64,000 nucleotides of DNA from assembly GCF_003259185.1 (NCBI RefSeq), contig NZ_QGMP01000003.1, positions 124,001 to 188,000 on the forward strand, read 5' to 3'. Source of the DNA: Isoalcanivorax indicus. GTDB lineage: Bacteria; Pseudomonadota; Gammaproteobacteria; Pseudomonadales; Alcanivoracaceae. Below the pieces are notes generated by a model. That model was given only the letters and a program-made list of their open reading frames with translations, had not been told where the DNA came from and searched no databases. Below, piece by piece: positions 1 to 64,000 of the stretch (the stretch's first letter is position 1; every line of letters starts with the position of its first letter). A program made the position numbers and the translations under genes.

Positions 1-669
1 GCCGGGGGCCATGCGCGCCAGGACGCGTCGCAACCGCTCCAGATCCGTTTCGTTGCGGGTCCGGCCGGGGATCTCCATGGCATCCGCCAGACGCAGCAGT
101 ACCGCCTTCATCTTCTCCGGCATCATCACCGGCTGGCGGTGCTGCACCACATAGATCAGTTCCCCCTGCTTGAACAACAGGAAACCGTAGTAGTGGGTGC
201 CGCTTACGGCATTTTCCGAGGGGGCCAGACTGCCGTCCACATCCAGGCTGACGATGGCGAACAGGGAGCGCGGTTCGGCATCCTGCAGAAATTCCCGATG
301 GGCGGCCTCGACGGAGGTCACCATGGGGGCAGGTGCAATGCGGTCGCGCAGGTAGTTGTTCAGGACCAGGTTGAACAGCGTCAGATCCGACGCAAAGCGC
401 GGCACGGTCAGTTCAGGATTGCCTTCGGCCTGATGGTAATCGACCCGGAACATGCGCCCGCTGCCATCCCAGAAGGTGGTGGACCCGGCGTGCGGAGTGC
501 AGGTTTCCTCCAGGCTGACCTGTCCCCGAAAGGTGTTTACGGACAGATCTATGGCGTAGGCCCCGCCGGGAGAGTAGTAGATGTCGCCGTCGCGTTCGCC
601 CTGAAGTGTCTGGCAGCCGGTCAATAGCGCGCACAGCAGCAGCCACAGGGGGGTGTGGGTTGTTTTCAT
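1..669 (-). CDS. Hypothetical lipoprotein, 3' end cut by window edge
   Basis: The frame is open from an ATG at 669 down to base 1 (223 codons, no stop), so the C-terminus lies outside the window. The N-terminus is a lipoprotein signal: MKTT, a hydrophobic stretch WLLLCALL, then lipobox LTGC with Cys19, which predicts export and lipid anchoring. The mature part is acidic and mixed, with no repeats or membrane segments that I can see. A string of polar segments suggests a globular periplasmic protein. I do not recognise the family. The start is chosen because the signal peptide begins exactly there and no upstream in-frame extension resembles a signal. It stands apart from the acyl-CoA dehydrogenase gene, separated by a hairpin-rich gap of about 110 bases. 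Confidence 0.6.
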   Translation of the reverse strand, partial: MKTTHTPLWLLLCALLTGCQTLQGERDGDIYYSPGGAYAIDLSVNTFRGQVSLEETCTPHAGSTTFWDGSGRMFRVDYHQAEGNPELTVPRFASDLTLFNLVLNNYLRDRIAPAPMVTSVEAAHREFLQDAEPRSLFAIVSLDVDGSLAPSENAVSGTHYYGFLLFKQGELIYVVQHRQPVMMPEKMKAVLLRLADAMEIPGRTRNETDLERLRRVLARMAPG

Positions 670-718
670 TATTCTCACCCTGACTTGTCTGGTTAGCCGG
701 GCAAGCATACCACGCTGA

Positions 719-764
719 GGCAAGGCTGCCAGCGCCTTGCCGCCCCGGGTTGCGGGCGGCAAGG
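719..764. repeat. Competing GC-rich inverted repeats between genes
   Basis: A 10-base perfect inverted repeat (735-744 with 755-764, arms CCTTGCCGCC/GGCGGCAAGG, 10-base loop) overlaps a second one (GGCAAGGC at 719-726 with GCCTTGCC at 734-741). The two hairpins share bases and cannot form together. The site lies just downstream of the acyl-CoA dehydrogenase stop. No T-run follows on either strand, so it is not a textbook intrinsic terminator. It could be an mRNA 3'-end stabiliser. Confidence 0.45.
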
Positions 765-777
765 CAAGCCAGAGGCC

Positions 778-2022
778 TCAGTCGCGGGCCAGCAGGTCGC
801 GGGCGATGGCGATGATCTGCATCTCGTCGGTGCCAGCGTAGATCTGCAGGATCTTGGCATCACGCATCAACTGTTCGACCCGGGACTCGCGCATATAACC
901 GTAGCCACCGTGGATCTGCACGGCTTCCGTGGCGACTTCCATGGCGGTCTGGGCGGCATACAGCTTCATGGCCGACGCTTCCGCCATGGTCATCTGCTTG
1001 CCGGAGGCGACGGTTTCGATATAGCGGAAGACCATGTTCTGCAGGTTCATGCGCGCCACTTCCATCTTCGCCAGCTTCAGCTGGATCAGCTGGTTCTGGC
1101 CAATGGCGCGGCCGAACTGCACCCGGTCCTTCGCGTACTGCACCGACAGCTCCAGAGCGCGCTCCACCATGCCCAGGGCCATGGCGGCGACACCGGCGCG
1201 TTCCTGCATGAAGGTGGCCTTGGCGCCGGAGCGGCCGTAGCCGTCTTCGCTGCCGCCCAGCAGGCGATCAGCGCCCACGCGCACATCGCTGAGGAACAGC
1301 TCACCGGTGGGTGAGGAACCGATGCCCATCTTCTTGAAGGGTTTGGACTGCTCCAGCCCGGGCATGCCGCTGTCCAGGATGAAGGACACGATCTTGCGGT
1401 CCTGCGGCGCCACGCCCTCGTCGTCCAGTTTGCAGATCAGCACGATGGTGTCGGCGTAGGGACCGTTGGTGATCCAGGTCTTGCTGCCATTGATGATGTA
1501 ACCGCCTTCGCCGTCGCGCTTGGCCAGCGTCTTCATCTGACCGAACGCATCCGAGCCGGAATTGGGCTCGGAAATGGCCCAGGCGCCGACTTTTTCCAGC
1601 GTCAGCAGCGGCAGGGCCCAGCGCTCCTTCTGCGCGGTGGTGCCCTTGCTCATGATGGCGCCGCCGGTGAGCCCCATGGACACGCCCATGGCCGTCACCA
1701 GCCCCTGGGCATGGCGGCACAGCTCGATGATGGGGATCATGGTCATGGCGGCCTGCTCACCGGCAGCGGCGGACGCGCCATCCTTCTTTTTCTTCTCTTC
1801 CACCGGCTCACCGGCGGCGGCCGCTTTTTCGCGGGCGATCTGCTTGTCGAAGTTCTGCTTCGCCATGACGTCCATGCCGAAGGTCTTGATCATCTTGCGC
1901 AGGATGTCGTACGGCGGTACGCCGTTGTATTCGATGTCGTCGATATGCGGCACGACTTCCTTCTGCACGAAATCCCGGACCATGCCCTGGATCATGCGCT
2001 GCTGTTCATTCCACTCGATCAT
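778..2022 (-). CDS. Acyl-CoA dehydrogenase
   Basis: A 414-residue FAD-dependent acyl-CoA dehydrogenase, the first oxidation step of fatty acid or branched acyl-CoA beta-oxidation in the cytoplasm. Family motifs are clear: WAISEPNSGSDA near residue 148, the KTWITNG segment near 181, the RVQFGRAIG stretch near 300, and HGGYGYMRES near 371. The usual C-terminal catalytic Glu position reads YAGT (Ala396). A Glu in the central helix, MQERAG (Glu274), sits where isovaleryl-CoA dehydrogenase carries its base, so this is the subtype with a relocated base. Residues about 62-92 are a Lys/Ala/Glu-rich insertion containing KKKK, absent from ordinary short- and medium-chain enzymes. A PsrA-like operator lies 29 bases upstream of the start, which fits fatty-acid-responsive control. 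Substrate length cannot be read from the sequence. Confidence 0.9.
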   Translation of the reverse strand: MIEWNEQQRMIQGMVRDFVQKEVVPHIDDIEYNGVPPYDILRKMIKTFGMDVMAKQNFDKQIAREKAAAAGEPVEEKKKKDGASAAAGEQAAMTMIPIIELCRHAQGLVTAMGVSMGLTGGAIMSKGTTAQKERWALPLLTLEKVGAWAISEPNSGSDAFGQMKTLAKRDGEGGYIINGSKTWITNGPYADTIVLICKLDDEGVAPQDRKIVSFILDSGMPGLEQSKPFKKMGIGSSPTGELFLSDVRVGADRLLGGSEDGYGRSGAKATFMQERAGVAAMALGMVERALELSVQYAKDRVQFGRAIGQNQLIQLKLAKMEVARMNLQNMVFRYIETVASGKQMTMAEASAMKLYAAQTAMEVATEAVQIHGGYGYMRESRVEQLMRDAKILQIYAGTDEMQIIAIARDLLARD

Positions 2023-2050
2023 GGGAGGCGCCTCTTCACGCTACAATAAA

Positions 2051-2068
2051 ATCAAACAACCGTTTGAT
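2051..2068 (-). promoter_or_regulatory. PsrA-type operator upstream of the acyl-CoA dehydrogenase
   Basis: A perfect inverted repeat ATCAAAC-AACC-GTTTGAT. Its core CAAAC-N4-GTTTG equals the published PsrA consensus G/CAAAC-N2-4-GTTTG/C of Pseudomonas, a TetR-family repressor released by long-chain fatty acids. On the minus strand it falls just upstream of a possible -10 (TATTGT, 2043-2048), a good place for repression. The assignment to PsrA is inferred from the motif and the target gene. Confidence 0.6.
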
Positions 2069-2117
2069 CATCAGACTACAGCAGCGACCCGTGAAGGCAC
2101 ATGACCGGAACGTACAG

Positions 2118-2795
2118 TCAGATAGGGCAGGGCAGTATGGTCAGGGGCTCGTCACCACGGACCTCCATGGCAAAGCCGGTATCCATACAGCGCGAGGCCA
2201 TGTCGATATCGGCCGCGCGCAGGTAGGCGCTGCGCCCGTCCATGAACTTGATGGCGGCGCGGGCCTGGCGAGTGCGCGCCTCGGCGGCATCGGCGTCAAT
2301 GCCGGGGCCGCCCAGCAGGCCGCGCAGGTACTCGGCACAGGCCACGTCTTCATCGCCGCTGGGATGAGAGGCCACCAGCACCACCTTCGACGGCTTGCGC
2401 GCATGGATGGCCCGGGCGGTGGCGCGGGCGCTGACCAGGCCGGTCACAAACAGCCCGGCACAGGGCCGGGCATGCAGTGTGGCCTTCATGCCATTGGTGG
2501 TGCGCATGATCAGGGTACGGCCAGCCAGCGCGGCGTGGTCCACCTCCCTGGGAGAGTTACCGAAATCGAAGCCGTCGATGGGCAAGGCATTCACCTCGCC
2601 CGCCAGCAGCGCGTTCGGGTGGTGCTCGCGCAGCCGGAAGGCCTCCTCGACGGTTTCCACCGGCAGGATGCGCTCGACGCCGCCCTTGAAAGCGAAGTGA
2701 CTGGTGGTAAACGCCCGGATCACGTCAATGATGACGGTGATGCCATCGGGGTTGGGTGGCGGGTAGTGCCCCTGGTGAATCTCGATCTGCAACAC
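2118..2795 (-). CDS. ComB-family 2-phosphosulfolactate phosphatase-like protein
   Basis: A 225-residue protein of the ComB family (2-phosphosulfolactate phosphatase). Family hallmarks are an N-terminal VIIDVIRAFTT segment, LLAGEVNALPIDGFDFGNSP near residue 63, RTLIMRTTNG near 92 and a GDEDVACAEYL segment near 147. In methanogens the enzyme acts in coenzyme M synthesis. That pathway is not expected here, and bacterial members have no settled role; sulfonate metabolism is one guess. No signal peptide is present, so it is cytoplasmic. It stands alone between the PsrA-type site and a divergent-looking barrel gene, with nothing nearby from sulfonate metabolism. Confidence 0.8.
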   Translation of the reverse strand: MLQIEIHQGHYPPPNPDGITVIIDVIRAFTTSHFAFKGGVERILPVETVEEAFRLREHHPNALLAGEVNALPIDGFDFGNSPREVDHAALAGRTLIMRTTNGMKATLHARPCAGLFVTGLVSARATARAIHARKPSKVVLVASHPSGDEDVACAEYLRGLLGGPGIDADAAEARTRQARAAIKFMDGRSAYLRAADIDMASRCMDTGFAMEVRGDEPLTILPCPI

Positions 2796-2826
2796 GCACC
2801 TCGGTCAGTCGCGCCACCCGGCATGC

Positions 2827-3363
2827 TCAGAACAGCAGTCCGACACCCCAGGTGGCATTGTTGAACACATCATCCTTGCCGCTGTAGCGCTCCACCGAGA
2901 CGGTGAAGGTAATCCGGTCGGCCAGCGTCATGCGCTGTGCGGGGGTGCTCTGCTGACTCAGGAAATCAACGATCGAACGGAAGTTGAAATCCGAGCGCAG
3001 GCGCAGCAGCTCACCCTGGTTCCCGTAACCGCCCTGGAACTGGATGATGCGACCGAAGCCGACCCCGGCGTAGACGTTGTTGACGCGCTTGTCGGAAACC
3101 CGCTCGTCTTCTTCGGTGGGCCCGCCGCTGCGGAACGGCGATTCGCCGAACTTCTTGGTGGCGATGCCGGCGTTCAGTGCCACGCTGGTGTAGTTGGCAT
3201 CGACAAAGAAGCCGGTGCCCACGCTGGCGCTCGGGTCCACGCGGCCAATGGACAGCACGGTGCCACGGATCAGGTGCACGCCTTCGTAACGGTCGGCGGC
3301 CTGCAAGCCGGTGCTGACGCCCAGCAGGGCGAACAGGGCGATAGTGGTTATTGTTGTTTTCAT
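2827..3363 (-). CDS. Exported small outer-membrane barrel-like protein
   Basis: 178 residues starting with a clean Sec signal (MKTTITTIALFALLG... ending LQAA, cleavage near residue 23). The mature part alternates polar and hydrophobic residues with many Gly and aromatics, and ends VGLLF. A terminal Phe is the usual BAM recognition signal, so an outer-membrane beta-barrel of eight or so strands is plausible. I do not recognise a named family. The downstream comB-like gene lies about 30 bases away on the same strand, so co-transcription is possible. Nothing indicates substrate or regulation. Confidence 0.65.
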   Translation of the reverse strand: MKTTITTIALFALLGVSTGLQAADRYEGVHLIRGTVLSIGRVDPSASVGTGFFVDANYTSVALNAGIATKKFGESPFRSGGPTEEDERVSDKRVNNVYAGVGFGRIIQFQGGYGNQGELLRLRSDFNFRSIVDFLSQQSTPAQRMTLADRITFTVSVERYSGKDDVFNNATWGVGLLF

Positions 3364-3470
3364 TGTTCACAAACCCCCGGTACAGCGGGCCGGCTCCGTG
3401 CCAGCCCTCACAGCTGGGCATTATGCCTGCCCCCACGGCCTGGAGGCGAGGGGCCTGACGAGAACGCCGG

Positions 3471-4223
3471 TCAGGCCGAGGGCAGGGTCCTGGCCAGGGC
3501 CCAGACCTCGACCCGGGAGGCGCCGCCGTCCAGCAGCACCTGACTGGCCACGCGCGCGGTGCTTCCGGTCGTCACGACGTCGTCGATCAAAGCGATATGC
3601 AGCCCGTCGATGGGCTGCGTTATGCGTAGCGCCCGGGTCAGATTGCGCCGCCGGGCGGCGGCGGTCAGCCCTTGCTGCGAGGGCGTGGGCCGATGCCGGG
3701 CCAGCACCGGGCGGGCGGGGATGCCCAGCCTGGTGCCGGCAGCGTGGGCGAGTTGCCAGGCCGGATTGAAGCCGCGCCACCAGAGCCGCCGCCAATGCAG
3801 CGGCACGGGGACCAGCAGATCCGGACGCTGGGCGCCGGGCAACGGCAGCAACCGGTTCCACAGCCACAGGAAAGCGCGCTCCATGGGCGGACGGCGTTGC
3901 TGCTTGTGGCCCAGAATCACCCGATCCAGCGGGAAGGCATAGGCCAGCGGTGCCAGCAGGCGCTCGAACGGGGGCGGTGAGTGCAGGCAGCGCCCGCAGA
4001 GCGGCGGTAACGTGCCTGGCGATGGCGCGGTACCCGGGCAGGGCAGGCCGCACCGGCACAGGGTATGCCCGGGCCGGGACAGTGGCGGCATTTCCGTCTG
4101 GCAGCCGCTGCACAGGGCACTATCGGCGGTTGCCGGGAGGCCGCACAGCACGCAGCGCACGGCAAGCAGTCCAGCGGCGGATCGGTTAAAAATTGTCCAT
4201 TCGTAAACTTTTGAGAGGTTCAT
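3471..4223 (-). CDS. ComF-family phosphoribosyltransferase-like protein
   Basis: A 250-residue ComF family member, linked to natural transformation or DNA uptake in several bacteria. The N-terminal region has Cys pairs typical of the double zinc finger (Cys24/27 and 38/41, then Cys56, 62, 76, 79). The C-terminal phosphoribosyltransferase domain ends in the PRPP loop LIDDVVTTGST. The gene is divergent from bioB, as in pseudomonads. Its ATG (4223-4221) lies inside the predicted BirA operator. A GTG at codon 22, just before the first Cys, is an alternative start that would free the operator from coding sequence, but residues 6-14 (VYEWTIFNR) look like genuine family sequence, so I keep the longer form. 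Confidence 0.85.
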   Translation of the reverse strand: MNLSKVYEWTIFNRSAAGLLAVRCVLCGLPATADSALCSGCQTEMPPLSRPGHTLCRCGLPCPGTAPSPGTLPPLCGRCLHSPPPFERLLAPLAYAFPLDRVILGHKQQRRPPMERAFLWLWNRLLPLPGAQRPDLLVPVPLHWRRLWWRGFNPAWQLAHAAGTRLGIPARPVLARHRPTPSQQGLTAAARRRNLTRALRITQPIDGLHIALIDDVVTTGSTARVASQVLLDGGASRVEVWALARTLPSA

Positions 4224-4256
4224 CTGGTTGACATGTCTCGGGCGGCTACCTAGTCT
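4201..4256 (+). promoter_or_regulatory. bioB promoter with BirA-type operator (bioO)
   Basis: A good sigma-70 promoter, TTGACA (4228-4233), 17 bases, TAGTCT (4251-4256), precedes bioB. Overlapping its -35 is a split palindrome: TCGTAAACT (4201-4209), 16 bases, GGTTGACAT (4226-4234). Each half matches the E. coli bioO half-sites TTGTAAACC/GGTTTACAA at 7 of 9 positions, and the 16-base spacing equals that of E. coli. This is what biotin-dependent repression by BirA would use. The same bases cover the start codon of the divergent comF gene. Confidence 0.7.
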
Positions 4257-4288
4257 GCGATCAGATTAACCGCCCCGGAGCAGGCCCC

Positions 4289-5437
4289 ATGACCGCCATT
4301 ACCGCCAGTTCACCGACGACATCCGCCTCATCTGCCGTCAGCGCAGACCGACAGGCGACACGCCATGACTGGCGCCGTGACGAGGTGGAGGCCCTGTTTG
4401 CCCTGCCCTTCAATGATCTGCTGTTCAAGGCGGCCAGCGTGCACCGGGCGCATTTCGATCCCAATGCGGTGCAGGTATCCACGCTGCTGTCGATCAAGAC
4501 CGGCGCTTGCCCGGAAGACTGCAAGTACTGCTCCCAGTCCGGCCACTACAACACCGAGCTGGAGAAGGAAAAGCTGCTCGAAGTGCAGAAGGTGATTGCC
4601 GAAGCGCAGCAGGCAAAGGAAAAGGGCGCCTCACGCTTCTGCATGGGCGCTGCCTGGCGCAGCCCGCGCGGCAAGGACATGCCCTACGTGCTGGAGATGG
4701 TGCGTCAGGTCAAGGCGCTGGGCATGGAAACCTGCATGACGCTGGGCATGCTCGACAAGGAGCAGGCCGACGCGCTGGCCGACGCCGGGCTCGACTACTA
4801 CAACCATAATCTGGATACCTCGCCGGAATACTACGGCAAGGTCATCACCACGCGGACCTATGACGACCGCCTCAACACGCTGGCGCACGTACGCGATGCC
4901 GGCATGAAAATCTGCTGTGGCGGAATCGTCGGTATGGGCGAGGGCCGCCAGGACCGCGTCGGGTTGTTGCAACAACTGGCCAACTTGCCCCATCACCCCG
5001 AATCCGTGCCAATCAACATGCTGGTGAAAATCGAAGGCACGCCGCTGGCGGAGGTCGATGATCTCGACCCGTTCGAATTCGTGCGCACCATTGCGGTGGC
5101 GCGCATCCTGATGCCGCAATCCTTCGTGCGTCTGTCCGCAGGTCGCCAGGAAATGAACGACCAGACCCAGGCGCTGTGCTTCATGGCCGGGGCCAACTCG
5201 ATTTTCTACGGCGAGCGCCTGTTGACCACCGACAACCCCGAGGCGGATCACGACCGCCAGTTGTTCAAGCGTCTGGGCATTCACCCGCTGGCCCTGGATG
5301 GCGACTATTCGGATGAAGCGGCCGAAGCCGCGCTGCAACAGCAAATCGCTGAGCAGGCTGCGGAAGAACAGGGGCAGTTCTACAATGCCTTGAACAAGAG
5401 CGCGCCCAAGCCTGTGCTTAACAAGCGCAGTGCCTGA
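4289..5437 (+). CDS. bioB: Biotin synthase
   Basis: A 382-residue radical-SAM enzyme that inserts sulfur into dethiobiotin, the last step of biotin synthesis. The SAM [4Fe-4S] cluster motif [10 protein letters not shown] (Cys74, 78, 81) is intact. Later signatures include YYNHNLDTS, the [10 protein letters not shown] segment and [13 protein letters not shown], all typical of BioB. The first 25 residues ([15 protein letters not shown]...) are a low-complexity leader and the conserved protein begins around [12 protein letters not shown], so a slightly later start is possible, but no other ATG is better placed. It is the first gene of bioBFHCD and is controlled by the operator just upstream. Confidence 0.97.
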
Positions 5438-5458
5438 TGCAGCGCTCGACTGAATGCC

Positions 5459-6634
5459 ATGCCGTTTGATCTGGCGCCCGCCCTGGCCGAACGGCGTGCG
5501 CAGCACCGCTACCGGCAACGTCTGACCCAGGAAGCGGCCGTGGGCCGTCAGGCGCGGCTGGGCGATGGCACCCTGCTGAACTTTTGCAGTAACGACTACC
5601 TCGGGCTGGCGTCGGCGCCGCCGGTGATTGAGGCCCTCCAGGCTGCGGCGTCAGAGTACGGCGTGGGCAGTGGCGCCTCACACCTGGTGTGCGGCCACAG
5701 CCGCCACCACCAGGCTTTGGAAGACGCGCTGGCGGCGGCCATCGGCCAGCCCCGCGCGCTGCTGTTTTCCACCGGCTACATGGCCAACCTGGGCGTGATC
5801 AGCGCGCTCATGGGCGCTCACGACGCAGTGCTGGAAGATCGCCTGAATCACGCCTCCCTGATCGATGCCGGGCTCGCCAGTGGTGCCCGTTTTCGCCGTT
5901 ACCGGCATAACGACCCGGCCAGCCTGACTGCGCAACTGGAAAAAAGCGGCGCCGCCCGGCGCCGTCTGGTGGTGACCGACGGCATCTTCAGCATGGACGG
6001 CGACGCGGCGCCCCTGGCGGCACTGTGCGATGCCGCCGAGGCGCACGACGCCTGGGTCATGGTGGACGATGCCCACGGTTTCGGCGTGCTCGGGCCGGGC
6101 GGTGCGGGCACCCCGGCAGCGCAAGGCGTGGCCGGACGCATCCCGGTGTACATGGGCACCCTGGGCAAGGCGCTCGGGACTTTCGGGGCCTTTGTGGCGG
6201 GCAGCGACGAACTGATCGAGACGTTGATTCAGTTCGCGCGGCCCTATATCTACACCACGGCGCTGCCGCCGGCGGTGGCCGCCGCCACGGGCGTCAGCCT
6301 GGCGCTGATGCAGCAGGACAGCTGGCGCCGCGACAAGCTGGCCGCACGCATCGACCAGTTTCGTCACGGCGCGGCGGCCCTGGGGTATACACTGATGGAC
6401 TCGGCCACCGCAATTCAGCCGCTGGTGGTGGGCAGCGATGCGGCCGCCCTGGCGCTGAGCGAGCGGCTGCGTCAGCACGGCTGCCTGATTTCTGCCATTC
6501 GCCCGCCCACCGTGCCGGAGGGCACTGCGCGACTGCGCATCACCCTGTCGGCGGCCCATGAGCACGAAGATGTCGAGCGACTGCTGGCGGCGCTGGCCGA
6601 CGCGCGTGATCTGATACCGGAGGCCTCCCCATGA
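5459..6634 (+). CDS. bioF: 8-amino-7-oxononanoate synthase
   Basis: A 391-residue PLP enzyme of the alpha-oxoamine synthase family. It condenses pimeloyl-ACP with alanine to form 7-keto-8-aminopelargonate. Visible motifs are [11 protein letters not shown] near residue 40, [11 protein letters not shown] near 75, the [10 protein letters not shown] stretch near 203 and the PLP lysine in [12 protein letters not shown] near 239. The start lies 21 bases after bioB, with only a weak ribosome site, so translational coupling is likely. It overlaps bioH by four bases (ATGA). Length and motifs are normal for the family. Confidence 0.96.
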
Positions 6635-7458
6635 GTGCCCTGAAGCCGTTCCACAATATCTATCGCAGCACCGCAGCGGACCCTGAGCAGGCGCCGGATC
6701 TGGTGCTGTTGCATGGTTGGGGCCTGCATTCGATCGTCTGGGACGACATCATGCCCGGCCTGCTGGCGCATTTTCGTGTCACCGTGATTGATCTGCCCGG
6801 CATGGGGCAAAGCCCGCTGCCCAATGACGAGTACACGCTCGATTTTCTGGTCAACCGGATGCTCAGCGTGATGCCGGAAAAAGCGCATGTCATGGGCTGG
6901 TCTCTCGGCGGCCTGGTGGGGATCGCTCTGGCCAATGCGCATCCCGAGCGTGTCCAGTCGCTGGTCACGGTGGGCACCACGCCGCGCTTCACGGCCAGTG
7001 ACGACTGGCCTGCCGCCATGCCAGCGGAGATCCTGGGCAAGTTTGCCGAAGTCTTTGAAGAGGATCAGGAAGGCACCCTGATCCGTTTTCTCGCACTCAA
7101 CTGCAAGGGCAGCGCCACGCTGCGTGAGGATGTGCGGCGCCTGAAGGACATCCTGTATTTCTGTGGCCTGCCCGCCGGGCGCGCCCTGCGTGGTGGCTTG
7201 ACCATTCTTCGTGAAGCGGATTTGCGCAGCACCCTGGCTCAGGTGAAACAACCCCTGCTGATGCTGTTTGGCGAGAACGACAACCTGGTGCCCGCCGCCG
7301 TGATCCCGGATATCCAGGCCCTGCATCCGCAGATGGATTGGGCCTTGCTGGCCGACATGGCCCACGTACCCTTTATCTCGGCTCCTGACCTGTATCTGCA
7401 GGCCCTGCTGGATTTTTATCGTGAGCAGGAGATCGTGCCCTGGGAGGACGGGGCATGA
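6631..7458 (+). CDS. bioH: Pimeloyl-ACP methyl ester esterase
   Basis: 275 residues with an alpha/beta-hydrolase fold. BioH cleaves the methyl ester from pimeloyl-ACP methyl ester, ending the BioC-initiated disguised fatty-acid cycle. Features are the oxyanion segment LLHGWGLHS near residue 27, nucleophile elbow GWSLGG with Ser91, the acid in FGENDNLVP and the His in ADMAHVPF near the C-terminus. It overlaps bioF by ATGA, and bioC starts 28 bases after its stop. The neighbours bioF and bioC make this assignment much stronger than the fold alone would. Confidence 0.94.
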
Positions 7459-7486
7459 ACCCGCCGGTGTTAGCGGAGCGTGCGTT

Positions 7487-8308
7487 ATGGGCAGCATGAA
7501 TCGCCCCGCGCCGATAGTCAGCGCTGCGCCTGGCGACCCGGTCGCCCGCCATTTCGGTGGTGCAGCCCGCACCTACGATGCTTATGCCACGCTGCAACTC
7601 AGTGCCGCGCGGGCGCTGCTGGCGCTGTTGCCGGATGACGTCCGGGCGCACCGCGCGCTCGATCTGGGGGCTGGCACTGCGCCCATGGCCCGGCGCCTGC
7701 AAACGCGCTTTCCTGACACTCGCTGGCTGGGTCTGGATCTGGCCCTGCCGATGCTGGAAGAGGCGGCTGAGCGCGGGCGGCTGAACGACCTGTACCGGGG
7801 GGTGTGTGCGGACGCCACCCGCCTGCCGTTGGCAGACCAGAGCCTGGACCTGATCTATTCATCCTTCGCCTTGCAATGGTGTCGTGACCTGGCCCCTCTG
7901 GCCGCCGAGTTGACCCGCGTCAGCCGTCCCGGTGCCTGGTTCGCCCTCTGCGTGCCGCTGCCCGGCACCTTGCAGGAACTGCGCGACAGCTGGGCGCAGG
8001 CGGACCAGGGTCAGCACGTCAATCCGTTTCACGCGCTGGTGGCCTGGCAGGCTGCGTTCGCCGACCACGGCTGGCAGGTGGAAACACAACACCAGTGGCA
8101 AGTGCGTCAGCATTACCCGGACGTGCGCGCCATTGGCACCATGCTGCGTGCCACGGGCGCCCATCATGTCTTCCGCGACCAGCCTGCCGGTCTGACTGGC
8201 CGTCGCCGGTTGCTGGCCATGGTCGAGGCCTACGAGCAACAGCGCACGATGGAAGGCTTACCCCTGACCTGGCAGATCGGCCAGCTGCTGCTGCGCCGTG
8301 GAGAATGA
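7487..8308 (+). CDS. bioC: Malonyl-ACP O-methyltransferase
   Basis: 273 residues. A SAM methyltransferase that methylates malonyl-ACP to start pimelate synthesis. SAM-binding motif ALDLGAGTAPMA lies near residue 53, followed by LGLDLALPML (motif II) and DLIYSSFALQWC (post-motif). I chose the ATG at 7487 because a GGAG (7474-7477) sits at proper distance; the frame is open further upstream to 7421 but that stretch overlaps bioH. A second ATG at 7496 is possible. It is separated from bioD by one base, consistent with one operon. Its BioH partner is directly upstream. Confidence 0.93.
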   Translation: MGSMNRPAPIVSAAPGDPVARHFGGAARTYDAYATLQLSAARALLALLPDDVRAHRALDLGAGTAPMARRLQTRFPDTRWLGLDLALPMLEEAAERGRLNDLYRGVCADATRLPLADQSLDLIYSSFALQWCRDLAPLAAELTRVSRPGAWFALCVPLPGTLQELRDSWAQADQGQHVNPFHALVAWQAAFADHGWQVETQHQWQVRQHYPDVRAIGTMLRATGAHHVFRDQPAGLTGRRRLLAMVEAYEQQRTMEGLPLTWQIGQLLLRRGE

Positions 8309-8309
8309 C

Positions 8310-8975
8310 ATGACAGACCCGCGCGTGCCCCGAGGGCGTTTTTTTATTACCGGCACCGACACCGAAGTCGGCAAGACCTGGGTGGCCTGCCGCCTGCTGG
8401 AACAAGCCAGCGCAGCCGGGTTACGCACGCTCGGCCTGAAGCCAGTGGCCGCCGGGGCGGACCCCGCCCCGTCACCCTGCGGGACCCATGACGGACCGAC
8501 CAACGAGGATGCCCGGGCCCTGATGGCCGCTTCCAGCATCAAGCTGCCCTACGACCAGGTGAACCCGGTGCTGTTGCAGGCCCCCATGGCACCGCACCTT
8601 GCGGCGCAACAGGAAGGCCGCCGAATGAATGTGGCGCGGCTGGCGGGCTATGTGCGCGGCGCCCTGCTCAGCGACGCCGCGCGGGACCCGGACCTGCTCC
8701 TGGTGGAAGGCGCGGGCGGCTGGAAGGTGCCGGTGAACGACCGCGAAAGCCTGGCTGATCTGGCCGTCGAACTGGACCTGCCCGTGATTCTGGTGGTCGG
8801 CATGCGGCTGGGCTGCCTCAACCACGCCCTGCTCACCGCCGACGCCATCCGCGCCAGCGGCCTGCGCCTGGCCGCCTGGGTGGCCAACGTGCTGCCGGGG
8901 CAAACCATGGCTGCCCTTGATGACAATATCGCCACGCTGGAGCAATGGCTGCCCGCGCCGCGCATTCTCAGATAG
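8310..8975 (+). CDS. bioD: Dethiobiotin synthetase
   Basis: 221 residues. An ATP-dependent carboxylase that closes the ureido ring of dethiobiotin. The P-loop GTDTEVGKT lies at residues 15-23 and is followed by the LKPVAAGA segment. The mid-protein motif VEGAGGWKVPVN is typical of BioD. The ATG at 8310 follows the bioC stop by one base and has GGAG at 8300-8303; an in-frame GTG at 8298 would overlap bioC and is less likely. It is the last gene of the bio operon. bioA is not in this window, so it must lie elsewhere or be replaced. Confidence 0.94.
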   Translation: MTDPRVPRGRFFITGTDTEVGKTWVACRLLEQASAAGLRTLGLKPVAAGADPAPSPCGTHDGPTNEDARALMAASSIKLPYDQVNPVLLQAPMAPHLAAQQEGRRMNVARLAGYVRGALLSDAARDPDLLLVEGAGGWKVPVNDRESLADLAVELDLPVILVVGMRLGCLNHALLTADAIRASGLRLAAWVANVLPGQTMAALDDNIATLEQWLPAPRILR

Positions 8976-9015
8976 TGTCGATGTCATAATACCGATCGGT
9001 AATAGTGGGTGGCGT

Positions 9016-9276
9016 ATGGTTCAGAACGATGTATCGCAAACACTGACAGACACCCGGGCCTTCGGCCGGGCGGTGCGCGCTGCCCGCAAGGGGCTGAGGC
9101 TGACCCAGCAGGATCTGGCTGACACGGCGGGCGTGGGCGCCCGCTTTATCTCTGAGCTCGAGCGCGGCAAGGAGACGGTGCGACTGGGGCTGGCACTGCA
9201 CGTGGCAAGGTTGGTCGGGCTGGAGATCACGGTGACCTGGCCAACGAGCGATGTGCTGGATGGAGTCTTGCCGTGA
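9016..9276 (+). CDS. HipB-like XRE-family antitoxin or regulator
   Basis: 86 residues with one Cro/C1-type helix-turn-helix: FGRAVRAARKGLRLTQQDLADTAGV... then FISELERGKETVRLGLALHVARLVGLEI, ending TWPTSDVLDGVLP. The C-terminal sentence is characteristic of HipB antitoxins, which bind operator DNA and neutralise HipA kinases. The ATG at 9016 is used because the frame upstream (to 8917) overlaps the end of bioD. The next frame starts with a GTG overlapping this stop and encodes only a fragment of HipA, so this regulator is probably an orphan. Whether it still represses anything is unknown. Confidence 0.8.
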   Translation: MVQNDVSQTLTDTRAFGRAVRAARKGLRLTQQDLADTAGVGARFISELERGKETVRLGLALHVARLVGLEITVTWPTSDVLDGVLP

Positions 9277-9329
9277 GTCCGGTTGAGCGCAGGCTGGGGG
9301 TCTGGTTCGAAGCGCGCCGCGCGCGTTGA
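9273..9329 (+). pseudogene. Truncated hipA remnant
   Basis: An 18-codon frame opens with GTG overlapping the hipB-like stop (GTGA) exactly as in intact hipBA operons. It reads VSPVERRLGVWFEARRAR and then stops. The LGVWFE segment resembles the start of HipA kinases (V-W-L/F followed by a variable loop). Nothing HipA-like follows; the next gene, 15 bases on, is an unrelated membrane protein. I read this as a deletion scar of hipA. The fragment is short, so chance resemblance is possible. Confidence 0.4.
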
Positions 9330-9344
9330 GGGACTGGTGATGCC

Positions 9345-10700
9345 ATGTTCATTCTGAGACGTGAAGGGGACTTCCGGATTCGCTTCACGCGGATCCTCAA
9401 GGAGCCGGGGCCGCATCAGGTGGAGATGTACCTGTTTGTGCCGCACGATCTGGATCTGACGGAACAGACCTTGCCCGAGCAGCAGTTCTTTCATGCCAGC
9501 CTCAGCCATCGTTTTCGTCTGGTGGGCCAACCGGCCCGTGACCGGGCGACAGCGAAAGACCCTTCGGCGTCGCTGTTGTCGCCCTATTATGAAGTGACGT
9601 TCGGCACCTGGTTTGCCAGTTACAAGGCCTCCATGGACCGTTTGCGGGTGCGGCTGGATGACCAGGAAGAGCTGGCCAGCGCGCTGGAACGCGCCATGCG
9701 GCAAACGGAACGCTTCGCCCAGCGGCTGCGTGCGTCGCATCTGGACGATGAAAAGAAGGATCGTTATTTCCGCCATCTGGATGTGTACTTTTCCTGGTAT
9801 GCGGAGCAGTGGTTCCTGCGTGCCATGACCTTGCCAGGGTGGGCGGCCCTCGAACCCGAGGCGCGTCAGCCGGTGCTTGATTTTCTCGCGGAGGAGCGCA
9901 CTCGACGATCAGCCAACAAGTACGAACCGGAGTATGAAGGGGACCCGGTCAAGGTGTGGAACCGCATGCGCCTTTACAGCAAGCTGATCGAGTACCCCGT
10001 GCTGCTGCGGCCGCGCGTGACGGAGCTGGGCACCGGCACGCAGAAGCTGGTGAAAGCGGCGACCACCATGCTGGTGATGAGCCTGTTTACCCTGCTGATT
10101 TTCCGCACGCGCGAGTCTACCCACGAACTGACGCTGGCCTTGCTGCTGATGATCGCCTTCATCTATGCGCTGCGTGACATTCTGCGTGAGGACTTGATCA
10201 AGGCGGTGACGCGGCGGCTGCGCCGTGGCCGCCCCAAGTGGCGCATCAGTCTGCTGCGGCCCTATACCAGTAAATCCATGGGGCGCCAGCGTGTCTGGAT
10301 GGATTACAAGAAGCTGTCGGAACTGCCTGAACTGGTACGGGAAAACCGTGGCAAGTGGTACATCAGCGAAGAGCGTCAGGTGGTCTGTTATCGCGTGGAA
10401 ACCACGCTGGATGAAGAGGCCATGGCGGATGATCAGGTGCAGGAAAGTCTTGGCCTGGATTGCCATGCCCTGAGCGAGATGATCAACGATGCCCGGGATC
10501 ATCTGTTGGTCAGTGATACTTTTCCGCCGACACCGGAAAGCATTCAGCAGCACACCATCGAGAAGCATCACTTCTTCAATCTGTTGCTGGTGAGGCGGGA
10601 CGCCACTGGCGACCAACAGGCGGCCCAGCGCTGGCGCCTCACCTTGTCCGGGCGCGGCGTGGTGGCGTGTGACGCTAAAAAAATGCTGGTCAAGCGTTGA
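9345..10700 (+). CDS. Unrecognised inner-membrane protein
   Basis: 451 residues that I cannot assign to a family. A soluble N-terminal half (about 1-235) contains charged helical stretches, one around 115-150 that could be coiled. Two adjacent hydrophobic segments follow (about 244-262, TTMLVMSLFTLLIF; and 267-283, LTLALLLMIAFIYALR). The C-terminal half is cytoplasmic-looking and basic near RRLRRGRP. There is no signal peptide, no catalytic motif that I recognise and no repeat. It follows the hipA scar by 15 bases and is convergent with the traX-like gene. It may have been inserted when hipA was lost. Confidence 0.6.
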   Translation: MFILRREGDFRIRFTRILKEPGPHQVEMYLFVPHDLDLTEQTLPEQQFFHASLSHRFRLVGQPARDRATAKDPSASLLSPYYEVTFGTWFASYKASMDRLRVRLDDQEELASALERAMRQTERFAQRLRASHLDDEKKDRYFRHLDVYFSWYAEQWFLRAMTLPGWAALEPEARQPVLDFLAEERTRRSANKYEPEYEGDPVKVWNRMRLYSKLIEYPVLLRPRVTELGTGTQKLVKAATTMLVMSLFTLLIFRTRESTHELTLALLLMIAFIYALRDILREDLIKAVTRRLRRGRPKWRISLLRPYTSKSMGRQRVWMDYKKLSELPELVRENRGKWYISEERQVVCYRVETTLDEEAMADDQVQESLGLDCHALSEMINDARDHLLVSDTFPPTPESIQQHTIEKHHFFNLLLVRRDATGDQQAAQRWRLTLSGRGVVACDAKKMLVKR

Positions 10701-10707
10701 GGTCAGA

Positions 10708-11499
10708 TCAGAGACCACCCACGAACCACAGCCATACCGCGATCAACGCAAAGTGGCCGGGGTACCAGCTCAGCCACAGCTTGCGTGGCATCACCCATGC
10801 CACCGGCGGTACGCGTCGCGCCGCGCCAGCGGCCAGCAGCAACACCAGCACGCAGGTGGCCACCGTAAACCCCTTGGCAATGTCCGAGACATTCAGTTGC
10901 CCGGCCGCAAACAGCACCGGCAGGGTACTCAGCAGCGCCAGGGCGCGACCGCCCGGATCGCTGGCCGCGTTATGCAACTGGTACAGGGCCAGCATCATCA
11001 ACGGAATCAGCATCAGACCGTAGAGGCCGTACTCAACCCATTGGCCGGCCAGGAACATGGCCAGCGTTGACCCGGCAACGGCCAGGAGCAGCGCAACCGG
11101 CGCCAGTTGGTCATCGCGGTAGCGGGCCAGCAGGGTGCGCAACCAGGCCCCCCACATCAGGCCCAGTGACAGGGTAAAACAGACGTTCAGCAGCAGCGCA
11201 TCCGATGCCCGTGGCATGAGCATGAACGGAATCTGTGCCGCGAGACCGATGATCAGGATGCGACGCGCATAACGCATCGGGTCGCGGGTATTGAACAGGC
11301 CATGCCAGGCCACCATGGCCGCAAACAACGGGAAGGCGATACGGCCCAGCGTCACCTGAGTCCATTCCAGCCCATGGTCGGCGGGCAGCACATGGCGACT
11401 CATGTGATCAATGGTCATGGTCAGCAGCGCCAGCCACTGTCCCCAGCCGGTCCAGTGCGACACCGGGCGCGCTTGCCGGAGGGCCTGTTCCTGATGCAT
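10708..11499 (-). CDS. TraX-family membrane protein
   Basis: 263 residues, multi-spanning, of the TraX family named after the F-plasmid pilin N-acetylation protein. The signature is WLALLTMTIDHM near the N-terminus, followed by LGRIAFPLFAAMVA and an ending LWLSWYPGHFALIAVW, with about eight hydrophobic segments. Chromosomal relatives are probable acyltransferases of unknown substrate; no conjugation genes are nearby. The frame is open further upstream (to 11673), but that part is Arg/Pro/Gly rich and unlike protein. The ATG at 11499 has a GGGAGAG ribosome site and starts just ahead of the first conserved segment. Confidence 0.8.
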   Translation of the reverse strand: MHQEQALRQARPVSHWTGWGQWLALLTMTIDHMSRHVLPADHGLEWTQVTLGRIAFPLFAAMVAWHGLFNTRDPMRYARRILIIGLAAQIPFMLMPRASDALLLNVCFTLSLGLMWGAWLRTLLARYRDDQLAPVALLLAVAGSTLAMFLAGQWVEYGLYGLMLIPLMMLALYQLHNAASDPGGRALALLSTLPVLFAAGQLNVSDIAKGFTVATCVLVLLLAAGAARRVPPVAWVMPRKLWLSWYPGHFALIAVWLWFVGGL

Positions 11500-11733
11500 C
11501 CACTCTCTCCCTGCATTCCTGACAGCAGCATGGACCAAGGCCTGCTGCACGGGTTCCGGCTGCGCCCGGCCTTGCCGGGCCTGCCAACATCCGCCCGGCC
11601 CGCCACCACACGGCCTCCGGGGGAACGTAAAAATGCGGAAAAGAGCGCAGGGCCGCTTCTTGATCTGGCGCAATGCCTGGCCGTACCGGCTGCGCGAGGA
11701 TGACAGTAACGTGGCGCAATGGAGGTGACGGAC

Positions 11734-12507
11734 ATGAAACGCTTACAGGACAAGGTGACCATCATCACCGGAGGATCCGGTGGTATTGGCAAGGAGACGG
11801 CAAGGCTGTTTCTGGATGAGGGCGCGCTGGTGGTGCTGGTGGATATAGACCAGGACGCGCTGGATCAGGCAGCGGTAGAACTGGGCGGTGGTGACACCCT
11901 GCTGACCGTGGCGGCGGATGTCAGCCGCGAGGAAGAGGTTCAGCATTACGTGCAAAGTACGCTGGATCATTTCGGCAAGCCGGATGTGTTCTTCAACAAT
12001 GCCGGTATTGAAGGGCGGGTGGCGCCGCTGATCGAGCAGTCGATAGCGGATTTTGACCGCGTGATGGCGGTCAATGTGCGTGGCGCGTTTCTGGGTATGA
12101 AGTTTGTGCTGGCCGAAATGATGAAGGCGCGCTCCGGCAGCATCATCAATATGTCGTCGGTGGCGGGGCTGTCCGGCAGCCCGGGTGTAGCGCCTTACGT
12201 GACCTCCAAACATGCGGTGGTGGGTATGACGAAGTCCGCCGCGCTGGAAGCGGCCGTGGCGCAGGTGCGGGTCAACTCCGTGCACCCGTCGCCGATCAAT
12301 ACCCGCATGATGCGTTCGCTGGAGGAAGGCTTTGATCCGGGGCAGGCGGAACAGGCGAAGGCCCTGTTTGAGCAGAAAATACCGCTGGGGCGTTACGGCG
12401 AATCCCTGGACGTGGCCAGCATGGTGCTGTTTCTGGCGTCAGACGAAAGCCGGTTCATCACCGGCGCCCAGTTCCGCATCGACGGTGGAATGGGCGCGGC
12501 GATGTGA
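11734..12507 (+). CDS. Short-chain dehydrogenase/reductase
   Basis: 257 residues, classical SDR with an NAD(P)-binding Rossmann fold. Motifs: TGGSGGIG (cofactor loop) near residue 11, NNAG near 87, the catalytic Ser in NMSSVAG near 138, YVTSK with Tyr and Lys near 152-156, and VHPSPINT for the active-site end. An Asp after the second strand (VDIDQDALDQ) favours NAD over NADP. The start at 11734 is preferred over 11719 because a full GGAGGTGA lies five bases before it and inside the longer frame. Substrate cannot be told. It is alone on its strand. Confidence 0.87.
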   Translation: MKRLQDKVTIITGGSGGIGKETARLFLDEGALVVLVDIDQDALDQAAVELGGGDTLLTVAADVSREEEVQHYVQSTLDHFGKPDVFFNNAGIEGRVAPLIEQSIADFDRVMAVNVRGAFLGMKFVLAEMMKARSGSIINMSSVAGLSGSPGVAPYVTSKHAVVGMTKSAALEAAVAQVRVNSVHPSPINTRMMRSLEEGFDPGQAEQAKALFEQKIPLGRYGESLDVASMVLFLASDESRFITGAQFRIDGGMGAAM

Positions 12508-12513
12508 CCTGGA

Positions 12514-13113
12514 TCAGCGTCGTACGGTGCCGTCCACGTTGATCTCGACACGACGGTTCTGGGCGCGGCCCTGTGTCGTGTTGTTGTCCGCGATGGGCTT
12601 GGACTGGCCGTGGCCAACCGTCGTGATCAACTCGGCGTCAACGCCTTTCTCGACCATGTAATCCTTCACGGACTGAGCGCGCTGTTCAGACAGGCGCTGG
12701 TTCAGCGCTTCGCCACCGGTGCTGTCGGTATGGCCTTCCACGGTGATGGCCGTCACGTTGGTGCCGGGTGCCTTGAGCTGTTCCACCAGCACATCCAGTT
12801 CGCGTTTGCCGTCGTCGTTCAGTGTGGCACTGCCCACGGCGAAGGTCGTGCCGGACGCCAGGGTCACCTGATGTAAACGCGGCGCTGGCGCAGCCGGGCG
12901 CGGCGGCGGTGCGGGTTCAGCGCGAGGGGTTTCGGCTCTGACCAGATCAGGGTCGCACTCGGCGATGGCCTGGCTTTCGCTCCAGGTGCCGGTGCGCACA
13001 CAATTGCCATAGCCATCGCGCACCAGTTCGTTGTTACTGTCGACCCAGTAAGCGGTCTGGGCCTGGGCAGCCCCAGCGGCGGCCAATACGATGATAGGAA
13101 GCATCCGTTTCAT
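12514..13113 (-). CDS. OmpA-family protein
   Basis: 199 residues. Signal peptide MKRMLPIIVLAAAGAAQA, then a Cys-containing segment, a Pro/Ala-rich linker (APPPRPAAPAP) and a C-terminal OmpA-like domain of about 105 residues that binds peptidoglycan. The conserved NLS-like segment is present: VEGHTDSTGG, then LSEQRAQSVKDYM, then GHGQSKPIADN and RAQNRRVEI. The N-terminal domain is too short for an eight-strand barrel, so it is probably a periplasmic or peripheral peptidoglycan-associated protein. The start is placed at the signal peptide; the frame is open 47 codons further but that part is not protein-like. Confidence 0.88.
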   Translation of the reverse strand: MKRMLPIIVLAAAGAAQAQTAYWVDSNNELVRDGYGNCVRTGTWSESQAIAECDPDLVRAETPRAEPAPPPRPAAPAPRLHQVTLASGTTFAVGSATLNDDGKRELDVLVEQLKAPGTNVTAITVEGHTDSTGGEALNQRLSEQRAQSVKDYMVEKGVDAELITTVGHGQSKPIADNNTTQGRAQNRRVEINVDGTVRR

Positions 13114-13310
13114 ACCAGAACTCCGTCTGCATAAGTGATGGGAACACAAGCACGAACGTGCATCCGCAGCGCGGCGTGAAGAGCTCCCGGGTCCCGACGG
13201 CATGCTGCCGCCCATTGCCTGCAAGGCTCTCTCATGATGCCGCCATCTGCGCACCCAAAGTGTAAAAAACGGCTATATTTCCGGTGGGTTTTGTAAGTGA
13301 GGGACGGGCG

Positions 13311-13778
13311 TCAGAAAATGCCTGCTTCCAGGCCCGCAGCCATGTACAGCCCCAGTTCCTGACATACTTCTGTAAAGTTTTCCTGCCAGTCGCCGCGACA
13401 CACCACGATGTCCTGCACCAGCTTCCAGCGCAGGCCGGTCAGGATGCTCTCCAGGGCGCGTTGTGTGCCGGTGCCATCGTGGCCGGCGCGAATATACACG
13501 GCGCAGGGCAGCCCCTGCTTTTCTTCCAGCACGGGATAGTAGCTGCGATCGAAGAAGTCTTTCAGTGCGCCGCTCATGTAGCCGAGATTTTCGGTGGTGC
13601 CCAGAATGATGCCGTCACAGCGGCGAACATCGTCGGGGCCGGCGTCCAGCGGTGCGATCCATCGGGTTTCGACACCGCTGATGTCTTCATGGCGGGCGCC
13701 GCGCAGCACCGCCTCCACCAGCTTGCGGGTGTTGGGGGAAGGGGCATGGGCGACCACCAGCAGTTGTTTGGATGACAT
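13311..13778 (-). CDS. Flavodoxin-like NAD(P)H-dependent reductase
   Basis: 155 residues of the FMN reductase/flavodoxin-like fold. The phosphate loop AHAPSPNTRKL lies near residue 9, the LGTTENLGYMSGALKDFFDRS motif (FMN ring binding) near 58, and an AGHDGTGTQRALESI segment near 100. Proteins like this reduce FMN or quinones in the cytoplasm; the substrate is not determinable. The start at 13778 has GGAG upstream. The gene is divergent from the SLC13-type transporter, with 122 bases between their starts. Confidence 0.8.
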   Translation of the reverse strand: MSSKQLLVVAHAPSPNTRKLVEAVLRGARHEDISGVETRWIAPLDAGPDDVRRCDGIILGTTENLGYMSGALKDFFDRSYYPVLEEKQGLPCAVYIRAGHDGTGTQRALESILTGLRWKLVQDIVVCRGDWQENFTEVCQELGLYMAAGLEAGIF

Positions 13779-13900
13779 GCGCTGTGCTCCCGCGGTACAT
13801 GACGTGCGATCAGTTTCACAGTGTAAATTGATTGGCCTGTTATCTCGACCGCTGCGCCGTGGGGCGTCATGCTTGTCGCACCACCTGAACAAGAGCATGG

Positions 13901-15673
13901 ATGATGACGACCGCCCAGATTGGCATGTTGGCCCTGTTGCTGGCGATTCTGGTGTTGTTTGCCTGGGGGCGCTGGCGTTACGACGTGGTGGCGCTGATCG
14001 GCATGTTGGCGGTGGTCATGGCCGGCTGGGTGAATGCGGACGATGCCCTGGCCGGGTTTGGCCATCCGGCGGTCATCACCGTGGCGGCGGTGCTCACGAT
14101 TTCACGCGCACTCAGCAATGCCGGCACTGTGGATCTGCTGACGGCGCGTGTCATGCCGTTGACCGGGCCACGCTACGCCCATATCGGGCTGCTGTGCCTG
14201 GTGGTCGGTTTCGCCTCGGCGTTCATGAATAACGTTGGCGCCCTGGCCCTGATGCTGCCGGTGGCGCTGGCCTCGGCACGCAAACGCGAGCGCTCCCCCG
14301 GGCTGCTGCTGATGCCGCTGGCGTTCGGCTCGATCCTGGGCGGCCTGGCCACGCTGATCGGCACGCCCCCGAACATCATCATCGCGACCTATCGCGCGGA
14401 CGTCACCGGCCAGGCGTTCACCATGTTTGATTTCACGCCGGTGGGTGGCCTGGTGGCGGTGGTCGGTATCGCTTTTCTGACGCTGGTGGGCTGGCGTTTC
14501 CTGCCGCGGGGTGTCGGCGCGCGCGACAGCAGTCACGTCGAAATTGACAGTTACATCTGCGAACTCCGGGTGATGGAAGCAAGCCCGCTGATCGGTGAGC
14601 GTGTGGGCGATTTGCCAGAGGTGTTTTCCGATGACGCCATGGCGGTCGGGCTGGTGCGAGGGAAGAACCAGTATCTGCATCCGCACCCCTGGCGCGTGCT
14701 GGAGGAAGGCGACCTGTTGATTGTGCGCACTGACCCGGAAGCCCTGCGGCCCCTGCTGGACAAGGCCGGGCTGGAACTGGTGGCGAGCAAGCTCAGCGGG
14801 CTGGAGAACATCAAGGCCGAGGATCTGCGTCTGGTGGAAGCAACGGTGCCACCGCGCTCGGTGCTGGAAGGGCGCGACAGTGCCTACCTGCGCCGCCGCA
14901 CCGGGCAAACAGTCAGTCTGGTGGCCATGGCGCGGGAGGGGGCATCGATTCGCTCGCGGCTGCGCGATCAGACGTTCCGTGCCGGTGATGTACTGTTGCT
15001 GCAGGGCGAACCCGACAGCATTGACGACAGTATCGGGGATCTCGGTCTGTTGCCGTTGGCAGAGCGGGATATCAAGGTCAACCGGCCCATGCGCGCGATC
15101 ACCGGGTTGCTGGTCTTTGCCGGCGCGCTGGTGCTGGGCGCCACGCTACTGCCGCTGGCCATCGCCTTGCTGGCGGCCGTGGTGGTGTATGTGCTGATCG
15201 GCTTGCTGCCTGTGCGCGAGATGTACCGCGATATCGACTGGCCGGTGCTGGTGTTGCTGGGCGGCATGATGTCAGTGGGACAGGCCCTGCAAGCCACCGG
15301 CACCACGGATCTGGTGGCAGGCAGTATTGTTCAGCTTACCGGGGCATTGTCACCGATCTGGATTCTCACGCTGGTACTGGTGGCCACCATGTTCCTCTCG
15401 GATCTGGTGAACAACGCCGCCACGGCCCTGATCATGGCGCCCATTGCCTACGGCGTATCGCAACAGCTTGGTGTGAATCCTGATGCGTTCCTGATGGCGG
15501 TTGCGATCGGGGCCTCCTGCGCTTTTCTGACCCCCATCGGGCACCAGTCGAACACGCTGGTCATGGGGCCGGGTGGGTATCGTTTTGGCGATTACTGGCG
15601 CATGGGGCTGCCTTTGGAAATCGTCGTGATACTGGTGGCCGTACCCGCCATCAGTTATTTCTGGCCGCTCTGA
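13901..15673 (+). CDS. SLC13/DASS-type transporter with two TrkA-C domains
   Basis: 590 residues. An ion-transporter superfamily permease with about 11 membrane segments interrupted by a soluble insert (about residues 215-390) containing two TrkA-C/RCK-C units. Signatures are FMNNVGALALMLPVALA, LIGTPPNIIIA near residue 150, and in the second half LVNNAATALIMAPIA and CAFLTPIGHQSNTLV, the paired NxxT-type motifs of divalent anion/sodium symporters. Related proteins carry sulfate, dicarboxylates or arsenite, so substrate is uncertain. The regulatory insert could bind a nucleotide or other ligand. The last 19 bases overlap the cueR gene on the other strand. Confidence 0.86.
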   Translation: MMTTAQIGMLALLLAILVLFAWGRWRYDVVALIGMLAVVMAGWVNADDALAGFGHPAVITVAAVLTISRALSNAGTVDLLTARVMPLTGPRYAHIGLLCLVVGFASAFMNNVGALALMLPVALASARKRERSPGLLLMPLAFGSILGGLATLIGTPPNIIIATYRADVTGQAFTMFDFTPVGGLVAVVGIAFLTLVGWRFLPRGVGARDSSHVEIDSYICELRVMEASPLIGERVGDLPEVFSDDAMAVGLVRGKNQYLHPHPWRVLEEGDLLIVRTDPEALRPLLDKAGLELVASKLSGLENIKAEDLRLVEATVPPRSVLEGRDSAYLRRRTGQTVSLVAMAREGASIRSRLRDQTFRAGDVLLLQGEPDSIDDSIGDLGLLPLAERDIKVNRPMRAITGLLVFAGALVLGATLLPLAIALLAAVVVYVLIGLLPVREMYRDIDWPVLVLLGGMMSVGQALQATGTTDLVAGSIVQLTGALSPIWILTLVLVATMFLSDLVNNAATALIMAPIAYGVSQQLGVNPDAFLMAVAIGASCAFLTPIGHQSNTLVMGPGGYRFGDYWRMGLPLEIVVILVAVPAISYFWPL

Positions 15674-16062
15674 GTGTCGCTCTCCAGCGCGTCCAGAATC
15701 GGGCAGTCGGGGCGCTCATCACCGTGGCACTGGTGGGCCAGGGTGCTGAGCGTATCCACCATCGCCTGCAAATCAGCGATGCGCCGCGTCAGATCGCGAA
15801 CATGTGACTGCGCCAGTGCCTTGACGTCGGCACTGCTGCGTTGATCGTTGCGCCACAGGTCGGTGAGGGTGCGCAGTTGTTCCATGGAGAACCCCAATGC
15901 ACGGCCGCGCGCGATAAAACGCAGCATGTGCACGTCCTGTGCGCGGTAGTGACGGTAGCCGCTTTCGGTGCGCGGCGGTGCGTCGATCAACCCTGCTTTT
16001 TCATAGTAACGAATCATGCGTGCACTGACGCCGGAGGCGTGGGCCGCTTCGCCAATATTCAT
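15655..16062 (-). CDS. cueR: CueR-type copper-responsive MerR regulator
   Basis: 135 residues. N-terminal MerR winged helix ([25 protein letters not shown]), then a dimerisation helix, then the Cu(I) loop CHGDERPDC with Cys112 and Cys120 at exactly the positions known in E. coli CueR. CueR activates copA by twisting its 19-base-spaced promoter when Cu(I) binds. The gene starts inside the end of copA (4-base overlap, ATGA), so it is made from the copA transcript and amplifies its own activation. The operator is upstream of copA. Confidence 0.93.
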
Positions 16063-18335
16063 GCCGTGGTCTCCTGCAGTAACCGCGCGGGCAGTCGGTA
16101 GCGCCGCAAGCGCAAGGCATTGCCCAGTACAAAGAGGCTGGACAGCGCCATGGCGCCCGCGGCAAACACCGGCGACAGCAGAATGCCGAAGGCCGGATAC
16201 AGCAGCCCGGCCGCCACCGGAATCAGGGCCGTGTTGTAGGCAAATGCCCAGAACAGGTTCTGCCGGATATTGCGCAGCGTGGCACGCGACAGAGCGATGG
16301 CGCGCGGCACGCCCATGACGTGTGCCGACATGAGCACGGTATCGGCGCTCTCGATGGCGATGTCGGTGCCGGTGCCCAGCGCGATACCGACATCGGCGGC
16401 GGCCAGGGCCGGTGCATCATTGATGCCGTCACCGACAAAGGTGACGCGCTGGCCGTGGCGGCGCAGCCTTTCCAGTGCCTCGACCTTGCCGTCCGGCAGT
16501 ACCTCGGCAATTACCTCGTCGATACCCGCCTGTGCGGCGATGGCCTCTGCAGTAGCGCGCCGGTCGCCGGTGATCATGACGGTCTTCACCCCCATGCGGT
16601 GCAGCAACTGAATCGCGTCGGCGGCATCCGGCTTCAGGGCATCGGCCACCGCGCAGACGGCGACGGCCTGCTGGTCGATGGCCACGAACAACGGCGAGCG
16701 CGCCTGCGCTGACAGCGCCGCCGCGTCCGCCTCCAGAGCAGACAGGTCAATGCCCTGCTGCGTCAGCCAGGTGCCGTTGCCGATCCTGATCTGCTGCCCG
16801 TTCACCGTCGCGCTGACGCCGCAACCGGGCGTGGCGTCGAAGTCCCATGCAGCGGGCAGATCCAGTCCCGCGTCGCGGGCGGCCTGCACCAGCGCCTGGG
16901 CAAGAGGATGCTCCGAGGGACGCTCGGCGGCAGCGACCTGCGCCAGCAGGGTGTCCCGATCCTGGCCGGCGACCACAATGAAATCGGTCATGTGCGGCGC
17001 CCCGTCCGTCAGGGTGCCGGTCTTGTCGAAGGCCACCACATCCGTGTCGCGCAGCGCCTGCAAGGCCTGGCCGTGGCGGAACAGGATGCCGAGCTCGGCG
17101 GCGCGTCCGGTGCCGACCATGATGGAGGTGGGTGTGGCCAGCCCCATGGCACAAGGGCAGGCAATGATCAGCACCGCCACCGCATTGACCAGCGCGAAGG
17201 TCAGCGCCGGGGCCGGGCCGGCGAACACCCAGACCAGGAAGGTCAAGGCGGCGGCGACCATCACGGCGGGTACAAACCACAGGGTCACCTTGTCCACCAG
17301 TGCCTGAATCGGCAGCTTGCTGCCTTGCGCGGCCTCCACCATGCGCACGATACCGGCGAGCACGGTATCCGCGCCGACCTTTTCGGCCCGGAAGACCAGG
17401 CTGCCGCGCTCGTTCACGGTGCCGCCGGTGACCGGGTCGCCGCTGCTCCGTTGTACCGCGACAGGCTCGCCGGTGATCATGGATTCATCCACGAAAGAGC
17501 GGCCTTCCACCACCACACCGTCCACCGCGATGCGCTCGCCCGGACGCACGATGACCAGGTCACCGGTTTGCACCTCGGCCAGCGGAATATCCTGGTCCCG
17601 GTCGTCACGCCGCACCCGCACGGTGTCCGGTTGCAGTTGCATCAGGTGACGGATGGCCGCGCTGGTGCGGCCCCGGGCGCGGGCCTCCAGATAACGCCCG
17701 AGCAGAATCAGCGTGACGATCACAGCCGCGGCTTCGAAGTAGATATGCGCGGTGTCTTCGGGTAACCAGTGTGGCGCAAAGGTGGCCACCATCGAGTAGC
17801 CCCAGGCGGCCGAGGTGCCCAGCGCCACGAGTGAATTCATGTCCGGCGCGGCCCGCAACAGGGCCGGGACCCCCAGACGAAAAAAGCGCAGCCCGGGCCC
17901 GAACAGCACCAGCGTGGTCAACAGGGCCTGGAGCAACTGGCTGTTGCGCAGCCCGACGTTGTGCATGACCCAGTGATGCATGGGCGGAAACAGATGGCTG
18001 CCCATTTCCAGGATGAACACCGGCAGGGTGAGCAGGGCCGCAAACCACAGGCTGCGGCGCAGCGCGGTGGCGTCTTCATCCCGGGCCTGCTGCGCCCGGG
18101 ATACGCCCGGGCCAGTGTCTTCCACCGGCGTCGCCTTATAGCCCGCCTCGGCCACGGCGGCTTGCAGGCTGGCGAGGTCCGTGTCGCTGGCCAGCGTCAC
18201 CCGGGCGCGCCCGGTGGCCAGGTTGACGGCGCTGTCACGGACGCCCTGCACACCGGAAAGCGCCCGCTCCACGCGGCCCACGCAACCGCCACAGGTCATG
18301 CCACTGATGTCGAGGTCTACCGTGTGCTCCGTCAT
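16059..18335 (-). CDS. copA: Copper-exporting P1B-type ATPase
   Basis: 758 residues. One N-terminal metal-binding domain (GMTCGGC, Cys15/18), eight expected membrane segments, the CPC metal motif (IACPCAMGL), the phosphorylation site DKTGTLT, the HP locus (SEHPLAQAL) and the hinge [10 protein letters not shown]. These show a class 1B-1 Cu(I) exporter of the inner membrane. The ATG at 18335 has GGAG eight bases upstream; an in-frame GTG three codons earlier overlaps that ribosome site. It is co-transcribed with cueR, and the palindromic operator sits about 40 bases upstream of the start. Confidence 0.95.
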
Positions 18336-18374
18336 GATGCGCACTCCGCTTGATTCAGGTCAGCATAACGCTGA

Positions 18375-18398
18375 ACCCTGACATCATGACAAGGTCAA
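18375..18398 (-). promoter_or_regulatory. copA promoter with CueR operator
   Basis: On the minus strand the -35 TTGACC (18393-18398) begins a near-palindrome ACCTTGTCATGATGTCAGGGT (18375-18395; the 21-base site shown here is split as ACCTTGTCAT and ATGTCAGGGT arms). A 19-base spacer puts the weak -10 at 18368-18373. This long spacer with a centred palindrome is the standard MerR-family layout. The site lies between copA and the divergent copper operon and could serve both. Confidence 0.7.
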
Positions 18399-18437
18399 GC
18401 CGGTGCCAGCACAAGGAAGTGCTGCTATGCTGACGGC

Positions 18438-18797
18438 ATGTGGAAATGTCTGGCCGTGACGTTGCTGTGCCTGCTGACCCTGCCGCTGACCGCGCTGGGG
18501 GATGGCGGCTGTCCGCAGCATACTGTGGCCATGACCGACCCGGAAATCGCGCAGGACACGCACCGTGGCGGCCATCATCAGGATGCTCCGCAGCCCGCCG
18601 CTGACCTGCCGCCTCAGCATGGCAGTGACTGCGACCTGCTCTGCCTGAGCCTGTGCAGCACGGCCAGTGCACTGATCACCCCCACCTGGCAATGGCTGCC
18701 TGCCACACCGGCACAATTCAGCCTTGCCGCCGGGCAACCGGCCAGCCCTGCTCACACCCTGCCATTGCTGAGACCTCCCGCACACGTCATCGCCTGA
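18438..18797 (+). CDS. Small exported Cys/His-rich protein of the copper cluster
   Basis: 119 residues. A signal peptide (WKCLAVTLLCLLTLPLTALG) is followed by a His/Cys-containing mature part with CPQHT, THRGGHHQDAP and CDLLCLSLCS. This resembles the small CopL/DUF2946-like proteins placed at the head of copper operons, which may bind copper in the periplasm, but the match is by character and position and not by a signature that I can verify. It is divergent from copA across the CueR operator and is followed 47 bases later by the TolC-like gene. Confidence 0.6.
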   Translation: MWKCLAVTLLCLLTLPLTALGDGGCPQHTVAMTDPEIAQDTHRGGHHQDAPQPAADLPPQHGSDCDLLCLSLCSTASALITPTWQWLPATPAQFSLAAGQPASPAHTLPLLRPPAHVIA

Positions 18798-18844
18798 CCT
18801 GGCATCTGTTCGTTTATTGACGTGATTCATCAGGGAGAAGCACC

Positions 18845-20290
18845 GTGTTGACCCTTACCCCCCCATGGCGGCTGGTGTGCCTGCTGCCGTTATTGGCGGC
18901 CTGCGCAAGCACGCCGCCGGACGATGCGCCTGCGCGCATCGATGAAGCCTTGCAGGCGTCGGGCCTGAACACCGACGCTGCAGCGCATGACCGCCTGCAG
19001 GGCGAGATCGAACTGGATCAGGCGCTGTGGCGGGCGCTGACGCACCACCCCCGGGCGCGACGTGAATATCAGCGCCTGGATATCACCCACGCCGAGATCG
19101 TTGCGGCCAGTGAGTGGCAAAACCCCACCCTGTCATTCTCCTGGTTGCGTGCCGAAGGCGGCGGCCATGAAAGTGGATTCGGCCTCGCACAAAACCTGTC
19201 TGCGTTGCTGATGCGTCCGGCACAGCGGCGCATGGCGAGCGCCCGCTACGACAGTGAGCAACAGCGCGCGGTGGCGGCGCTGCATCAGTTGGTCGCCGAT
19301 ACCGAGAGCGCCTGGTTTGCGCTGGTGGCGGCAGAACAGTCGTTGGCGGTGCAGACTCTGGTGACCCGTGCGGCCACGCTGTCGGCAGAACTGGGCCAGC
19401 GCTTTCGCGAAGCGGGCAATATCAGCGGCCTGACCCTGGCACAGTTGCAGAGCGAGGCGGCGCATGCGCGCCTGGCATTGCTCGCCGCTGAGCGCGAACG
19501 CGCCCAGCGACGCGCGGAGCTGGCGGCTCTGCTGGACGCGCCGGACGACGACTGGTCTGTGCCGACGGCGCTGCCCAGGCCGCCGCGCGAACTGCCCCCG
19601 GCGGAGGTGTTGATGTCGCGCGCCCTGGAAACCAGGCCGGATCTGCGGGCGCTGGACAAGGACGAGACCTGGCTGACGGAGAATGTCGAGCTGGTCCATC
19701 GTTACCGCTGGCTGGGGGAGGTCAGTGTGGGGGTGCGCCATGAACGGGAAGCCGATAGCACCCGGCTGACCGGGCCGACCCTGTCTTTCGGTCTGCCGTT
19801 GTTCCATCGCAACCAGGGGGCACTGCGGTCTGCCCAGGCACAGCGTGACCAGTGGCAACTGACCCGCGAACAGTATCGTCAGGCGGCGCTACACGACGTG
19901 CGTCGTCTGCATGATGTGCTGGCGATACTGGGTTCTGAAATCAGTCTTCGCGAAGAAGCCCTGTTGCCGGCCAAGGCCGATGTGGTGGCGCGTCGACAGG
20001 AGCGGGTCAACTTCATGTTTGACGGGGTGTTTGATCTGCTGGCGGCGAAGCAGGATGAGCTTTACGCCTGGCAGGAACAGGTGCAGGCGCTGGGCGATTA
20101 CTGGCAACTGCATGCCCGCTTGGTGCTGGCGACCGGCGGCGAGCGCTTTGATATTGATGCGCTGCCGTTACTGGACACCTCCGTGCTGGAGCACGACGCC
20201 GAGGCGGCCGCGCATGAGTACCACGAACACCACGAACACCACGAACACCACGAACACCATCGCCACCATCATCATGGAGGGCATCACTGA
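18845..20290 (+). CDS. TolC/CusC-family outer-membrane lipoprotein with His-rich tail
   Basis: 481 residues beginning with GTG, preceded by GGGAG. Lipobox LLAAC puts the lipidated Cys at residue 20. The body has two copies of an outer-membrane efflux domain (long helices, e.g. ALHQLVADTESAWFALVAAEQSLAV and YRQAALHDVRRLHDVLAIL) as in TolC/CusC. No RND pump or adaptor is adjacent. The C-terminus is HEH repeats followed by HRHHHHGGHH, clearly a metal-binding appendage. The stop overlaps the multicopper oxidase start (TGATG). It probably moves copper, or helps bind it, in the envelope; whether it forms a channel without partners is open. Confidence 0.85.
   Translation: MLTLTPPWRLVCLLPLLAACASTPPDDAPARIDEALQASGLNTDAAAHDRLQGEIELDQALWRALTHHPRARREYQRLDITHAEIVAASEWQNPTLSFSWLRAEGGGHESGFGLAQNLSALLMRPAQRRMASARYDSEQQRAVAALHQLVADTESAWFALVAAEQSLAVQTLVTRAATLSAELGQRFREAGNISGLTLAQLQSEAAHARLALLAAERERAQRRAELAALLDAPDDDWSVPTALPRPPRELPPAEVLMSRALETRPDLRALDKDETWLTENVELVHRYRWLGEVSVGVRHEREADSTRLTGPTLSFGLPLFHRNQGALRSAQAQRDQWQLTREQYRQAALHDVRRLHDVLAILGSEISLREEALLPAKADVVARRQERVNFMFDGVFDLLAAKQDELYAWQEQVQALGDYWQLHARLVLATGGERFDIDALPLLDTSVLEHDAEAAAHEYHEHHEHHEHHEHHRHHHHGGHH
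20222..20258 (+). repeat. Tandem 9-base repeat encoding the His-Glu-His tail
   Basis: Four consecutive copies of a 9-base unit (CACGAACAC in one register) inside the TolC-like gene, encoding HEH four times. The copies are nearly identical at the base level, so they are recent or maintained by slippage, and tail length could vary between strains. Confidence 0.85.
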
Positions 20291-21657
20291 TGAAGCGCAG
20301 AGATTTCATGCTGGCGGCGGGCGCCCTGCTGCCTGCTGCGGCACTGACCCGCGCCCTGGCCGATGCCGGGCATGAGCATCATAACCACGGCGAAGCGACC
20401 TCCGGACGACGTCATGAACAGGGTTATATGCCGGTACACACGCCCAACGGCTGGACGCTGCCCTATCGAATGAACAACGGCGTCAAGGAATTTCACCTGG
20501 TCGCCGAAGAGATCGAGCACGAATTTGCGCCCGGCTCGAAGGCCCGCTGCTGGGGTTATAACGGCACCACACCCGGGCCGACGATCGAGGCCGTGGAAGG
20601 CGACCGGGTGCGTATATTCGTGACCAACCGGCTGCCGGAATACACCTCGGTGCACTGGCACGGACTGATCCTGCCGTCCGGCATGGACGGTGTCAGCGGT
20701 GTCACCCAGCCGCCGATTCAACCGGGCGAGACCTTTGTTTACGAGTTCACCCTGCAGCAGCACGGCACGCACATGTACCACCCGCATGCGGATGAAATGG
20801 TGCAGATGGCCATGGGCATGATGGGCATGTTCATCATTCACCCGAAGGCGGGTGAACAGGTGCCGGTGGATCGTGACTACGCCATCCTGTTGCATAACTG
20901 GGCGTTGCATCCTGACACCTCTCGACCCGATCCCTCGGTGATGCAGGACTTCGATTTGTGGAGCATGAACTCGAAAGTGTTCCCGGCCATTGATTCGCTG
21001 GTGGCCAGGACAGGTGAGCGCGTGCGTCTGCGTATCGGCAACCTGTCCATGTGGAATCATCCGATGCATGTGCATGGGGTCAAGTTCGAGGTGACGGGTG
21101 GCGACGGGGGGCGCTGGCCGCGCAATCTCTGGCGCCGGGAAGCGACGGAAATTGTGGCGGTGGGCCAGGCTCGTGACTTCGAGTTCGAAGCGGTGCCGGG
21201 CGACTGGGCGTTCCATTGCCACATGTCACATCACGTGATGAATCCCATGGGGCATGATATTCCCAACACGCTGGGTGTGCGGCAGTCCGATCTTGAAGCA
21301 CAGATCAGGACCCTGCTGCCAGACTATATGGCGATGGGAAAGCATGGCATGGCGGAACACCAGGCGCACACCGACAGCGGTCACATGAAAGGCCCGGACA
21401 ACACGCTGGCGATGATGATGGGGCAGGGCCCTTTCGGGAATATCGGCATGGGCGGCATGTTCACGTTGATCAAGGTTCGGGACGATCTGTCGCCGGGTGA
21501 TTTTGCCGACCCCGGCTGGTACCGGCATCCGGAAGGTACCGTGGCGCGCAAGATAAGCAGCGACCCCGCATTCGGTTCGCCACCGCGTCGTGGCAAGCTT
21601 GCGGGGGCCCAGACACCACCGTTACCGGTGCCTCGCCGCGACCACTCTCACCACTAG
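20290..21657 (+). CDS. Compact multicopper oxidase
   Basis: 455 residues. A twin-arginine signal (MKRRDFMLAAGALLPAAALTRALA) predicts folded export. The four copper motifs are HWHG (122-125), HMYHPHAD (161-168), HPMHVHG (257-263) and HCHMSHHVM (309-317). Only about 90 residues separate the second and third, so the middle cupredoxin domain of CueO/CopA seems absent, suggesting a two-domain enzyme that works as an oligomer. Residues about 325-455 form a Met/His-containing tail ending RRDHSHH. It should oxidise Cu(I) to Cu(II) in the periplasm. It is coupled to the TolC-like gene by TGATG. Confidence 0.88.
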   Translation: MKRRDFMLAAGALLPAAALTRALADAGHEHHNHGEATSGRRHEQGYMPVHTPNGWTLPYRMNNGVKEFHLVAEEIEHEFAPGSKARCWGYNGTTPGPTIEAVEGDRVRIFVTNRLPEYTSVHWHGLILPSGMDGVSGVTQPPIQPGETFVYEFTLQQHGTHMYHPHADEMVQMAMGMMGMFIIHPKAGEQVPVDRDYAILLHNWALHPDTSRPDPSVMQDFDLWSMNSKVFPAIDSLVARTGERVRLRIGNLSMWNHPMHVHGVKFEVTGGDGGRWPRNLWRREATEIVAVGQARDFEFEAVPGDWAFHCHMSHHVMNPMGHDIPNTLGVRQSDLEAQIRTLLPDYMAMGKHGMAEHQAHTDSGHMKGPDNTLAMMMGQGPFGNIGMGGMFTLIKVRDDLSPGDFADPGWYRHPEGTVARKISSDPAFGSPPRRGKLAGAQTPPLPVPRRDHSHH

Positions 21658-21682
21658 CGTTTACTGCTCAGGAGTTGTTGTC

Positions 21683-22201
21683 ATGTTGAAGACCAAACAA
21701 ACACATCAGCAAGGTGTCGCCATGCTGATTTTCATGGTGCTGGTGGTCATGCTGATCCTTGGTACGGCAGGCTGGTTCCTGGCGCCGCGCGGCGACGCTC
21801 CAGCGCCCGAGTCGGCAGAGGAGTCGTTGCCTGCGATCACCGTGTGGCAAAGTCCCACCTGCGGCTGTTGCGGCGACTGGGTTGCGCATCTGGAAGAAAA
21901 TGGCTTTACGGTGCAGACCCTGCTGCGGCACAACGTGCCGATGATCAAGTACCGCCTGGGCTTGCCGCCGGACATGGCGTCCTGCCATACGGCCATGGTT
22001 GAAGGCTACATCATCGAAGGTCATGTGCCGGCCGCCGATATCAAGCGGCTGCTGACAGAGCAGCCGTTTGCCCGTGGCCTTGCCGTGCCGGGCATGCCAG
22101 TGGGTTCGCCGGGCATGGAGATGGACGGGCGCGTGGATGACTACGCCGTGCTGCTATTCGATGCCGACGGTGAGACCCAGGTGTTCAATCGCTATCCGTG
22201 A
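21683..22201 (+). CDS. DUF411 metal-binding protein
   Basis: 172 residues. A single hydrophobic segment (MLIFMVLVVMLILGTAGWFLA, about residues 14-34) anchors it, and the outer part is a DUF411 domain: SPTCGCCGDWVAHLEENGF with Cys60 to Cys63, then PPDMASCHTAMVEGYIIEGHVPA. DUF411 proteins recur in copper and silver resistance clusters and are thought to bind metal. The ATG at 21683 has AGGAG upstream; the frame is open earlier but overlaps the oxidase. Its last 17 bases overlap the convergent esterase gene. Confidence 0.85.
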   Translation: MLKTKQTHQQGVAMLIFMVLVVMLILGTAGWFLAPRGDAPAPESAEESLPAITVWQSPTCGCCGDWVAHLEENGFTVQTLLRHNVPMIKYRLGLPPDMASCHTAMVEGYIIEGHVPAADIKRLLTEQPFARGLAVPGMPVGSPGMEMDGRVDDYAVLLFDADGETQVFNRYP

Positions 22202-22859
22202 TCAGGCAACGGCCGATAAACCCGGCGATGTCGCGAATCTGTGGCAGGCAGACTTCGTGCCCCATGGGGTAGCTTTGCCACGAGGGCTCCAGCCCCATTT
22301 CCCGCAACTGCACGGCGGCGCGCTCGCCCAGCATCATGGGCACCATGGGGTCGGCGCTGCCGTGATAGATGCGCACCGGCAAGCGCCGGTTGGCGTCGCT
22401 GGGGCGCGTGATGTCCGGCGTGGCCAGATAGGTGGATAACGCCATCAGGCCTGCCAGGGGTTTTTCAAACGTGAGGGCAGCGTGGTAGGCCACCGCGCCG
22501 CCTTGTGAAAAACCGGCCACGATAATGCGGCGGCTGTCGATGCCGCGTGCGATTTCCCGCTCGATCAGATCTGTGGTGCGACGCGCGGATTCCAGCAACT
22601 GCGCTTCGTCCACGACCCGCTCCAGATCCATCGCCTTGATGTCGTACCAGGCGGGCATGCGCATGCCGCCGTTGATGGTGACCGGGATTTCCGGCGCGTG
22701 CGGAAAGACGAAACGCACGGCCAGCGAGTCGGGCAACTGCAGCTCCGGCACGATGGGCTCAAAGTCGTGACCGTTGGCACCCAGGCCATGCAGCCAGATG
22801 ACGGTTGCGTCGGCGTCGCGGAGGTCCGGGTTTATCTCCACGCAGGGTAGATAGTTCAT
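22185..22859 (-). CDS. Carboxylesterase/phospholipase family hydrolase
   Basis: 224 residues with an alpha/beta-hydrolase fold of the EstB/lysophospholipase-like family (PF02230 type). The oxyanion loop WLHGLGANGHDF lies near residue 23, nucleophile motif GFSQGGAV near 111, acid in HGSADPMVP near 165 and a His in YPMGHEVC near the end. Length fits the family exactly. It probably hydrolyses short-chain acyl esters in the cytoplasm. The start at 22859 is used because the upstream residues do not look like protein. It converges with the DUF411 gene. Confidence 0.87.
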   Translation of the reverse strand: MNYLPCVEINPDLRDADATVIWLHGLGANGHDFEPIVPELQLPDSLAVRFVFPHAPEIPVTINGGMRMPAWYDIKAMDLERVVDEAQLLESARRTTDLIEREIARGIDSRRIIVAGFSQGGAVAYHAALTFEKPLAGLMALSTYLATPDITRPSDANRRLPVRIYHGSADPMVPMMLGERAAVQLREMGLEPSWQSYPMGHEVCLPQIRDIAGFIGRCLITDSD

Positions 22860-22938
22860 TACACAGGCCCGAGGCGATGACAAGGCGTGGCAGTGTAGCA
22901 TGCTCAATGGCGGGACGTAGCCCTCCCCGCCATTCAGT

Positions 22939-25002
<2,064 letters not shown>

Positions 25003-25288
25003 GTTCTTCTTCTCCTTATAGCCGAGCATGCTGAAGCTAGGCCCGCCCTTCAGGAAAGGCAAATGCAGCCTCTGGAATGGATGATTCTGAATGGCGGAAT
25101 CAGGGAGGATGTTATTGTTTGCCGGGGACAGTTCATGTCATGGCGGGACAGCTCGGGAGAATGCTTGTGCGCAGGCCGATTCGAATATGGCCCGACCGGC
25201 ACACAATGCGTCCTTTTATACTAAATAAAAAAAGTTTTGTTTGCTTATTGTAGCCGGGTGCGCTGAGTCACATTTCATGCGGCTACTG
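25003..25288. other. Intergenic region with an AT-rich block
   Basis: A gap of 286 bases between two minus-strand genes. It holds no gene that I can support. An AT-rich block at about 25215-25250, with runs of A and T, differs sharply from the GC-rich surroundings. It probably contains the promoter of the cytochrome gene (a TATAAA-like box reads on the minus strand at about 25215), but no clear -35 is visible. Confidence 0.4.
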
Positions 25289-25669
25289 CTACGGCTGAAA
25301 TTGCCATGCGCCGTCGATGAGCCGGAACGCCAGAGTTGCTGAGACAGTTTTCATATCACCTTGTTCGAAATCGCCAAACCGGTGCGTCATTTCGGCAACA
25401 GTAATGCTTTCGCTCGCATCACCCAGCCGGGATTCAAGAGTTTTTCTGCTGGTCAGCATTTCCACATGAAGCTGGCATCTGACTGTGGCGTTGTCGCTCT
25501 GTATCCTGCCCCGACACTGATCGATATGGGCAATGACGCTGTGTCTCGCCTCCCCCTGTTGTGTCAGGGCGTTGTAGGCCAGCGCATTCCAGTCCGGTTC
25601 ATTTTTCTGACATGCCGCGGTCATCAGGATGACTAATGTAACCGCTAAGAAGCGTACGTTAGTTTTCAT
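25289..25669 (-). CDS. Small hypothetical lipoprotein
   Basis: 126 residues with signal MKTNVRFLAVTLVILMTAAC and lipidated Cys20. The mature part is mixed alpha/beta, ending in FRLIDGAWQFQP. Two further Cys (in CRGRIQ and VRCQLH) could form a disulfide. The frame extends upstream, but the lipoprotein signal fixes the start at 25669. I do not recognise a family. It is divergent from the PhoD-like gene, 93 bases away. Confidence 0.7.
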   Translation of the reverse strand: MKTNVRFLAVTLVILMTAACQKNEPDWNALAYNALTQQGEARHSVIAHIDQCRGRIQSDNATVRCQLHVEMLTSRKTLESRLGDASESITVAEMTHRFGDFEQGDMKTVSATLAFRLIDGAWQFQP

Positions 25670-25762
25670 TGCTGCTACCCAAAGTAACGTGATTGATACG
25701 TTCGTCCCAAGTGTATGGGCATAGCATAGCGCACAGAAACCATCTTCGGGGAAGGACATATC

Positions 25763-27442
25763 ATGAGCGTTGACCGGCGCCTTGTGCTCAAGGGGATTGC
25801 GGCAGTGTCCGCCACTGCCGTGGCGGGGTGCGGTGGCAGCAGTTCGGTGGCGGAGCCGGGTGCTCCACGTGGCGGTGACGGGGTTGCGTTTACTCACGGT
25901 GTCGCCTCTGGCGATCCGCTTGCTGACCGGGTGATGTTATGGAGCCGTGTCATACCCACCAACGGTGAGACCCCGGCAGTGATTCCGGTCACGGTCACGG
26001 TGGCGCGTGATGCCGGGTTGAGTCAGGTGGTGGCGACCTACGTCGGGCAGGCGCGGGCAGCGCAGGATTACTGCGTCAAGGTAGACGCCACAGGGCTGCA
26101 ACAGGACCGCTGGTATTACTATCAGTTTTCAGCGGGCGGGGCGCGTTCTCCGGTGGGGCGTACACGCACCTTCCCTGCGGCCGGGCGCTTTGTCGACCGG
26201 GCACGCTTCGCGGTGGTGTCCTGCTCCAATCACGCCTTCGGGTTGTTCTCGGTATACCGTGCGGTGGCCGAGCAGAGTGATCTGGATTTTGTGCTGCATC
26301 TCGGCGATTACATTTACGAGTATGGTCCGGGTGAGTATGGCAACTTCCCGGATCGGGACCCGTTGCCGCCGCGTGAGATCATCAGCCTTGCGGATTATCG
26401 CGAACGCTATGCCCAGTATCGCGCAGACATCGACCTTCAGCGGGTGCATCAGCAATTTCCGATGATCTGCGTCTGGGACGATCACGAAAGTGCCAACGAC
26501 AGCTGGACGGGAGGCGCTGAGAATCACCAGCCCAATACCGAAGGCGATTGGCCAACACGCAAACGCGCCTCGCAGCAGGCGTACTTCGAGTGGTTGCCGA
26601 TTCGCGAACAGTCGCCGGGGAATATCGAGCGTATCTGGCGGGATTTCCGGTTTGGTGATCTGCTCGATCTGTTCATGCTGGATACTCGGCTCGAGGGCCG
26701 CGACGAGCCGCTGGACCTGCCTTTTGACCCGGCGCGCAATAGCAGCAGTAGAAGGATGATCAGTGAGGCGCAGTCCGGCTGGCTGCTGGACGGCTTGCAG
26801 CAGTCGCAGGCGCGCTGGCGTGTCATCGGCCAGCAGGTGATGTTTGCGCAGATCAATATTGCCGAAATTCCCAGTGTTGACCCGCGCGTGCCGGAACTGC
26901 GGGGCAACCTGCTGGCCATCAACATGGATCAGTGGGACGGCTATGCCGCCGAACGGCTGCGCATTCTCAATCATATTCGTGACCACAATATCGACAACGT
27001 GGTGATCCTGACCGGCGATATTCACAGCTCCTGGGCCAACGAGGTGTACCGGAACCCGGTGCCGATTACCGGAGAGCTGTTTGCCCAGCCGCTGGCGGCA
27101 GAATTCATTACGCCGTCGGTGACCTCGCCAGGATTCCCGGAGGGGCTGTCGGAACTGGCAGGCACATTGCTGCCCCTGGTCAATCCGCATATTCGCTATT
27201 TTGAAGGCAAGTCGCGCGGCTTCATTCTTATGGATGTCAACCGGCAGCGCGCCCAGGCCGAGTGGTATTACGTGCGCAGCATCAATGACTTTGATCTGCG
27301 CGGTCAGCTGGATCATGGCCGCACCAAGGCCATGAAGGTGGACAGCGGCAGCAGTCGCCTGATCCGCGATCCGATCCTGTCGCGTCCGCGCACGTTGCGC
27401 ACGGCGCTCTTTCATCCTGATACGCCGGAGCAAACCGTATGA
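25763..27442 (+). CDS. PhoD-family alkaline phosphatase, exported lipoprotein
   Basis: 559 residues. The N-terminus combines a twin-arginine motif (DRRLVLK) with a lipobox (VAGC, Cys23), so it is exported folded and then lipid-anchored. PhoD features follow: an N-terminal beta domain, SCSNHAFGLFSVYRAVAE, the metal ligands in HLGDYIYEYG, WDDHE, and TGDIHSSWA near the end. PhoD enzymes hydrolyse phosphomonoesters and diesters with Ca/Fe. No Pho box was seen upstream. It overlaps the next phosphatase gene by four bases (ATGA), so the two are made together. Confidence 0.9.
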   Translation: MSVDRRLVLKGIAAVSATAVAGCGGSSSVAEPGAPRGGDGVAFTHGVASGDPLADRVMLWSRVIPTNGETPAVIPVTVTVARDAGLSQVVATYVGQARAAQDYCVKVDATGLQQDRWYYYQFSAGGARSPVGRTRTFPAAGRFVDRARFAVVSCSNHAFGLFSVYRAVAEQSDLDFVLHLGDYIYEYGPGEYGNFPDRDPLPPREIISLADYRERYAQYRADIDLQRVHQQFPMICVWDDHESANDSWTGGAENHQPNTEGDWPTRKRASQQAYFEWLPIREQSPGNIERIWRDFRFGDLLDLFMLDTRLEGRDEPLDLPFDPARNSSSRRMISEAQSGWLLDGLQQSQARWRVIGQQVMFAQINIAEIPSVDPRVPELRGNLLAINMDQWDGYAAERLRILNHIRDHNIDNVVILTGDIHSSWANEVYRNPVPITGELFAQPLAAEFITPSVTSPGFPEGLSELAGTLLPLVNPHIRYFEGKSRGFILMDVNRQRAQAEWYYVRSINDFDLRGQLDHGRTKAMKVDSGSSRLIRDPILSRPRTLRTALFHPDTPEQTV

Positions 27443-29490
27443 GCAAAGTGCTGCCTTTGACATTGTTGTTGTCGCTGGGCCTTGCCGCGTGCGGTGGGGA
27501 TTCTTCAGTGGGCGGTGGCTCTGCGCCGCCGGGAAGCACGCCGCCGCCAGGCGTGCAGCCGCCAACGGGCGACGGCCCGGCACGGGTGCGTTTCATTGCC
27601 ATGGGCGACTCGGGCACCGGTTCGCCGCAGCATTATGCCGTGGCGCGCGCCATGGCCGATGTGTGTGAGCGCAAGGCTGCGCTCGACAGCAGCGGTCATC
27701 CCGGTTGTGAATTTGTGCTGGGGTTTGGCGACAATATTTACGAGTCCGGGGTGTCGCACGTTTACGATCCGCAGTTCGAGGAGAAATTCGAGCTGCCGTT
27801 TGCGCCGGTCGAGCTGCCCTTCTACATGGTGCTGGGCAATCATGACAATACCGGCTTTATCGGTGGTGATGGCGCCGGTAATGCGCGCGGTGAGTTTCAG
27901 GTGGATTACCACTTCCGCACCGACCGTATGACAGACCGTTGGCAGATGCCGGATCGTTACTATCGCTTCAGTTGGGGTGAAAACGCCGCCGGGGAACCGC
28001 TGATCGAATTCTTCGGGCTGGATTCGAACCAGATCGCCGGCGGCTTCGCCGATGCCAACTACAATTATTCCTACCAGCGCTATGGGCTGCTGCAGTTGTC
28101 CTGGGCAAAAGAATCCGTTCGTCAGTCGCAGGCCACCTTCCGGGTCGCCATGGCGCATCACCCGTATCTCTCCAACGGGCTGCATGGCAACGCGGGCAAC
28201 TATGACGGCATTCCCGGGGCGCTCTTGCCCGTGCTGGCCGGCCAACGCTGGCGGGATTTTCTGGAAGAGGCGATCTGTGACAAGGCCGATTTCTACATGG
28301 CCGGGCATGATCATGATTTGCAACAGCTGAAAGCCGTAGAGCGTTGCGGGCGCACGGAATTCATTGTCAGCGGCGCAGCGGGCAAGACCCGTGGGCTGAC
28401 CGATACGGAGCGTAACCCGGCGTGGTTCCAGGTGGGGGATGTGTACGGCTTTTTCTGGATGGAGGCGGTCGACGCTGACCCGCTCCGGGGCTTGCCGGCA
28501 CGTCTTTGCACGGAAGCCTATATCGTGGATCCGGATCAGGAAAACGGCCTGGGGGTGGTGGCCGAAGGTCAGCTGCAACCGGCCTATCGTCACTGCTACG
28601 ACCAGCAGCCGCTGGCGGGCCTGCAAGCACCGAATCGTTTTTCTTCCGTGCCTTTCGTCGGTCCGGCTCTCAAGGAACTGGCGGGCGACAGCACGGGCTT
28701 TGATCCGGCATTCAGCGGCCCGTTGCAGGCCTTCCAGTCAGCCTTGACCTCCGGCCTGAATCTCGCGGCGACGGAGCTGCCCGACGGCCCGCATCAGGAA
28801 ACCATCTCGGCGTTGATCGGTGGCCTGGATGTGTTGTTCAACAGCCTGGACAGTGTGGCGGCCCTGCTGGGCGGTGATGACGAGGATGCGGCGGAGCAAA
28901 GCCTGTTGTCGGTGATCGAGGCGGCCAATGTGCTCAGCGGGATAGACACGTCTGCGTTGCCCGCGCCATTCGATCAACTGGGCGCGGCCTTTGACGCGCT
29001 GGCCGCCGGGGTGGGGGGTATGGACCGTGAGGGCAGCAGTGCGCGTGATGATCTGGTGCTGATTGCGGGCCCGCTGCTGCAACTCTCGCGCAATATCGAG
29101 AATATTCTCGAAGGGGTTGGTACCCAGACGGCCGAGGTGCCCGTGCTTGCAGGCATCACCAAGGTACTGGGTACTGTGGCCCAGGGGGCGGCGATCGCTG
29201 TGGCTGATGTGGTGCATCTGGATTCCAGTGCAGCGGTGGCGGCGCTGGTGGGGCACCTTCAGGCCACCCTGGATACCATCGTCAGGGATGTGTTGTTGCT
29301 GGATATGTTCTCGGAAGACGCCGGTGATGTGGCCGTGTTGCCAGGGCAATTCCTGTCGGCGGGGCTGTTGTCCGTCACGCGCGAAGTGGCGTTTCACCTG
29401 GATCAGTATGTGCTGTCTCCGGTGGGAAGCATCCTTGAACTGCTGTCGCCGATCACCAATCTGCTGGCGGGGTTATTCGGTCGCGGCTGA
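27439..29490 (+). CDS. Calcineurin-like metallophosphoesterase lipoprotein with long C-terminal extension
   Basis: 683 residues. Lipoprotein signal LSLGLAAC (Cys18), then a Gly/Pro linker, then a metallophosphoesterase domain: MGDSGTG, FGDNIY, GNHD, HHPYLSNG and GHDHD, the full metal ligand set of the purple acid phosphatase type. From about residue 400 a helical, low-charge region of 280 residues follows, without recognisable motifs; much of it alternates hydrophobic residues every three or four, as in helix bundles. Role and substrate of the extension are unknown. It follows the PhoD-like gene with ATGA overlap and is closed by an intrinsic terminator. Confidence 0.85.
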   Translation: MSKVLPLTLLLSLGLAACGGDSSVGGGSAPPGSTPPPGVQPPTGDGPARVRFIAMGDSGTGSPQHYAVARAMADVCERKAALDSSGHPGCEFVLGFGDNIYESGVSHVYDPQFEEKFELPFAPVELPFYMVLGNHDNTGFIGGDGAGNARGEFQVDYHFRTDRMTDRWQMPDRYYRFSWGENAAGEPLIEFFGLDSNQIAGGFADANYNYSYQRYGLLQLSWAKESVRQSQATFRVAMAHHPYLSNGLHGNAGNYDGIPGALLPVLAGQRWRDFLEEAICDKADFYMAGHDHDLQQLKAVERCGRTEFIVSGAAGKTRGLTDTERNPAWFQVGDVYGFFWMEAVDADPLRGLPARLCTEAYIVDPDQENGLGVVAEGQLQPAYRHCYDQQPLAGLQAPNRFSSVPFVGPALKELAGDSTGFDPAFSGPLQAFQSALTSGLNLAATELPDGPHQETISALIGGLDVLFNSLDSVAALLGGDDEDAAEQSLLSVIEAANVLSGIDTSALPAPFDQLGAAFDALAAGVGGMDREGSSARDDLVLIAGPLLQLSRNIENILEGVGTQTAEVPVLAGITKVLGTVAQGAAIAVADVVHLDSSAAVAALVGHLQATLDTIVRDVLLLDMFSEDAGDVAVLPGQFLSAGLLSVTREVAFHLDQYVLSPVGSILELLSPITNLLAGLFGRG

Positions 29491-29517
29491 CCTCGCCACA
29501 GCTGGCATGTATCATGC

Positions 29518-29548
29518 AAAGGCCTCGCGCGATGGTGAGGCCTTTCTG
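29518..29548 (+). terminator. Intrinsic terminator after the phosphatase pair
   Basis: Arms AAAGGCCTC (29518-29526) and GAGGCCTTT (29537-29545) with a 10-base loop, followed by TCTGG. The short T-tract on the 3' side belongs to the stem. Placed 28 bases after the phosphatase stop. Confidence 0.65.
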
Positions 29549-29562
29549 GTTGGAGAGCGGTA

Positions 29563-29997
29563 ATGAATGAAAATGAGCGCGTGATACGCGTCATCGAGTT
29601 GCGTCGTCGCATGATGCTGATCATGTTCGTGGTGGCGATCCTGATAGGCCTGTTCCTGGGCGCTGCGGCGCTGGGTTGGTTGCCGCTGGATCTGGAGGCG
29701 CATCAGCAGTTGTTCCAGTCACTGATGCTCGCCTATTTCGCCTCGGCGATGTCCTCGCTGGTGTTCATGGGCATGATGATGTTCATGGTGCGGGGCGCGA
29801 TCTGGGGCATCGGTATGGCGGTGTTGGGCCTGGTCGCGCTGATGGGCGCGATACCCTTTGTGGCCGCCATCGTGATCATCGTGGCCAACCGCATGGCCGA
29901 GCAGCGCATCAAGGCGTTGCGCGATGCGGAAGCTGAAAAAGTGGCCGCAGCACAGCGTGCGGCCGAGCAGGACGCGGAGGAAGACGCGGCCTCCTGA
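29563..29997 (+). CDS. Small hypothetical membrane protein
   Basis: 144 residues with three hydrophobic segments (about 18-38, 52-75 and 80-105) and a charged, Ala/Glu-rich tail (EAEKVAAAQRAAEQDAEEDAAS) likely to be a cytoplasmic helix. A preceding GAGAGCGGTA can serve as ribosome site. I do not recognise a family. It stands alone after a terminator and converges with the PhaC-like gene. Confidence 0.6.
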   Translation: MNENERVIRVIELRRRMMLIMFVVAILIGLFLGAAALGWLPLDLEAHQQLFQSLMLAYFASAMSSLVFMGMMMFMVRGAIWGIGMAVLGLVALMGAIPFVAAIVIIVANRMAEQRIKALRDAEAEKVAAAQRAAEQDAEEDAAS

Positions 29998-29998
29998 T

Positions 29999-30054
29999 GC
30001 CCGGCAGGGCGCCGGGCGTGTCGGGGCGGGTCTGTTCAGGCCGCTCTGTTCAGG
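29999..30054. repeat. Hairpin and short direct repeat between convergent genes
   Basis: GCCCGGC (29999-30005) pairs with GCCGGGC (30011-30017) over a 5-base loop. A 10-base direct repeat TCTGTTCAGG occurs at 30031-30040 and 30045-30054, the second copy running into the end of the PhaC-like gene. Probably a weak bidirectional terminator plus a small duplication. Confidence 0.35.
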
Positions 30055-31219
30055 ACGCCTGGCGCGCTGGCGGCGCAGCATCCTCTTCAATGCGCGGGTC
30101 AACGCGTGCGTCACGGCACTGACGGATCAACCAGTCCGCCACCACCGGCCAGTTGTCACGCGGCGCCTGGCTGCCCCCGAGAATACCCATATGGCCACCG
30201 CTCACCTCGTGATGCGTGATCGGCGCCAACGGCATCTGCACGCGCAGTGCCAGGCTGCATTCCCGTGTCACGATGGTGTCCTGACGCCCGGTGACCAGCA
30301 GGGTCGGCACGGTCACCGCAGACAGGTTGCCGCGCGGATGACGCATCGGCAGGCGTCCGCGGGCCACGCAGTTGTCGGTCCACAGATGGCGCACGATGTC
30401 CTGAATGACGGCGCCGGGGTACGCGTACATGTCGTCGAGGAACGCCGCGTTGGTGGCGTGGCTGCTGACGTAATCGCGATCCTCCAGACGGCGCCACAGA
30501 TCCAGATACCCCTTCAGCGTCGATACCGGCGTAATCAGCTTGAAACTCAGTGCATTGACCCAGCCCGGCGAGCGCAGCAGGGGCGCGGGCAACTGGTGTA
30601 CATGGCGCCCGGTGCGCCGCTTGAGCCAGCGCAGCTGCTGTGACAGGCGCCGGTACTGCACGCCCAGCGCGCCGTTGGCATGGTAGTCGCCGGGGGCGCC
30701 GACCAATGCCAGCGCGGCGATATCGGGGTCCTCACCCAGCGCGGTGTAGGCGTAGCTGAACAGGGCGCCGAAACTCCAGCCATGCAGTGCCAGACGGCGC
30801 TCACCGCTGTGGGCGCGCACCTTGTCCAGCAAGACGGGCAGGTGTTCCGCGAAATAGTGCTCCAGCGACCAGTGATCGTGGCGACGGCCCGGCCGCCCCC
30901 AGTCAATCAGGTAGACCTCGAAGCCCCGGGCGCGCAGGTAGCGCACCAGACTGCGTTCTTCAAACAGGTCGTACAACAAGGTGTTGGCGGCCAGCGGCGT
31001 GACCAGCACCAGCGGCACCTGCTGCCGGGTCCGGCTTACCGGCATCTCGTGACCGTCCACCGTGATGTGTTCGCTGGTGAGCGGCGGGTAATAGCGCAGG
31101 CGAATAATGTCCTGTTCGTGGATGACCTCGAACGGCGTGCGGTTGGCCTGGATCAGATCCTTGGGGCGTCGCAGCCAGTCGCGCGCATTGTCGTAGCGGC
31201 GACGCAGGGAAGACAGCAT
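30050..31219 (-). CDS. PhaC-like alpha/beta hydrolase with Ser nucleophile
   Basis: 389 residues. The overall layout is that of PHA synthase-like hydrolases: VTPLAANTLLYDLFEERSLVRYL, FEVYLIDWGRPG, the nucleophile elbow and an insert with a His in SGGHMGI. True class I-III PHA synthases carry Cys in GxCxG. Here the motif is GWSFGA with Ser149, so polyester synthesis is unlikely and hydrolase or transacylase activity is more probable. The ATG at 31219 has AGGAG upstream; a TTG seven codons earlier would overlap that site. The substrate is unknown. Confidence 0.75.
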   Translation of the reverse strand: MLSSLRRRYDNARDWLRRPKDLIQANRTPFEVIHEQDIIRLRYYPPLTSEHITVDGHEMPVSRTRQQVPLVLVTPLAANTLLYDLFEERSLVRYLRARGFEVYLIDWGRPGRRHDHWSLEHYFAEHLPVLLDKVRAHSGERRLALHGWSFGALFSYAYTALGEDPDIAALALVGAPGDYHANGALGVQYRRLSQQLRWLKRRTGRHVHQLPAPLLRSPGWVNALSFKLITPVSTLKGYLDLWRRLEDRDYVSSHATNAAFLDDMYAYPGAVIQDIVRHLWTDNCVARGRLPMRHPRGNLSAVTVPTLLVTGRQDTIVTRECSLALRVQMPLAPITHHEVSGGHMGILGGSQAPRDNWPVVADWLIRQCRDARVDPRIEEDAAPPARQAS

Positions 31220-31339
31220 GGAAGCACTCCTGTTGATCAATAGCCGGGGACCCTGGAATCGGGCGGCAGTGTAGCGGCCCGTCGGGTCAGGCCATTGGCC
31301 GGGGCGCCCGGGTCAATCCTGGCTGTGCGCTGGAGGCAT

Positions 31340-31834
31340 TCACTCTGGCAGATAGCCCAGCGGCAGGGCGGTGGAATCGATCACCTTGCGCATCACGAAA
31401 CTGGAGTGCACCCCGGTCACGCCCTCGATACGGGTAATCTTGCCCAGCAGGAACTGCTGATAGGCGTCCATGTCCGGTACCACCACCTTGAGCAGGTAGT
31501 CGGCGTCCTGGCCGGTGACCAGGTAGCACTGCTGCACCTCCTCGAAACTGGCCACGGTCTGCTCGAAGCGCTCGAAGCGTTCCGGCGTGTGCCGGTCCAT
31601 GCTGATCTGGATGATGGCCGTCAGGTCCAGTCCCAGCGCTTTCTGGTTCAGCAGGGTCACCCGGTTCAGCAGCACGCCGGCTTCCTCCAGCTTCTGGACT
31701 CGCCGCGAACAGGGCGAAGGCGACAGCCCCACGCGTTCGGCAAGCTCGAGATTGGTCAGGCCGCCATCCTCCTGCAGGGCCTGAAGGATGCGGCGGTCAG
31801 TGCGGTCCAGTTTGTGCGGAGCAGTAACGGGCAT
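31340..31834 (-). CDS. Lrp/AsnC-family regulator
   Basis: 164 residues. An N-terminal winged helix-turn-helix (LDRTDRRILQALQEDGGLTNLELAERVGLSPSPCSRRVQKLE) and a C-terminal RAM/AsnC ligand domain (TPERFERFEQTVASFEEVQQ... YLLKVVVPDMDAYQQF... VTGVHSSFVMRKV). The residue pattern SPSPCSRR in the recognition helix matches leucine-responsive family members. It is divergent from leuA across a 298-base gap, suggesting but not proving that it controls leuA. Effector not known. Confidence 0.88.
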   Translation of the reverse strand: MPVTAPHKLDRTDRRILQALQEDGGLTNLELAERVGLSPSPCSRRVQKLEEAGVLLNRVTLLNQKALGLDLTAIIQISMDRHTPERFERFEQTVASFEEVQQCYLVTGQDADYLLKVVVPDMDAYQQFLLGKITRIEGVTGVHSSFVMRKVIDSTALPLGYLPE

Positions 31835-31893
31835 GGGGTCTCCACAGGTCGATCACCGGATTATCCTGTTGCGGTGCGCAGCAGAAAGGGTGA

Positions 31894-31932
31894 AATATAT
31901 CGTAGTTTATATGATATGCGAAATAAATAGCC
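31894..31932. promoter_or_regulatory. AT-rich block between lrp-like gene and leuA
   Basis: A block of 39 bases, mainly A/T, in a GC-rich background, with a dispersed dyad ATATC (31897-31901) and GATAT (31913-31917). Such AT-rich dyads suit Lrp-type proteins, and the block probably also holds the minus-strand promoter of the regulator gene. No crisp -35/-10 pair for leuA is visible. Confidence 0.35.
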
Positions 31933-32020
31933 CTTTTCGGCGTAAACCAGGGCAATTCCGCAAACCCATTGCTCGGCCACGCGCCTAGACTATGCCTTGT
32001 CGCTGGTCCACAAGCCCGGC

Positions 32021-32070
32021 GGCTTCCCCGGCCCCTTCGCTCACAAGGCGGCCGGTGCCGGGGAAAAGCC
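32021..32070 (+). promoter_or_regulatory. Long hairpin in the leuA leader
   Basis: GGCTTCCCCGGC (32021-32032) pairs with GCCGGGGAAAAGCC (32057-32070), leaving a 24-base apical region that can fold further. It sits 63 bases before the leuA start. No leucine-rich leader peptide and no T-run follows, so classical attenuation is not supported. It could be a structured RNA or a transcription pause site. Confidence 0.35.
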
Positions 32071-32132
32071 CCCGCCCATCCGGCCCGGGCCACACACGTT
32101 CAGGGCGCAACCGCGCAATTCAGGAGTACGAC

Positions 32133-33806
32133 ATGGCGTTCGATCATCGCAAGTACCAACCCTTTACCCCCGTGCAGCGTCCCCAGCGCCGCTGGCCGGA
32201 GCAGGTCATCCGCACCGCACCGCACTGGTGTGCCGTGGACCTGCGCGATGGCAACCAGGCTCTGGTCAAGCCAATGACCGTGGCCCAGAAGATGCGCCTG
32301 TTCGACCTGCTGGTGAAAGTGGGCTTCAAGGAAATCGAGGTGGGTTTCCCGGCCGCCTCACAACCGGATTTCGATTTTGTTCGCGCCTTGATCGAGCAGG
32401 ACCGCATTCCCGCCGATGTCACTATCCAGGTGCTGACCCAGGCGCGCGACGAACTGATTGCCCGCTCGTTCGAGTCCCTCAAGGGCGCACGGCGGGCAGT
32501 GATGCATCTGTATAACTCCACCTCGCGCACCCAGCGCGAGAAAGTGTTCCGCATGGACGTTGCCGGCATCCGCGACATCGCCGTGCGCGGCGCCGAATGT
32601 GTCGCCCGCCATGCCGCACAGCAGCCGGATACCCAGTGGGTATTCCAGTATTCGCCGGAGAGCTTCACCGGCACCGAACTGGATGTGGCGGTCGACGTGG
32701 TCAACGCCGTGGTCAATGTCTGGCAGCCTGCCAAGGGCCAGCCGGTGATCATCAACCTGCCGGCCACGGTGGAAGTGAGCACGCCGAATGTGTTTGCCGA
32801 CATGGTCGAGCACATGAACGATCACATTATCCAGCGCGAGCATCTGCAGATTTCCGTGCACACCCACAACGACCGGGGCTGTGCCGTGGCCGCCGCCGAG
32901 CTGGCGGTGATGGCCGGTGCGGATCGGGTGGAAGGCACCCTGATGGGCAACGGCGAGCGCACCGGCAACATGGATCTGGTCACCATGGCCATGAACCTGT
33001 ATAGCCAGGGCGTCGACCCGAAGGTGGATTTCTCCGGCATGCGCGAGATCATCGAGACGGTGGAAGCGGTCACCGAGATCAGCACGCACCCCCGTCATCC
33101 GTATGCGGGCGAGCTGGTGTTCACCGCCTTTTCCGGCAGCCATCAGGACGCCATCCGCAAGTGCCTGGTGTTGCAACAGCCTGACGAGAAATGGGACGTG
33201 GCGTATCTGCCCATCGACCCGCGCGATCTGGGGCGTCGCTACGAGGAAGTGGTGCGGATCAACTCGCAGTCCGGCAAGGGTGGCGTATTGCATGTGCTGG
33301 AGCGCGATTACGGCATCACCTTGCCGCGCTGGTTACAGATCGAGTTTTCCCGCGTGGTCCAGCGTCAGGCGGAAGAACAGGCGGGTGAAATCGACGGCGC
33401 TGCGATCCATGCCCTGTTCGAACAGCACTACCTGGCGTCACCCAAGGGCTGGGAGCTGCAAGGCTACGATGTGCATCGCGAAGGCGATGTCGTGCGGGCC
33501 TCGGTGCGCATCGGCACCAGTGCCGTGGCCGAAAGCCTGGAGGGCGAGGGCAAGGGCGTGGTCGATGCGCTGGTCGCCGCGCTGATGGCGCGCACCGGCC
33601 GCCGTATCACGGTCGAAAGCTTTGATGAAATGGCCCTCAGCGAAGGCACCCAGGCCAGCGCCATGGCCTGTGTCCGGGTGCTGATTGATGACGAACCGGC
33701 CAGTGCAGCGGCACTGGCGGATGACACCACCTCGGCCACCTTGCAGGCCGTGTTGTCGGCGGTGGGGCATCGCCAGGGCAGCGCCGAGGTGCGTGCCAGC
33801 GCCTGA
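32133..33806 (+). CDS. leuA: 2-isopropylmalate synthase, type 2
   Basis: 557 residues. It condenses 3-methyl-2-oxobutanoate with acetyl-CoA, the first committed step of leucine synthesis. The catalytic TIM barrel has VDLRDGNQALVKPM near residue 38, HTHNDRG near 247 and GNGERTGN near 275; the C-terminal LeuA regulatory domain that senses leucine follows. The size is that of the longer IPMS subfamily used by pseudomonads. The start at 32133 has AGGAG seven bases upstream; the open frame upstream has no family sequence. It is followed by a strong terminator and stands alone. Confidence 0.95.
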   Translation: MAFDHRKYQPFTPVQRPQRRWPEQVIRTAPHWCAVDLRDGNQALVKPMTVAQKMRLFDLLVKVGFKEIEVGFPAASQPDFDFVRALIEQDRIPADVTIQVLTQARDELIARSFESLKGARRAVMHLYNSTSRTQREKVFRMDVAGIRDIAVRGAECVARHAAQQPDTQWVFQYSPESFTGTELDVAVDVVNAVVNVWQPAKGQPVIINLPATVEVSTPNVFADMVEHMNDHIIQREHLQISVHTHNDRGCAVAAAELAVMAGADRVEGTLMGNGERTGNMDLVTMAMNLYSQGVDPKVDFSGMREIIETVEAVTEISTHPRHPYAGELVFTAFSGSHQDAIRKCLVLQQPDEKWDVAYLPIDPRDLGRRYEEVVRINSQSGKGGVLHVLERDYGITLPRWLQIEFSRVVQRQAEEQAGEIDGAAIHALFEQHYLASPKGWELQGYDVHREGDVVRASVRIGTSAVAESLEGEGKGVVDALVAALMARTGRRITVESFDEMALSEGTQASAMACVRVLIDDEPASAAALADDTTSATLQAVLSAVGHRQGSAEVRASA

Positions 33807-33809
33807 AAC

Positions 33810-33840
33810 AAAACGCCCCCGCATCGCGGGGGCGTTTTTC
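33810..33840 (+). terminator. Strong intrinsic terminator after leuA
   Basis: Stem ACGCCCCCGC (33813-33822) with GCGGGGGCGT (33826-33835), loop of 3 bases, followed by TTTTT (33835-33839) and preceded by A-run. It lies four bases after the leuA stop and can also serve the convergent amidotransferase gene. Confidence 0.85.
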
Positions 33841-33850
33841 CTCAGGGCCA

Positions 33851-34567
33851 TCACGGCACGGGCGGGTTATCGCCGGGCGGGTTGGCCAGCCGGTTGAGCA
33901 GCCGATACAGACGCTGGTGCGTCGCCACCAGAATCGCTTCTGACACCATCAGCTTGTGCGGCGGGTCCACCCAGGTGCCCGGCACGATCTCGTCAGCGCA
34001 GTGCTCGCACAGGCCTTTCAACGTCTCCATATCGCATTCCAGATGGCATTGCAGCCCCATCACCCGGTCTTCCAGCAGAAAGCCCTGCTGTGTACAGGCG
34101 ACACTGGAAAACAGGTGCCGCGCGCCCTTCGGCAAGCTGAAGCCTTCGCCGTGCCAGTGCAGCACCGGCGGTGAGTCGGCGAACATGCTGGCGATATCCG
34201 GCGGGCAAGTCGGCGCCGGGGTGATCGTGAACCAGCCGATTTCCGGGGCACTGTTGCGGTGGATATCCGCACCCAGCACGCTGGCGATCAGTTGCGCCCC
34301 GAGGCAGATGCCGACCACCTTGCGGTCAGCCTCGATGGCCTGACGGATCAGACGCTTTTCCTCGCGCATCCAGGGCAGCTTGCCGTCGTCGCGGGCACTC
34401 ATTGGCCCGCCCATGACGAACAGCCAGTCGAAGTCATCGGGGCTGGGCCAACGGGTAACCTGGCGAGCTTCGATCACCTCCCAGGTGATCCCCTGGCGGT
34501 CCAGCCAGGTGGCGATGGCGCCGGGGCCTTCGAAGTGCACGTGCTTGATGATCAGGGCGCGCTGCAT
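33851..34567 (-). CDS. Class I glutamine amidotransferase-like protein
   Basis: 238 residues, class I GATase fold. The catalytic Cys sits in GICLGAQL near residue 88, the catalytic His/Glu pair in QCHLECD near 170. WLFVMGGPMSARDD near 48 forms the oxyanion strand. No synthetase domain is attached and no amide acceptor gene is adjacent, so it belongs to the free-standing GATases of the GMP-synthase-like type, possibly gamma-glutamyl hydrolysis or detoxification. Starts at ATG 34567 with a weak ribosome site. Confidence 0.85.
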   Translation of the reverse strand: MQRALIIKHVHFEGPGAIATWLDRQGITWEVIEARQVTRWPSPDDFDWLFVMGGPMSARDDGKLPWMREEKRLIRQAIEADRKVVGICLGAQLIASVLGADIHRNSAPEIGWFTITPAPTCPPDIASMFADSPPVLHWHGEGFSLPKGARHLFSSVACTQQGFLLEDRVMGLQCHLECDMETLKGLCEHCADEIVPGTWVDPPHKLMVSEAILVATHQRLYRLLNRLANPPGDNPPVP

Positions 34568-34677
34568 AGATGGTGTCTCGTTCTGGTTTCATCCTTCACG
34601 TATTGTGACGCAAGTCATGCTGCTGCGCCAGTCGCAAAGGTTTTCAGAAAACGATGGCGAATTCGCTATGCGAGCGA

Positions 34678-35475
34678 TCAGTCGCTGGCGGCGGGCTGTC
34701 CCCGGGCCAGGCCGCGTGGGGCCAGGACCAGCGTCTGGCTCTGCTCCGTCACCGGGGCCAGGCGGATGGGGTCATCGCTGGCGTAGTGCGCCGCCCCATC
34801 GACGATGATGGTGGCCTGCAGCTGCAATGGCTTCGTATCGTCCACCGCACGGGCATCGTAATACAAGCGGTAAGGGATGTGCGTCAGCCCTGCTTCCAGT
34901 GGGCGCACCTTGCGCTGGATATCGGTCACGTCCGGATCGCGGACATCGCGTGGTTCGATGTGCAGCGCCAGCACGGCACGTTCGGGCACGCTGTGCCCGT
35001 CGGGCAGCAGCAGTTCGCCCTCCACCCGTGCGGCGGCCTGGTCATTACGCCGCCACGGGCCGAGTACGCCCTTGTCTGTGGCGGTATCGTGTTCGCCGTC
35101 CGGATCGAGCTCGGTCAGCGTCAGGGTATGGCGGTGCAGGGTGTAGCCCACGGCCAGGGTTTGTGAGTCACCGCGGTGGCGGGCCAGGCTGTGCAGTGTC
35201 AGTGTCTGCTCGTCGGCCTGCCAGCGCTGGCCCTGCCAGGGCCCGTTGGGCAGCCAGTGCAGTGAGCCGTCGCGGCCCAGGACCATAACCCGATAGGTGC
35301 TGTCGTCTTCCAGCACCCAACTGCCGGCCAGCGGCAGTTGCTGCGCCGCCGGGGCGGCGGGGCGGTTGTTGTCGCCGACGGTCGGCACCCCGTCGGGAGC
35401 GGTGACGGGCGTCGGATCGGGCGTGTCGCCGCAGGCACTGAGCAGGGCAAATAGCGGGATGATCAACAGGCGCAT
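34678..35475 (-). CDS. YbaY/YscW-domain lipoprotein
   Basis: 265 residues. Lipoprotein signal MRLLIIPLFALLSAC (Cys15) and a Pro-rich linker. About residues 45-145 form a META/heat-shock-like beta region (SWVLEDDSTYRVMVLGRDGSL), then a YbaY/YscW-type domain (VEGELLLPDGHSVPERAVLALHIEP... and THIPYRLYYD... PIRLAPVT) found in lipoproteins that aid secretin-like assemblies or envelope stress. Function of this member is unknown. The following mtgA gene is 78 bases away on the same strand. Confidence 0.75.
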   Translation of the reverse strand: MRLLIIPLFALLSACGDTPDPTPVTAPDGVPTVGDNNRPAAPAAQQLPLAGSWVLEDDSTYRVMVLGRDGSLHWLPNGPWQGQRWQADEQTLTLHSLARHRGDSQTLAVGYTLHRHTLTLTELDPDGEHDTATDKGVLGPWRRNDQAAARVEGELLLPDGHSVPERAVLALHIEPRDVRDPDVTDIQRKVRPLEAGLTHIPYRLYYDARAVDDTKPLQLQATIIVDGAAHYASDDPIRLAPVTEQSQTLVLAPRGLARGQPAASD

Positions 35476-35553
35476 ACTGCTGGGGGGCTCCGGCTGATGG
35501 CAGGTGAAGAGGGGCTCAGGGCGTGTTTGAGGGTGTCAGGCCGGAGAGGTTCC

Positions 35554-36261
35554 TCACGGTGGCGCAACCTGATCCATGCGCGCCAGAATGATCTGTCGAT
35601 ACTGCAGCAGCCAGTCCGTGCGCCCGTGCTGATGGTAGTAGCGGGGCCGGGGCAATCGGGCGGCGAGGTCGGCGGCTTCCAGTGCGGTGAGTGCGGCGGC
35701 AGGCTTGCCGAAAAAGTGCTGTGCGGCGGCCTCGGCGCCGAAGATGCCTTCACCGAATTCGGCCACATTCAGGTACAGCTCCAGGATGCGCCGCTTGTCC
35801 AGGATCTGCTCCAGCATCAGGGTGATGGCCGCCTCTTGCGCCTTGCGTGGCCAGGATCGGCGCGGTGACAGGAACAGGTTGCGGGCCAGTTGCTGGCTGA
35901 TGGTCGAGCCGCCCGCCACGGTATCACCCGCCGCCCGGTTGCGCTCCAGCGCGTGGCGCACGCCGTCCCAGTCGATGCCGCCATGCTCCATGAAGCGGCT
36001 GTCTTCTGCGGCCAGCGCGGCGCGCTTCAGATGCACCGAGATGCGCTCGTAATCCACCCAGGTGTACTGCAATCGCGCGGCGGCATTGTCTGCCTGCAGG
36101 CGGTCCAGCTCACGGGCCATGAAGGCCGTTTCCAGGGGCGGATGGGTGCGGTACCACGCCAGCCAGGCGGCGAACCACAACTGCAGGACCAGGGCGGCCG
36201 CCAGCAGGACGGCCGGTACCCAAAACAGCAGGCGGCGCAGCAGGGAGGGGTGAGCAGGCAT
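35554..36261 (-). CDS. mtgA: Monofunctional peptidoglycan glycosyltransferase
   Basis: 235 residues. One N-terminal membrane anchor (LLFWVPAVLLAAALVLQLWFAAWLAWY) and a GT51 domain facing the periplasm. GT51 motifs: EDSRFMEHGGID with the catalytic Glu, GGSTISQQLARNLFLS, RKAQEAAITLMLEQILDKRRILELYLN and GIFGAEAAAQHFFGK. It polymerises lipid II glycan strands without a transpeptidase domain. Length and order are normal. The gene before it, 28 bases away on the same strand, is a lipoprotein hydrolase. Confidence 0.93.
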   Translation of the reverse strand: MPAHPSLLRRLLFWVPAVLLAAALVLQLWFAAWLAWYRTHPPLETAFMARELDRLQADNAAARLQYTWVDYERISVHLKRAALAAEDSRFMEHGGIDWDGVRHALERNRAAGDTVAGGSTISQQLARNLFLSPRRSWPRKAQEAAITLMLEQILDKRRILELYLNVAEFGEGIFGAEAAAQHFFGKPAAALTALEAADLAARLPRPRYYHQHGRTDWLLQYRQIILARMDQVAPP

Positions 36262-36289
36262 AGGGCAGGGTCCATCCGCAGAGGGGTGG

Positions 36290-37234
36290 CTATTGTTGCG
36301 CGTGGGCTCCTTGCTGACCAGCCCGCTGCTGATCCTCCAGCCACATCAGGATGTCGGCGGCGTAGTGGCCCCAGTGAGCGCCTTGCAACAGCAGATGCGG
36401 CGCCTCGGGATAGAAGCGGTAGGTCAGGCGTGGCGCCAGCTGGTGGCGCAGGCGCTCGATGGAGACCCGGGGAATCAGGTCATCGTTGCCGCCGTATAAC
36501 AGCAGCGACGGGTAGGCGATGTCCGCAGCGCTGTTCGATGCCCGATCGGTGAAGCGGATCAGGTCGCGGTAGGTGTCCATGCGCACCTGGCGCAGCACCT
36601 GCGGGTCTTCGGCCAGCCGTGCCGCACTGTGCGGGGTGTAGCGCGGGTCCTGCGGGTCGCGCGTCAGGGTGAAGGTATAGCCGGGCGTCAGGGTGGCGCC
36701 AACGGCCAGCGCGCCATTCCACAGATAGCGCGTGCGCAGCCCCGCGCGCACCGACGGTGCGGCCAGGATGGCGCCGGCCACGGGCAAGTCGCTGTCGCTG
36801 GCCAGCACGCGCATGGCGACGCCGCCGCCCATGCTTTCACCCAGCAGATAGAGCGGGGCGTCATAGTCTGCGGACCGCTGCCGGATACTGTCCCGGAGGT
36901 CGCGCAGCAGCGACTCGTCACCAGGCCAGTGACCGGCTTCGGGATGGCTGCCGAAACCGCGCTGATCGGCGGCGTACACGGCGAAGCCCCGTTCGGCGAA
37001 CCAGGGGCCAAGGTGATCGAAGGCTGCACGGTAATCCCCGAAACTGTGCAGGGCGATGATCACGCCGCGCAACTCGCCCTCCGGCTGCCAGACCGTCATC
37101 GCCGGGGCGTCATGATCTGCGCCCGCCGCAGGGCCACGGGCACAACCGCAAAGCAGCATCAAGACCAGTACACCGGCCACGATCAGGGGAGGACAGGGTG
37201 ACGGGCGAGCGGGTGCAACGGTGGAAAGGGGCAT
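36290..37234 (-). CDS. Lipoprotein alpha/beta hydrolase (monoacylglycerol lipase-like)
   Basis: 314 residues. Signal with lipobox LLCGC (Cys31), then a Serine-hydrolase domain: ALHSFGDYRAAFDHLGPWF, the DQRGFGSHPEAGHW segment, nucleophile elbow LGESMGGGVA, acid in YGGNDDLIP and His in APHLLLQG. The layout is that of monoacylglycerol lipases, displayed here on the envelope. ATG at 37234 is chosen because the signal begins there; the open frame upstream runs into the Zur-type site region. It is divergent from the zrg operon. Confidence 0.82.
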   Translation of the reverse strand: MPLSTVAPARPSPCPPLIVAGVLVLMLLCGCARGPAAGADHDAPAMTVWQPEGELRGVIIALHSFGDYRAAFDHLGPWFAERGFAVYAADQRGFGSHPEAGHWPGDESLLRDLRDSIRQRSADYDAPLYLLGESMGGGVAMRVLASDSDLPVAGAILAAPSVRAGLRTRYLWNGALAVGATLTPGYTFTLTRDPQDPRYTPHSAARLAEDPQVLRQVRMDTYRDLIRFTDRASNSAADIAYPSLLLYGGNDDLIPRVSIERLRHQLAPRLTYRFYPEAPHLLLQGAHWGHYAADILMWLEDQQRAGQQGAHAQQ

Positions 37235-37336
37235 GATGGGTCCATGACTGGCGTAACATGTGCACGTAACATCCATGCAGTACAAGAGGTCAGTGTTCCG
37301 GATGCGCCATGGGGATCGAGTGAAGGTCGTCATTTT

Positions 37337-37356
37337 TGTTATGTTATAACGCATCA
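37337..37356. promoter_or_regulatory. Zur-type operator
   Basis: The site TGTTATGTTATAACGCATCA has the central palindrome GTTATAAC and outer TG/CA pairs, matching the ATGTTATAAC-type Zur boxes of gammaproteobacteria in one half, with a weaker second half. It lies 73 bases before a zinc-uptake-type operon, where Zur control would be expected. The -10 and -35 were not located confidently. Confidence 0.6.
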
Positions 37357-37428
37357 CGGCGAGCCGAGACCATTTGCTGGAACTCGGCGTGTGCTGTCCG
37401 GTTCATAGTCCTCTCAAGGAGAATGCCA

Positions 37429-38013
37429 ATGACGTCTGTATTCCGACCTGTTGTGCCTGCCCGTCTGGCGCTGGGCGCTTGCATGCTGATGGCCCTGGTG
37501 CCGCTGGCATCCGCCCATGGCGCACACGTGCATGGCCAGGGCCATCTGCAAATCGTGCGTGAGGGGGGCATGTTGCATGCCGAACTGACCGTGCCGGGGA
37601 TGGATGTGGTGGGCTTTGAGCGGGTGCCCGAGGACGAGACCGGGAAGCAGGCCGTGCGTGACGCGCTGGCGTTGCTGGAACTGCCGGCCAATGTTCTGCG
37701 TACGCCGGCCGAAGCAGGTTGCACCCTCACCGGGAATCAGGCCGACACCGGGCTGCTGGCGGATGACCACGATCACCACGACCACCATCACGATCACGAC
37801 CATGGCCACGGCGACAATCATGACTCGGGGCACGCCGACTTTGTCGCCGCCTACACCTTCGATTGCAGCAACAGTGCCTCTCTGGACGCCCTGGACATCA
37901 CCCTGTTCGATCATCTGCCCGGACTGGAGCGGCTGATCGTGCAAATGGTGTCGGATGACGGCCAGCGCGAGCAGCGTCTGCGTCGTGGTCAGCGCACGGT
38001 CGCCTTGCCTTGA
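37429..38013 (+). CDS. zrgA: ZrgA-like zinc-uptake protein (DUF2796)
   Basis: 194 residues, periplasmic. Signal sequence ends LASAHGAHVHG. The mature protein begins HGAHVHGQGHLQIV, typical of DUF2796/ZrgA, and contains a His/Asp loop (residues 112-136, e.g. DDHDHHDHHHDHDHGHGD) that should bind Zn. A Cys pair (Cys99 and the one in TFDCSNS) could form a disulfide. In Vibrio cholerae the zrg operon supports zinc acquisition. The ATG at 37429 is spaced seven bases from AAGGAG; an ATG at 37423 lies too close. Its stop overlaps the ATPase gene (TGATG). Confidence 0.85.
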   Translation: MTSVFRPVVPARLALGACMLMALVPLASAHGAHVHGQGHLQIVREGGMLHAELTVPGMDVVGFERVPEDETGKQAVRDALALLELPANVLRTPAEAGCTLTGNQADTGLLADDHDHHDHHHDHDHGHGDNHDSGHADFVAAYTFDCSNSASLDALDITLFDHLPGLERLIVQMVSDDGQREQRLRRGQRTVALP

Positions 38014-38738
38014 TGACAGCCTCGATGACAGCCCCCGTTCTTGCGCTGACCGACGTCACGTTCCGCTGGCAGCCGCGCATGCCGGATGTACTGTCGATCC
38101 CGGCGTTCGAGATGGCCCAGGGCGAGCGGGTCTTTCTGGCGGGGCCCAGCGGCAGCGGCAAGAGCACCCTGCTGGCGCTGATCGCGGGCATTGCCACCCC
38201 GCGGGCGGGCCATGTCCAGGTGCTGGGCCAGCCACTGGGGGCCATGCGCGGCGCCGCCCGCGACCGGTTCCGCGCGGACCAGCTGGGCATCATCTTCCAG
38301 ATGTTCAACTTGCTGCCGTACTTGCCGGTATTGCAGAACGTTTTATTGCCCTGCCGCTTCTCGCGGTCCCGGCGCGAGCGCGCCATCGCCCGGGACGGCA
38401 GCCCCGAAGCCCAGGCCCGGCGATTGCTGGGCGCCCTGGGGCTGGAGGCGGATGATCTGCTGCGGCGGCCGGTCACGGCGCTGTCCGTGGGCCAGCAGCA
38501 GCGGGTGGCGGCCGCGCGCGCCCTGATGGGTTCGCCGGCGTTGGTGATTGCTGATGAGCCCACGTCAGCGCTGGATGCGGACCGACGCCTGGAGTTTGTC
38601 GACCTGCTGTCGAGCGAATGCGATGCCTCGGGCGCGGCGCTGTTGTTTGTCAGTCATGACCAGACGCTGGCCTCGCATTTTCCGCGCCATGTCAGTCTGC
38701 TGGATATCAATCATGCCGGTACCGAGGTGAGACCATGA
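38013..38738 (+). CDS. ABC transporter ATP-binding protein of the zrg-like system
   Basis: 241 residues, LolD/MacB-like ATPase. Walker A GPSGSGKST near residue 45, the Q-loop in IIFQMFNLLPYL, the ABC signature here LSVGQQQRVAAARALMG (LSVGQ in place of LSGGQ) near 155, Walker B LVIADEPTSALDAD and the H-loop VSHD. Likely energises the FtsX-like permease encoded next, with which it overlaps by ATGA. Together with zrgA and the DUF3299 gene it forms a zinc-linked operon. Alternative start at 38025 is possible. Confidence 0.88.
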   Translation: MTASMTAPVLALTDVTFRWQPRMPDVLSIPAFEMAQGERVFLAGPSGSGKSTLLALIAGIATPRAGHVQVLGQPLGAMRGAARDRFRADQLGIIFQMFNLLPYLPVLQNVLLPCRFSRSRRERAIARDGSPEAQARRLLGALGLEADDLLRRPVTALSVGQQQRVAAARALMGSPALVIADEPTSALDADRRLEFVDLLSSECDASGAALLFVSHDQTLASHFPRHVSLLDINHAGTEVRP

Positions 38739-39994
38739 CAGTGTTGGCCCTGGCCCGGCGCAGTCTGTGGAATCGGCGCGGCACCGCCGCGCTGGTGGTC
38801 TGCTCCGTGGCGCTGAGCGTGGCCTTGTTGCTGGGCGTTGAACGGCTGCGCACGGAGGCGCGCGAGAGTTTTGCCAATACGCTGTCCGGCGTGGATCTGA
38901 TCGTCGGCGCCCGCAGCGGCCCGATCAATCTGCTGCTGTACAGCGTGTTTCGCCTGGGTGACCCGGTCAACAATGTCAGTTGGGCGAGTTATCAGCGCAT
39001 TGCGGACCATCCCCAGGTGGCCTGGGCCGTGCCGCTTTCGCTGGGCGACTCCCTGCGCGGCTTTCCGGTGCTCGGCACCAGCCAGGCCTACTTCACCCAT
39101 TATCGCTATGGCCGCGACCAGAGCCTGCGTCTGGCGCAGGGCGAGATTTTCGACGGCATTTTTGATGCGGTGCTCGGGGCGGAGGTGGCGCGACGGCTGG
39201 GTTACGGGCCGGGCGATCAGATTGTGCTGGCCCATGGCACCGGCGCTGTCAGCCTGACTCAACATGACGACAAGCCGTTCACGGTGGTGGGCGTGCTCGA
39301 GCGTACCGGCACGCCGGTGGACAACACGGTACACATCAGCCTGGAAGGCATGGAGGCGATCCATGTGGACTGGCGCGGCGGCGCCCCGATTCCCGGGTTG
39401 TCCATTTCGGCGGAGCGGGTCAGGAACATGGACCTGACGCCCGATTCGGTCACGGCGGTGATGGTCGGGCTGACCTCACGCCGGGCGGTGTTCCAGGTGC
39501 AGCGGCAGATCAATACCGACCGCGATGAAGCCCTGATGGCGATCATGCCCGGGTTGACGCTGCAACAACTGTGGGACCTGATGCGCGTTGGCGAAAACGC
39601 CCTGCTGGCGGTGTCGGCACTGGTCATGCTGGTGGCGCTGACGGTGATGCTCACGGCATTGCTCACGGGCCTCAATGAGCGCCGCCGGGAGATGGCGTTG
39701 CTGCGTGCGCTGGGGGCCAGGCCGTGGCAGATCTTCGCGTTGATCATCGGTGAATCGCTGCTGCTGAGTGTGCTGGGTGCGCTGTTCGGCGTGGCCCTGC
39801 TCCAGGTGCTGGCACTGGGCGCCAGTGGCTGGGTCAGTGGCCAGCTCGGGCTGACGGTTACCCTGTGGCCGCCGACCCTGCACGAGATGAAGATGCTGGC
39901 GCTGCTGTTTGCCGGTGGCATACTGGTGGGCCTGTGGCCTGCCTGGCGGGCCTACCGCAACGCACTCACCGATGGCATGGCCATCCGCATGTAA
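38735..39994 (+). CDS. FtsX/MacB-type ABC transporter permease
   Basis: 419 residues. One N-terminal membrane segment (AALVVCSVALSVALLLGV), a large periplasmic domain of about 230 residues, and three C-terminal segments (VSALVMLVALTVMLTALLTG; IGESLLLSVLGALFGVALLQVLALG; MLALLFAGGILVGLWPAW). The four-segment FtsX topology and the periplasmic domain are typical of mechanotransmission transporters, not of importers such as ZnuB. Its partner ATPase overlaps by four bases. Substrate may be a lipoprotein or the ZrgA protein itself; this is inferred from the operon. Confidence 0.88.
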   Translation: MTVLALARRSLWNRRGTAALVVCSVALSVALLLGVERLRTEARESFANTLSGVDLIVGARSGPINLLLYSVFRLGDPVNNVSWASYQRIADHPQVAWAVPLSLGDSLRGFPVLGTSQAYFTHYRYGRDQSLRLAQGEIFDGIFDAVLGAEVARRLGYGPGDQIVLAHGTGAVSLTQHDDKPFTVVGVLERTGTPVDNTVHISLEGMEAIHVDWRGGAPIPGLSISAERVRNMDLTPDSVTAVMVGLTSRRAVFQVQRQINTDRDEALMAIMPGLTLQQLWDLMRVGENALLAVSALVMLVALTVMLTALLTGLNERRREMALLRALGARPWQIFALIIGESLLLSVLGALFGVALLQVLALGASGWVSGQLGLTVTLWPPTLHEMKMLALLFAGGILVGLWPAWRAYRNALTDGMAIRM

Positions 39995-40010
39995 CCGAGG
40001 CTTCCTGTTT

Positions 40011-40556
40011 ATGATTCGCTCGCTGTTCCGATCCCTGGGCGCAGCCGCGCTGCTCGCGCTGGCCATGCCGCTGTCTGCGGCGGATATCACCCTGGAATGG
40101 GATGACATGATTCCCGAGGGCTGGCCGCCCGCCGAACTGTTCGAAGGCATCAATATCGACGAGTTGCAGGATGACGACCCGGAAGCCATCGAGTTCTTTG
40201 CCAAGATCGAGCAGCTGTGGGATGAAGCCCCCATGGTCGAGTCGCTGGACGGCAAACGGGTACGCCTGCCCGGCTACGCGATTCCCCTGGAAGGGGACAG
40301 TCGCTCGGTGACCAGTTTCCTGCTGGTGCCCTACTTCGGGGCCTGCATTCATGTGCCGCCGCCGCCGCGCAACCAGACCGTGCTGGTGAACATGGCCGAA
40401 GGCAAGACGGCACGAATCCGCCATGCCTTCTTCACCGTGTGGGTGACCGGCACCATGACGGTGGAAACCAGCGAAACCGATCTGGCCCTGACCGGCTATA
40501 CGATTACCGCTGACAAGGTGGAGCCCTACGAGCCTGATGACAGCGCCGGTTACTGA
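40011..40556 (+). CDS. DUF3299 exported protein of the zrg-like operon
   Basis: 181 residues. Signal MIRSLFRSLGAAALLALAMPLSAA, then a DUF3299 domain: LEWDDMIPEGWP near the start, VRLPGYAIPLEGDSRSVTSFLLVPYFGACIHVPPPPRNQ in the middle, with one conserved Cys, and VTGTMTVETSETDLALTGY toward the end. DUF3299 proteins accompany ZrgA-type operons in several gammaproteobacteria. Their function is unknown. The preceding permease gene ends 16 bases upstream. Confidence 0.82.
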   Translation: MIRSLFRSLGAAALLALAMPLSAADITLEWDDMIPEGWPPAELFEGINIDELQDDDPEAIEFFAKIEQLWDEAPMVESLDGKRVRLPGYAIPLEGDSRSVTSFLLVPYFGACIHVPPPPRNQTVLVNMAEGKTARIRHAFFTVWVTGTMTVETSETDLALTGYTITADKVEPYEPDDSAGY

Positions 40557-40568
40557 GACGCCCCCGGT

Positions 40569-41306
40569 ATGGACCCTGTCTGGTGGCTGATACTGCCCGC
40601 CGCATTTCTCGGGGGTGCACTGAATGCGGTGGCCGGCGGCGGCAGCTTTCTGACGCTGCCGGCGTTGCTCTGGGCCGGTGTGCCGCCGGTGGCCGCCAAT
40701 GCCACAGGGACGCTGTCGTTGCTGCCCGGTTATCTGGCCAGTTGTGCGGGCTACCGTCGCGAGCTGCGCCGGGTGTGGCAGGACTGGCCACTGCCGGGGA
40801 TCCTGCTGCTGACGGTAGCGGGCGGTGGCCTTGGGGCCGCCTTGTTGCTGCTCACCAGCGATGTGCTGTTTCGCGCCCTGGTGCCCTGGCTGCTCGGGCT
40901 GGCCACCGTGCTGTTTCTTCTGGCGCCGCGCTTGCTCGGGGTGACGCGTCGCCTGCCATGGGGGGCGCTCGCGGTCGCGCTGTTACTGGTGTCGGTATAC
41001 GGCGGCTACTTCAATGGTGGTCTGGGTATCATGCTGCTGGCGCTGTTCGTGCTGGCGGGGCCGGGTGATCTGCACCAGGCCAACGCCCTGAAAAATGTCT
41101 GTTCTGCCTTGCTCACCCTGATGGCGGTGCTGGCCTACGCTCTGGGCGGCGCACTGGTGTGGCGCCTTGGTGTGCCGATGATGCTGGCCGGGGCTCTCGG
41201 GGGCTATGTCGGCGCGGCATGGGGACGGCACCTGCCTGTCGCGGTGCTGCGCGGGCTGGTGATCTTCACCGGTGCGAGCATGACCCTCTGGTTTGCCGTG
41301 ACCTGA
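40569..41306 (+). CDS. TauE/SafE (TSUP) family permease
   Basis: 245 residues with about eight hydrophobic segments. It belongs to the TSUP family that exports sulfite, sulfoacetate and related anions. The first motif LGGALNAVAGGGSFLTLPALLWAGVPPVAANATGT is highly characteristic, as is the second-half repeat YGGYFNGGLGIMLLALF. It lies 12 bases after the DUF3299 gene and could ride on the zrg transcript. Substrate unknown. Confidence 0.88.
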   Translation: MDPVWWLILPAAFLGGALNAVAGGGSFLTLPALLWAGVPPVAANATGTLSLLPGYLASCAGYRRELRRVWQDWPLPGILLLTVAGGGLGAALLLLTSDVLFRALVPWLLGLATVLFLLAPRLLGVTRRLPWGALAVALLLVSVYGGYFNGGLGIMLLALFVLAGPGDLHQANALKNVCSALLTLMAVLAYALGGALVWRLGVPMMLAGALGGYVGAAWGRHLPVAVLRGLVIFTGASMTLWFAVT

Positions 41307-41315
41307 TACGCGCCG

Positions 41316-41334
41316 TTGCACAGTCAGGGTGCAA
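41316..41334. repeat. Inverted repeat ahead of the kinase cassette
   Basis: TTGCAC (41316-41321) and GTGCAA (41329-41334) over a 7-base spacer, between the TSUP permease stop and the kinase start. It may be an operator or a weak terminator. No T-run follows. No clear sigma-70 promoter could be read in the 85-base gap. Confidence 0.35.
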
Positions 41335-41391
41335 CCCGGTCCCGGGATGGCGTAGGCTCAGGGGTGTACCCTCAATCTGAGGGGAGACTCA

Positions 41392-44259
41392 GTGCGCAGG
41401 GACAGCATGGTGTTCAGACAATCCTTCGGCCGGGCTCTGGGCGTTGCCACCGCAACCCTTTTCAGTGTCCCGGTGGCCGCAGCACACGATAGCCAGCCCC
41501 TGGTGGACGATCTGCGTCTGCTGTATATCAGCGCAGTGATCATTCTGATCCTGTGTCTGTCTGTGGTCTGGGCGCTGCGTCAGGCGCGCAAGCTGATGGA
41601 TCGGCGTATTCGCACCGCCAATGCGAGGTTGCGTGCTGAACGCGACATGCTCGCCGGGGAGCGTCAGCGACTGGATAACCTGATGCATACGGCGCCCGCC
41701 GTCATCTACAGCGCCCGGCTTGGCGATCGTGAACTCACCTACCTGAGCCCCAACTTCACTACACTGCTGGGTTATCCGGTGACCTCCGAAGTGCTGGAGG
41801 TGCACTGGTGGAGCCATCGCTTGCACCCGGAGGATTCGCCACGCGTCGATACCCTGGAATGGGATCGCTGGGACAACGATCAGTATGTTGGCTATTACCG
41901 TTTCCGCCATGCCGATGGCAGTTGGCGCTGGATCGAGGACCGCTGCCGACTGATTCGCGACCAGGAGGGCACGCCGCGCGAGCGCGTGGGCAGCCTGGCG
42001 GATATTACCGAGCGGGTTGAACTCGAAGGGCGGCTGGAGCGCGAGCAGCAACGTGCCAATCTGGCGCTCACGGGTGCCAATCTGGGCCTGTGGGAGTGGC
42101 AGCTCAGTACCGATGACGTGGTCTTCAATGATCGCTGGGCGGCGATGCTGGGCTACAAGCCCGAGGAAGTCGTGCATTCCATGCGCGATGCCGCCCAGCT
42201 GGTTCACCCCGAAGATCGTCGCCATGTGCGCGAGGCGCTGGTGCGGCATCTGACCGGCCAGACCGACCACTATCAGGCGGAATACCGGATGCGTCACCGC
42301 GACGGGCACTGGGTCTGGGTGCTGGATCGCGGACGGGTCATGGCGCGCGACCGGAACGGACATGCGCTGCGGGCCAGCGGCACGCATCTTGATGTCACCG
42401 AGTTGTATCTGTCGCGGGAACTGCTGCGGGAAAACGAGGAAAAATTCCGCTCTCTGTACGAGTACGCTCCCATCGGCATCATGCTCAATCGCATGTCGGA
42501 CGGGCGTTTTGTGGAAGTCAACGAAGCCATCGTTCAGATGACCGGGTACAGCCAGGAGGCCCTCCTGGCGATGAACTTCTGGGACCTGACGCCGGAAGAC
42601 TATGTGGATGAAGAAGCGGCGCATTTCGAAAGCCTGAGCAGCACCGGTGTGTACGGTCCGTATGAAAAGATGCTGCAGTGTGCGGACGGCAGGCGCTTGC
42701 CGGTGCAGGTCAATGGCGCGCTGATACTGGACCGCCATGGTGAAGCCATGGTCTGGATGCTGATCCAGGACATCAGCGAACGACAGCGTGCCGAGCGCCT
42801 CAAGAGAGAGTTTGTGTCCACGGTCAGCCATGAGTTGCGCACCCCGCTGACCTCCATCAAGGGCGCGCTCGGGCTGCTGTCGGGCGGCGCCTTTGGCACC
42901 ATGCCCGATGCCGTGCGGCAACTGCTGGATATTGCGGTCAAGAACAGTGACCGGCTGACGCTGTTGATCAATGACCTGCTGGACATGGAGAAGATTGCAG
43001 CGGGCAACATGCGGTTCGATATGCAGCCCCATGCCCTGCAGCCCTTGTTGCAACAGGCGCTGGAGAGCAATCGTGGCTATGCCCAGCAGTATCAGGCGCG
43101 GCTGGTCTTGCGCGATGACGCGCCCGGCGTGCATGTGCGGGTGGACGGTGACCGCTTCCTGCAGGTCATGGCCAACCTGCTGTCCAACGCCATCAAGTTC
43201 TCACCTCCCGGGGGCGAGGTGGAGGTGCGCATGGTGGCGCGCGGCAGGAAGGCGGTGCGGATCATGGTCACCGATCAGGGGCCCGGCGTGCCGGAAGATT
43301 TCCGGCAGCAGCTGTTCGGGCGCTTTACCCAGGCAGACAGCTCGGACACGCGCCCCAAAGGTGGCACAGGGCTTGGTCTGGCCATCACCAGAGAGCTGGT
43401 CGAGCGTATGGGGGGGCGTATTGCGCTGGCGGATCACGAAGGCTCCGGCGCCTGCTTTTACGTGGAATTGCCCAGCATTGTGGTATCCGACGATAACGAG
43501 GTCGAGGCGGACAGCTTGCTGATAGTGGATGACCGGGCGGACGTGGCCATGCGCCTCACCGCGTTGTTGCACGACGCCGGTTATGTTGCTGAACGGTCGC
43601 CGGACACGCAGGACGCCTTGACCAGGCTCCACAACGAGATGTTTGCGGCCGTGATCGTGGATGTACACCTGGAGGGCGTGCTCGATTTCCTGCGGGACAC
43701 GCGGGCAGATGAACGACTGTCGCAGTTGCCGGTGGTCATCGTCGCGGCGTCGGTGGAGGACGGCCACTTGCGGCTGTCTGCAGATCTGGAAGCGCTCGAC
43801 TGGTTGCCCAAACCGGTGGACCGTCAACGGCTGCGTGATGCGTTACGGCTTGGCCTGCCTCATCCCGGGCAGAATGGGCGGCCCCGGGTGCTGCATGTCG
43901 AAGATGACATGGATCTGAGCAGGGTGCTGTCGCTGGTCGGGCGTGAACTGGCGGATTTCGACGTGGCGCCGACCCTGGCAGAGGCCAATGCCTGCCTGGC
44001 CCGCCATCACTATGACGTGGTGGTGCTCGACCTGACCTTGCCGGACGGGAGCGGAAGCAGTCTGTTGCCGGTCATGAGCCGGATGTCACCCGCGCCCGCT
44101 GTGGTTATCCTGTCTGCCTCGGATGCTGATATTCAGGACAGTGAGGCGATGCAGGCCGACGTGGTGGCCGCGCTGGTGAAATCCCGCGCCTCGAATGCCT
44201 CACTGCTGGAAACCTTGCGCCGCGCCGTCGATCATGCGCGGGCAGACCAACGGAGATGA
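41392..44259 (+). CDS. Hybrid sensor histidine kinase, three PAS and two receiver domains
   Basis: 955 residues from a GTG with GAGGGGAG upstream. A signal-like segment (about 13-31) and one membrane helix (about 45-62) leave only a short periplasmic loop, so sensing is probably cytoplasmic. Three PAS domains follow (about 95-210, 222-345, 350-465), then HisKA with the phospho-accepting His480 in SHELRTPLTS, then an HATPase with N box (NLLSNAIKF), G1 (DQGPGVPED) and G2 (GTGLGLAI). Two receivers follow, with Asp757 and Asp880. No HPt domain is present, so phosphate could move from receiver to receiver only through another protein. It is the first gene of a six-gene coupled cassette ending in a glycosyltransferase. 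Confidence 0.93.
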   Translation: MRRDSMVFRQSFGRALGVATATLFSVPVAAAHDSQPLVDDLRLLYISAVIILILCLSVVWALRQARKLMDRRIRTANARLRAERDMLAGERQRLDNLMHTAPAVIYSARLGDRELTYLSPNFTTLLGYPVTSEVLEVHWWSHRLHPEDSPRVDTLEWDRWDNDQYVGYYRFRHADGSWRWIEDRCRLIRDQEGTPRERVGSLADITERVELEGRLEREQQRANLALTGANLGLWEWQLSTDDVVFNDRWAAMLGYKPEEVVHSMRDAAQLVHPEDRRHVREALVRHLTGQTDHYQAEYRMRHRDGHWVWVLDRGRVMARDRNGHALRASGTHLDVTELYLSRELLRENEEKFRSLYEYAPIGIMLNRMSDGRFVEVNEAIVQMTGYSQEALLAMNFWDLTPEDYVDEEAAHFESLSSTGVYGPYEKMLQCADGRRLPVQVNGALILDRHGEAMVWMLIQDISERQRAERLKREFVSTVSHELRTPLTSIKGALGLLSGGAFGTMPDAVRQLLDIAVKNSDRLTLLINDLLDMEKIAAGNMRFDMQPHALQPLLQQALESNRGYAQQYQARLVLRDDAPGVHVRVDGDRFLQVMANLLSNAIKFSPPGGEVEVRMVARGRKAVRIMVTDQGPGVPEDFRQQLFGRFTQADSSDTRPKGGTGLGLAITRELVERMGGRIALADHEGSGACFYVELPSIVVSDDNEVEADSLLIVDDRADVAMRLTALLHDAGYVAERSPDTQDALTRLHNEMFAAVIVDVHLEGVLDFLRDTRADERLSQLPVVIVAASVEDGHLRLSADLEALDWLPKPVDRQRLRDALRLGLPHPGQNGRPRVLHVEDDMDLSRVLSLVGRELADFDVAPTLAEANACLARHHYDVVVLDLTLPDGSGSSLLPVMSRMSPAPAVVILSASDADIQDSEAMQADVVAALVKSRASNASLLETLRRAVDHARADQRR

Positions 44260-44261
44260 TG

Positions 44262-44654
44262 ATGGCCGAACTCAAACGCATCCTGTATGTGGAAGATGAA
44301 CCCGATATTCGCGCCGTTGCAGAACTGGCGCTGGAGACCGTGGGTGGCTTTGAACTGTGCAGTTGCCACAATGGCGAGGATGCCCTGCGCAAGGCGGAAG
44401 CGTTTGCGCCGCAGTTGATGATTCTGGACGTGATGATGCCCGGCATGGATGGGCCGACCACGCTGGCGGCGTTGCATGAAGTGCCTGCGCTGGCGACGGT
44501 GCCCGCCGTGTTCATGACGGCCAAGGTGCAACCCGATGAAGTGAGCCAGTTGCTGGCGCTGGGGGCGCTGGAAGTGATTGCCAAACCGTTTGATCCCATG
44601 CAGCTGGCCCAGCGCGTACGCATTATCTGGGATGCGCATCAGTTGGGGAGATAA
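44262..44654 (+). CDS. Stand-alone response regulator receiver
   Basis: 130 residues, only a CheY-like receiver. The acidic pocket YVEDEPD at the start, phosphorylation site Asp56 in LILDVMMPG, the switch Thr in FMTAK and Lys in IAKPFD are all present. No output domain. The ATG at 44262 has GGAG at 44252-44255; two ATGs directly upstream (44256, 44259) overlap the kinase stop. The kinase stop lies only two bases before. Such single receivers act by protein-protein contact. Confidence 0.9.
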   Translation: MAELKRILYVEDEPDIRAVAELALETVGGFELCSCHNGEDALRKAEAFAPQLMILDVMMPGMDGPTTLAALHEVPALATVPAVFMTAKVQPDEVSQLLALGALEVIAKPFDPMQLAQRVRIIWDAHQLGR

Positions 44655-44655
44655 C

Positions 44656-45057
44656 GTGACGGAACCGTTGGTATTGCTGGTGGAAGATGACCCGCTGGTA
44701 GGCGAGCTGCTGGAGTATCTGCTCGGGCGTGAGGGGTTTGCTGTCCACTGGTCGCGGGATGGGCGCGCGGCCCATGAGCAGATTGCCTCGGGCCGGGCAT
44801 TCGCCGGCGCCGTCCTGGATGTCATGTTGCCCTACGTGGATGGCTACTCGCTGGTGCGTCAGTTGCGTGACAGCGAGGCGCACGCGGGCATACCGATCCT
44901 GATGCTGACAGCCCGTGCCCAGGAACAGGATGTGGTACGGGCACTGGATCTCGGCGCGGACGATTATCTGGTCAAGCCGTTCCAGCCCGGCGAGCTGACC
45001 GCACGACTCAGGCGCCTGATGAAGCGCCGTGACACGCCAGGGAGACACGCCACATGA
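44656..45057 (+). CDS. Second stand-alone response regulator receiver
   Basis: 133 residues starting with GTG one base after the previous stop, with GGGGAG upstream. The fold is a CheY/OmpR-type receiver: LLVEDDPLVGELLEYLL, Asp55 in VLDVMLPYVDGYSL, LMLTAR and VKPFQPGEL with the conserved Lys. It ends after the final helix (RLRRLMKRRDTPG), so no winged-helix output follows. It overlaps the YaiO-type gene by ATGA. With the kinase receivers this makes four receiver domains in one cassette. Confidence 0.9.
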   Translation: MTEPLVLLVEDDPLVGELLEYLLGREGFAVHWSRDGRAAHEQIASGRAFAGAVLDVMLPYVDGYSLVRQLRDSEAHAGIPILMLTARAQEQDVVRALDLGADDYLVKPFQPGELTARLRRLMKRRDTPGRHAT

Positions 45058-46265
45058 AACAGTGTCTGGCAGTGTTGCTGCTGTGTGGGTGGTCGGCGCT
45101 GGCGCAGGCGGCCTGGCAGGCGCAGGTGCGTGACACGGTCGCCGATCATGATCTGCATCGGGCGCGCGCTCAGGTGGAAGCGGTGTTGCGGGCGCGGCCG
45201 GACGACCCGGCAGCGCGTCTGTGGCAGGCGCGCATCGATGCCCTGCTCAACGATCATGCGCTGTCGCGCGCCCGCTTTGACGCCCTGCTCGCGGACTATC
45301 CCGAGGATGTGGATATCCGCTTTGCTTCCGCGCAGCAGTATGCCTGGCAGGGCAATACCGACGCGGCGCTGGACGAGTTGGCCGTGGCCCGTTCGCTGGC
45401 GCCGGATTACGCCAGTGTCTGGGCGTTCGAACTGCAGGTGTTGCAGGCGCGTGCCCGTGACACGCGCGATCCGGCCCATGTCAGCGCCTACGCCCGGCGA
45501 CATCGCGAGGCCCGCGAGCGGGTGCCGGAAGTGGCCGAGGCCTGGCCCGAAGAGGCGCTGCCGCCCTTCAGCTGGCGCCGCCGCCGGGTGCTGGATATCG
45601 GCTATGAAGAAGATTACCTCAGCGGCGACCGTGATGACTGGCGTGGTGCGGACATCGGCCTGCAATGGCAGGACAGCCGTGATCGGCTCTGGTACACCCG
45701 GGCGCGGCACACACGGCGTTTTGATCAGGACGACATGGAGGGCAACCTGGGGGTCTATCTGCCCATGGGGCGCCAGCGCCAGTTGCAACTGGATGCCACC
45801 TACAGCGACACAGCCCGCATCCGCCCGCAATGGTCTGCCTACGCTGGCTTCTACTGGATGCCACATCCGCGCTGGGGAGTGCAGCCGGGCATGCGGCGCA
45901 CCCATTACGAGGACAGCGACAGCACCACGGCCAGCCTGCTGACCGAGCATTACCGGGGACAATGGCGTTACGCCTACACTTTTTTCTTCACCCGGCTGGA
46001 TGGCGGCGGCACGGCGCCCGCGCACGTACTGGATGCGCGGCGTTATTACCGTGATACCAGCCATGTGGGGGCCGCCGTGGGCATCGGCAAGGACATCGAA
46101 TCCCTGCCAACCGGGGAGCTGGTCACCGATGTGCTCGGCGTCTCTGTCTTCGGTGAGCATTTTCTTGACCCGGACTGGAGCGTGACCTGGCGCCTGGGCT
46201 GGACAGAACAGGGAGATCTGTATGAGCGCAGCGGCTGGCGGCTGGGGCTCCGCTATCGGTTCTGA
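45054..46265 (+). CDS. YaiO-family outer-membrane protein with TPR-like N-terminus
   Basis: 403 residues. A signal peptide (MKQCLAVLLLCGWSALAQA) is followed by about 120 residues of TPR-type helices (RAQVEAVLRARPDDPAARLWQARID; FDALLADYPEDVDIRFASAQQY; ALDELAVARSLAPDY), then a YaiO-type beta-barrel from about residue 178 with alternating residues and terminal Phe (LGLRYRF). The periplasmic TPR plus barrel layout resembles export proteins of glycan systems (for example PgaA, NfrA). Directly downstream, 44 bases overlapping, is the HEAT gene. It may form the exit pore for a polymer. Confidence 0.85.
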   Translation: MKQCLAVLLLCGWSALAQAAWQAQVRDTVADHDLHRARAQVEAVLRARPDDPAARLWQARIDALLNDHALSRARFDALLADYPEDVDIRFASAQQYAWQGNTDAALDELAVARSLAPDYASVWAFELQVLQARARDTRDPAHVSAYARRHREARERVPEVAEAWPEEALPPFSWRRRRVLDIGYEEDYLSGDRDDWRGADIGLQWQDSRDRLWYTRARHTRRFDQDDMEGNLGVYLPMGRQRQLQLDATYSDTARIRPQWSAYAGFYWMPHPRWGVQPGMRRTHYEDSDSTTASLLTEHYRGQWRYAYTFFFTRLDGGGTAPAHVLDARRYYRDTSHVGAAVGIGKDIESLPTGELVTDVLGVSVFGEHFLDPDWSVTWRLGWTEQGDLYERSGWRLGLRYRF

Positions 46266-47304
46266 CCCGGCATTGCTGGCCGTGCTGCTGGCCGGGGCGG
46301 GGTTGCTGTCCAGTACCCTGCTGATGCTGCTGGCGACGGTCTGGTTGCACTGGCGGCACGGCCGCCAGGATGCCCGCACCGCCGCCCTGCGCCGTGACTG
46401 GACCCCTCGTCTGTTCAACCTGTTGACGGCCGCCCCTGGTCAGCGTCAGGCGCCGTTGCCATCCGTGGCCAGGCGTGATTTGCCCTTGCTGGTTGGTCTG
46501 TGCAATGCCCTTCAGGACACGGTGCGCGGCGTGTCCCTCGATCCGCTGCATGATCTGGCCCGTCAGCTTGATCTGCTGCCGCACCTGCGCCGCTGGCTGC
46601 GCAGCGGCAACACGGATCGTCGTCTGGATGCCCTGACCTGTCTGGGTCATCTGCGCATTCATGACGCCTGGCCCGATGTGCTGCAATATCTCGATGACCG
46701 GGACAGCGTCATGAGCCTGACCGCCGCGCGGGCGCTGGTCGCCATCGACGCCGAGCGCGGGCTGCCGGAAATCCTCCAGCGACTCAATCGCCCCGACTGG
46801 TCCAAGAGCCGGGTCAGCGCACTGTTGAAAGAAGTGCCCGCCAATGTTCTGGCACGTCACCTGGGCGCGCGGTTCGAGCGCCTTGATGCGGTGGCACTGC
46901 GCAAGCTGATTCGCATTGCCGACAGCCTGCAGCCCGGCCAGGTCGACAGCCTGTTGCGCCAGGCCTGTGAACGCTTTCCCGAGGACCCGGAGCTGCGCAG
47001 CGCCGTATGCGCCTGCGCGGACGGCCCGCAGTGGCTGGGCATGATTCGCGCCGCCGTGACCGACCCGGTATGGATCGTGCGCGTGCAGGCGGTGCAGGCG
47101 CTTGGCCGTCTTGGCGATACCCGCGACCGGGCCCTGCTGGCGACGCGCCTGAGCGATCCGGTCTGGTGGGTGCGTTACCGCGCCGCCCAGGCCCTGCTGG
47201 CGCTGCCGGGGGCCGAGCGCCGTGATCTGGAAACCCTGGCCGCGGCGCATGACCAGCCGCAGGTGCGCGAGATACTCGCCCATGTCCTGTCGGAGCCCGA
47301 CTGA
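46222..47304 (+). CDS. HEAT-repeat inner-membrane protein
   Basis: 360 residues. One N-terminal membrane helix (about 16-43) followed by a basic stretch (HWRHGRQDARTAALRRDW), which by the positive-inside rule places the rest in the cytoplasm. The rest is a chain of HEAT-like helical pairs (e.g. DRRLDALTCLGHLRIHDAWPDVLQYLDD; VMSLTAARALVAIDAERGLPEILQRL; WIVRVQAVQALGRLGDTRDRALLATRL; WWVRYRAAQALLAL). The 44-base overlap with the previous gene is firm, since GGGAG sits at 46211-46215. Its stop overlaps the glycosyltransferase start (TGATG). A scaffold or regulatory platform for the synthase is the obvious inference. Confidence 0.85.
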   Translation: MSAAAGGWGSAIGSDPALLAVLLAGAGLLSSTLLMLLATVWLHWRHGRQDARTAALRRDWTPRLFNLLTAAPGQRQAPLPSVARRDLPLLVGLCNALQDTVRGVSLDPLHDLARQLDLLPHLRRWLRSGNTDRRLDALTCLGHLRIHDAWPDVLQYLDDRDSVMSLTAARALVAIDAERGLPEILQRLNRPDWSKSRVSALLKEVPANVLARHLGARFERLDAVALRKLIRIADSLQPGQVDSLLRQACERFPEDPELRSAVCACADGPQWLGMIRAAVTDPVWIVRVQAVQALGRLGDTRDRALLATRLSDPVWWVRYRAAQALLALPGAERRDLETLAAAHDQPQVREILAHVLSEPD

Positions 47305-48773
47305 TGAGCCTGTTTGAAGACCTGCTTGCCGCACTGCCGGGGGACCGCCTCATCGTCTGGGCGCAGTGGTTCTTTCTGAGCTACTTCATCGCGCTGGCAC
47401 TGGGCTACCTGATGCTCAACCTGATGGCGCTGTCGGCCATCGGCAAGCACACCCGCGCGGCCCGCGCCGAGTACCTGCCACGCCCCTATCATGCCTTCCT
47501 GCCACCGATATCGGTGCTGGTGCCCGCCTATAACGAAGAGGCCAACATCACCTCGTCCGTGCAGGCCATGCTGCAACTGGCCTATCCCGAGCACGAAGTG
47601 GTGGTGATCAACGACGGCTCGCGGGACAACACCCTGGCGGTCCTGCAGCGGGACTTTGATCTGTACAAGGTGCCGGAAACCGCCGATGCGTCGTTGCAGA
47701 CCGCTATGGTGCGCGGCGTCTACCGTTCACGAAGCCAGCCCCTGCTGCGCGTGATCGACAAGGAGAACGGCGGCAAGGCCGATGCCCTGAATGCCGGCAT
47801 CAATTACAGCCGTTACCCGCTGTTCTGCGGCGTGGATGCCGACTCCATCATCCAGCGCGACAGCCTGCTGCGCATCGTTCGCATGTTTGTCGATGATCCC
47901 GACACGATCGCGGCCGGTGGCACCGTGCGCATTGCCAACGGCAGCGAGGTGGACGCCGGCAACCTGTTGCAGGCGCGGCTGCCGAAGCGCTGGTTGCCGC
48001 TGATGCAGATCATCGAGTACCTGCGCGCCTTCATGTTTGGCCGCCTGGGCTGGGAGCCCCTGAATGCCCTGCTGATTATCAGCGGGGCCTTTGGCGTGTT
48101 CCGCAAAAGCGTGGTGGTGGAAGTGGGTGGCTACCGGCACAAGTCCATCGGCGAAGACATGGAGCTGGTGGTGCGCCTGCACCGGCACATGCGCCTCAAC
48201 CGGCGCCGCTACCGGATTCATTTTCTGCCCGACCCGGTGTGCTGGACCGAAGCCCCCGAAGACCTGGCGACATTGCGTTCGCAGCGCATTCGCTGGCAAC
48301 GCGGCTTGCTGGAAAGCCTGTCCGCCAACAGCACGCTGTGCTGCCATCCCCGTGGCGGCACCGTGGGCTGGCTGGCCTTTCCGTTCATGCTGATCTTCGA
48401 GGCCATCGGCCCGTTACTCGAGCTGGGCGGCTATCTGTTTGTGATCGTCATGGCATTGACCGGCGCCTTGAGCCCGGCCTGGATCATTGCCTTTTTACTG
48501 GTGGCTATCGGCCTGGGCATCCTGATGTCCGTGCTGGCCCTGCTGCTGGAAGAGCTGTCATTCCGCATCTATCCCGGCAAGCGCTCCATCCTGCGATTGT
48601 TCGGGGCTGCCCTGGCGGAGAATCTCGGCTATCGCCAGCTCAACACCTGGTGGCGCGTGCGCGGCACCTGGCAATGGCTGCGCGGCAAGCAGGCCAAATG
48701 GGGCGACATGAAACGCAGCGGCAGCCTTCAGCGCGCTGCGATCAACTCGAAAGAGCGCAACCGCGACGCATGA
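47304..48773 (+). CDS. Membrane-bound family 2 glycosyltransferase (processive type)
   Basis: 489 residues. One N-terminal membrane helix (about 18-42), a cytoplasmic GT2 domain and three C-terminal membrane helices (about 355-386 and 391-416). Catalytic motifs: NDGS with Asp104, DAD (178-180), the ED pair (Glu284/Asp285) and the QRIRW motif (327-331). The ED and Q-x-x-R-W motifs mark processive enzymes such as cellulose, PNAG and hyaluronan synthases. No PilZ domain is present. The gene ends 46 bases inside the convergent oxidoreductase gene. Sugar donor is unknown. Confidence 0.9.
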
Positions 48774-49711
48774 TCGTAAATGTCGGACACGATCATCAAT
48801 TCATCGGCCTGCGTTTCCGCGGCCAATGCATCGAGCCCGGCATGCACGGTCTCCGGCGTGCCAATGATCGAGCGCGCCAGCATCTGGGCGGCCTGCATTC
48901 TTTCCCGCGGTGACCAGTACTGATCGATGTCATCAATGGGCGGCTGACTCAGCAAGCGCGCACCGCGCAACAGGTTGGTGAACGACATCTGCTGCGTGGT
49001 GGCCAGCCGACGTGCTTGCTGCTCCGAATCCGCCGCAATCACATTGACGCCGACAATGGCGTAAGGCTCGGACAACTGCGCGGAGGGCTTGAAGCGGTGG
49101 CGATACAACGCCAGCGCCTCCATCAGCTGCTGCGGCGCAAAATGCGACGCGAAGGCATAAGGCAAACCGAACTCCGCCGCCAGCGCCGCACCAAAGGTGC
49201 TGGAGCCGAGAATCCACAGCGGCACCTGCGTGCCCGCGCCCGGCACCGCCTGAATCGCTTGCCCGGGTTGCGTCGGCCCGAGCAATGCCTGCAGCGCCTG
49301 CACATCCTCCGGAAAACGGTCCGACGCGGCCGGCGTGCGGCGCAACGCATGCAGCGTATTCTGGTCCGTCCCCGGCGCCCGCCCCAGCCCCAGATCAATC
49401 CGGTCCGGGTAGAGGTGCGCCAGGGTGCCGAACTGCTCCGCAATCACCAGCGGCGAATGATTGGGCAGCATGATGCCGCCCGCACCGACACGAATATGCC
49501 GGGTGCCCGCCGCCACATGACTGATCACCAGCGACGTCGCCGCACTGGCGATACTCTCCATATTGTGATGCTCGGCCACCCAGAAACGCTGGTAGCCCCA
49601 TTGCTCCGCATGAGCCGCCAGATCCCGGGCATTGTCCAGCGCCTGCCGCACGCTGCCGTCTTCGGTGACGCGGACCAGGTCGAGGATGGAAAGGCGGGCA
49701 GGGTGGGGCAT
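48728..49711 (-). CDS. LLM-class flavin-dependent oxidoreductase
   Basis: 327 residues, bacterial luciferase-like fold. LSILDLVRV near the start, [18 protein letters not shown] near 44, [43 protein letters not shown] near 74, and [27 protein letters not shown] near 165 are family signatures of the MsnO8-type oxygenases. Uses reduced FMN; substrate unknown. ATG at 49711 has GGAG upstream; an earlier TTG overlaps it. Its 3' end overlaps the glycosyltransferase by 46 bases on the opposite strand. A Fic gene lies 40 bases upstream on the same strand. Confidence 0.88.
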
Positions 49712-49751
49712 TGGAGTCTCCGTCAATTCAGTGAACCAGCTTGCGGGGGCA

Positions 49752-50921
49752 TCAGCGTTCCGGCAGTTCCGTTCCCCGGTTCATGATGTCCACGTACTCA
49801 TGGTAGCTGAACAATCGGTTGCGCTTCTGCGCAGTGAGTTCACGTACCACACCCAGCCTTTCGAGGTTGGCCAGCGACTTGTTGACGGTGGCAGGCGTCA
49901 GGCCGGTTTTCTCTACCAGCGAGTTCGAGGTGGCGAGCGGATGCTCCATCAAGGCCCGGTGGATCTGCAGGGCAGAAGATGCGGCGCGGCCCAGTGTGTT
50001 GATCCGGTCGCGGTCCTGCTTCGACAGGGCCACGAGTTGTTGCGCGGTCTCTACGGCCTGCGTGGCGGTGACGATCACTGCCTCAGCGAAGAAATCGAGC
50101 CAGGCTTCCCAATCGCCCGTCTCGCGAACCTTGTTAAGCAGTTCGTAGTAGTAGCGGCGGTGTGTCTTGAAGTAGAGACTCAGGTAGAGCATCGGCTCGC
50201 GCAGCACCTGCTGCTCGCACAGCAGCAACGTGATCAGCAGACGTCCCACACGACCGTTGCCGTCCAGGAAAGGGTGGATGGTCTCGAACTGGACATGGGC
50301 CAGCGCCGCCTTGAGCAGCACCGGGGTGGGTTCCGGCTGATCATTCAGGAATCGTTCGAGTTGGCTCATGCATTCCAGTACCGCCTCAGCTGGCGGCGGC
50401 ACGAAGGCCGCGTTGCCGGGTCGGGTGCCGCCGATCCAGTTCTGACTGCGCCGGAACGCCCCCGGCGTCAATGTGCTGCCGCGGCCCCTGGCCAGCAGGG
50501 TGCCATGCACTTCCCGGATCAATCGCAGTGATAGTGGCAGCCCGTCCTTCAGCAGTTGAAGGCCGTGGTTGAGGGCGGCCACGTAGTTGCTTACTTCGCG
50601 CACGTCATCCAGCGGTGCGCCGGGAGCTTCGTCCAGTTCGAACAGCAGAAGGTCGGACAGTGAGGATTGGGTGCCTTCGATCATTGACGACAGCACCGCC
50701 TCCTTGCGCACGTACATGTAAATGAACAGCGAGGTATCAGGCAGCAGCACGGATACGCTGTCCAGTCGGCCCAGTGCCAACAGCGCCTGATCGAACTTGT
50801 TGCGCAGTTCCGGCGTCCAGTCGACAGGCGGGGCAGGAGGCAACGGAGCAGGCACGAAGGCCCGCGCCCTCTCACCCACCGTCGAAATGGTCACGTATTG
50901 TCCCTGGATATCCCGTCTCAT
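49752..50921 (-). CDS. Fic/DOC-family AMP-transferase with self-inhibition motif
   Basis: 389 residues. A complete Fic motif [12 protein letters not shown] starts at His216, giving predicted nucleotidyl (AMP) transfer to a hydroxyl side chain. The N-terminus carries the class II inhibitory motif SxxxE(G) at residues 78-83, so activity should be self-restrained. A C-terminal winged-helix-type domain ([46 protein letters not shown]) could bind DNA or a partner. No antitoxin gene is adjacent. An extended -10 promoter sits just upstream. Confidence 0.9.
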
Positions 50922-50956
50922 CTGCGTAGTGGCAACCTAAAATAGGGGTGTTTTTA

Positions 50957-50965
50957 ATTATACCA
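50957..50965 (-). promoter_or_regulatory. Extended -10 promoter of the fic gene
   Basis: TGGTATAAT on the minus strand, a perfect -10 with the upstream TG of extended -10 promoters. It would start transcription about 30 bases before the fic ATG. No good -35 is present, as is common for this type. Confidence 0.6.
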
Positions 50966-51134
50966 TAACCCAATAAGGTAAAATAAGGTGCGCTCTGGAT
51001 GCAAGGCAAACCCGTATGCGTTCCAGCTTCATGCGTGGGTAGATGCCCCGTTTATCTCCATCATCAAGAACACGGGCGAGGGCATCTCGCGCTTCCTCTG
51101 GTGCCGAGAAGTCATCGGTGACGTGATCCGTCAT
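50958..51134 (-). CDS. Possible small protein downstream of ssrA
   Basis: A 58-codon frame starting with ATG at 51134. Charged helical stretch EEARDALARVLDDGDKRGIYPRMK is followed by a hydrophobic end. No ribosome site is visible and it ends within the fic promoter. It lies just beyond the ssrA terminator. I keep it only as a candidate; it may be chance or a remnant of something inserted beside ssrA. Confidence 0.22.
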   Translation of the reverse strand: MTDHVTDDFSAPEEARDALARVLDDGDKRGIYPRMKLERIRVCLASRAHLILPYWVMV

Positions 51135-51163
51135 TGAATAGGTGCGGCCTGTTTTCAGGCAAC

Positions 51164-51191
51164 AAAAAAGCCGTCTTGCGACGGCTTTTTT
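51164..51191. terminator. Intrinsic terminator of ssrA
   Basis: AAAAAAGCCGTC, TTGC loop, GACGGCTTTTTT: a perfect 8-base stem flanked by A-run and T-run, hence usable from both strands. It begins nine bases after the tmRNA 3' end and matches the expected ssrA terminator. Confidence 0.9.
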
Positions 51192-51199
51192 GTTTGGTT

Positions 51200-51556
51200 T
51201 GGTGGAGCCGGCGGGAATCGAACCCGCGTCCGTCAGCAATCCACCTGCAGGTCTACATGCTTATCCCAGTTTATTGATTTGAGTGACTGCAGCCCAACGG
51301 GCAGGACGCAGACACCGAGCCCCTAAAGGTTTTAACAGCGCAATCCGGGGCGGACGTTGCTGCGATCCCGTGTAGCTATGCCGGTCGCGCTTCCCCACGG
51401 GCTGGGTCGCTTGACCGTTGGCAGGCCTTAGGCCGCCAGTGCGTAAGTATCGTCGTTTGCGATTACTTTAGTTTGTCACTAAGGATTTACGAGAATCGTG
51501 ACCTTCTCGGCATGCACCACAGGATTCATAACCGGCGTCGAAACCTTGTCGGCCCC
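51200..51556 (-). ncRNA. ssrA: tmRNA
   Basis: 357 bases. The 5' end GGGGCCG (51556 downward) pairs with CGGCTCC before the encoded CCA (51200-51202), with the G3-U pair needed for alanine charging. The T-arm GGGTTCGATTCCCGCC is seen in the 3' half. The tag reading frame (51428-51460) encodes ANDDTYALAA followed by TAA, a one-residue variant of the pseudomonad ANDDNYALAA. tmRNA with SmpB rescues stalled ribosomes and marks the product for proteolysis. The smpB gene lies 560 bases upstream. A -10-like TACAAT (51567-51572) precedes it at suitable distance. Confidence 0.97.
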
Positions 51557-51566
51557 TGTAAGCGTC

Positions 51567-51572
51567 ATTGTA
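51567..51572 (-). promoter_or_regulatory. Probable -10 of ssrA
   Basis: TACAAT on the minus strand, eleven bases before the mature 5' end of the tmRNA. No recognisable -35 with correct spacing. The 224 bases between this and the small membrane gene contain no gene that I can support. Confidence 0.5.
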
Positions 51573-51796
51573 CAGGAATATGGGGCCATGGCTCGGGATT
51601 TCCAGCCCCGTGGCCCGGGATATTTTGACCTGGATCATCGTGTCATCAACGACTGTAAATTTGGCCCGATATGTTGTCGGACAATCTGACCGAAAAAAGG
51701 TGACAAAGTCGATTTCTATCAGATGATACCTTTCGTAACACGCCGGGTAACACCGGACGTAACAGGCAAACGCCATCCTCAATGGAGGAAACAACG

Positions 51797-52057
51797 ATGA
51801 AAGCGTATGACAATGTAGAACGTGTGATGAACCGCTGGCCGCTGCTGAGCCGCACCCTGGGCCTGATGCTGGCTCTGGTGGCCTACGCGGCGGGTCTGCT
51901 GGCTGTGGATGCCGCCACCGGCGATGCGCGCATGCCGATCGTCCTGTTCGCGGTCTTCTTCCTGCCTGCGGTACTGCGGGCCTGGTTGCTGGTGTACTGG
52001 CAAGTGCGGGACGACCTGCGCGGGCGCTTCAGCCGCCTGGATCGCGGCAACGCCTGA
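51797..52057 (+). CDS. Small two-helix membrane protein
   Basis: 86 residues from an ATG at 51797 with GGAGG (51783-51787). Two hydrophobic segments (about 24-42 and 50-70) are separated by a short loop, and the tail is basic. No family recognised. It lies between ssrA and smpB on its own strand, convergent with smpB. Confidence 0.65.
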   Translation: MKAYDNVERVMNRWPLLSRTLGLMLALVAYAAGLLAVDAATGDARMPIVLFAVFFLPAVLRAWLLVYWQVRDDLRGRFSRLDRGNA

Positions 52058-52117
52058 AGGCGGGTAGCGCCTGAAGTGAGCTGAGCAGACGGCAGTGCTG
52101 TGGTCTCTTGCAGTGAC

Positions 52118-52594
52118 CTAGCGCTGCCGCATGATCCGCTGCTTCTGGCGGTTCCAGTCGCGCTCTTTCTCGGTGGCGCGCTTGTCGAACTTCTGCTTGC
52201 CCTTCGCCAGGGCAATTTCCAGCTTGGCGCGGCCCCGGCTCCAGTACAGGCTCAGGGGCACGCAGGTATAACCTTCCTTTTGCACGCCGGCAAAGATGCG
52301 GCCCAGTTCGCGCTGGTGCAGCAGCAGCTTGCGCAGGCGCAGCGGGTCCGGGTTGATGTGCGTGCTGGCGGTGCCCAGCGGCTCGATCCGGCAGCCGAAC
52401 AGCCACGCTTCCCCGTCTTTCAGGGTGATATACGCCTCTGACAGGTTACAGCGGCCGTCACGCAGGGATTTTACTTCCCAGCCTTCCAGCACCAGTCCTG
52501 CCTCGAAGCGGTCATCCAGATGATAGTCGTGGCGCGCCTTGCGGTTGACCGCAATATTGGCAATGCCCGACTTGGCTTTTTTCGGTGTCGTCAT
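52118..52594 (-). CDS. smpB: SsrA-binding protein
   Basis: 158 residues. SmpB binds the tRNA-like domain of tmRNA and mimics the anticodon stem in trans-translation. Signatures: [34 protein letters not shown] near residue 14, [22 protein letters not shown] and a basic tail ending [26 protein letters not shown] type. The ATG at 52594 is preferred over an upstream TTG-like start because the family begins [10 protein letters not shown]. The tmRNA gene lies nearby. Confidence 0.96.
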
Positions 52595-52740
52595 GGGGGC
52601 GGCAGTATACCTGATTGACACGGAAATGCTGCTCCCCTCTCGGGTGGGCAGGGGGTTGGCCTGGTGTTTGCTTGGTGTTTGCTTGAGCCGCCGGGGTAAA
52701 GTCGGGAAAATGGCCGCTTTCGCGCAAGCAGGAACAGGGC

Positions 52741-54234
52741 ATGACGAAGGACTACAAGCCAGTGCACGGCATCTGGGCCAGCCGCTGGGTATTCATTCTG
52801 GCGGCCACCGGTTCGGCGGTGGGGTTGGGGAATATCTGGAAATTTCCCTATATGGCCGGAGATAACGGTGGCGCGGCCTTTGTACTGATCTACCTGGTCT
52901 GTATCGCGCTGGTCGGTGTGCCGATCATGATTGCCGAGGTCATGCTGGGGCGCCGTGGCGGGCTCAGCCCCATTCACTCCATGGCCAAACTGGCCCGCGA
53001 CGCGGGGGTCAGCCAGCGCTGGAGCGCGGTGGGCGGCCTGGGCGCGCTGGCCGGTTTCTTCCTGTTGTCCCTGTACACGGTGATCGCGGGCTGGGCGCTG
53101 TTCTATATCTGGGAAATGGCCAGTGGCGCGTTGCAAGGCGCAGACGCCGCCCGGGTGACGGACACCTATGACGGGCTCAAGGCCAATGTCTGGGTCATGG
53201 TGGGCTGCCACACGGCGTTCATGTTCATGACCATGGCGGTGGTCGCGCGCGGGGTGAACAAGGGGCTGGAGGCGGCGGTGCGCATCCTCATGCCGCTGTT
53301 GTTCGTGCTGCTGCTGGTCCTGCTGGTCTACTCCGCCACCACCGATGGCTTCATGCCAGCAGTGAACTTCCTGTTCCGGTTCGATGCGTCCGCGTTTTCG
53401 GTGACCGCCATACTGCTGGCGCTGGGGCATGCGTTCTTCACGCTCAGCCTGGGGCTGGGCGCCATCATGGCCTACGGTGCCTACATGCCCCGCGAGGTGA
53501 CCGACAAGCGCACGGGCCAGCGCAAGCCGGTTTCCATCGGCTCCACGGTCTTTACCATCGCCGGGCTGGATACGCTGATTGCGCTGGTCGCCGGTCTGGT
53601 GATCTTCCCGATCGTGTTCGCCAACGGCCTGGCGCCGGATGAAGGGCCGGGGCTGATGTTTGTGACCCTGCCGCTGGCGTTCGCCAATATCCCGTTCGGC
53701 ATGTTGCTGGGCACCGTGTTCTTTGTGTTGCTGGTGTGCGCGGCCTGGACGTCATCGATCTCCCTGGGGGAGCCGCTGGTGGCCTGGATGGTCGAGAACG
53801 GCTGGAAGCGCTGGACCGCCAGCCTGACCATCGGTGCCTCGGCCTGGTTCCTGGGGCTGGGCACGGTGCTGTCGTTCAATCACTGGGCCGAGGTCACGCT
53901 GTTCGGGCGCACCTTCTTCGGCAATCTGGAATTCCTCACCATCAATATCATGCTGCCGCTGGGCGGCCTGCTGATTGCCATCTTTGCGGGCTGGATCATG
54001 AAGGAGACCCATGCGCGCAAGGAGCTGGCCATGAAGCGCTTCGGCCTCTATATGGCCTGGCGCGCCATGATCCGGATCTTCGCGCCGCTGGCGGTGATCG
54101 CGATCTTCATCTTCGTGGCGCTGGTGCAGGACGACGACAGCGACGAGACCGAGGGCGATCCGGTGGTCGAATCGGTCGAGGTGGTGGAGATCATCGAGCC
54201 CCCGGAGCAACAGGAGGGCGCTGCCGATGAGTGA
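52741..54234 (+). CDS. Sodium-dependent transporter of the NSS/SNF family
   Basis: 497 residues, about 12 hydrophobic segments. The NSS signature [34 protein letters not shown] (TM1) near residue 15 contains the unwound Na/substrate site; [12 protein letters not shown] and GEPLVAW in the second half match the family. Typical cargo is amino acids. It occupies the site between smpB and rnfH where RatA is found in related genomes. It overlaps rnfH by eight bases (ATGAGTGA), so the two genes are co-translated. Confidence 0.92.
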
Positions 54235-54523
54235 AGCGCTGATACAGGTCGAAGTGGCCTATGCGCTGCCGCACAAGCAGCGCCTGATCAGCCTGCGGGT
54301 GCCGGCGGGCACCACGGTCTATGATGCTGCGCGCCAGTCCGGTATCGCTGAGGACTTCGAGGCGCTGGATCTGGAGCGGGCGCAGATGGGCATCTTCGGC
54401 AAGGTCGAGCCGAACCCGCGCAAGCGGGTGCTGCAGGAGGGCGAGCGGGTGGAGATCTACCGGCCGCTGACGGCGGACCCGAAAGAAACCCGCAAGGCGC
54501 GGGCAAAAAAAACGGCCCGTTAA
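54227..54523 (+). CDS. RnfH/RatB family protein
   Basis: 98 residues with a ubiquitin-like fold. The family core VEVAYALPHKQRLISLRVPAGTTVYDAARQSGI is followed by MGIFGKVEPNPRKRVLQEGERVEIYRPLTADPKETRK. In E. coli the homologue YfjF/RatB lies beside smpB and bamE, as here. Function is unsettled; partners may be ribosome or Rnf related. The start overlaps the NSS gene by eight bases. A bidirectional terminator covers its stop. Confidence 0.9.
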   Translation: MSEALIQVEVAYALPHKQRLISLRVPAGTTVYDAARQSGIAEDFEALDLERAQMGIFGKVEPNPRKRVLQEGERVEIYRPLTADPKETRKARAKKTAR

Positions 54524-54534
54524 GGGCCGTTTTC
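54503..54534. terminator. Bidirectional terminator between rnfH and bamE
   Basis: AACGGCCC (54511-54518), five-base loop containing the rnfH stop TAA, GGGCCGTT (54524-54531), preceded by eight A and followed by TTT. It separates convergent rnfH and bamE. Confidence 0.85.
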
Positions 54535-54546
54535 GGTATGTGCTGA

Positions 54547-55041
54547 TCAGATGGGCGGCATGCCCGGATCAGTGGGTATCGGGCCAGGCCCTTGCTCAGG
54601 CGGCTGGCCGGGCACGGTTTGTGGTCCGTCCTGTTGGGCTTCGCGTTCCTGTTCGCGCAGCTGCTGTTCCAGGTCGCGGTCCTGCTGGCCGGTGACCTTG
54701 CTGCGAAAATCCTCGATCACGGCGCCTTCGTGGCGAACATACTGGTCATTCTCGAAGTGCACCACGATCCGCTGGCTGACCTTTTCACCCCGGCCCGGCC
54801 GGTACACCATCGGGTAGTACCAGGTGTCCGCCGTAAAGGGGTCACGCAGCGTGGGCTGGCCGAGCACATAGCGCACCTGGTCTGGCGTCATGCCAGGCTC
54901 CAGTTGGGCCAGCATGTCCTCGGTCACGAAATTGCCCTGCGGGATATCAATGCGGTAAACCCCGGGAAAACGCAGGGTTTCGCAGGCGCTGAGCAGCAGG
55001 GTGCCCGCGAGCAACAGGGTGAAGACAGTTTTATTTCGCAT
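54547..55041 (-). CDS. bamE: Outer-membrane assembly lipoprotein BamE/OmlA
   Basis: 164 residues. Lipoprotein signal MRNKTVFTLLLAGTLLLSAC (Cys20), then a SmpA/OmlA domain: FPGVYRIDIPQGNFVTEDMLAQLEPGMTPDQVRYVLGQP, DTWYYPMVYRPG and QRIVVHF. BamE supports BamA/BamD in barrel assembly. A Gln/Glu/Pro-rich tail (about residues 115-164) is longer than E. coli BamE. ATG 55041 is chosen to start the signal; an ATG six codons earlier has no ribosome site. Divergent from fur. Confidence 0.92.
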   Translation of the reverse strand: MRNKTVFTLLLAGTLLLSACETLRFPGVYRIDIPQGNFVTEDMLAQLEPGMTPDQVRYVLGQPTLRDPFTADTWYYPMVYRPGRGEKVSQRIVVHFENDQYVRHEGAVIEDFRSKVTGQQDRDLEQQLREQEREAQQDGPQTVPGQPPEQGPGPIPTDPGMPPI

Positions 55042-55046
55042 GCTTT

Positions 55047-55075
55047 TTGGATTTCCCATAAGTTCGGGCGATAAT
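55047..55075 (+). promoter_or_regulatory. Probable fur promoter
   Basis: TTGGAT (55047-55052), 17 bases, GATAAT (55070-55075), ahead of the fur TTG start. It overlaps the beginning of divergent bamE. No clear Fur box is seen. Confidence 0.5.
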
Positions 55076-55142
55076 ACAGACTTGTTTCGGGGACACAAGG
55101 TTCCTGCCCGCGCCCCGGCGCTTCGCACCAAGGAGAAAGACG

Positions 55143-55550
55143 TTGGACAATCATGATCTGCGAAAGGCCGGCCTGAAGGTCACTCTGCCCCGGGTAAAGA
55201 TCCTGCAGCAGCTCGAAGGGTCGGCAGAGCGCCATATGAGCGCCGAAGACATCTACAAGGCACTGATGGAAGCCGGTGAGGATGTTGGCCTGGCCACGGT
55301 CTACCGGGTGCTGACCCAGTTCGAGCAGGCCGGTATTGTCATGCGCCACAACTTCGAGGGCGGTTCGGCCGTATTCGAGCTGGCCGACGAGGGCCACCAC
55401 GATCACATGGTCTGCCTGGATACCGGCACGGTCATCGAGTTCCTGGACCCGGAGATCGAGAAGCGCCAGAAAATCATCGCCGAGGAACAGGGCTATGATC
55501 TGGTCGATCACTCCCTGGTGCTTTACGTTCGCCCGAAAAAGAAGCAGTAG
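55143..55550 (+). CDS. fur: Ferric uptake regulator
   Basis: 135 residues from a TTG with AAGGAG upstream. DNA-binding winged helix (LRKAGLKVTLPRVKILQQLEG, HMSAEDIYKALMEAGEDVGLATVYRVL) and metal-binding C-terminus with EGGSAVFELADEGHHDHMVCLDTG. Of the usual CxxC only Cys91 remains; the second position is Thr94, as in Pseudomonas Fur, so the structural zinc site differs from E. coli. A divergent bamE/fur arrangement is common in this group. Fur represses iron uptake genes with Fe(II). Confidence 0.95.
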   Translation: MDNHDLRKAGLKVTLPRVKILQQLEGSAERHMSAEDIYKALMEAGEDVGLATVYRVLTQFEQAGIVMRHNFEGGSAVFELADEGHHDHMVCLDTGTVIEFLDPEIEKRQKIIAEEQGYDLVDHSLVLYVRPKKKQ

Positions 55551-55562
55551 CCCCGTCCCGGG

Positions 55563-57242
55563 TCAGGCGTCGTGACTGGCGCGCTGGCCGTTCTCCAGCA
55601 TTTCGCGGGCATGTGCCAGCGTCGAATCCGTGATCTCCACACCGCCGAGCATCCGCGCCAGTTCGCTGGTGCGGTCATCGTGCGCCAGTGACTGGATGCG
55701 CGTGCGGGTGTCCTTGCGGGTCTGTTGCTTGTGCACATGCCAGTGCTGGTGCCCCAGTGCCGCTACCTGCGGCTGGTGGGTAATGCACAGCACCTGGGCA
55801 TGGCTGCCGAGTTCACGCAGCAGGCGGCCGACGATTTCGGCCACACCGCCACCCACTCCGACATCCACTTCATCGAACACCAGGCTGGGCACGGTCAGCG
55901 CGCGGGCACAGATCACCTGAATGGCCAGGCTGATGCGCGACAGTTCCCCGCCCGAGGCCACCTTGGCGAGCGGGCGCAGCGGTTGCCCCGTGTTGGCGGT
56001 AAACACGAACTCGACCGTCTCGTTGCCGTCCGGCCCCGGCTCGCCCGGGGTCAGCGGGATCTCCAGACGCGCGCCGCGCATGCCCAGCGCTTTCAGGTGG
56101 CTGATCACACCGGTGGCCAGTTCCGGGCCTTTGCTGCGGCGCAGGTCGCTGAGCTGACGCGCGGCCGCATCGTAGTGGCTGCGCGCCTGCTGTTCGGCCT
56201 GTTCCAGAGCGGCCAGGTGATCGTCGTAGTGCGCCAGCGTATGCGCTTCCTCGCGCAACTGCTGGTGCCGCTGCCAGAGTTCTTCCGGCCGCACGCGGTG
56301 CTTGCGCGCCAGGGTGTAGACCTGGCTCAGGCGCTCTTCGACCTGCGCCAGACGCTCCGGGTCTACATCCAGCCGGTCCAGATAATGACGCAGGTCGTCG
56401 GCGGCGGCTTCCACTTGCAAGCGCGCCGATTCCACGGTGCTGAGCACCGTCGCCAGGCTGCTGTCTTCATGGCTGGCGTCGCCCAGCCAGCCCAGGGCCT
56501 GGCCAAGCTGGTCGTTGATGGTGCCTTCGTCGTGTTCATACAGCAGCGCCAGGCTCTGCTGGCACAGGCGAATGAGTTCGTCTGCACTGCCCAGGCGCTT
56601 CTGTTCGGCTTCCAGTTCGCCCAGTTCCTGCTCGCCCAGAGAGAGCGCCTCAAGTTCTTCCAGTTGGAAGCGCAGCAGTTCCTCGCGTTCGTGCTGCTCA
56701 CGGGACTGGCCCAGCGCCTCCTCATGGGCGCGGCGCGCCTTCTGCCAGTGGCGCCAGCTGCGGCGCACGTCGCTGGCGGCCTCGCTGGCGCCGGCATAGC
56801 TGTCCAGCAGGTCGCGCTGGGCCTCACGGCGCAACAGGGCCTGGTGCTCGTGCTGGCTGTGAATGCTGATCAGCAGATCGCCCAGGGCGCGCACTTCCTG
56901 CAAGGGCATGGCGCTACCGTTGATGAAAGCGCGCGAGCGGCCATCAGGGCGCACAGTACGGCGCAGCAGGCAGTCGTCGCCGTCGTCCAGTTCACGTTCC
57001 GCCAGCCAGGCGCGGGCAGCCGGGTTGTCGCGCAGGTCGAAGGTGGCCTGCACCTCGGCGCGCTCGGCGTCGGGGCGCACCACGGCGCTGTCGGCGCGTT
57101 CACCCAGCGCCAGCCCCAGCGCGTCGATAATGACGGACTTGCCAGCGCCGGTCTCGCCGGTGATGACGGTCAGGCCCTTGCCGGGTTCCAGCTCCAGGCT
57201 GTCCACGGTGGCAAAGTTGACGACATTGAGGTGCGTGAGCAT
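55563..57242 (-). CDS. recN: DNA repair protein RecN
   Basis: 559 residues of SMC type. Walker A in GETGAGKSVIIDALGLALGERADS near the start, long coiled-coil (about 170-350) and C-terminal ABC segments with VASGGELSRISLAIQV (signature) and LVFDEVDVGVGGGVAEIVG (Walker B). RecN acts in double-strand break repair. A LexA-type box lies 57 bases upstream, consistent with SOS induction. It converges with fur. Confidence 0.96.
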   Translation of the reverse strand: MLTHLNVVNFATVDSLELEPGKGLTVITGETGAGKSVIIDALGLALGERADSAVVRPDAERAEVQATFDLRDNPAARAWLAERELDDGDDCLLRRTVRPDGRSRAFINGSAMPLQEVRALGDLLISIHSQHEHQALLRREAQRDLLDSYAGASEAASDVRRSWRHWQKARRAHEEALGQSREQHEREELLRFQLEELEALSLGEQELGELEAEQKRLGSADELIRLCQQSLALLYEHDEGTINDQLGQALGWLGDASHEDSSLATVLSTVESARLQVEAAADDLRHYLDRLDVDPERLAQVEERLSQVYTLARKHRVRPEELWQRHQQLREEAHTLAHYDDHLAALEQAEQQARSHYDAAARQLSDLRRSKGPELATGVISHLKALGMRGARLEIPLTPGEPGPDGNETVEFVFTANTGQPLRPLAKVASGGELSRISLAIQVICARALTVPSLVFDEVDVGVGGGVAEIVGRLLRELGSHAQVLCITHQPQVAALGHQHWHVHKQQTRKDTRTRIQSLAHDDRTSELARMLGGVEITDSTLAHAREMLENGQRASHDA

Positions 57243-57298
57243 GGGCGGCTCCCTGGGCTATGATGTTGGCCTGCGATGCGGGCCTGCACGATTGATAG

Positions 57299-57318
57299 TA
57301 CTGTCCGCAAGGACAGTG
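57299..57318. promoter_or_regulatory. LexA box upstream of recN
   Basis: TACTGTCCGCAAGGACAGTG fits the gammaproteobacterial LexA consensus: CTGT (57301-57304), 8 bases, ACAG (57313-57316). The inner bases extend the palindrome to CTGTCC-GCAA-GGACAG. It lies between divergent recN and hrcA; recN is the expected target. Confidence 0.85.
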
Positions 57319-57368
57319 GTGATAATAGGCAATTCCGGGGCGCTTGATAAGCCCCTATGATATGAGCC

Positions 57369-58421
57369 ATGCCTGAATACGAACTGAACGAGCGCAAGCA
57401 ACGCCTGCTGATGGCCCTGGTGGAGCGACACATCCGCGAGGGCCAGCCCGTGGGCTCCAAGACGCTGGCCGCCAGCGGCTCGCTGACCGGCAGCCCGGCG
57501 ACGATCCGCAACATCATGGCCGAGCTCGAGGATCTGGGGGTGCTGTACAGCCCGCACACCTCTGCCGGACGGGTGCCCACCGAGCTGGGTTACCGTCTTT
57601 ATGTGGACGCCCTGCTGCGCTCCGCGCCCATGAACCAGCCACAGAACAGCACCCTGAAGCAGGAGCTGGAGCAGATGATTCGTCCGGATCAGTCGCCCCA
57701 GGAACTGGTGCATCGTGCGTCGCGGGCCCTGGCCGAACTGACGCGCATGGCCGGGGTGGTCGTGGTGCCGCGCCGTGACGTCAGCACCCTGCGTCAGGTG
57801 GAATTCCTGCCGCTCTCGGGGGACCGCGTGCTGGTAGTGCTGGTGGTCAACCGGGCTGAAGTGCAGAACCGGGTCATTCATACCGACCGCGCCTACACCC
57901 AGGAAGAACTGCGCCAGGCGGCCAATTACATCAATCGCACCTATGCCGGCTGCAACCTGGACCAGATCTGCGATGGCCTGCTGTCGACCATGGGCAGCGA
58001 CAAGGACCAGATGGATGCGCTCATGCAGACGGCCATGGATGTGGCGGCCAAGGCGCTCAAGCCGGAGGCCGCCGACGACGGCGATTACGTGGTCTCCGGC
58101 GAGGCCAATCTGCTCGGCATGGCTCAGGCCGACAATCTGGACAAGATGCGCGACCTGTTCGATGCCTTCAACCGCAAGCGTGACATCCTGCACCTGCTGG
58201 AGCGCAGCATGCGGGCCGACGGGGTGCAGATCTTCATTGGCCGCGAGGCCGGCTTCCAGGTGTTCGACGAAGTGTCCATGGTGTCGGCGCCCTATCAGGC
58301 CGATACCGGAACGGTCGGCGTGCTGGCGGTGGTCGGTCCTACGCGCATGGATTACGAGAAAGTCATCCCCACCGTGGACATCACCGCGCGTATCCTGTCG
58401 GCCACTCTGGGCAAGTTCTGA
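57369..58421 (+). CDS. hrcA: Heat-inducible transcription repressor HrcA
   Basis: 350 residues. The N-terminal winged helix (LNERKQRLLMALVERHIREGQPVGSKTLAASGSLTGSPATIRNIMAELEDLGVL) is followed by HTSAGRVPTELGYRLYVDALL and a GAF-like C-terminal domain ending VVGPTRMDYEKVIPTVDITARIL. HrcA represses groESL-type genes through CIRCE. It opens a heat-shock block with grpE, dnaK and dnaJ, although no CIRCE is visible in this window. Confidence 0.95.
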   Translation: MPEYELNERKQRLLMALVERHIREGQPVGSKTLAASGSLTGSPATIRNIMAELEDLGVLYSPHTSAGRVPTELGYRLYVDALLRSAPMNQPQNSTLKQELEQMIRPDQSPQELVHRASRALAELTRMAGVVVVPRRDVSTLRQVEFLPLSGDRVLVVLVVNRAEVQNRVIHTDRAYTQEELRQAANYINRTYAGCNLDQICDGLLSTMGSDKDQMDALMQTAMDVAAKALKPEAADDGDYVVSGEANLLGMAQADNLDKMRDLFDAFNRKRDILHLLERSMRADGVQIFIGREAGFQVFDEVSMVSAPYQADTGTVGVLAVVGPTRMDYEKVIPTVDITARILSATLGKF

Positions 58422-58442
58422 GGCGCCATCGATCCCGGTGCC

Positions 58443-58470
58443 CTTGAATCCCGCGCTCGAGTTCCCATAT
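58443..58470 (+). promoter_or_regulatory. Sigma-32 promoter of grpE
   Basis: CTTGAAT (58443-58449), 13 bases, TCCCATAT (58463-58470), versus sigma-32 consensus CTTGAAA and CCCCATNT. It leads into grpE 48 bases later. Confidence 0.75.
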
Positions 58471-58518
58471 CGTTGCCACCCTTTCAAGACCTAGTCCGTT
58501 AAGAAATCGGAGCATGTG

Positions 58519-59130
58519 ATGAGTGACCAGGACAGATCCCCGAATCCTGAGCAGGACGCCGCGCAGAAGCAGGCGGAAGAGGTCGCCCGCGAGGCGGTAG
58601 AGCAGGCCCGCGCCGACGAGGTGGAGGCGGCCCCCGAGGAGGCCTCCGGGCGTGATCCGGAGGCCGAGCTGGCAGCGCTGCGCGATGAGCTGGCGCAGGC
58701 GCGCAAGGCACTGGGCGAGGCTGACCTGCGGGCTCAGGCCGAGATCCAGAACATGCGCCGACGTGTCGAGCGCGACGTGGAAGCCGCACACAAGTACGCC
58801 CTGGAGAAGTTTGCCGCTGAGGTGATTACGGTGGCCGATTCCCTGGAGCGGGCGCTCACCAGCCTGGATGCGGACAACGAAGCGCTGGCCCCGGCCCGTG
58901 AAGGCACCGAATTGACCTTGAAGGTGCTGCTGGACGTGTTCGGTCGCTTCAATATTGCCCAGATTGATCCGAAGGGTGAGACCTTCAATCCGGAGCAGCA
59001 CGAGGCGATGGCCATGGTGCCGCAGCCCGAGGCGGCCCCGAACAGCGTGATCGACGTGCTGGAAAAGGGCTACACCCTGAATGGACGCCTGCTGCGCCCG
59101 GCACGGGTGGTGGTGGCCAGGGCCGAGTGA
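58519..59130 (+). CDS. grpE: Nucleotide exchange factor GrpE
   Basis: 203 residues. A Glu/Ala-rich N-terminal tail and long helix (about 1-75), then the conserved head (DLRAQAEIQNMRRRVERDVEAAHKYALEKFAAEVITVADSLERAL near residue 74), ending in FNIAQIDPKGETFNPEQHEAMAMV and VIDVLEKGYTLNGRLLRPARVVVA. It opens ADP-bound DnaK. ATG 58519 has GGAG six bases upstream. It is transcribed from a sigma-32 promoter. Confidence 0.94.
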   Translation: MSDQDRSPNPEQDAAQKQAEEVAREAVEQARADEVEAAPEEASGRDPEAELAALRDELAQARKALGEADLRAQAEIQNMRRRVERDVEAAHKYALEKFAAEVITVADSLERALTSLDADNEALAPAREGTELTLKVLLDVFGRFNIAQIDPKGETFNPEQHEAMAMVPQPEAAPNSVIDVLEKGYTLNGRLLRPARVVVARAE

Positions 59131-59162
59131 CGGACTGAAAAACCCTTCTTCAGGCAAGGTCT

Positions 59163-59190
59163 CTTGAAATGAGCACAGAGGCCTCAATAT
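59163..59190 (+). promoter_or_regulatory. Sigma-32 promoter of dnaK
   Basis: CTTGAAA (59163-59169), exact -35 consensus; 13 bases; CTCAATAT (59183-59190), -10 with two mismatches to CCCCATNT. It precedes dnaK by 72 bases. Confidence 0.75.
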
Positions 59191-59262
59191 AGCGGATTGA
59201 GACGAGTTCAGCTGCACCGGTTGCCTGCGGGGGCCGGAAGCAAGTGTGAGGAGATGAGGAAC

Positions 59263-61185
59263 ATGGCAAAGATCATTGGTATTGACCTGGGTACGACAAA
59301 CTCCTGTGTCGCCATCATGGAAGGCGACAAGGTCAAGGTTATCGAGAACAGCGAAGGCGCGCGGACCACGCCGTCCGTGATTGCCTACACCGACGATGAA
59401 ACGCTGGTGGGCCAGTCCGCCAAGCGTCAGGCGGTGACCAACCCCACCAACACCCTGTATGCGATCAAGCGCCTGATCGGCCGTCGCTTCAAGGATGATG
59501 TGGTGCAGAAAGACATCAAGATGGTCCCCTACAAGATCGTCGAGGCGGACAACGGTGACGCCTGGGTCGATGTGAAAGGGGAGCGTCTGGCGCCGCCGCA
59601 GATCTCGGCGCAGGTGCTGAAGAAGATGAAGAAGACCGCCGAGGATTATCTTGGCGAAACCGTGACCGAAGCGGTAATCACGGTGCCGGCCTATTTCAAC
59701 GACGCCCAGCGTCAGGCCACCAAGGACGCGGGCCGCATTGCCGGTCTGGACGTCAAGCGCATCATCAACGAGCCGACAGCGGCCGCGCTGGCCTACGGCA
59801 TGGACAAGAAGGGTGGTGACCGCACCATCGCGGTCTATGACCTGGGTGGCGGCACCTTCGACGTGTCCATCATCGAGATCGCGGAAGTGGATGGCGAGCA
59901 CCAGTTCGAAGTGCTGGCCACCAACGGCGACACCTTCCTGGGCGGTGAAGACTTCGACCTGATGCTGATCAACTACCTGGCGGATCAGTTCAAGAAGGAT
60001 TCCGGCATTGATCTGGGCGGCGACGCCCTGGCCATGCAGCGCCTGAAGGAAGCGGCCGAGAAAGCCAAGATCGAGCTGTCTTCCGGCGAGCAGACGGAAG
60101 TGAACCTGCCGTACATCACGGCCGACCAGACGGGCCCCAAGCACCTGGTGGTCAAGGTGACGCGCGCCAAGCTGGAATCGCTGGTGGAAGATCTGGTGAA
60201 CCGCTCCCTGGAGCCCTGCAAGACGGCGCTCAAGGACGCCGGCCTGCAAACCTCCGAGATCACCGACGTGATCCTGGTGGGCGGTCAGACCCGTATGCCG
60301 CTGGTGCAGAAGAAAGTGGCCGAGTTCTTCGGCAAGGACGCCCGCAAGGACGTCAACCCGGATGAAGCGGTGGCCATCGGTGCGGCGATTCAGGGCGCGG
60401 TACTGGGCGGCGACGTCAAGGACGTGCTGCTGCTGGACGTGACCCCGCTGACCCTGGGTATCGAAACCATGGGTGGCGTGATGACGCCGATCATCGAGAA
60501 GAACACCACGATCCCGACTAAGGCATCGCAGGTCTTCTCCACCGCAGACGACAATCAGTCGGCGGTGACCGTGCATGTGCTCCAGGGTGAGCGCAAGCAG
60601 GCAGGCCAGAACAAGTCGCTCGGCCAGTTCAATCTGGAAGGCATTCCGGCGGCGCCGCGCGGTGTACCGCAGATCGAAGTGACCTTCGATATCGACGCTA
60701 ACGGCATCCTGCACGTGAGCGCGAAGGACAAGGCCACCGGCAAGGAACAGAAGATCCAGATCAAGGCATCTTCCGGTCTGACGGATGCCGAGATCGACCA
60801 GATGGTGAAGGATGCCGAAGCCCATGCGGACGAAGACAAGAAGTTCGAAGAGCTGGTGCAGACCCGTAACCAGGCGGATCACCTGATCCACGCCACCCGC
60901 AAGACCCTCGAAGAGGCCGGTGACAAGGCGACCGACGAGGAGAAAGCGGCGATCAACAAGGCGGTCGAAGAGCTGGAAGCCGTGCTGAAGAGCAACGACA
61001 AGGCCGAGATCGAGGCGAAAACCAAGGCGCTGACCGAGGCGTCCGGCGCGCTGGCCCAGCGCATGTATGCCGAGGCGGCCCAGCAGGCTGGTGGCGAAGG
61101 CGCTGAGGGTGCAGCGGACGGCAGCAGCGCGGCGGATGACGCGGTGGATGCCGAATATGAAGAAGTGGACGACGACAAGAAGTAA
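59263..61185 (+). CDS. dnaK: Molecular chaperone DnaK
   Basis: 640 residues, Hsp70. ATPase domain with [10 protein letters not shown] near residue 6, FLGGEDFD, and [15 protein letters not shown]; substrate domain around [32 protein letters not shown]-terminal lid with helices and tail ending [16 protein letters not shown], the EEVD-like end. The start at 59263 gives the canonical [14 protein letters not shown] and GAGGAG lie upstream. Driven from its own sigma-32 site. Confidence 0.97.
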
Positions 61186-61230
61186 GCCCGGTCGTCGAAC
61201 AACCGCGGTCGCAAGACGGCAGCGGACAAG

Positions 61231-61255
61231 TGACGCCGGGCTCTGCCCGGCGTCA
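61231..61255 (+). promoter_or_regulatory. Perfect hairpin in the dnaK-dnaJ gap
   Basis: TGACGCCGGG (61231-61240), loop CTCTG, CCCGGCGTCA (61246-61255): a perfect 10-base stem, but no T-run follows. It lies between dnaK and dnaJ and could lower dnaJ expression by pausing, processing or mRNA protection. Confidence 0.55.
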
Positions 61256-61283
61256 TGCGTTACATCGAACGGGTAAATGAGCC

Positions 61284-63247
<1,964 letters not shown>

Positions 63248-63277
63248 GCGATTGACCGGGCAGTCCTGTCATGCGGC

Positions 63278-63306
63278 GTGACACCAAGGTCAATTGGGCC
63301 TAAAAT
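63278..63306 (+). promoter_or_regulatory. carA promoter
   Basis: GTGACA (63278-63283), 17 bases, TAAAAT (63301-63306): -35 matches 5 of 6 and -10 5 of 6 positions. The start of transcription would fall at about 63313, leaving a leader of about 150 bases. Confidence 0.7.
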
Positions 63307-63333
63307 ACGGCCCTGCCCTGAGGGGCTTCGCAG

Positions 63334-63423
63334 GTGGCGCACGCAAGCAGCAAGCAAGAAAGCGGATCTGAGCGAGGTGGAGGTGTCCATCTCGCTTTTT
63401 TGCGCGCGCGGGGTGCCGCCTGA
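63334..63423 (+). CDS. Possible leader peptide of carA
   Basis: A 29-codon frame starting with GTG at 63334, with GAGGGG (63320-63325) eight bases upstream, running through the attenuator hairpin to TGA (63421-63423). It contains two Phe/Leu-type codons after the hairpin but no run of one amino acid. In Pseudomonas carA, control through a short leader peptide and terminator is described; this may be the equivalent. The reading frame is not conserved evidence by itself. Confidence 0.4.
   Translation: MAHASSKQESGSERGGGVHLAFLRARGAA
63371..63401 (+). terminator. Attenuator-like terminator in the carA leader
   Basis: AGCGAGGTGGA (63371-63381), loop GGTG, TCCATCTCGCT (63386-63396): an 11-pair stem with one G-U, followed by six T (63396-63401). 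It stands in the transcribed leader, 64 bases before the carA start, so full transcription of carA requires read-through. A competing hairpin was not established. Confidence 0.65.
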
Positions 63424-63464
63424 GGCCCTTCCCCTGAACCTGGCACTGAATTCTGGAGGTTGCG

Positions 63465-64000
<536 letters not shown>

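Follow-up and report, generated by a model that had tools for sequence, protein, structure and literature searches.

The window analyzed here is a stretch of 64,000 nucleotides from Isoalcanivorax indicus. It contains six intact open reading frames, all on the + strand and mostly overlapping, that together span positions 41392-48773 (Table 1), which is in agreement with the original prediction of one coupled six-gene unit. The tight coupling was confirmed, and the junctions listed originally differ only in minor points: with the starts used here the genes overlap by 4, 4, 44, and 1 bases and are separated by a single 1-base gap. The GTG start of REC2 was read from the sequence, whereas the listing of open reading frames places it further upstream. 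A sequence scan gave no promoter-like sites, compared to 1.6 in shuffled sequences, and three terminators, compared to 3.8. The unit is flanked by TauE and a luciferase-like monooxygenase.

Table 1. Genes of the six-gene unit, given in window positions.
Gene	Product	Position	Strand	Length and remarks
HK	Hybrid histidine kinase	41392..44259	+	955 aa
REC1	Stand-alone receiver	44256..44654	+	132 aa; alternative ATGs exist
REC2	Stand-alone receiver	44656..45057	+	133 aa; GTG start
YaiO	TPR + outer-membrane barrel	45054..46265	+	403 aa
HEAT	Membrane-anchored HEAT-repeat protein	46222..47304	+	360 aa
GT2	Membrane GT2, processive-synthase type (DGS, DxD, ED, QxxRW)	47304..48773	+	489 aa

Domains were assigned by Pfam (E ≤ 0.01). 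The kinase contains three PAS domains followed by HisKA, HATPase_c, and two C-terminal receivers; its N-terminus looks signal-like by eye and it has one hydrophobic segment (residues 43-61). Only a receiver domain was found in REC1 and in REC2, YaiO matched PF19413 and TPR, the HEAT protein matched HEAT_2, and GT2 matched the GT2 family. At the same threshold none of the six proteins contained a GGDEF, EAL, PilZ, or DNA-binding domain, and GT2 carried no c-di-GMP-binding domain of the MshEN or PilZ type. No PgaB-type deacetylase was identified by Pfam in the six genes or the two flanking genes, and no Hpt in the cassette.

The six genes were found in identical order in three congeners, and dN/dS, which could be computed for 17 of 18 gene pairs, was 0.03-0.31, indicative of purifying selection; the kinase alignments to the three congeners covered 949, 752, and 670 of 955 residues. 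With its order kept and its genes under purifying selection, the unit is more than a chance assembly. GT2 was absent from three of the seven congeners searched. TauE was present in the same four congeners that have the cassette, and the flanking monooxygenase was 92% identical in cassette-bearing congeners compared to 52-55% in the three without it.

The outer-membrane protein scored 73.4 bits against PF19413 (cut-off 23.9) and 140 against TIGR04390 (cut-off 32). Its structural model (mean pLDDT 93.4, pTM 0.66) has nine helices, the first of which includes the leader, and 14 strands. Among the solved structures matched by the model, BcsC took ranks 1-2, PelBC rank 10, and 4y25, a polysaccharide secretin which we take to be PgaA, rank 14, while general porins took most other ranks; a search of solved structures with the sequence gave no match. 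The earlier description of this protein as a TPR-plus-barrel exit therefore fits a predicted 14-strand barrel after helical repeats with exporter-like fold matches. In its modeled fold the protein resembles the TPR-barrel polysaccharide exporters BcsC, PgaA, and PelB, and the export route and topology that we infer come from models and homology.

For GT2, the motifs DGS104-106, D178xD180, D285, and Q327R328xR330W331 were invariant in 13 aligned relatives and E284 was nearly so. Loose patterns for DxD, ED, and QxxRW anywhere in the sequence were found in 158, 155, and 154, respectively, of 159 full-length members, the window included. Together with the C-terminal hydrophobic segments (residues 354-422) these motifs bear out the predicted assignment to the processive type. 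A natural HEAT-GT2 fusion (L071) was modeled as one chain (pLDDT 90.3, pTM 0.89), and Foldseek placed hyaluronan synthases at ranks 1-13, followed by a mannosyltransferase (rank 14) and by cellulose and chitin synthases. The synthase-fold evidence comes solely from this fused relative, and GT2 would, from models and homology, be processive. With respect to the sugar, 8 of the 167 scanned loci have a GlmS-like gene, which is a clue to an amino sugar; five of these eight loci are haloarchaeal. A Legionella-like branch is linked to a nucleotide-sugar dehydrogenase and epimerases, and the sugar may therefore differ between branches.

The HEAT protein has an N-terminal hydrophobic segment (residues 11-36), in line with the predicted membrane anchor, and the solenoid is probably cytoplasmic, as predicted topology also places it. 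Such a segment is present at the start of 68 of 69 HEAT proteins. In the exception, L204, it comes after a domain of about 700 aa with its own leader, which is 44% identical to the product of a gene that in Paenibacillus stands on its own upstream of HEAT; the only Pfam matches in L204 are of the HEAT type and are all C-terminal. A by-eye reading of protein cluster c5 as glycoside-hydrolase-like was withdrawn, as two members matched no Pfam family and a third matched TPR.

We sampled 70 neighborhoods by GT2 alone (17 from Gammaproteobacteria, 6 from Alphaproteobacteria, 28 from Bacillota, and 19 from Halobacteria), each covering about 6.5 kb on the upstream side and 2.5 kb on the downstream side, and counted same-strand YaiO and receiver matches. 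A HEAT protein adjoins GT2 or is fused to it in 69 neighborhoods, the exception being a contig end. Eight natural HEAT-GT2 fusions were found in total. The HEAT of L044 was assigned by a hand-set rule and that of L234 was found outside the neighborhood filter. In an independent Pfam check of 69 relatives and the window, HEAT_2 was matched at E ≤ 0.01 in 69 of 70 HEAT proteins, whereas none of 30 weaker GT2-like control loci (4 plus 26, the latter with 1.5-kb flanks) had a HEAT match. HEAT lies next to GT2 in the window as well; adjacency or fusion of these two, along with a receiver of the HEAT-linked set, characterizes the REC-HEAT-GT2 module, a name coined here.

No same-strand YaiO match was found within the sampled distances in any of the 19 haloarchaeal or 28 Bacillota neighborhoods, while the same 47 had HEAT in every case and a receiver upstream in 37. 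The trio of YaiO, HEAT, and GT2, originally proposed as a minimal machine, was consequently rejected as the core: its HEAT-GT2 part stood and its YaiO part did not. Since YaiO was not found in these 47 loci and the kinase varies, the conserved core is (REC)-HEAT-GT2. The predicted order kinase-REC-REC-YaiO-HEAT-GT2 is nonetheless conserved beyond the genus (L032, L051, and L063), and a form with one receiver was found in L044, L049, and L053; these are two Mesorhizobium, one Parvibaculum, one Luteimonas, and two Stutzerimonas loci. Two Bacillota loci without YaiO (L206 and L211) encode a PAS-HisKA-HATPase-REC-REC kinase, a receiver, HEAT, and GT2, which is, as far as domain content tells, the same input design as in the window. 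A kinase is missing near many relatives. The module occurs in haloarchaea, gut Firmicutes, Bacteroidetes, and rhizobia.

A receiver was found upstream in 50 of the 70 neighborhoods (gammaproteobacterial 8/17, haloarchaeal 18/19, Bacillota 19/28, alphaproteobacterial 5/6). In haloarchaea the receiver and HEAT reading frames are no more than 60 bases apart at 13 of 19 loci, and in Bacillota at 19 of 28; five further haloarchaeal receiver frames overlap HEAT, their starts having been taken too far upstream. Nine of the 17 gammaproteobacterial and nine of the 28 Bacillota neighborhoods have no same-strand receiver upstream, and HEAT must therefore have a role independent of the receiver.

The HEAT-linked receivers were compared with a background of unrelated receivers from the same genomes, in a set amended by hand (L092 added, L094 swapped). 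For all 22 archaeal HEAT-linked receivers the nearest bacterial receiver was itself HEAT-linked, whereas 9 of 10 archaeal background receivers were nearest to background receivers. The receiver tree required 6 label changes compared to a mean of 24.6 and a minimum of 22 in 100 shuffles; with 117 further nearby receivers included it required 18 compared to 80.8. An earlier comparison between archaea and bacteria was weak (22/22 vs. 9/12, p 0.037), because its comparison set consisted of receivers near cassettes, many of them attached to kinases. REC1 groups with six other alpha- and gammaproteobacterial cassette receivers (7 rows, support 98). REC2 falls among the HEAT-linked "output" receivers, a set that spans proteobacteria to haloarchaea, and is closest to the receiver of L046 (55% identity). 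REC2 retains the acceptor Asp, Thr, and Lys, and REC1 the acceptor Asp, Thr/Ser, and Lys as read off the alignment; among the 106 HEAT-linked receivers, 13 have Glu or Asn in place of the acceptor Asp. At the level of gene order and sequence, these comparisons show HEAT-GT2 linkage, fusions, and co-inheritance of a receiver across bacteria and archaea, with YaiO limited to the diderm loci of the sample. The six-gene unit is a local version of a machine widespread in bacteria and salt-loving archaea, and of the dedicated hybrid phosphorelay originally proposed, the receiver belongs to what is inherited with HEAT-GT2 while the hybrid kinase is an input that varies.

Other inputs were found in relatives. 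A helix-turn-helix was present in 1 of 10 multidomain receiver proteins scanned (L056), so that not all receiver proteins lack a DNA-binding domain. GGDEF matches were found in 6 of 10 multidomain proteins scanned upstream of HEAT; in the same protein cluster a GGEEF motif was present in 5 of 20 members and the GGDEF motif was absent in 15 of 20. EAL proteins adjoin some gut Firmicutes copies. Because of these GGDEF and EAL proteins c-di-GMP may be an input in some relatives, and the earlier statement that the system has no second-messenger domain applies to the six window proteins without extending to every relative. The Mesorhizobium and Devosia copies have Hpt genes next to them, and the I. 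indicus genome has 10 Hpt matches, one of them on a 136-aa open reading frame.

We propose, with a probability of roughly 0.6, that the unit encodes a signal-gated polysaccharide synthase on which a phosphorylated receiver acts through HEAT after translation, the last step being the inferred one. At the inner membrane, GT2 would polymerize a nucleotide sugar, perhaps a hexosamine-type one, and extrude the chain. HEAT, anchored by one N-terminal transmembrane segment, would sit against GT2 on the cytoplasmic side of the membrane. How far REC1 and REC2 are phosphorylated would be set by the PAS-bearing hybrid kinase, probably together with an Hpt encoded elsewhere, and REC2, which lacks a DNA-binding domain, would dock on the HEAT/GT2 complex and switch the synthase, taking the place of the c-di-GMP-binding domains in BcsA and NfrB. 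The TPR and YaiO barrel would convey the chain across the outer membrane. Binding of the receiver to HEAT, the sign of its effect (on or off), and the identity of the sugar are the most tentative parts of this proposal.

Co-inheritance may alternatively reflect co-expression only, with HEAT being an assembly or stability subunit and the receivers acting elsewhere, e.g., on another regulator. HEAT repeats are generic scaffolds, 20 of the 70 neighborhoods lack a same-strand receiver upstream (one being a contig end), and the L056 receiver protein has a helix-turn-helix. We consider this possible but rather unlikely, given the short distance between receiver and HEAT reading frames in haloarchaea and Bacillota, the kinship of the receivers, as a single set, across domains of life, and the lack of a DNA-binding domain in REC1 and REC2. 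That an unrelated operon of kinase and receivers abuts a glycan operon by chance would agree with the kinase missing near many relatives, but it is highly improbable in view of the gene overlaps, the co-inherited receivers, and the recurrence of the kinase-receiver(s)-YaiO-HEAT-GT2 order in four other genera and of kinase-receiver-HEAT-GT2 in two Bacillota loci.

Many GT2 enzymes are non-processive, and the mannosyltransferase among the L071 fold matches would fit an enzyme that transfers a single sugar, or a few, to a carrier lipid or protein. The motifs and C-terminal hydrophobic block, the better fold matches to hyaluronan, cellulose, and chitin synthases, and the adjoining TPR-barrel exporter in diderms make this improbable. 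We are equally doubtful that c-di-GMP was the ancestral input, which the receivers relay or compete with, and that the window version lost a GGDEF partner: the GGDEF matches, the retained GGEEF motifs, and the EAL neighbors point that way, but the GGDEF motif is absent from most of the cluster, it is the receiver that recurs as the neighbor of HEAT, and the window proteins have no c-di-GMP domain.

The co-inheritance of REC, HEAT, and GT2 suggests that some cells may switch surface-sugar synthesis by protein phosphorylation. For the broader reading, a synthase family common to bacteria and archaea that would be gated by phosphorylation via a dedicated receiver on a HEAT adaptor, independently of c-di-GMP and with sensors and exits varying between lineages, we see about even odds. 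Sensors that could plug in are PAS kinases and multidomain receivers that include ODP, Hpt, or GGDEF-like parts; the exits are YaiO barrels in diderms, with none seen in haloarchaea or Bacillota. To our knowledge, little is understood of how haloarchaea make their matrix. The proposal is directly testable, as natural fusions and an archaeal version of three genes bring the module down to a small reconstitution. Post-translational control of synthase-dependent exopolysaccharides frequently involves c-di-GMP, as stated in the excerpt of PMC12802240. Synthases that inherit a receiver and a HEAT adaptor of their own would, if the reading is true, follow a different control logic. Among the literature matches listed, there was no description of a HEAT-GT2-receiver, YaiO, or lone-receiver system of this kind and no account of the phosphorelay link, which had been predicted to be undescribed; the (REC)-HEAT-GT2 machine is apparently undescribed.

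Among known systems, the membrane GT2 of PgaABCD/IcaA carries motifs of a similar kind. PgaA is a TPR-plus-barrel exporter and PgaCD is controlled by c-di-GMP. However, the six-gene unit lacks a PgaB-type deacetylase and the E. coli pga stretch lacks a HEAT gene, and membership of the window GT2 in PgaC/IcaA was rejected (TIGR03937 of NCBIfam, 142.1 bits vs. a cut-off of 422.3). Against the GT2 subfamily profile PgaC scored 135, YaiP 66, and NfrB 16.5 bits, compared to 426-710 for gammaproteobacterial members. The HEAT profile matched none of six E. coli proteins tested, NfrB included, and the annotation of three E. coli stretches shows no HEAT gene. YaiO/YaiP and NfrA/NfrB, named originally as partial precedents, are accordingly weak ones. 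E. coli YaiO/YaiP does combine a YaiO-type barrel with a nearby GT2, but its 10-kb stretch has no HEAT, kinase, or receiver annotated, and a putative deacetylase, YaiS, lies nearby. NfrA-NfrB (NGR glycan, phage N4 receptor) likewise pairs a GT synthase with a TPR-barrel pore; according to the excerpt of PMC8669472, NfrB has a c-di-GMP-binding MshEN-like domain and the NfrA barrel 16 strands, compared to 14 predicted in the window protein. BcsA and the hyaluronan and chitin synthases are the nearest solved folds for the GT2 part of L071, and BcsC for the outer-membrane model, each at 12-16% identity; BcsA is freed from inhibition by c-di-GMP on its PilZ domain (PMC8669472, same excerpt). A precedent for the proposed control is Myxococcus EpsW-EpsZ. 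EpsZ differs in being a phosphoglycosyl transferase that starts a Wzx/Wzy pathway, which is not synthase-dependent, and the excerpt of PMC12802240 mentions no HEAT adaptor; as described there, however, phosphorylated EpsW is a lone receiver that activates polysaccharide synthesis by direct interaction with the sugar transferase.

All six open reading frames (ORFs) of the original prediction were present as described in an ORF listing of the window. By their coordinates, four of the five junctions overlap (by 4, 4, 44 and 1 bases) and the remaining one has a gap of a single base. In gene order, the products carry the Pfam domains PAS (three copies)-HisKA-HATPase-REC-REC, REC, REC, TPR-YaiO, HEAT_2 and GT2. 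The kinase has an N-terminus judged by eye to be signal-like and one hydrophobic segment (43-61), which leaves little outside, so its signal is probably sensed by the cytoplasmic PAS domains. GT2 was found in four of the seven genomes of the genus searched and was not found in three. In the three congeners carrying GT2 (G001, G003, and G005) the six-gene cassette is complete and its gene order unchanged, with dN/dS of 0.03-0.31 for the cassette genes relative to the window (17 of 18 gene pairs, one being saturated), and judged from these sequences the cassette is maintained. Identity across congeners is highest for GT2 (87-96%) and lowest for HEAT (62-86%) and the partly aligned kinase (62-79%).

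Coordinates of the cassette and other features in the window, and of features in loci of relatives (L numbers)
Feature	Coordinates	Strand	Remarks
TauE permease	40569-41306		Cassette flank (ORF listing and Pfam)
Six-gene cassette	41392-48773	+	
Luciferase-like monooxygenase ORF	48728-48773 (overlap)	convergent	Overlaps GT2 3' end by 46 bases (ORF listing and Pfam)
tmRNA gene	51200-51556	-	Tag ANDDTYALAA
ORF near tmRNA gene	52118-52621	-	Presumably SmpB
GGEEF receiver protein, Stutzerimonas	L049:2668-4341		Upstream of kinase
GGEEF receiver protein, Stutzerimonas	L053:2680-4353		Upstream of kinase
Exported-looking domain joined to HEAT	L204:3945-7190	-	
Planococcus plasmid copy	L042:11452-16201		Close to genes annotated as Qat anti-phage system

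Conservation of the order kinase-REC-REC-YaiO-HEAT-GT2, the check proposed with the original prediction, was confirmed ORF by ORF in three relatives (L032, L051, and L063), and a one-receiver form of the full order was seen in the same way in L044, L049, and L053. The first 93 loci comprised the window, 12 plasmid loci out of 15 matches listed, and the best 80 of at least 436 relatives from a genome-collection scan with a 13-row GT2 alignment. HEAT was next to or fused with GT2 in 90 of these (as a single ORF in 6/93); in the other three it was about 6 kb off (L045) or the match was at a contig edge (L078 and L113). An output receiver was found upstream in 56/93. At least 80% of GT2 was covered in 41 of 470 matching plasmid records. 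Mesorhizobium ciceri pMESCI01 has the window order, i.e., an ATP-binding protein that falls in the kinase cluster, two response regulators, YaiO, HEAT, and GT2, and an Hpt gene lies beyond the cassette on the other strand. On three haloarchaeal plasmids, HEAT-GT2 is preceded by a receiver; ORFs were called for the Paenibacillus record, which is unannotated.

To obtain loci irrespective of their neighbouring genes, whole genomes were also searched with the GT2 profile only, the 13 rows of which were themselves HEAT-linked. Among Gammaproteobacteria, 18 of 369 genomes (window included) scored 426-710 bits, the next scores being 203 and then about 150. Matches were found in 28/348 Bacillota and 7/337 Alphaproteobacteria genomes, and the class of Halolamina had 23 full-length copies, two of them interrupted by an in-frame stop, in 22/145 genomes, plus broken copies in two further genomes; each of these counts includes its centre, since the groups were centred on known gene-bearing genomes. 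Neighbourhoods were taken for all 17 other gammaproteobacterial copies, 19 of the 23 haloarchaeal full-length copies, 28 of 29 Bacillota places and six of seven alphaproteobacterial matches, and HEAT, assigned with a custom profile, was present in 17/17, 19/19, 28/28, and 5/6, respectively. An upstream receiver was found in 8/17, 18/19, 19/28, and 5/6. Same-strand YaiO was nearby in 15/17 gammaproteobacterial (16/17 with L154, where HEAT lies downstream on the opposite strand) and 5/6 alphaproteobacterial neighbourhoods, and in none of the 19 haloarchaeal and 28 Bacillota ones. HEAT is in broken frames in L159, and L231 is a 3.4-kb contig. Pfam HEAT_2 was found in 69/70 profile-assigned HEAT proteins, window included. 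No HEAT match was found at four GT2s under the score gap (three gammaproteobacterial, one haloarchaeal) or at 26 weaker GT2-like loci of relatives with 1.5-kb flanks covered.

A tree was built of 141 receiver domains taken from the first loci; its 56 HEAT-linked members required 14 label changes compared to a shuffled mean of 44.2, with 0/500 shuffles as low, and 106 HEAT-linked receivers together with 27 unrelated background receivers from five genomes required six compared to a mean of 24.6 (minimum 22 in 100 shuffles). The nearest bacterial row was HEAT-linked for 22/22 archaeal HEAT-linked receivers, also after 117 other cassette-neighbourhood receivers were added, and background for 9/10 archaeal background receivers. 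Single branches are weak, the alignments of receivers being short (the 141-receiver tree kept 120 columns), and co-inheritance rests on the clustering. It thus appears that receiver, HEAT, and GT2 crossed the bacteria-archaea divide as a group. The archaeal GT2s form one group relative to the outgroup only if ungrouped rows are ignored. Window REC1 falls in its own set with alpha- and gammaproteobacterial cassettes (seven rows, support 98). The acceptor Asp is replaced in 13/106 HEAT-linked receivers (Glu in 11, Asn in 2), with a non-Asp acceptor in 6/8 fused loci vs. 7/98 others (p 2.5e-5 by Fisher's test, on rows that are not independent). The Glu receivers beside HEAT-GT2 fusions are those of L071, L079, L095, L101, L108, and L223, and fusion may be associated with a receiver that is locked in a single state.

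The window YaiO model (mean pLDDT 93.4, pTM 0.66) has helical repeats followed by 14 strands. Its nearest solved chains include BcsC (ranks 1-2), PelBC (10), general porins, and the polysaccharide secretin 4y25 (14), which we take to be PgaA. The natural HEAT-GT2 fusion L071 from a Clostridium MAG (pLDDT 90.3, pTM 0.89) best matched hyaluronan synthases, then a mannosyltransferase, followed by cellulose and chitin synthases. An N-terminal hydrophobic segment was found in 68/69 sampled HEAT proteins (11-36 in the window). In L204 an exported-looking domain of about 700 aa with its own leader is joined through a TM segment to HEAT; it matched no Pfam family and shares 44% identity with a Paenibacillus protein that is encoded separately and belongs to the same neighbour cluster (c5). 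This fusion is predicted to link an outside protein to the synthase. In L090 the HEAT hydrophobic segment is preceded by a leader and by a SPOR match too weak to reach the cut-off, and both loci are consistent with an outside N-terminus and cytoplasmic HEAT.

The input varies. The PAS hybrid kinase serves proteobacterial loci with the full order, and a PAS-HisKA-HATPase-REC-REC kinase precedes REC-HEAT-GT2 in Bacillota L206 and L211. The gene before HEAT can also be a multidomain protein with a C-terminal receiver (9/10 scanned), its other domains being Hpt, further receivers, ODP, GGDEF-like and, in L056, helix-turn-helix. The GGEEF motif is kept in 5/20 proteins of this cluster, two of which (Stutzerimonas) lie further upstream, not adjoining HEAT; phosphorelay and c-di-GMP may meet in these cassettes. 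In a gut Firmicutes variant without receiver, genes of VTC, DUF4956, and CotH type (named as in the Planococcus annotation) accompany c5, HEAT, and GT2, often together with an EAL protein. VTC-type loci are L042, L109, L114-L117, L119, L121, L123, and L226, often with the DUF4956-type and CotH-type genes. In nine Bacteroidetes loci, clusters c7 and c8 come after HEAT-GT2; their scanned members are a TPR-YaiO and a DUF4838 protein. A sulfatase/LTA-synthase-like protein (c15) repeatedly adjoins the cassette (L037, L048, L067, L069, L076, and L105) and could modify the polymer. GlmS-like genes occur in 8/167 loci scanned (L033, L084, L089, L092, L162, L186, L190, and L192), and nucleotide-sugar dehydrogenase-like and epimerase-like genes in L043 (Legionella adelaidensis) and four gammaproteobacterial loci (L160-L163). 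For the sugar of the window polymer we can offer a guess by analogy with PgaC, the nearest named family.

Altogether, enzyme, exit, and co-inheritance are well supported. We infer that the receiver would act on HEAT as a switch of HEAT-GT2, as this best explains a receiver inherited with the pair even in archaea. No description of a HEAT-GT2 or REC-HEAT-GT2 system was found among the open-access literature matches listed. The component parts are of known kinds; their combination and likely control logic are new to us. We class the cassette with the synthase-dependent exopolysaccharide systems, as a variant of them. In such pathways c-di-GMP is frequently involved in post-translational control, according to PMC12802240. 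The nearest experimental precedent we found for a receiver-controlled sugar enzyme is Myxococcus EpsW-EpsZ, in which the phosphorylated form of a stand-alone receiver activates a phosphoglycosyl transferase via interaction (PMC12802240).
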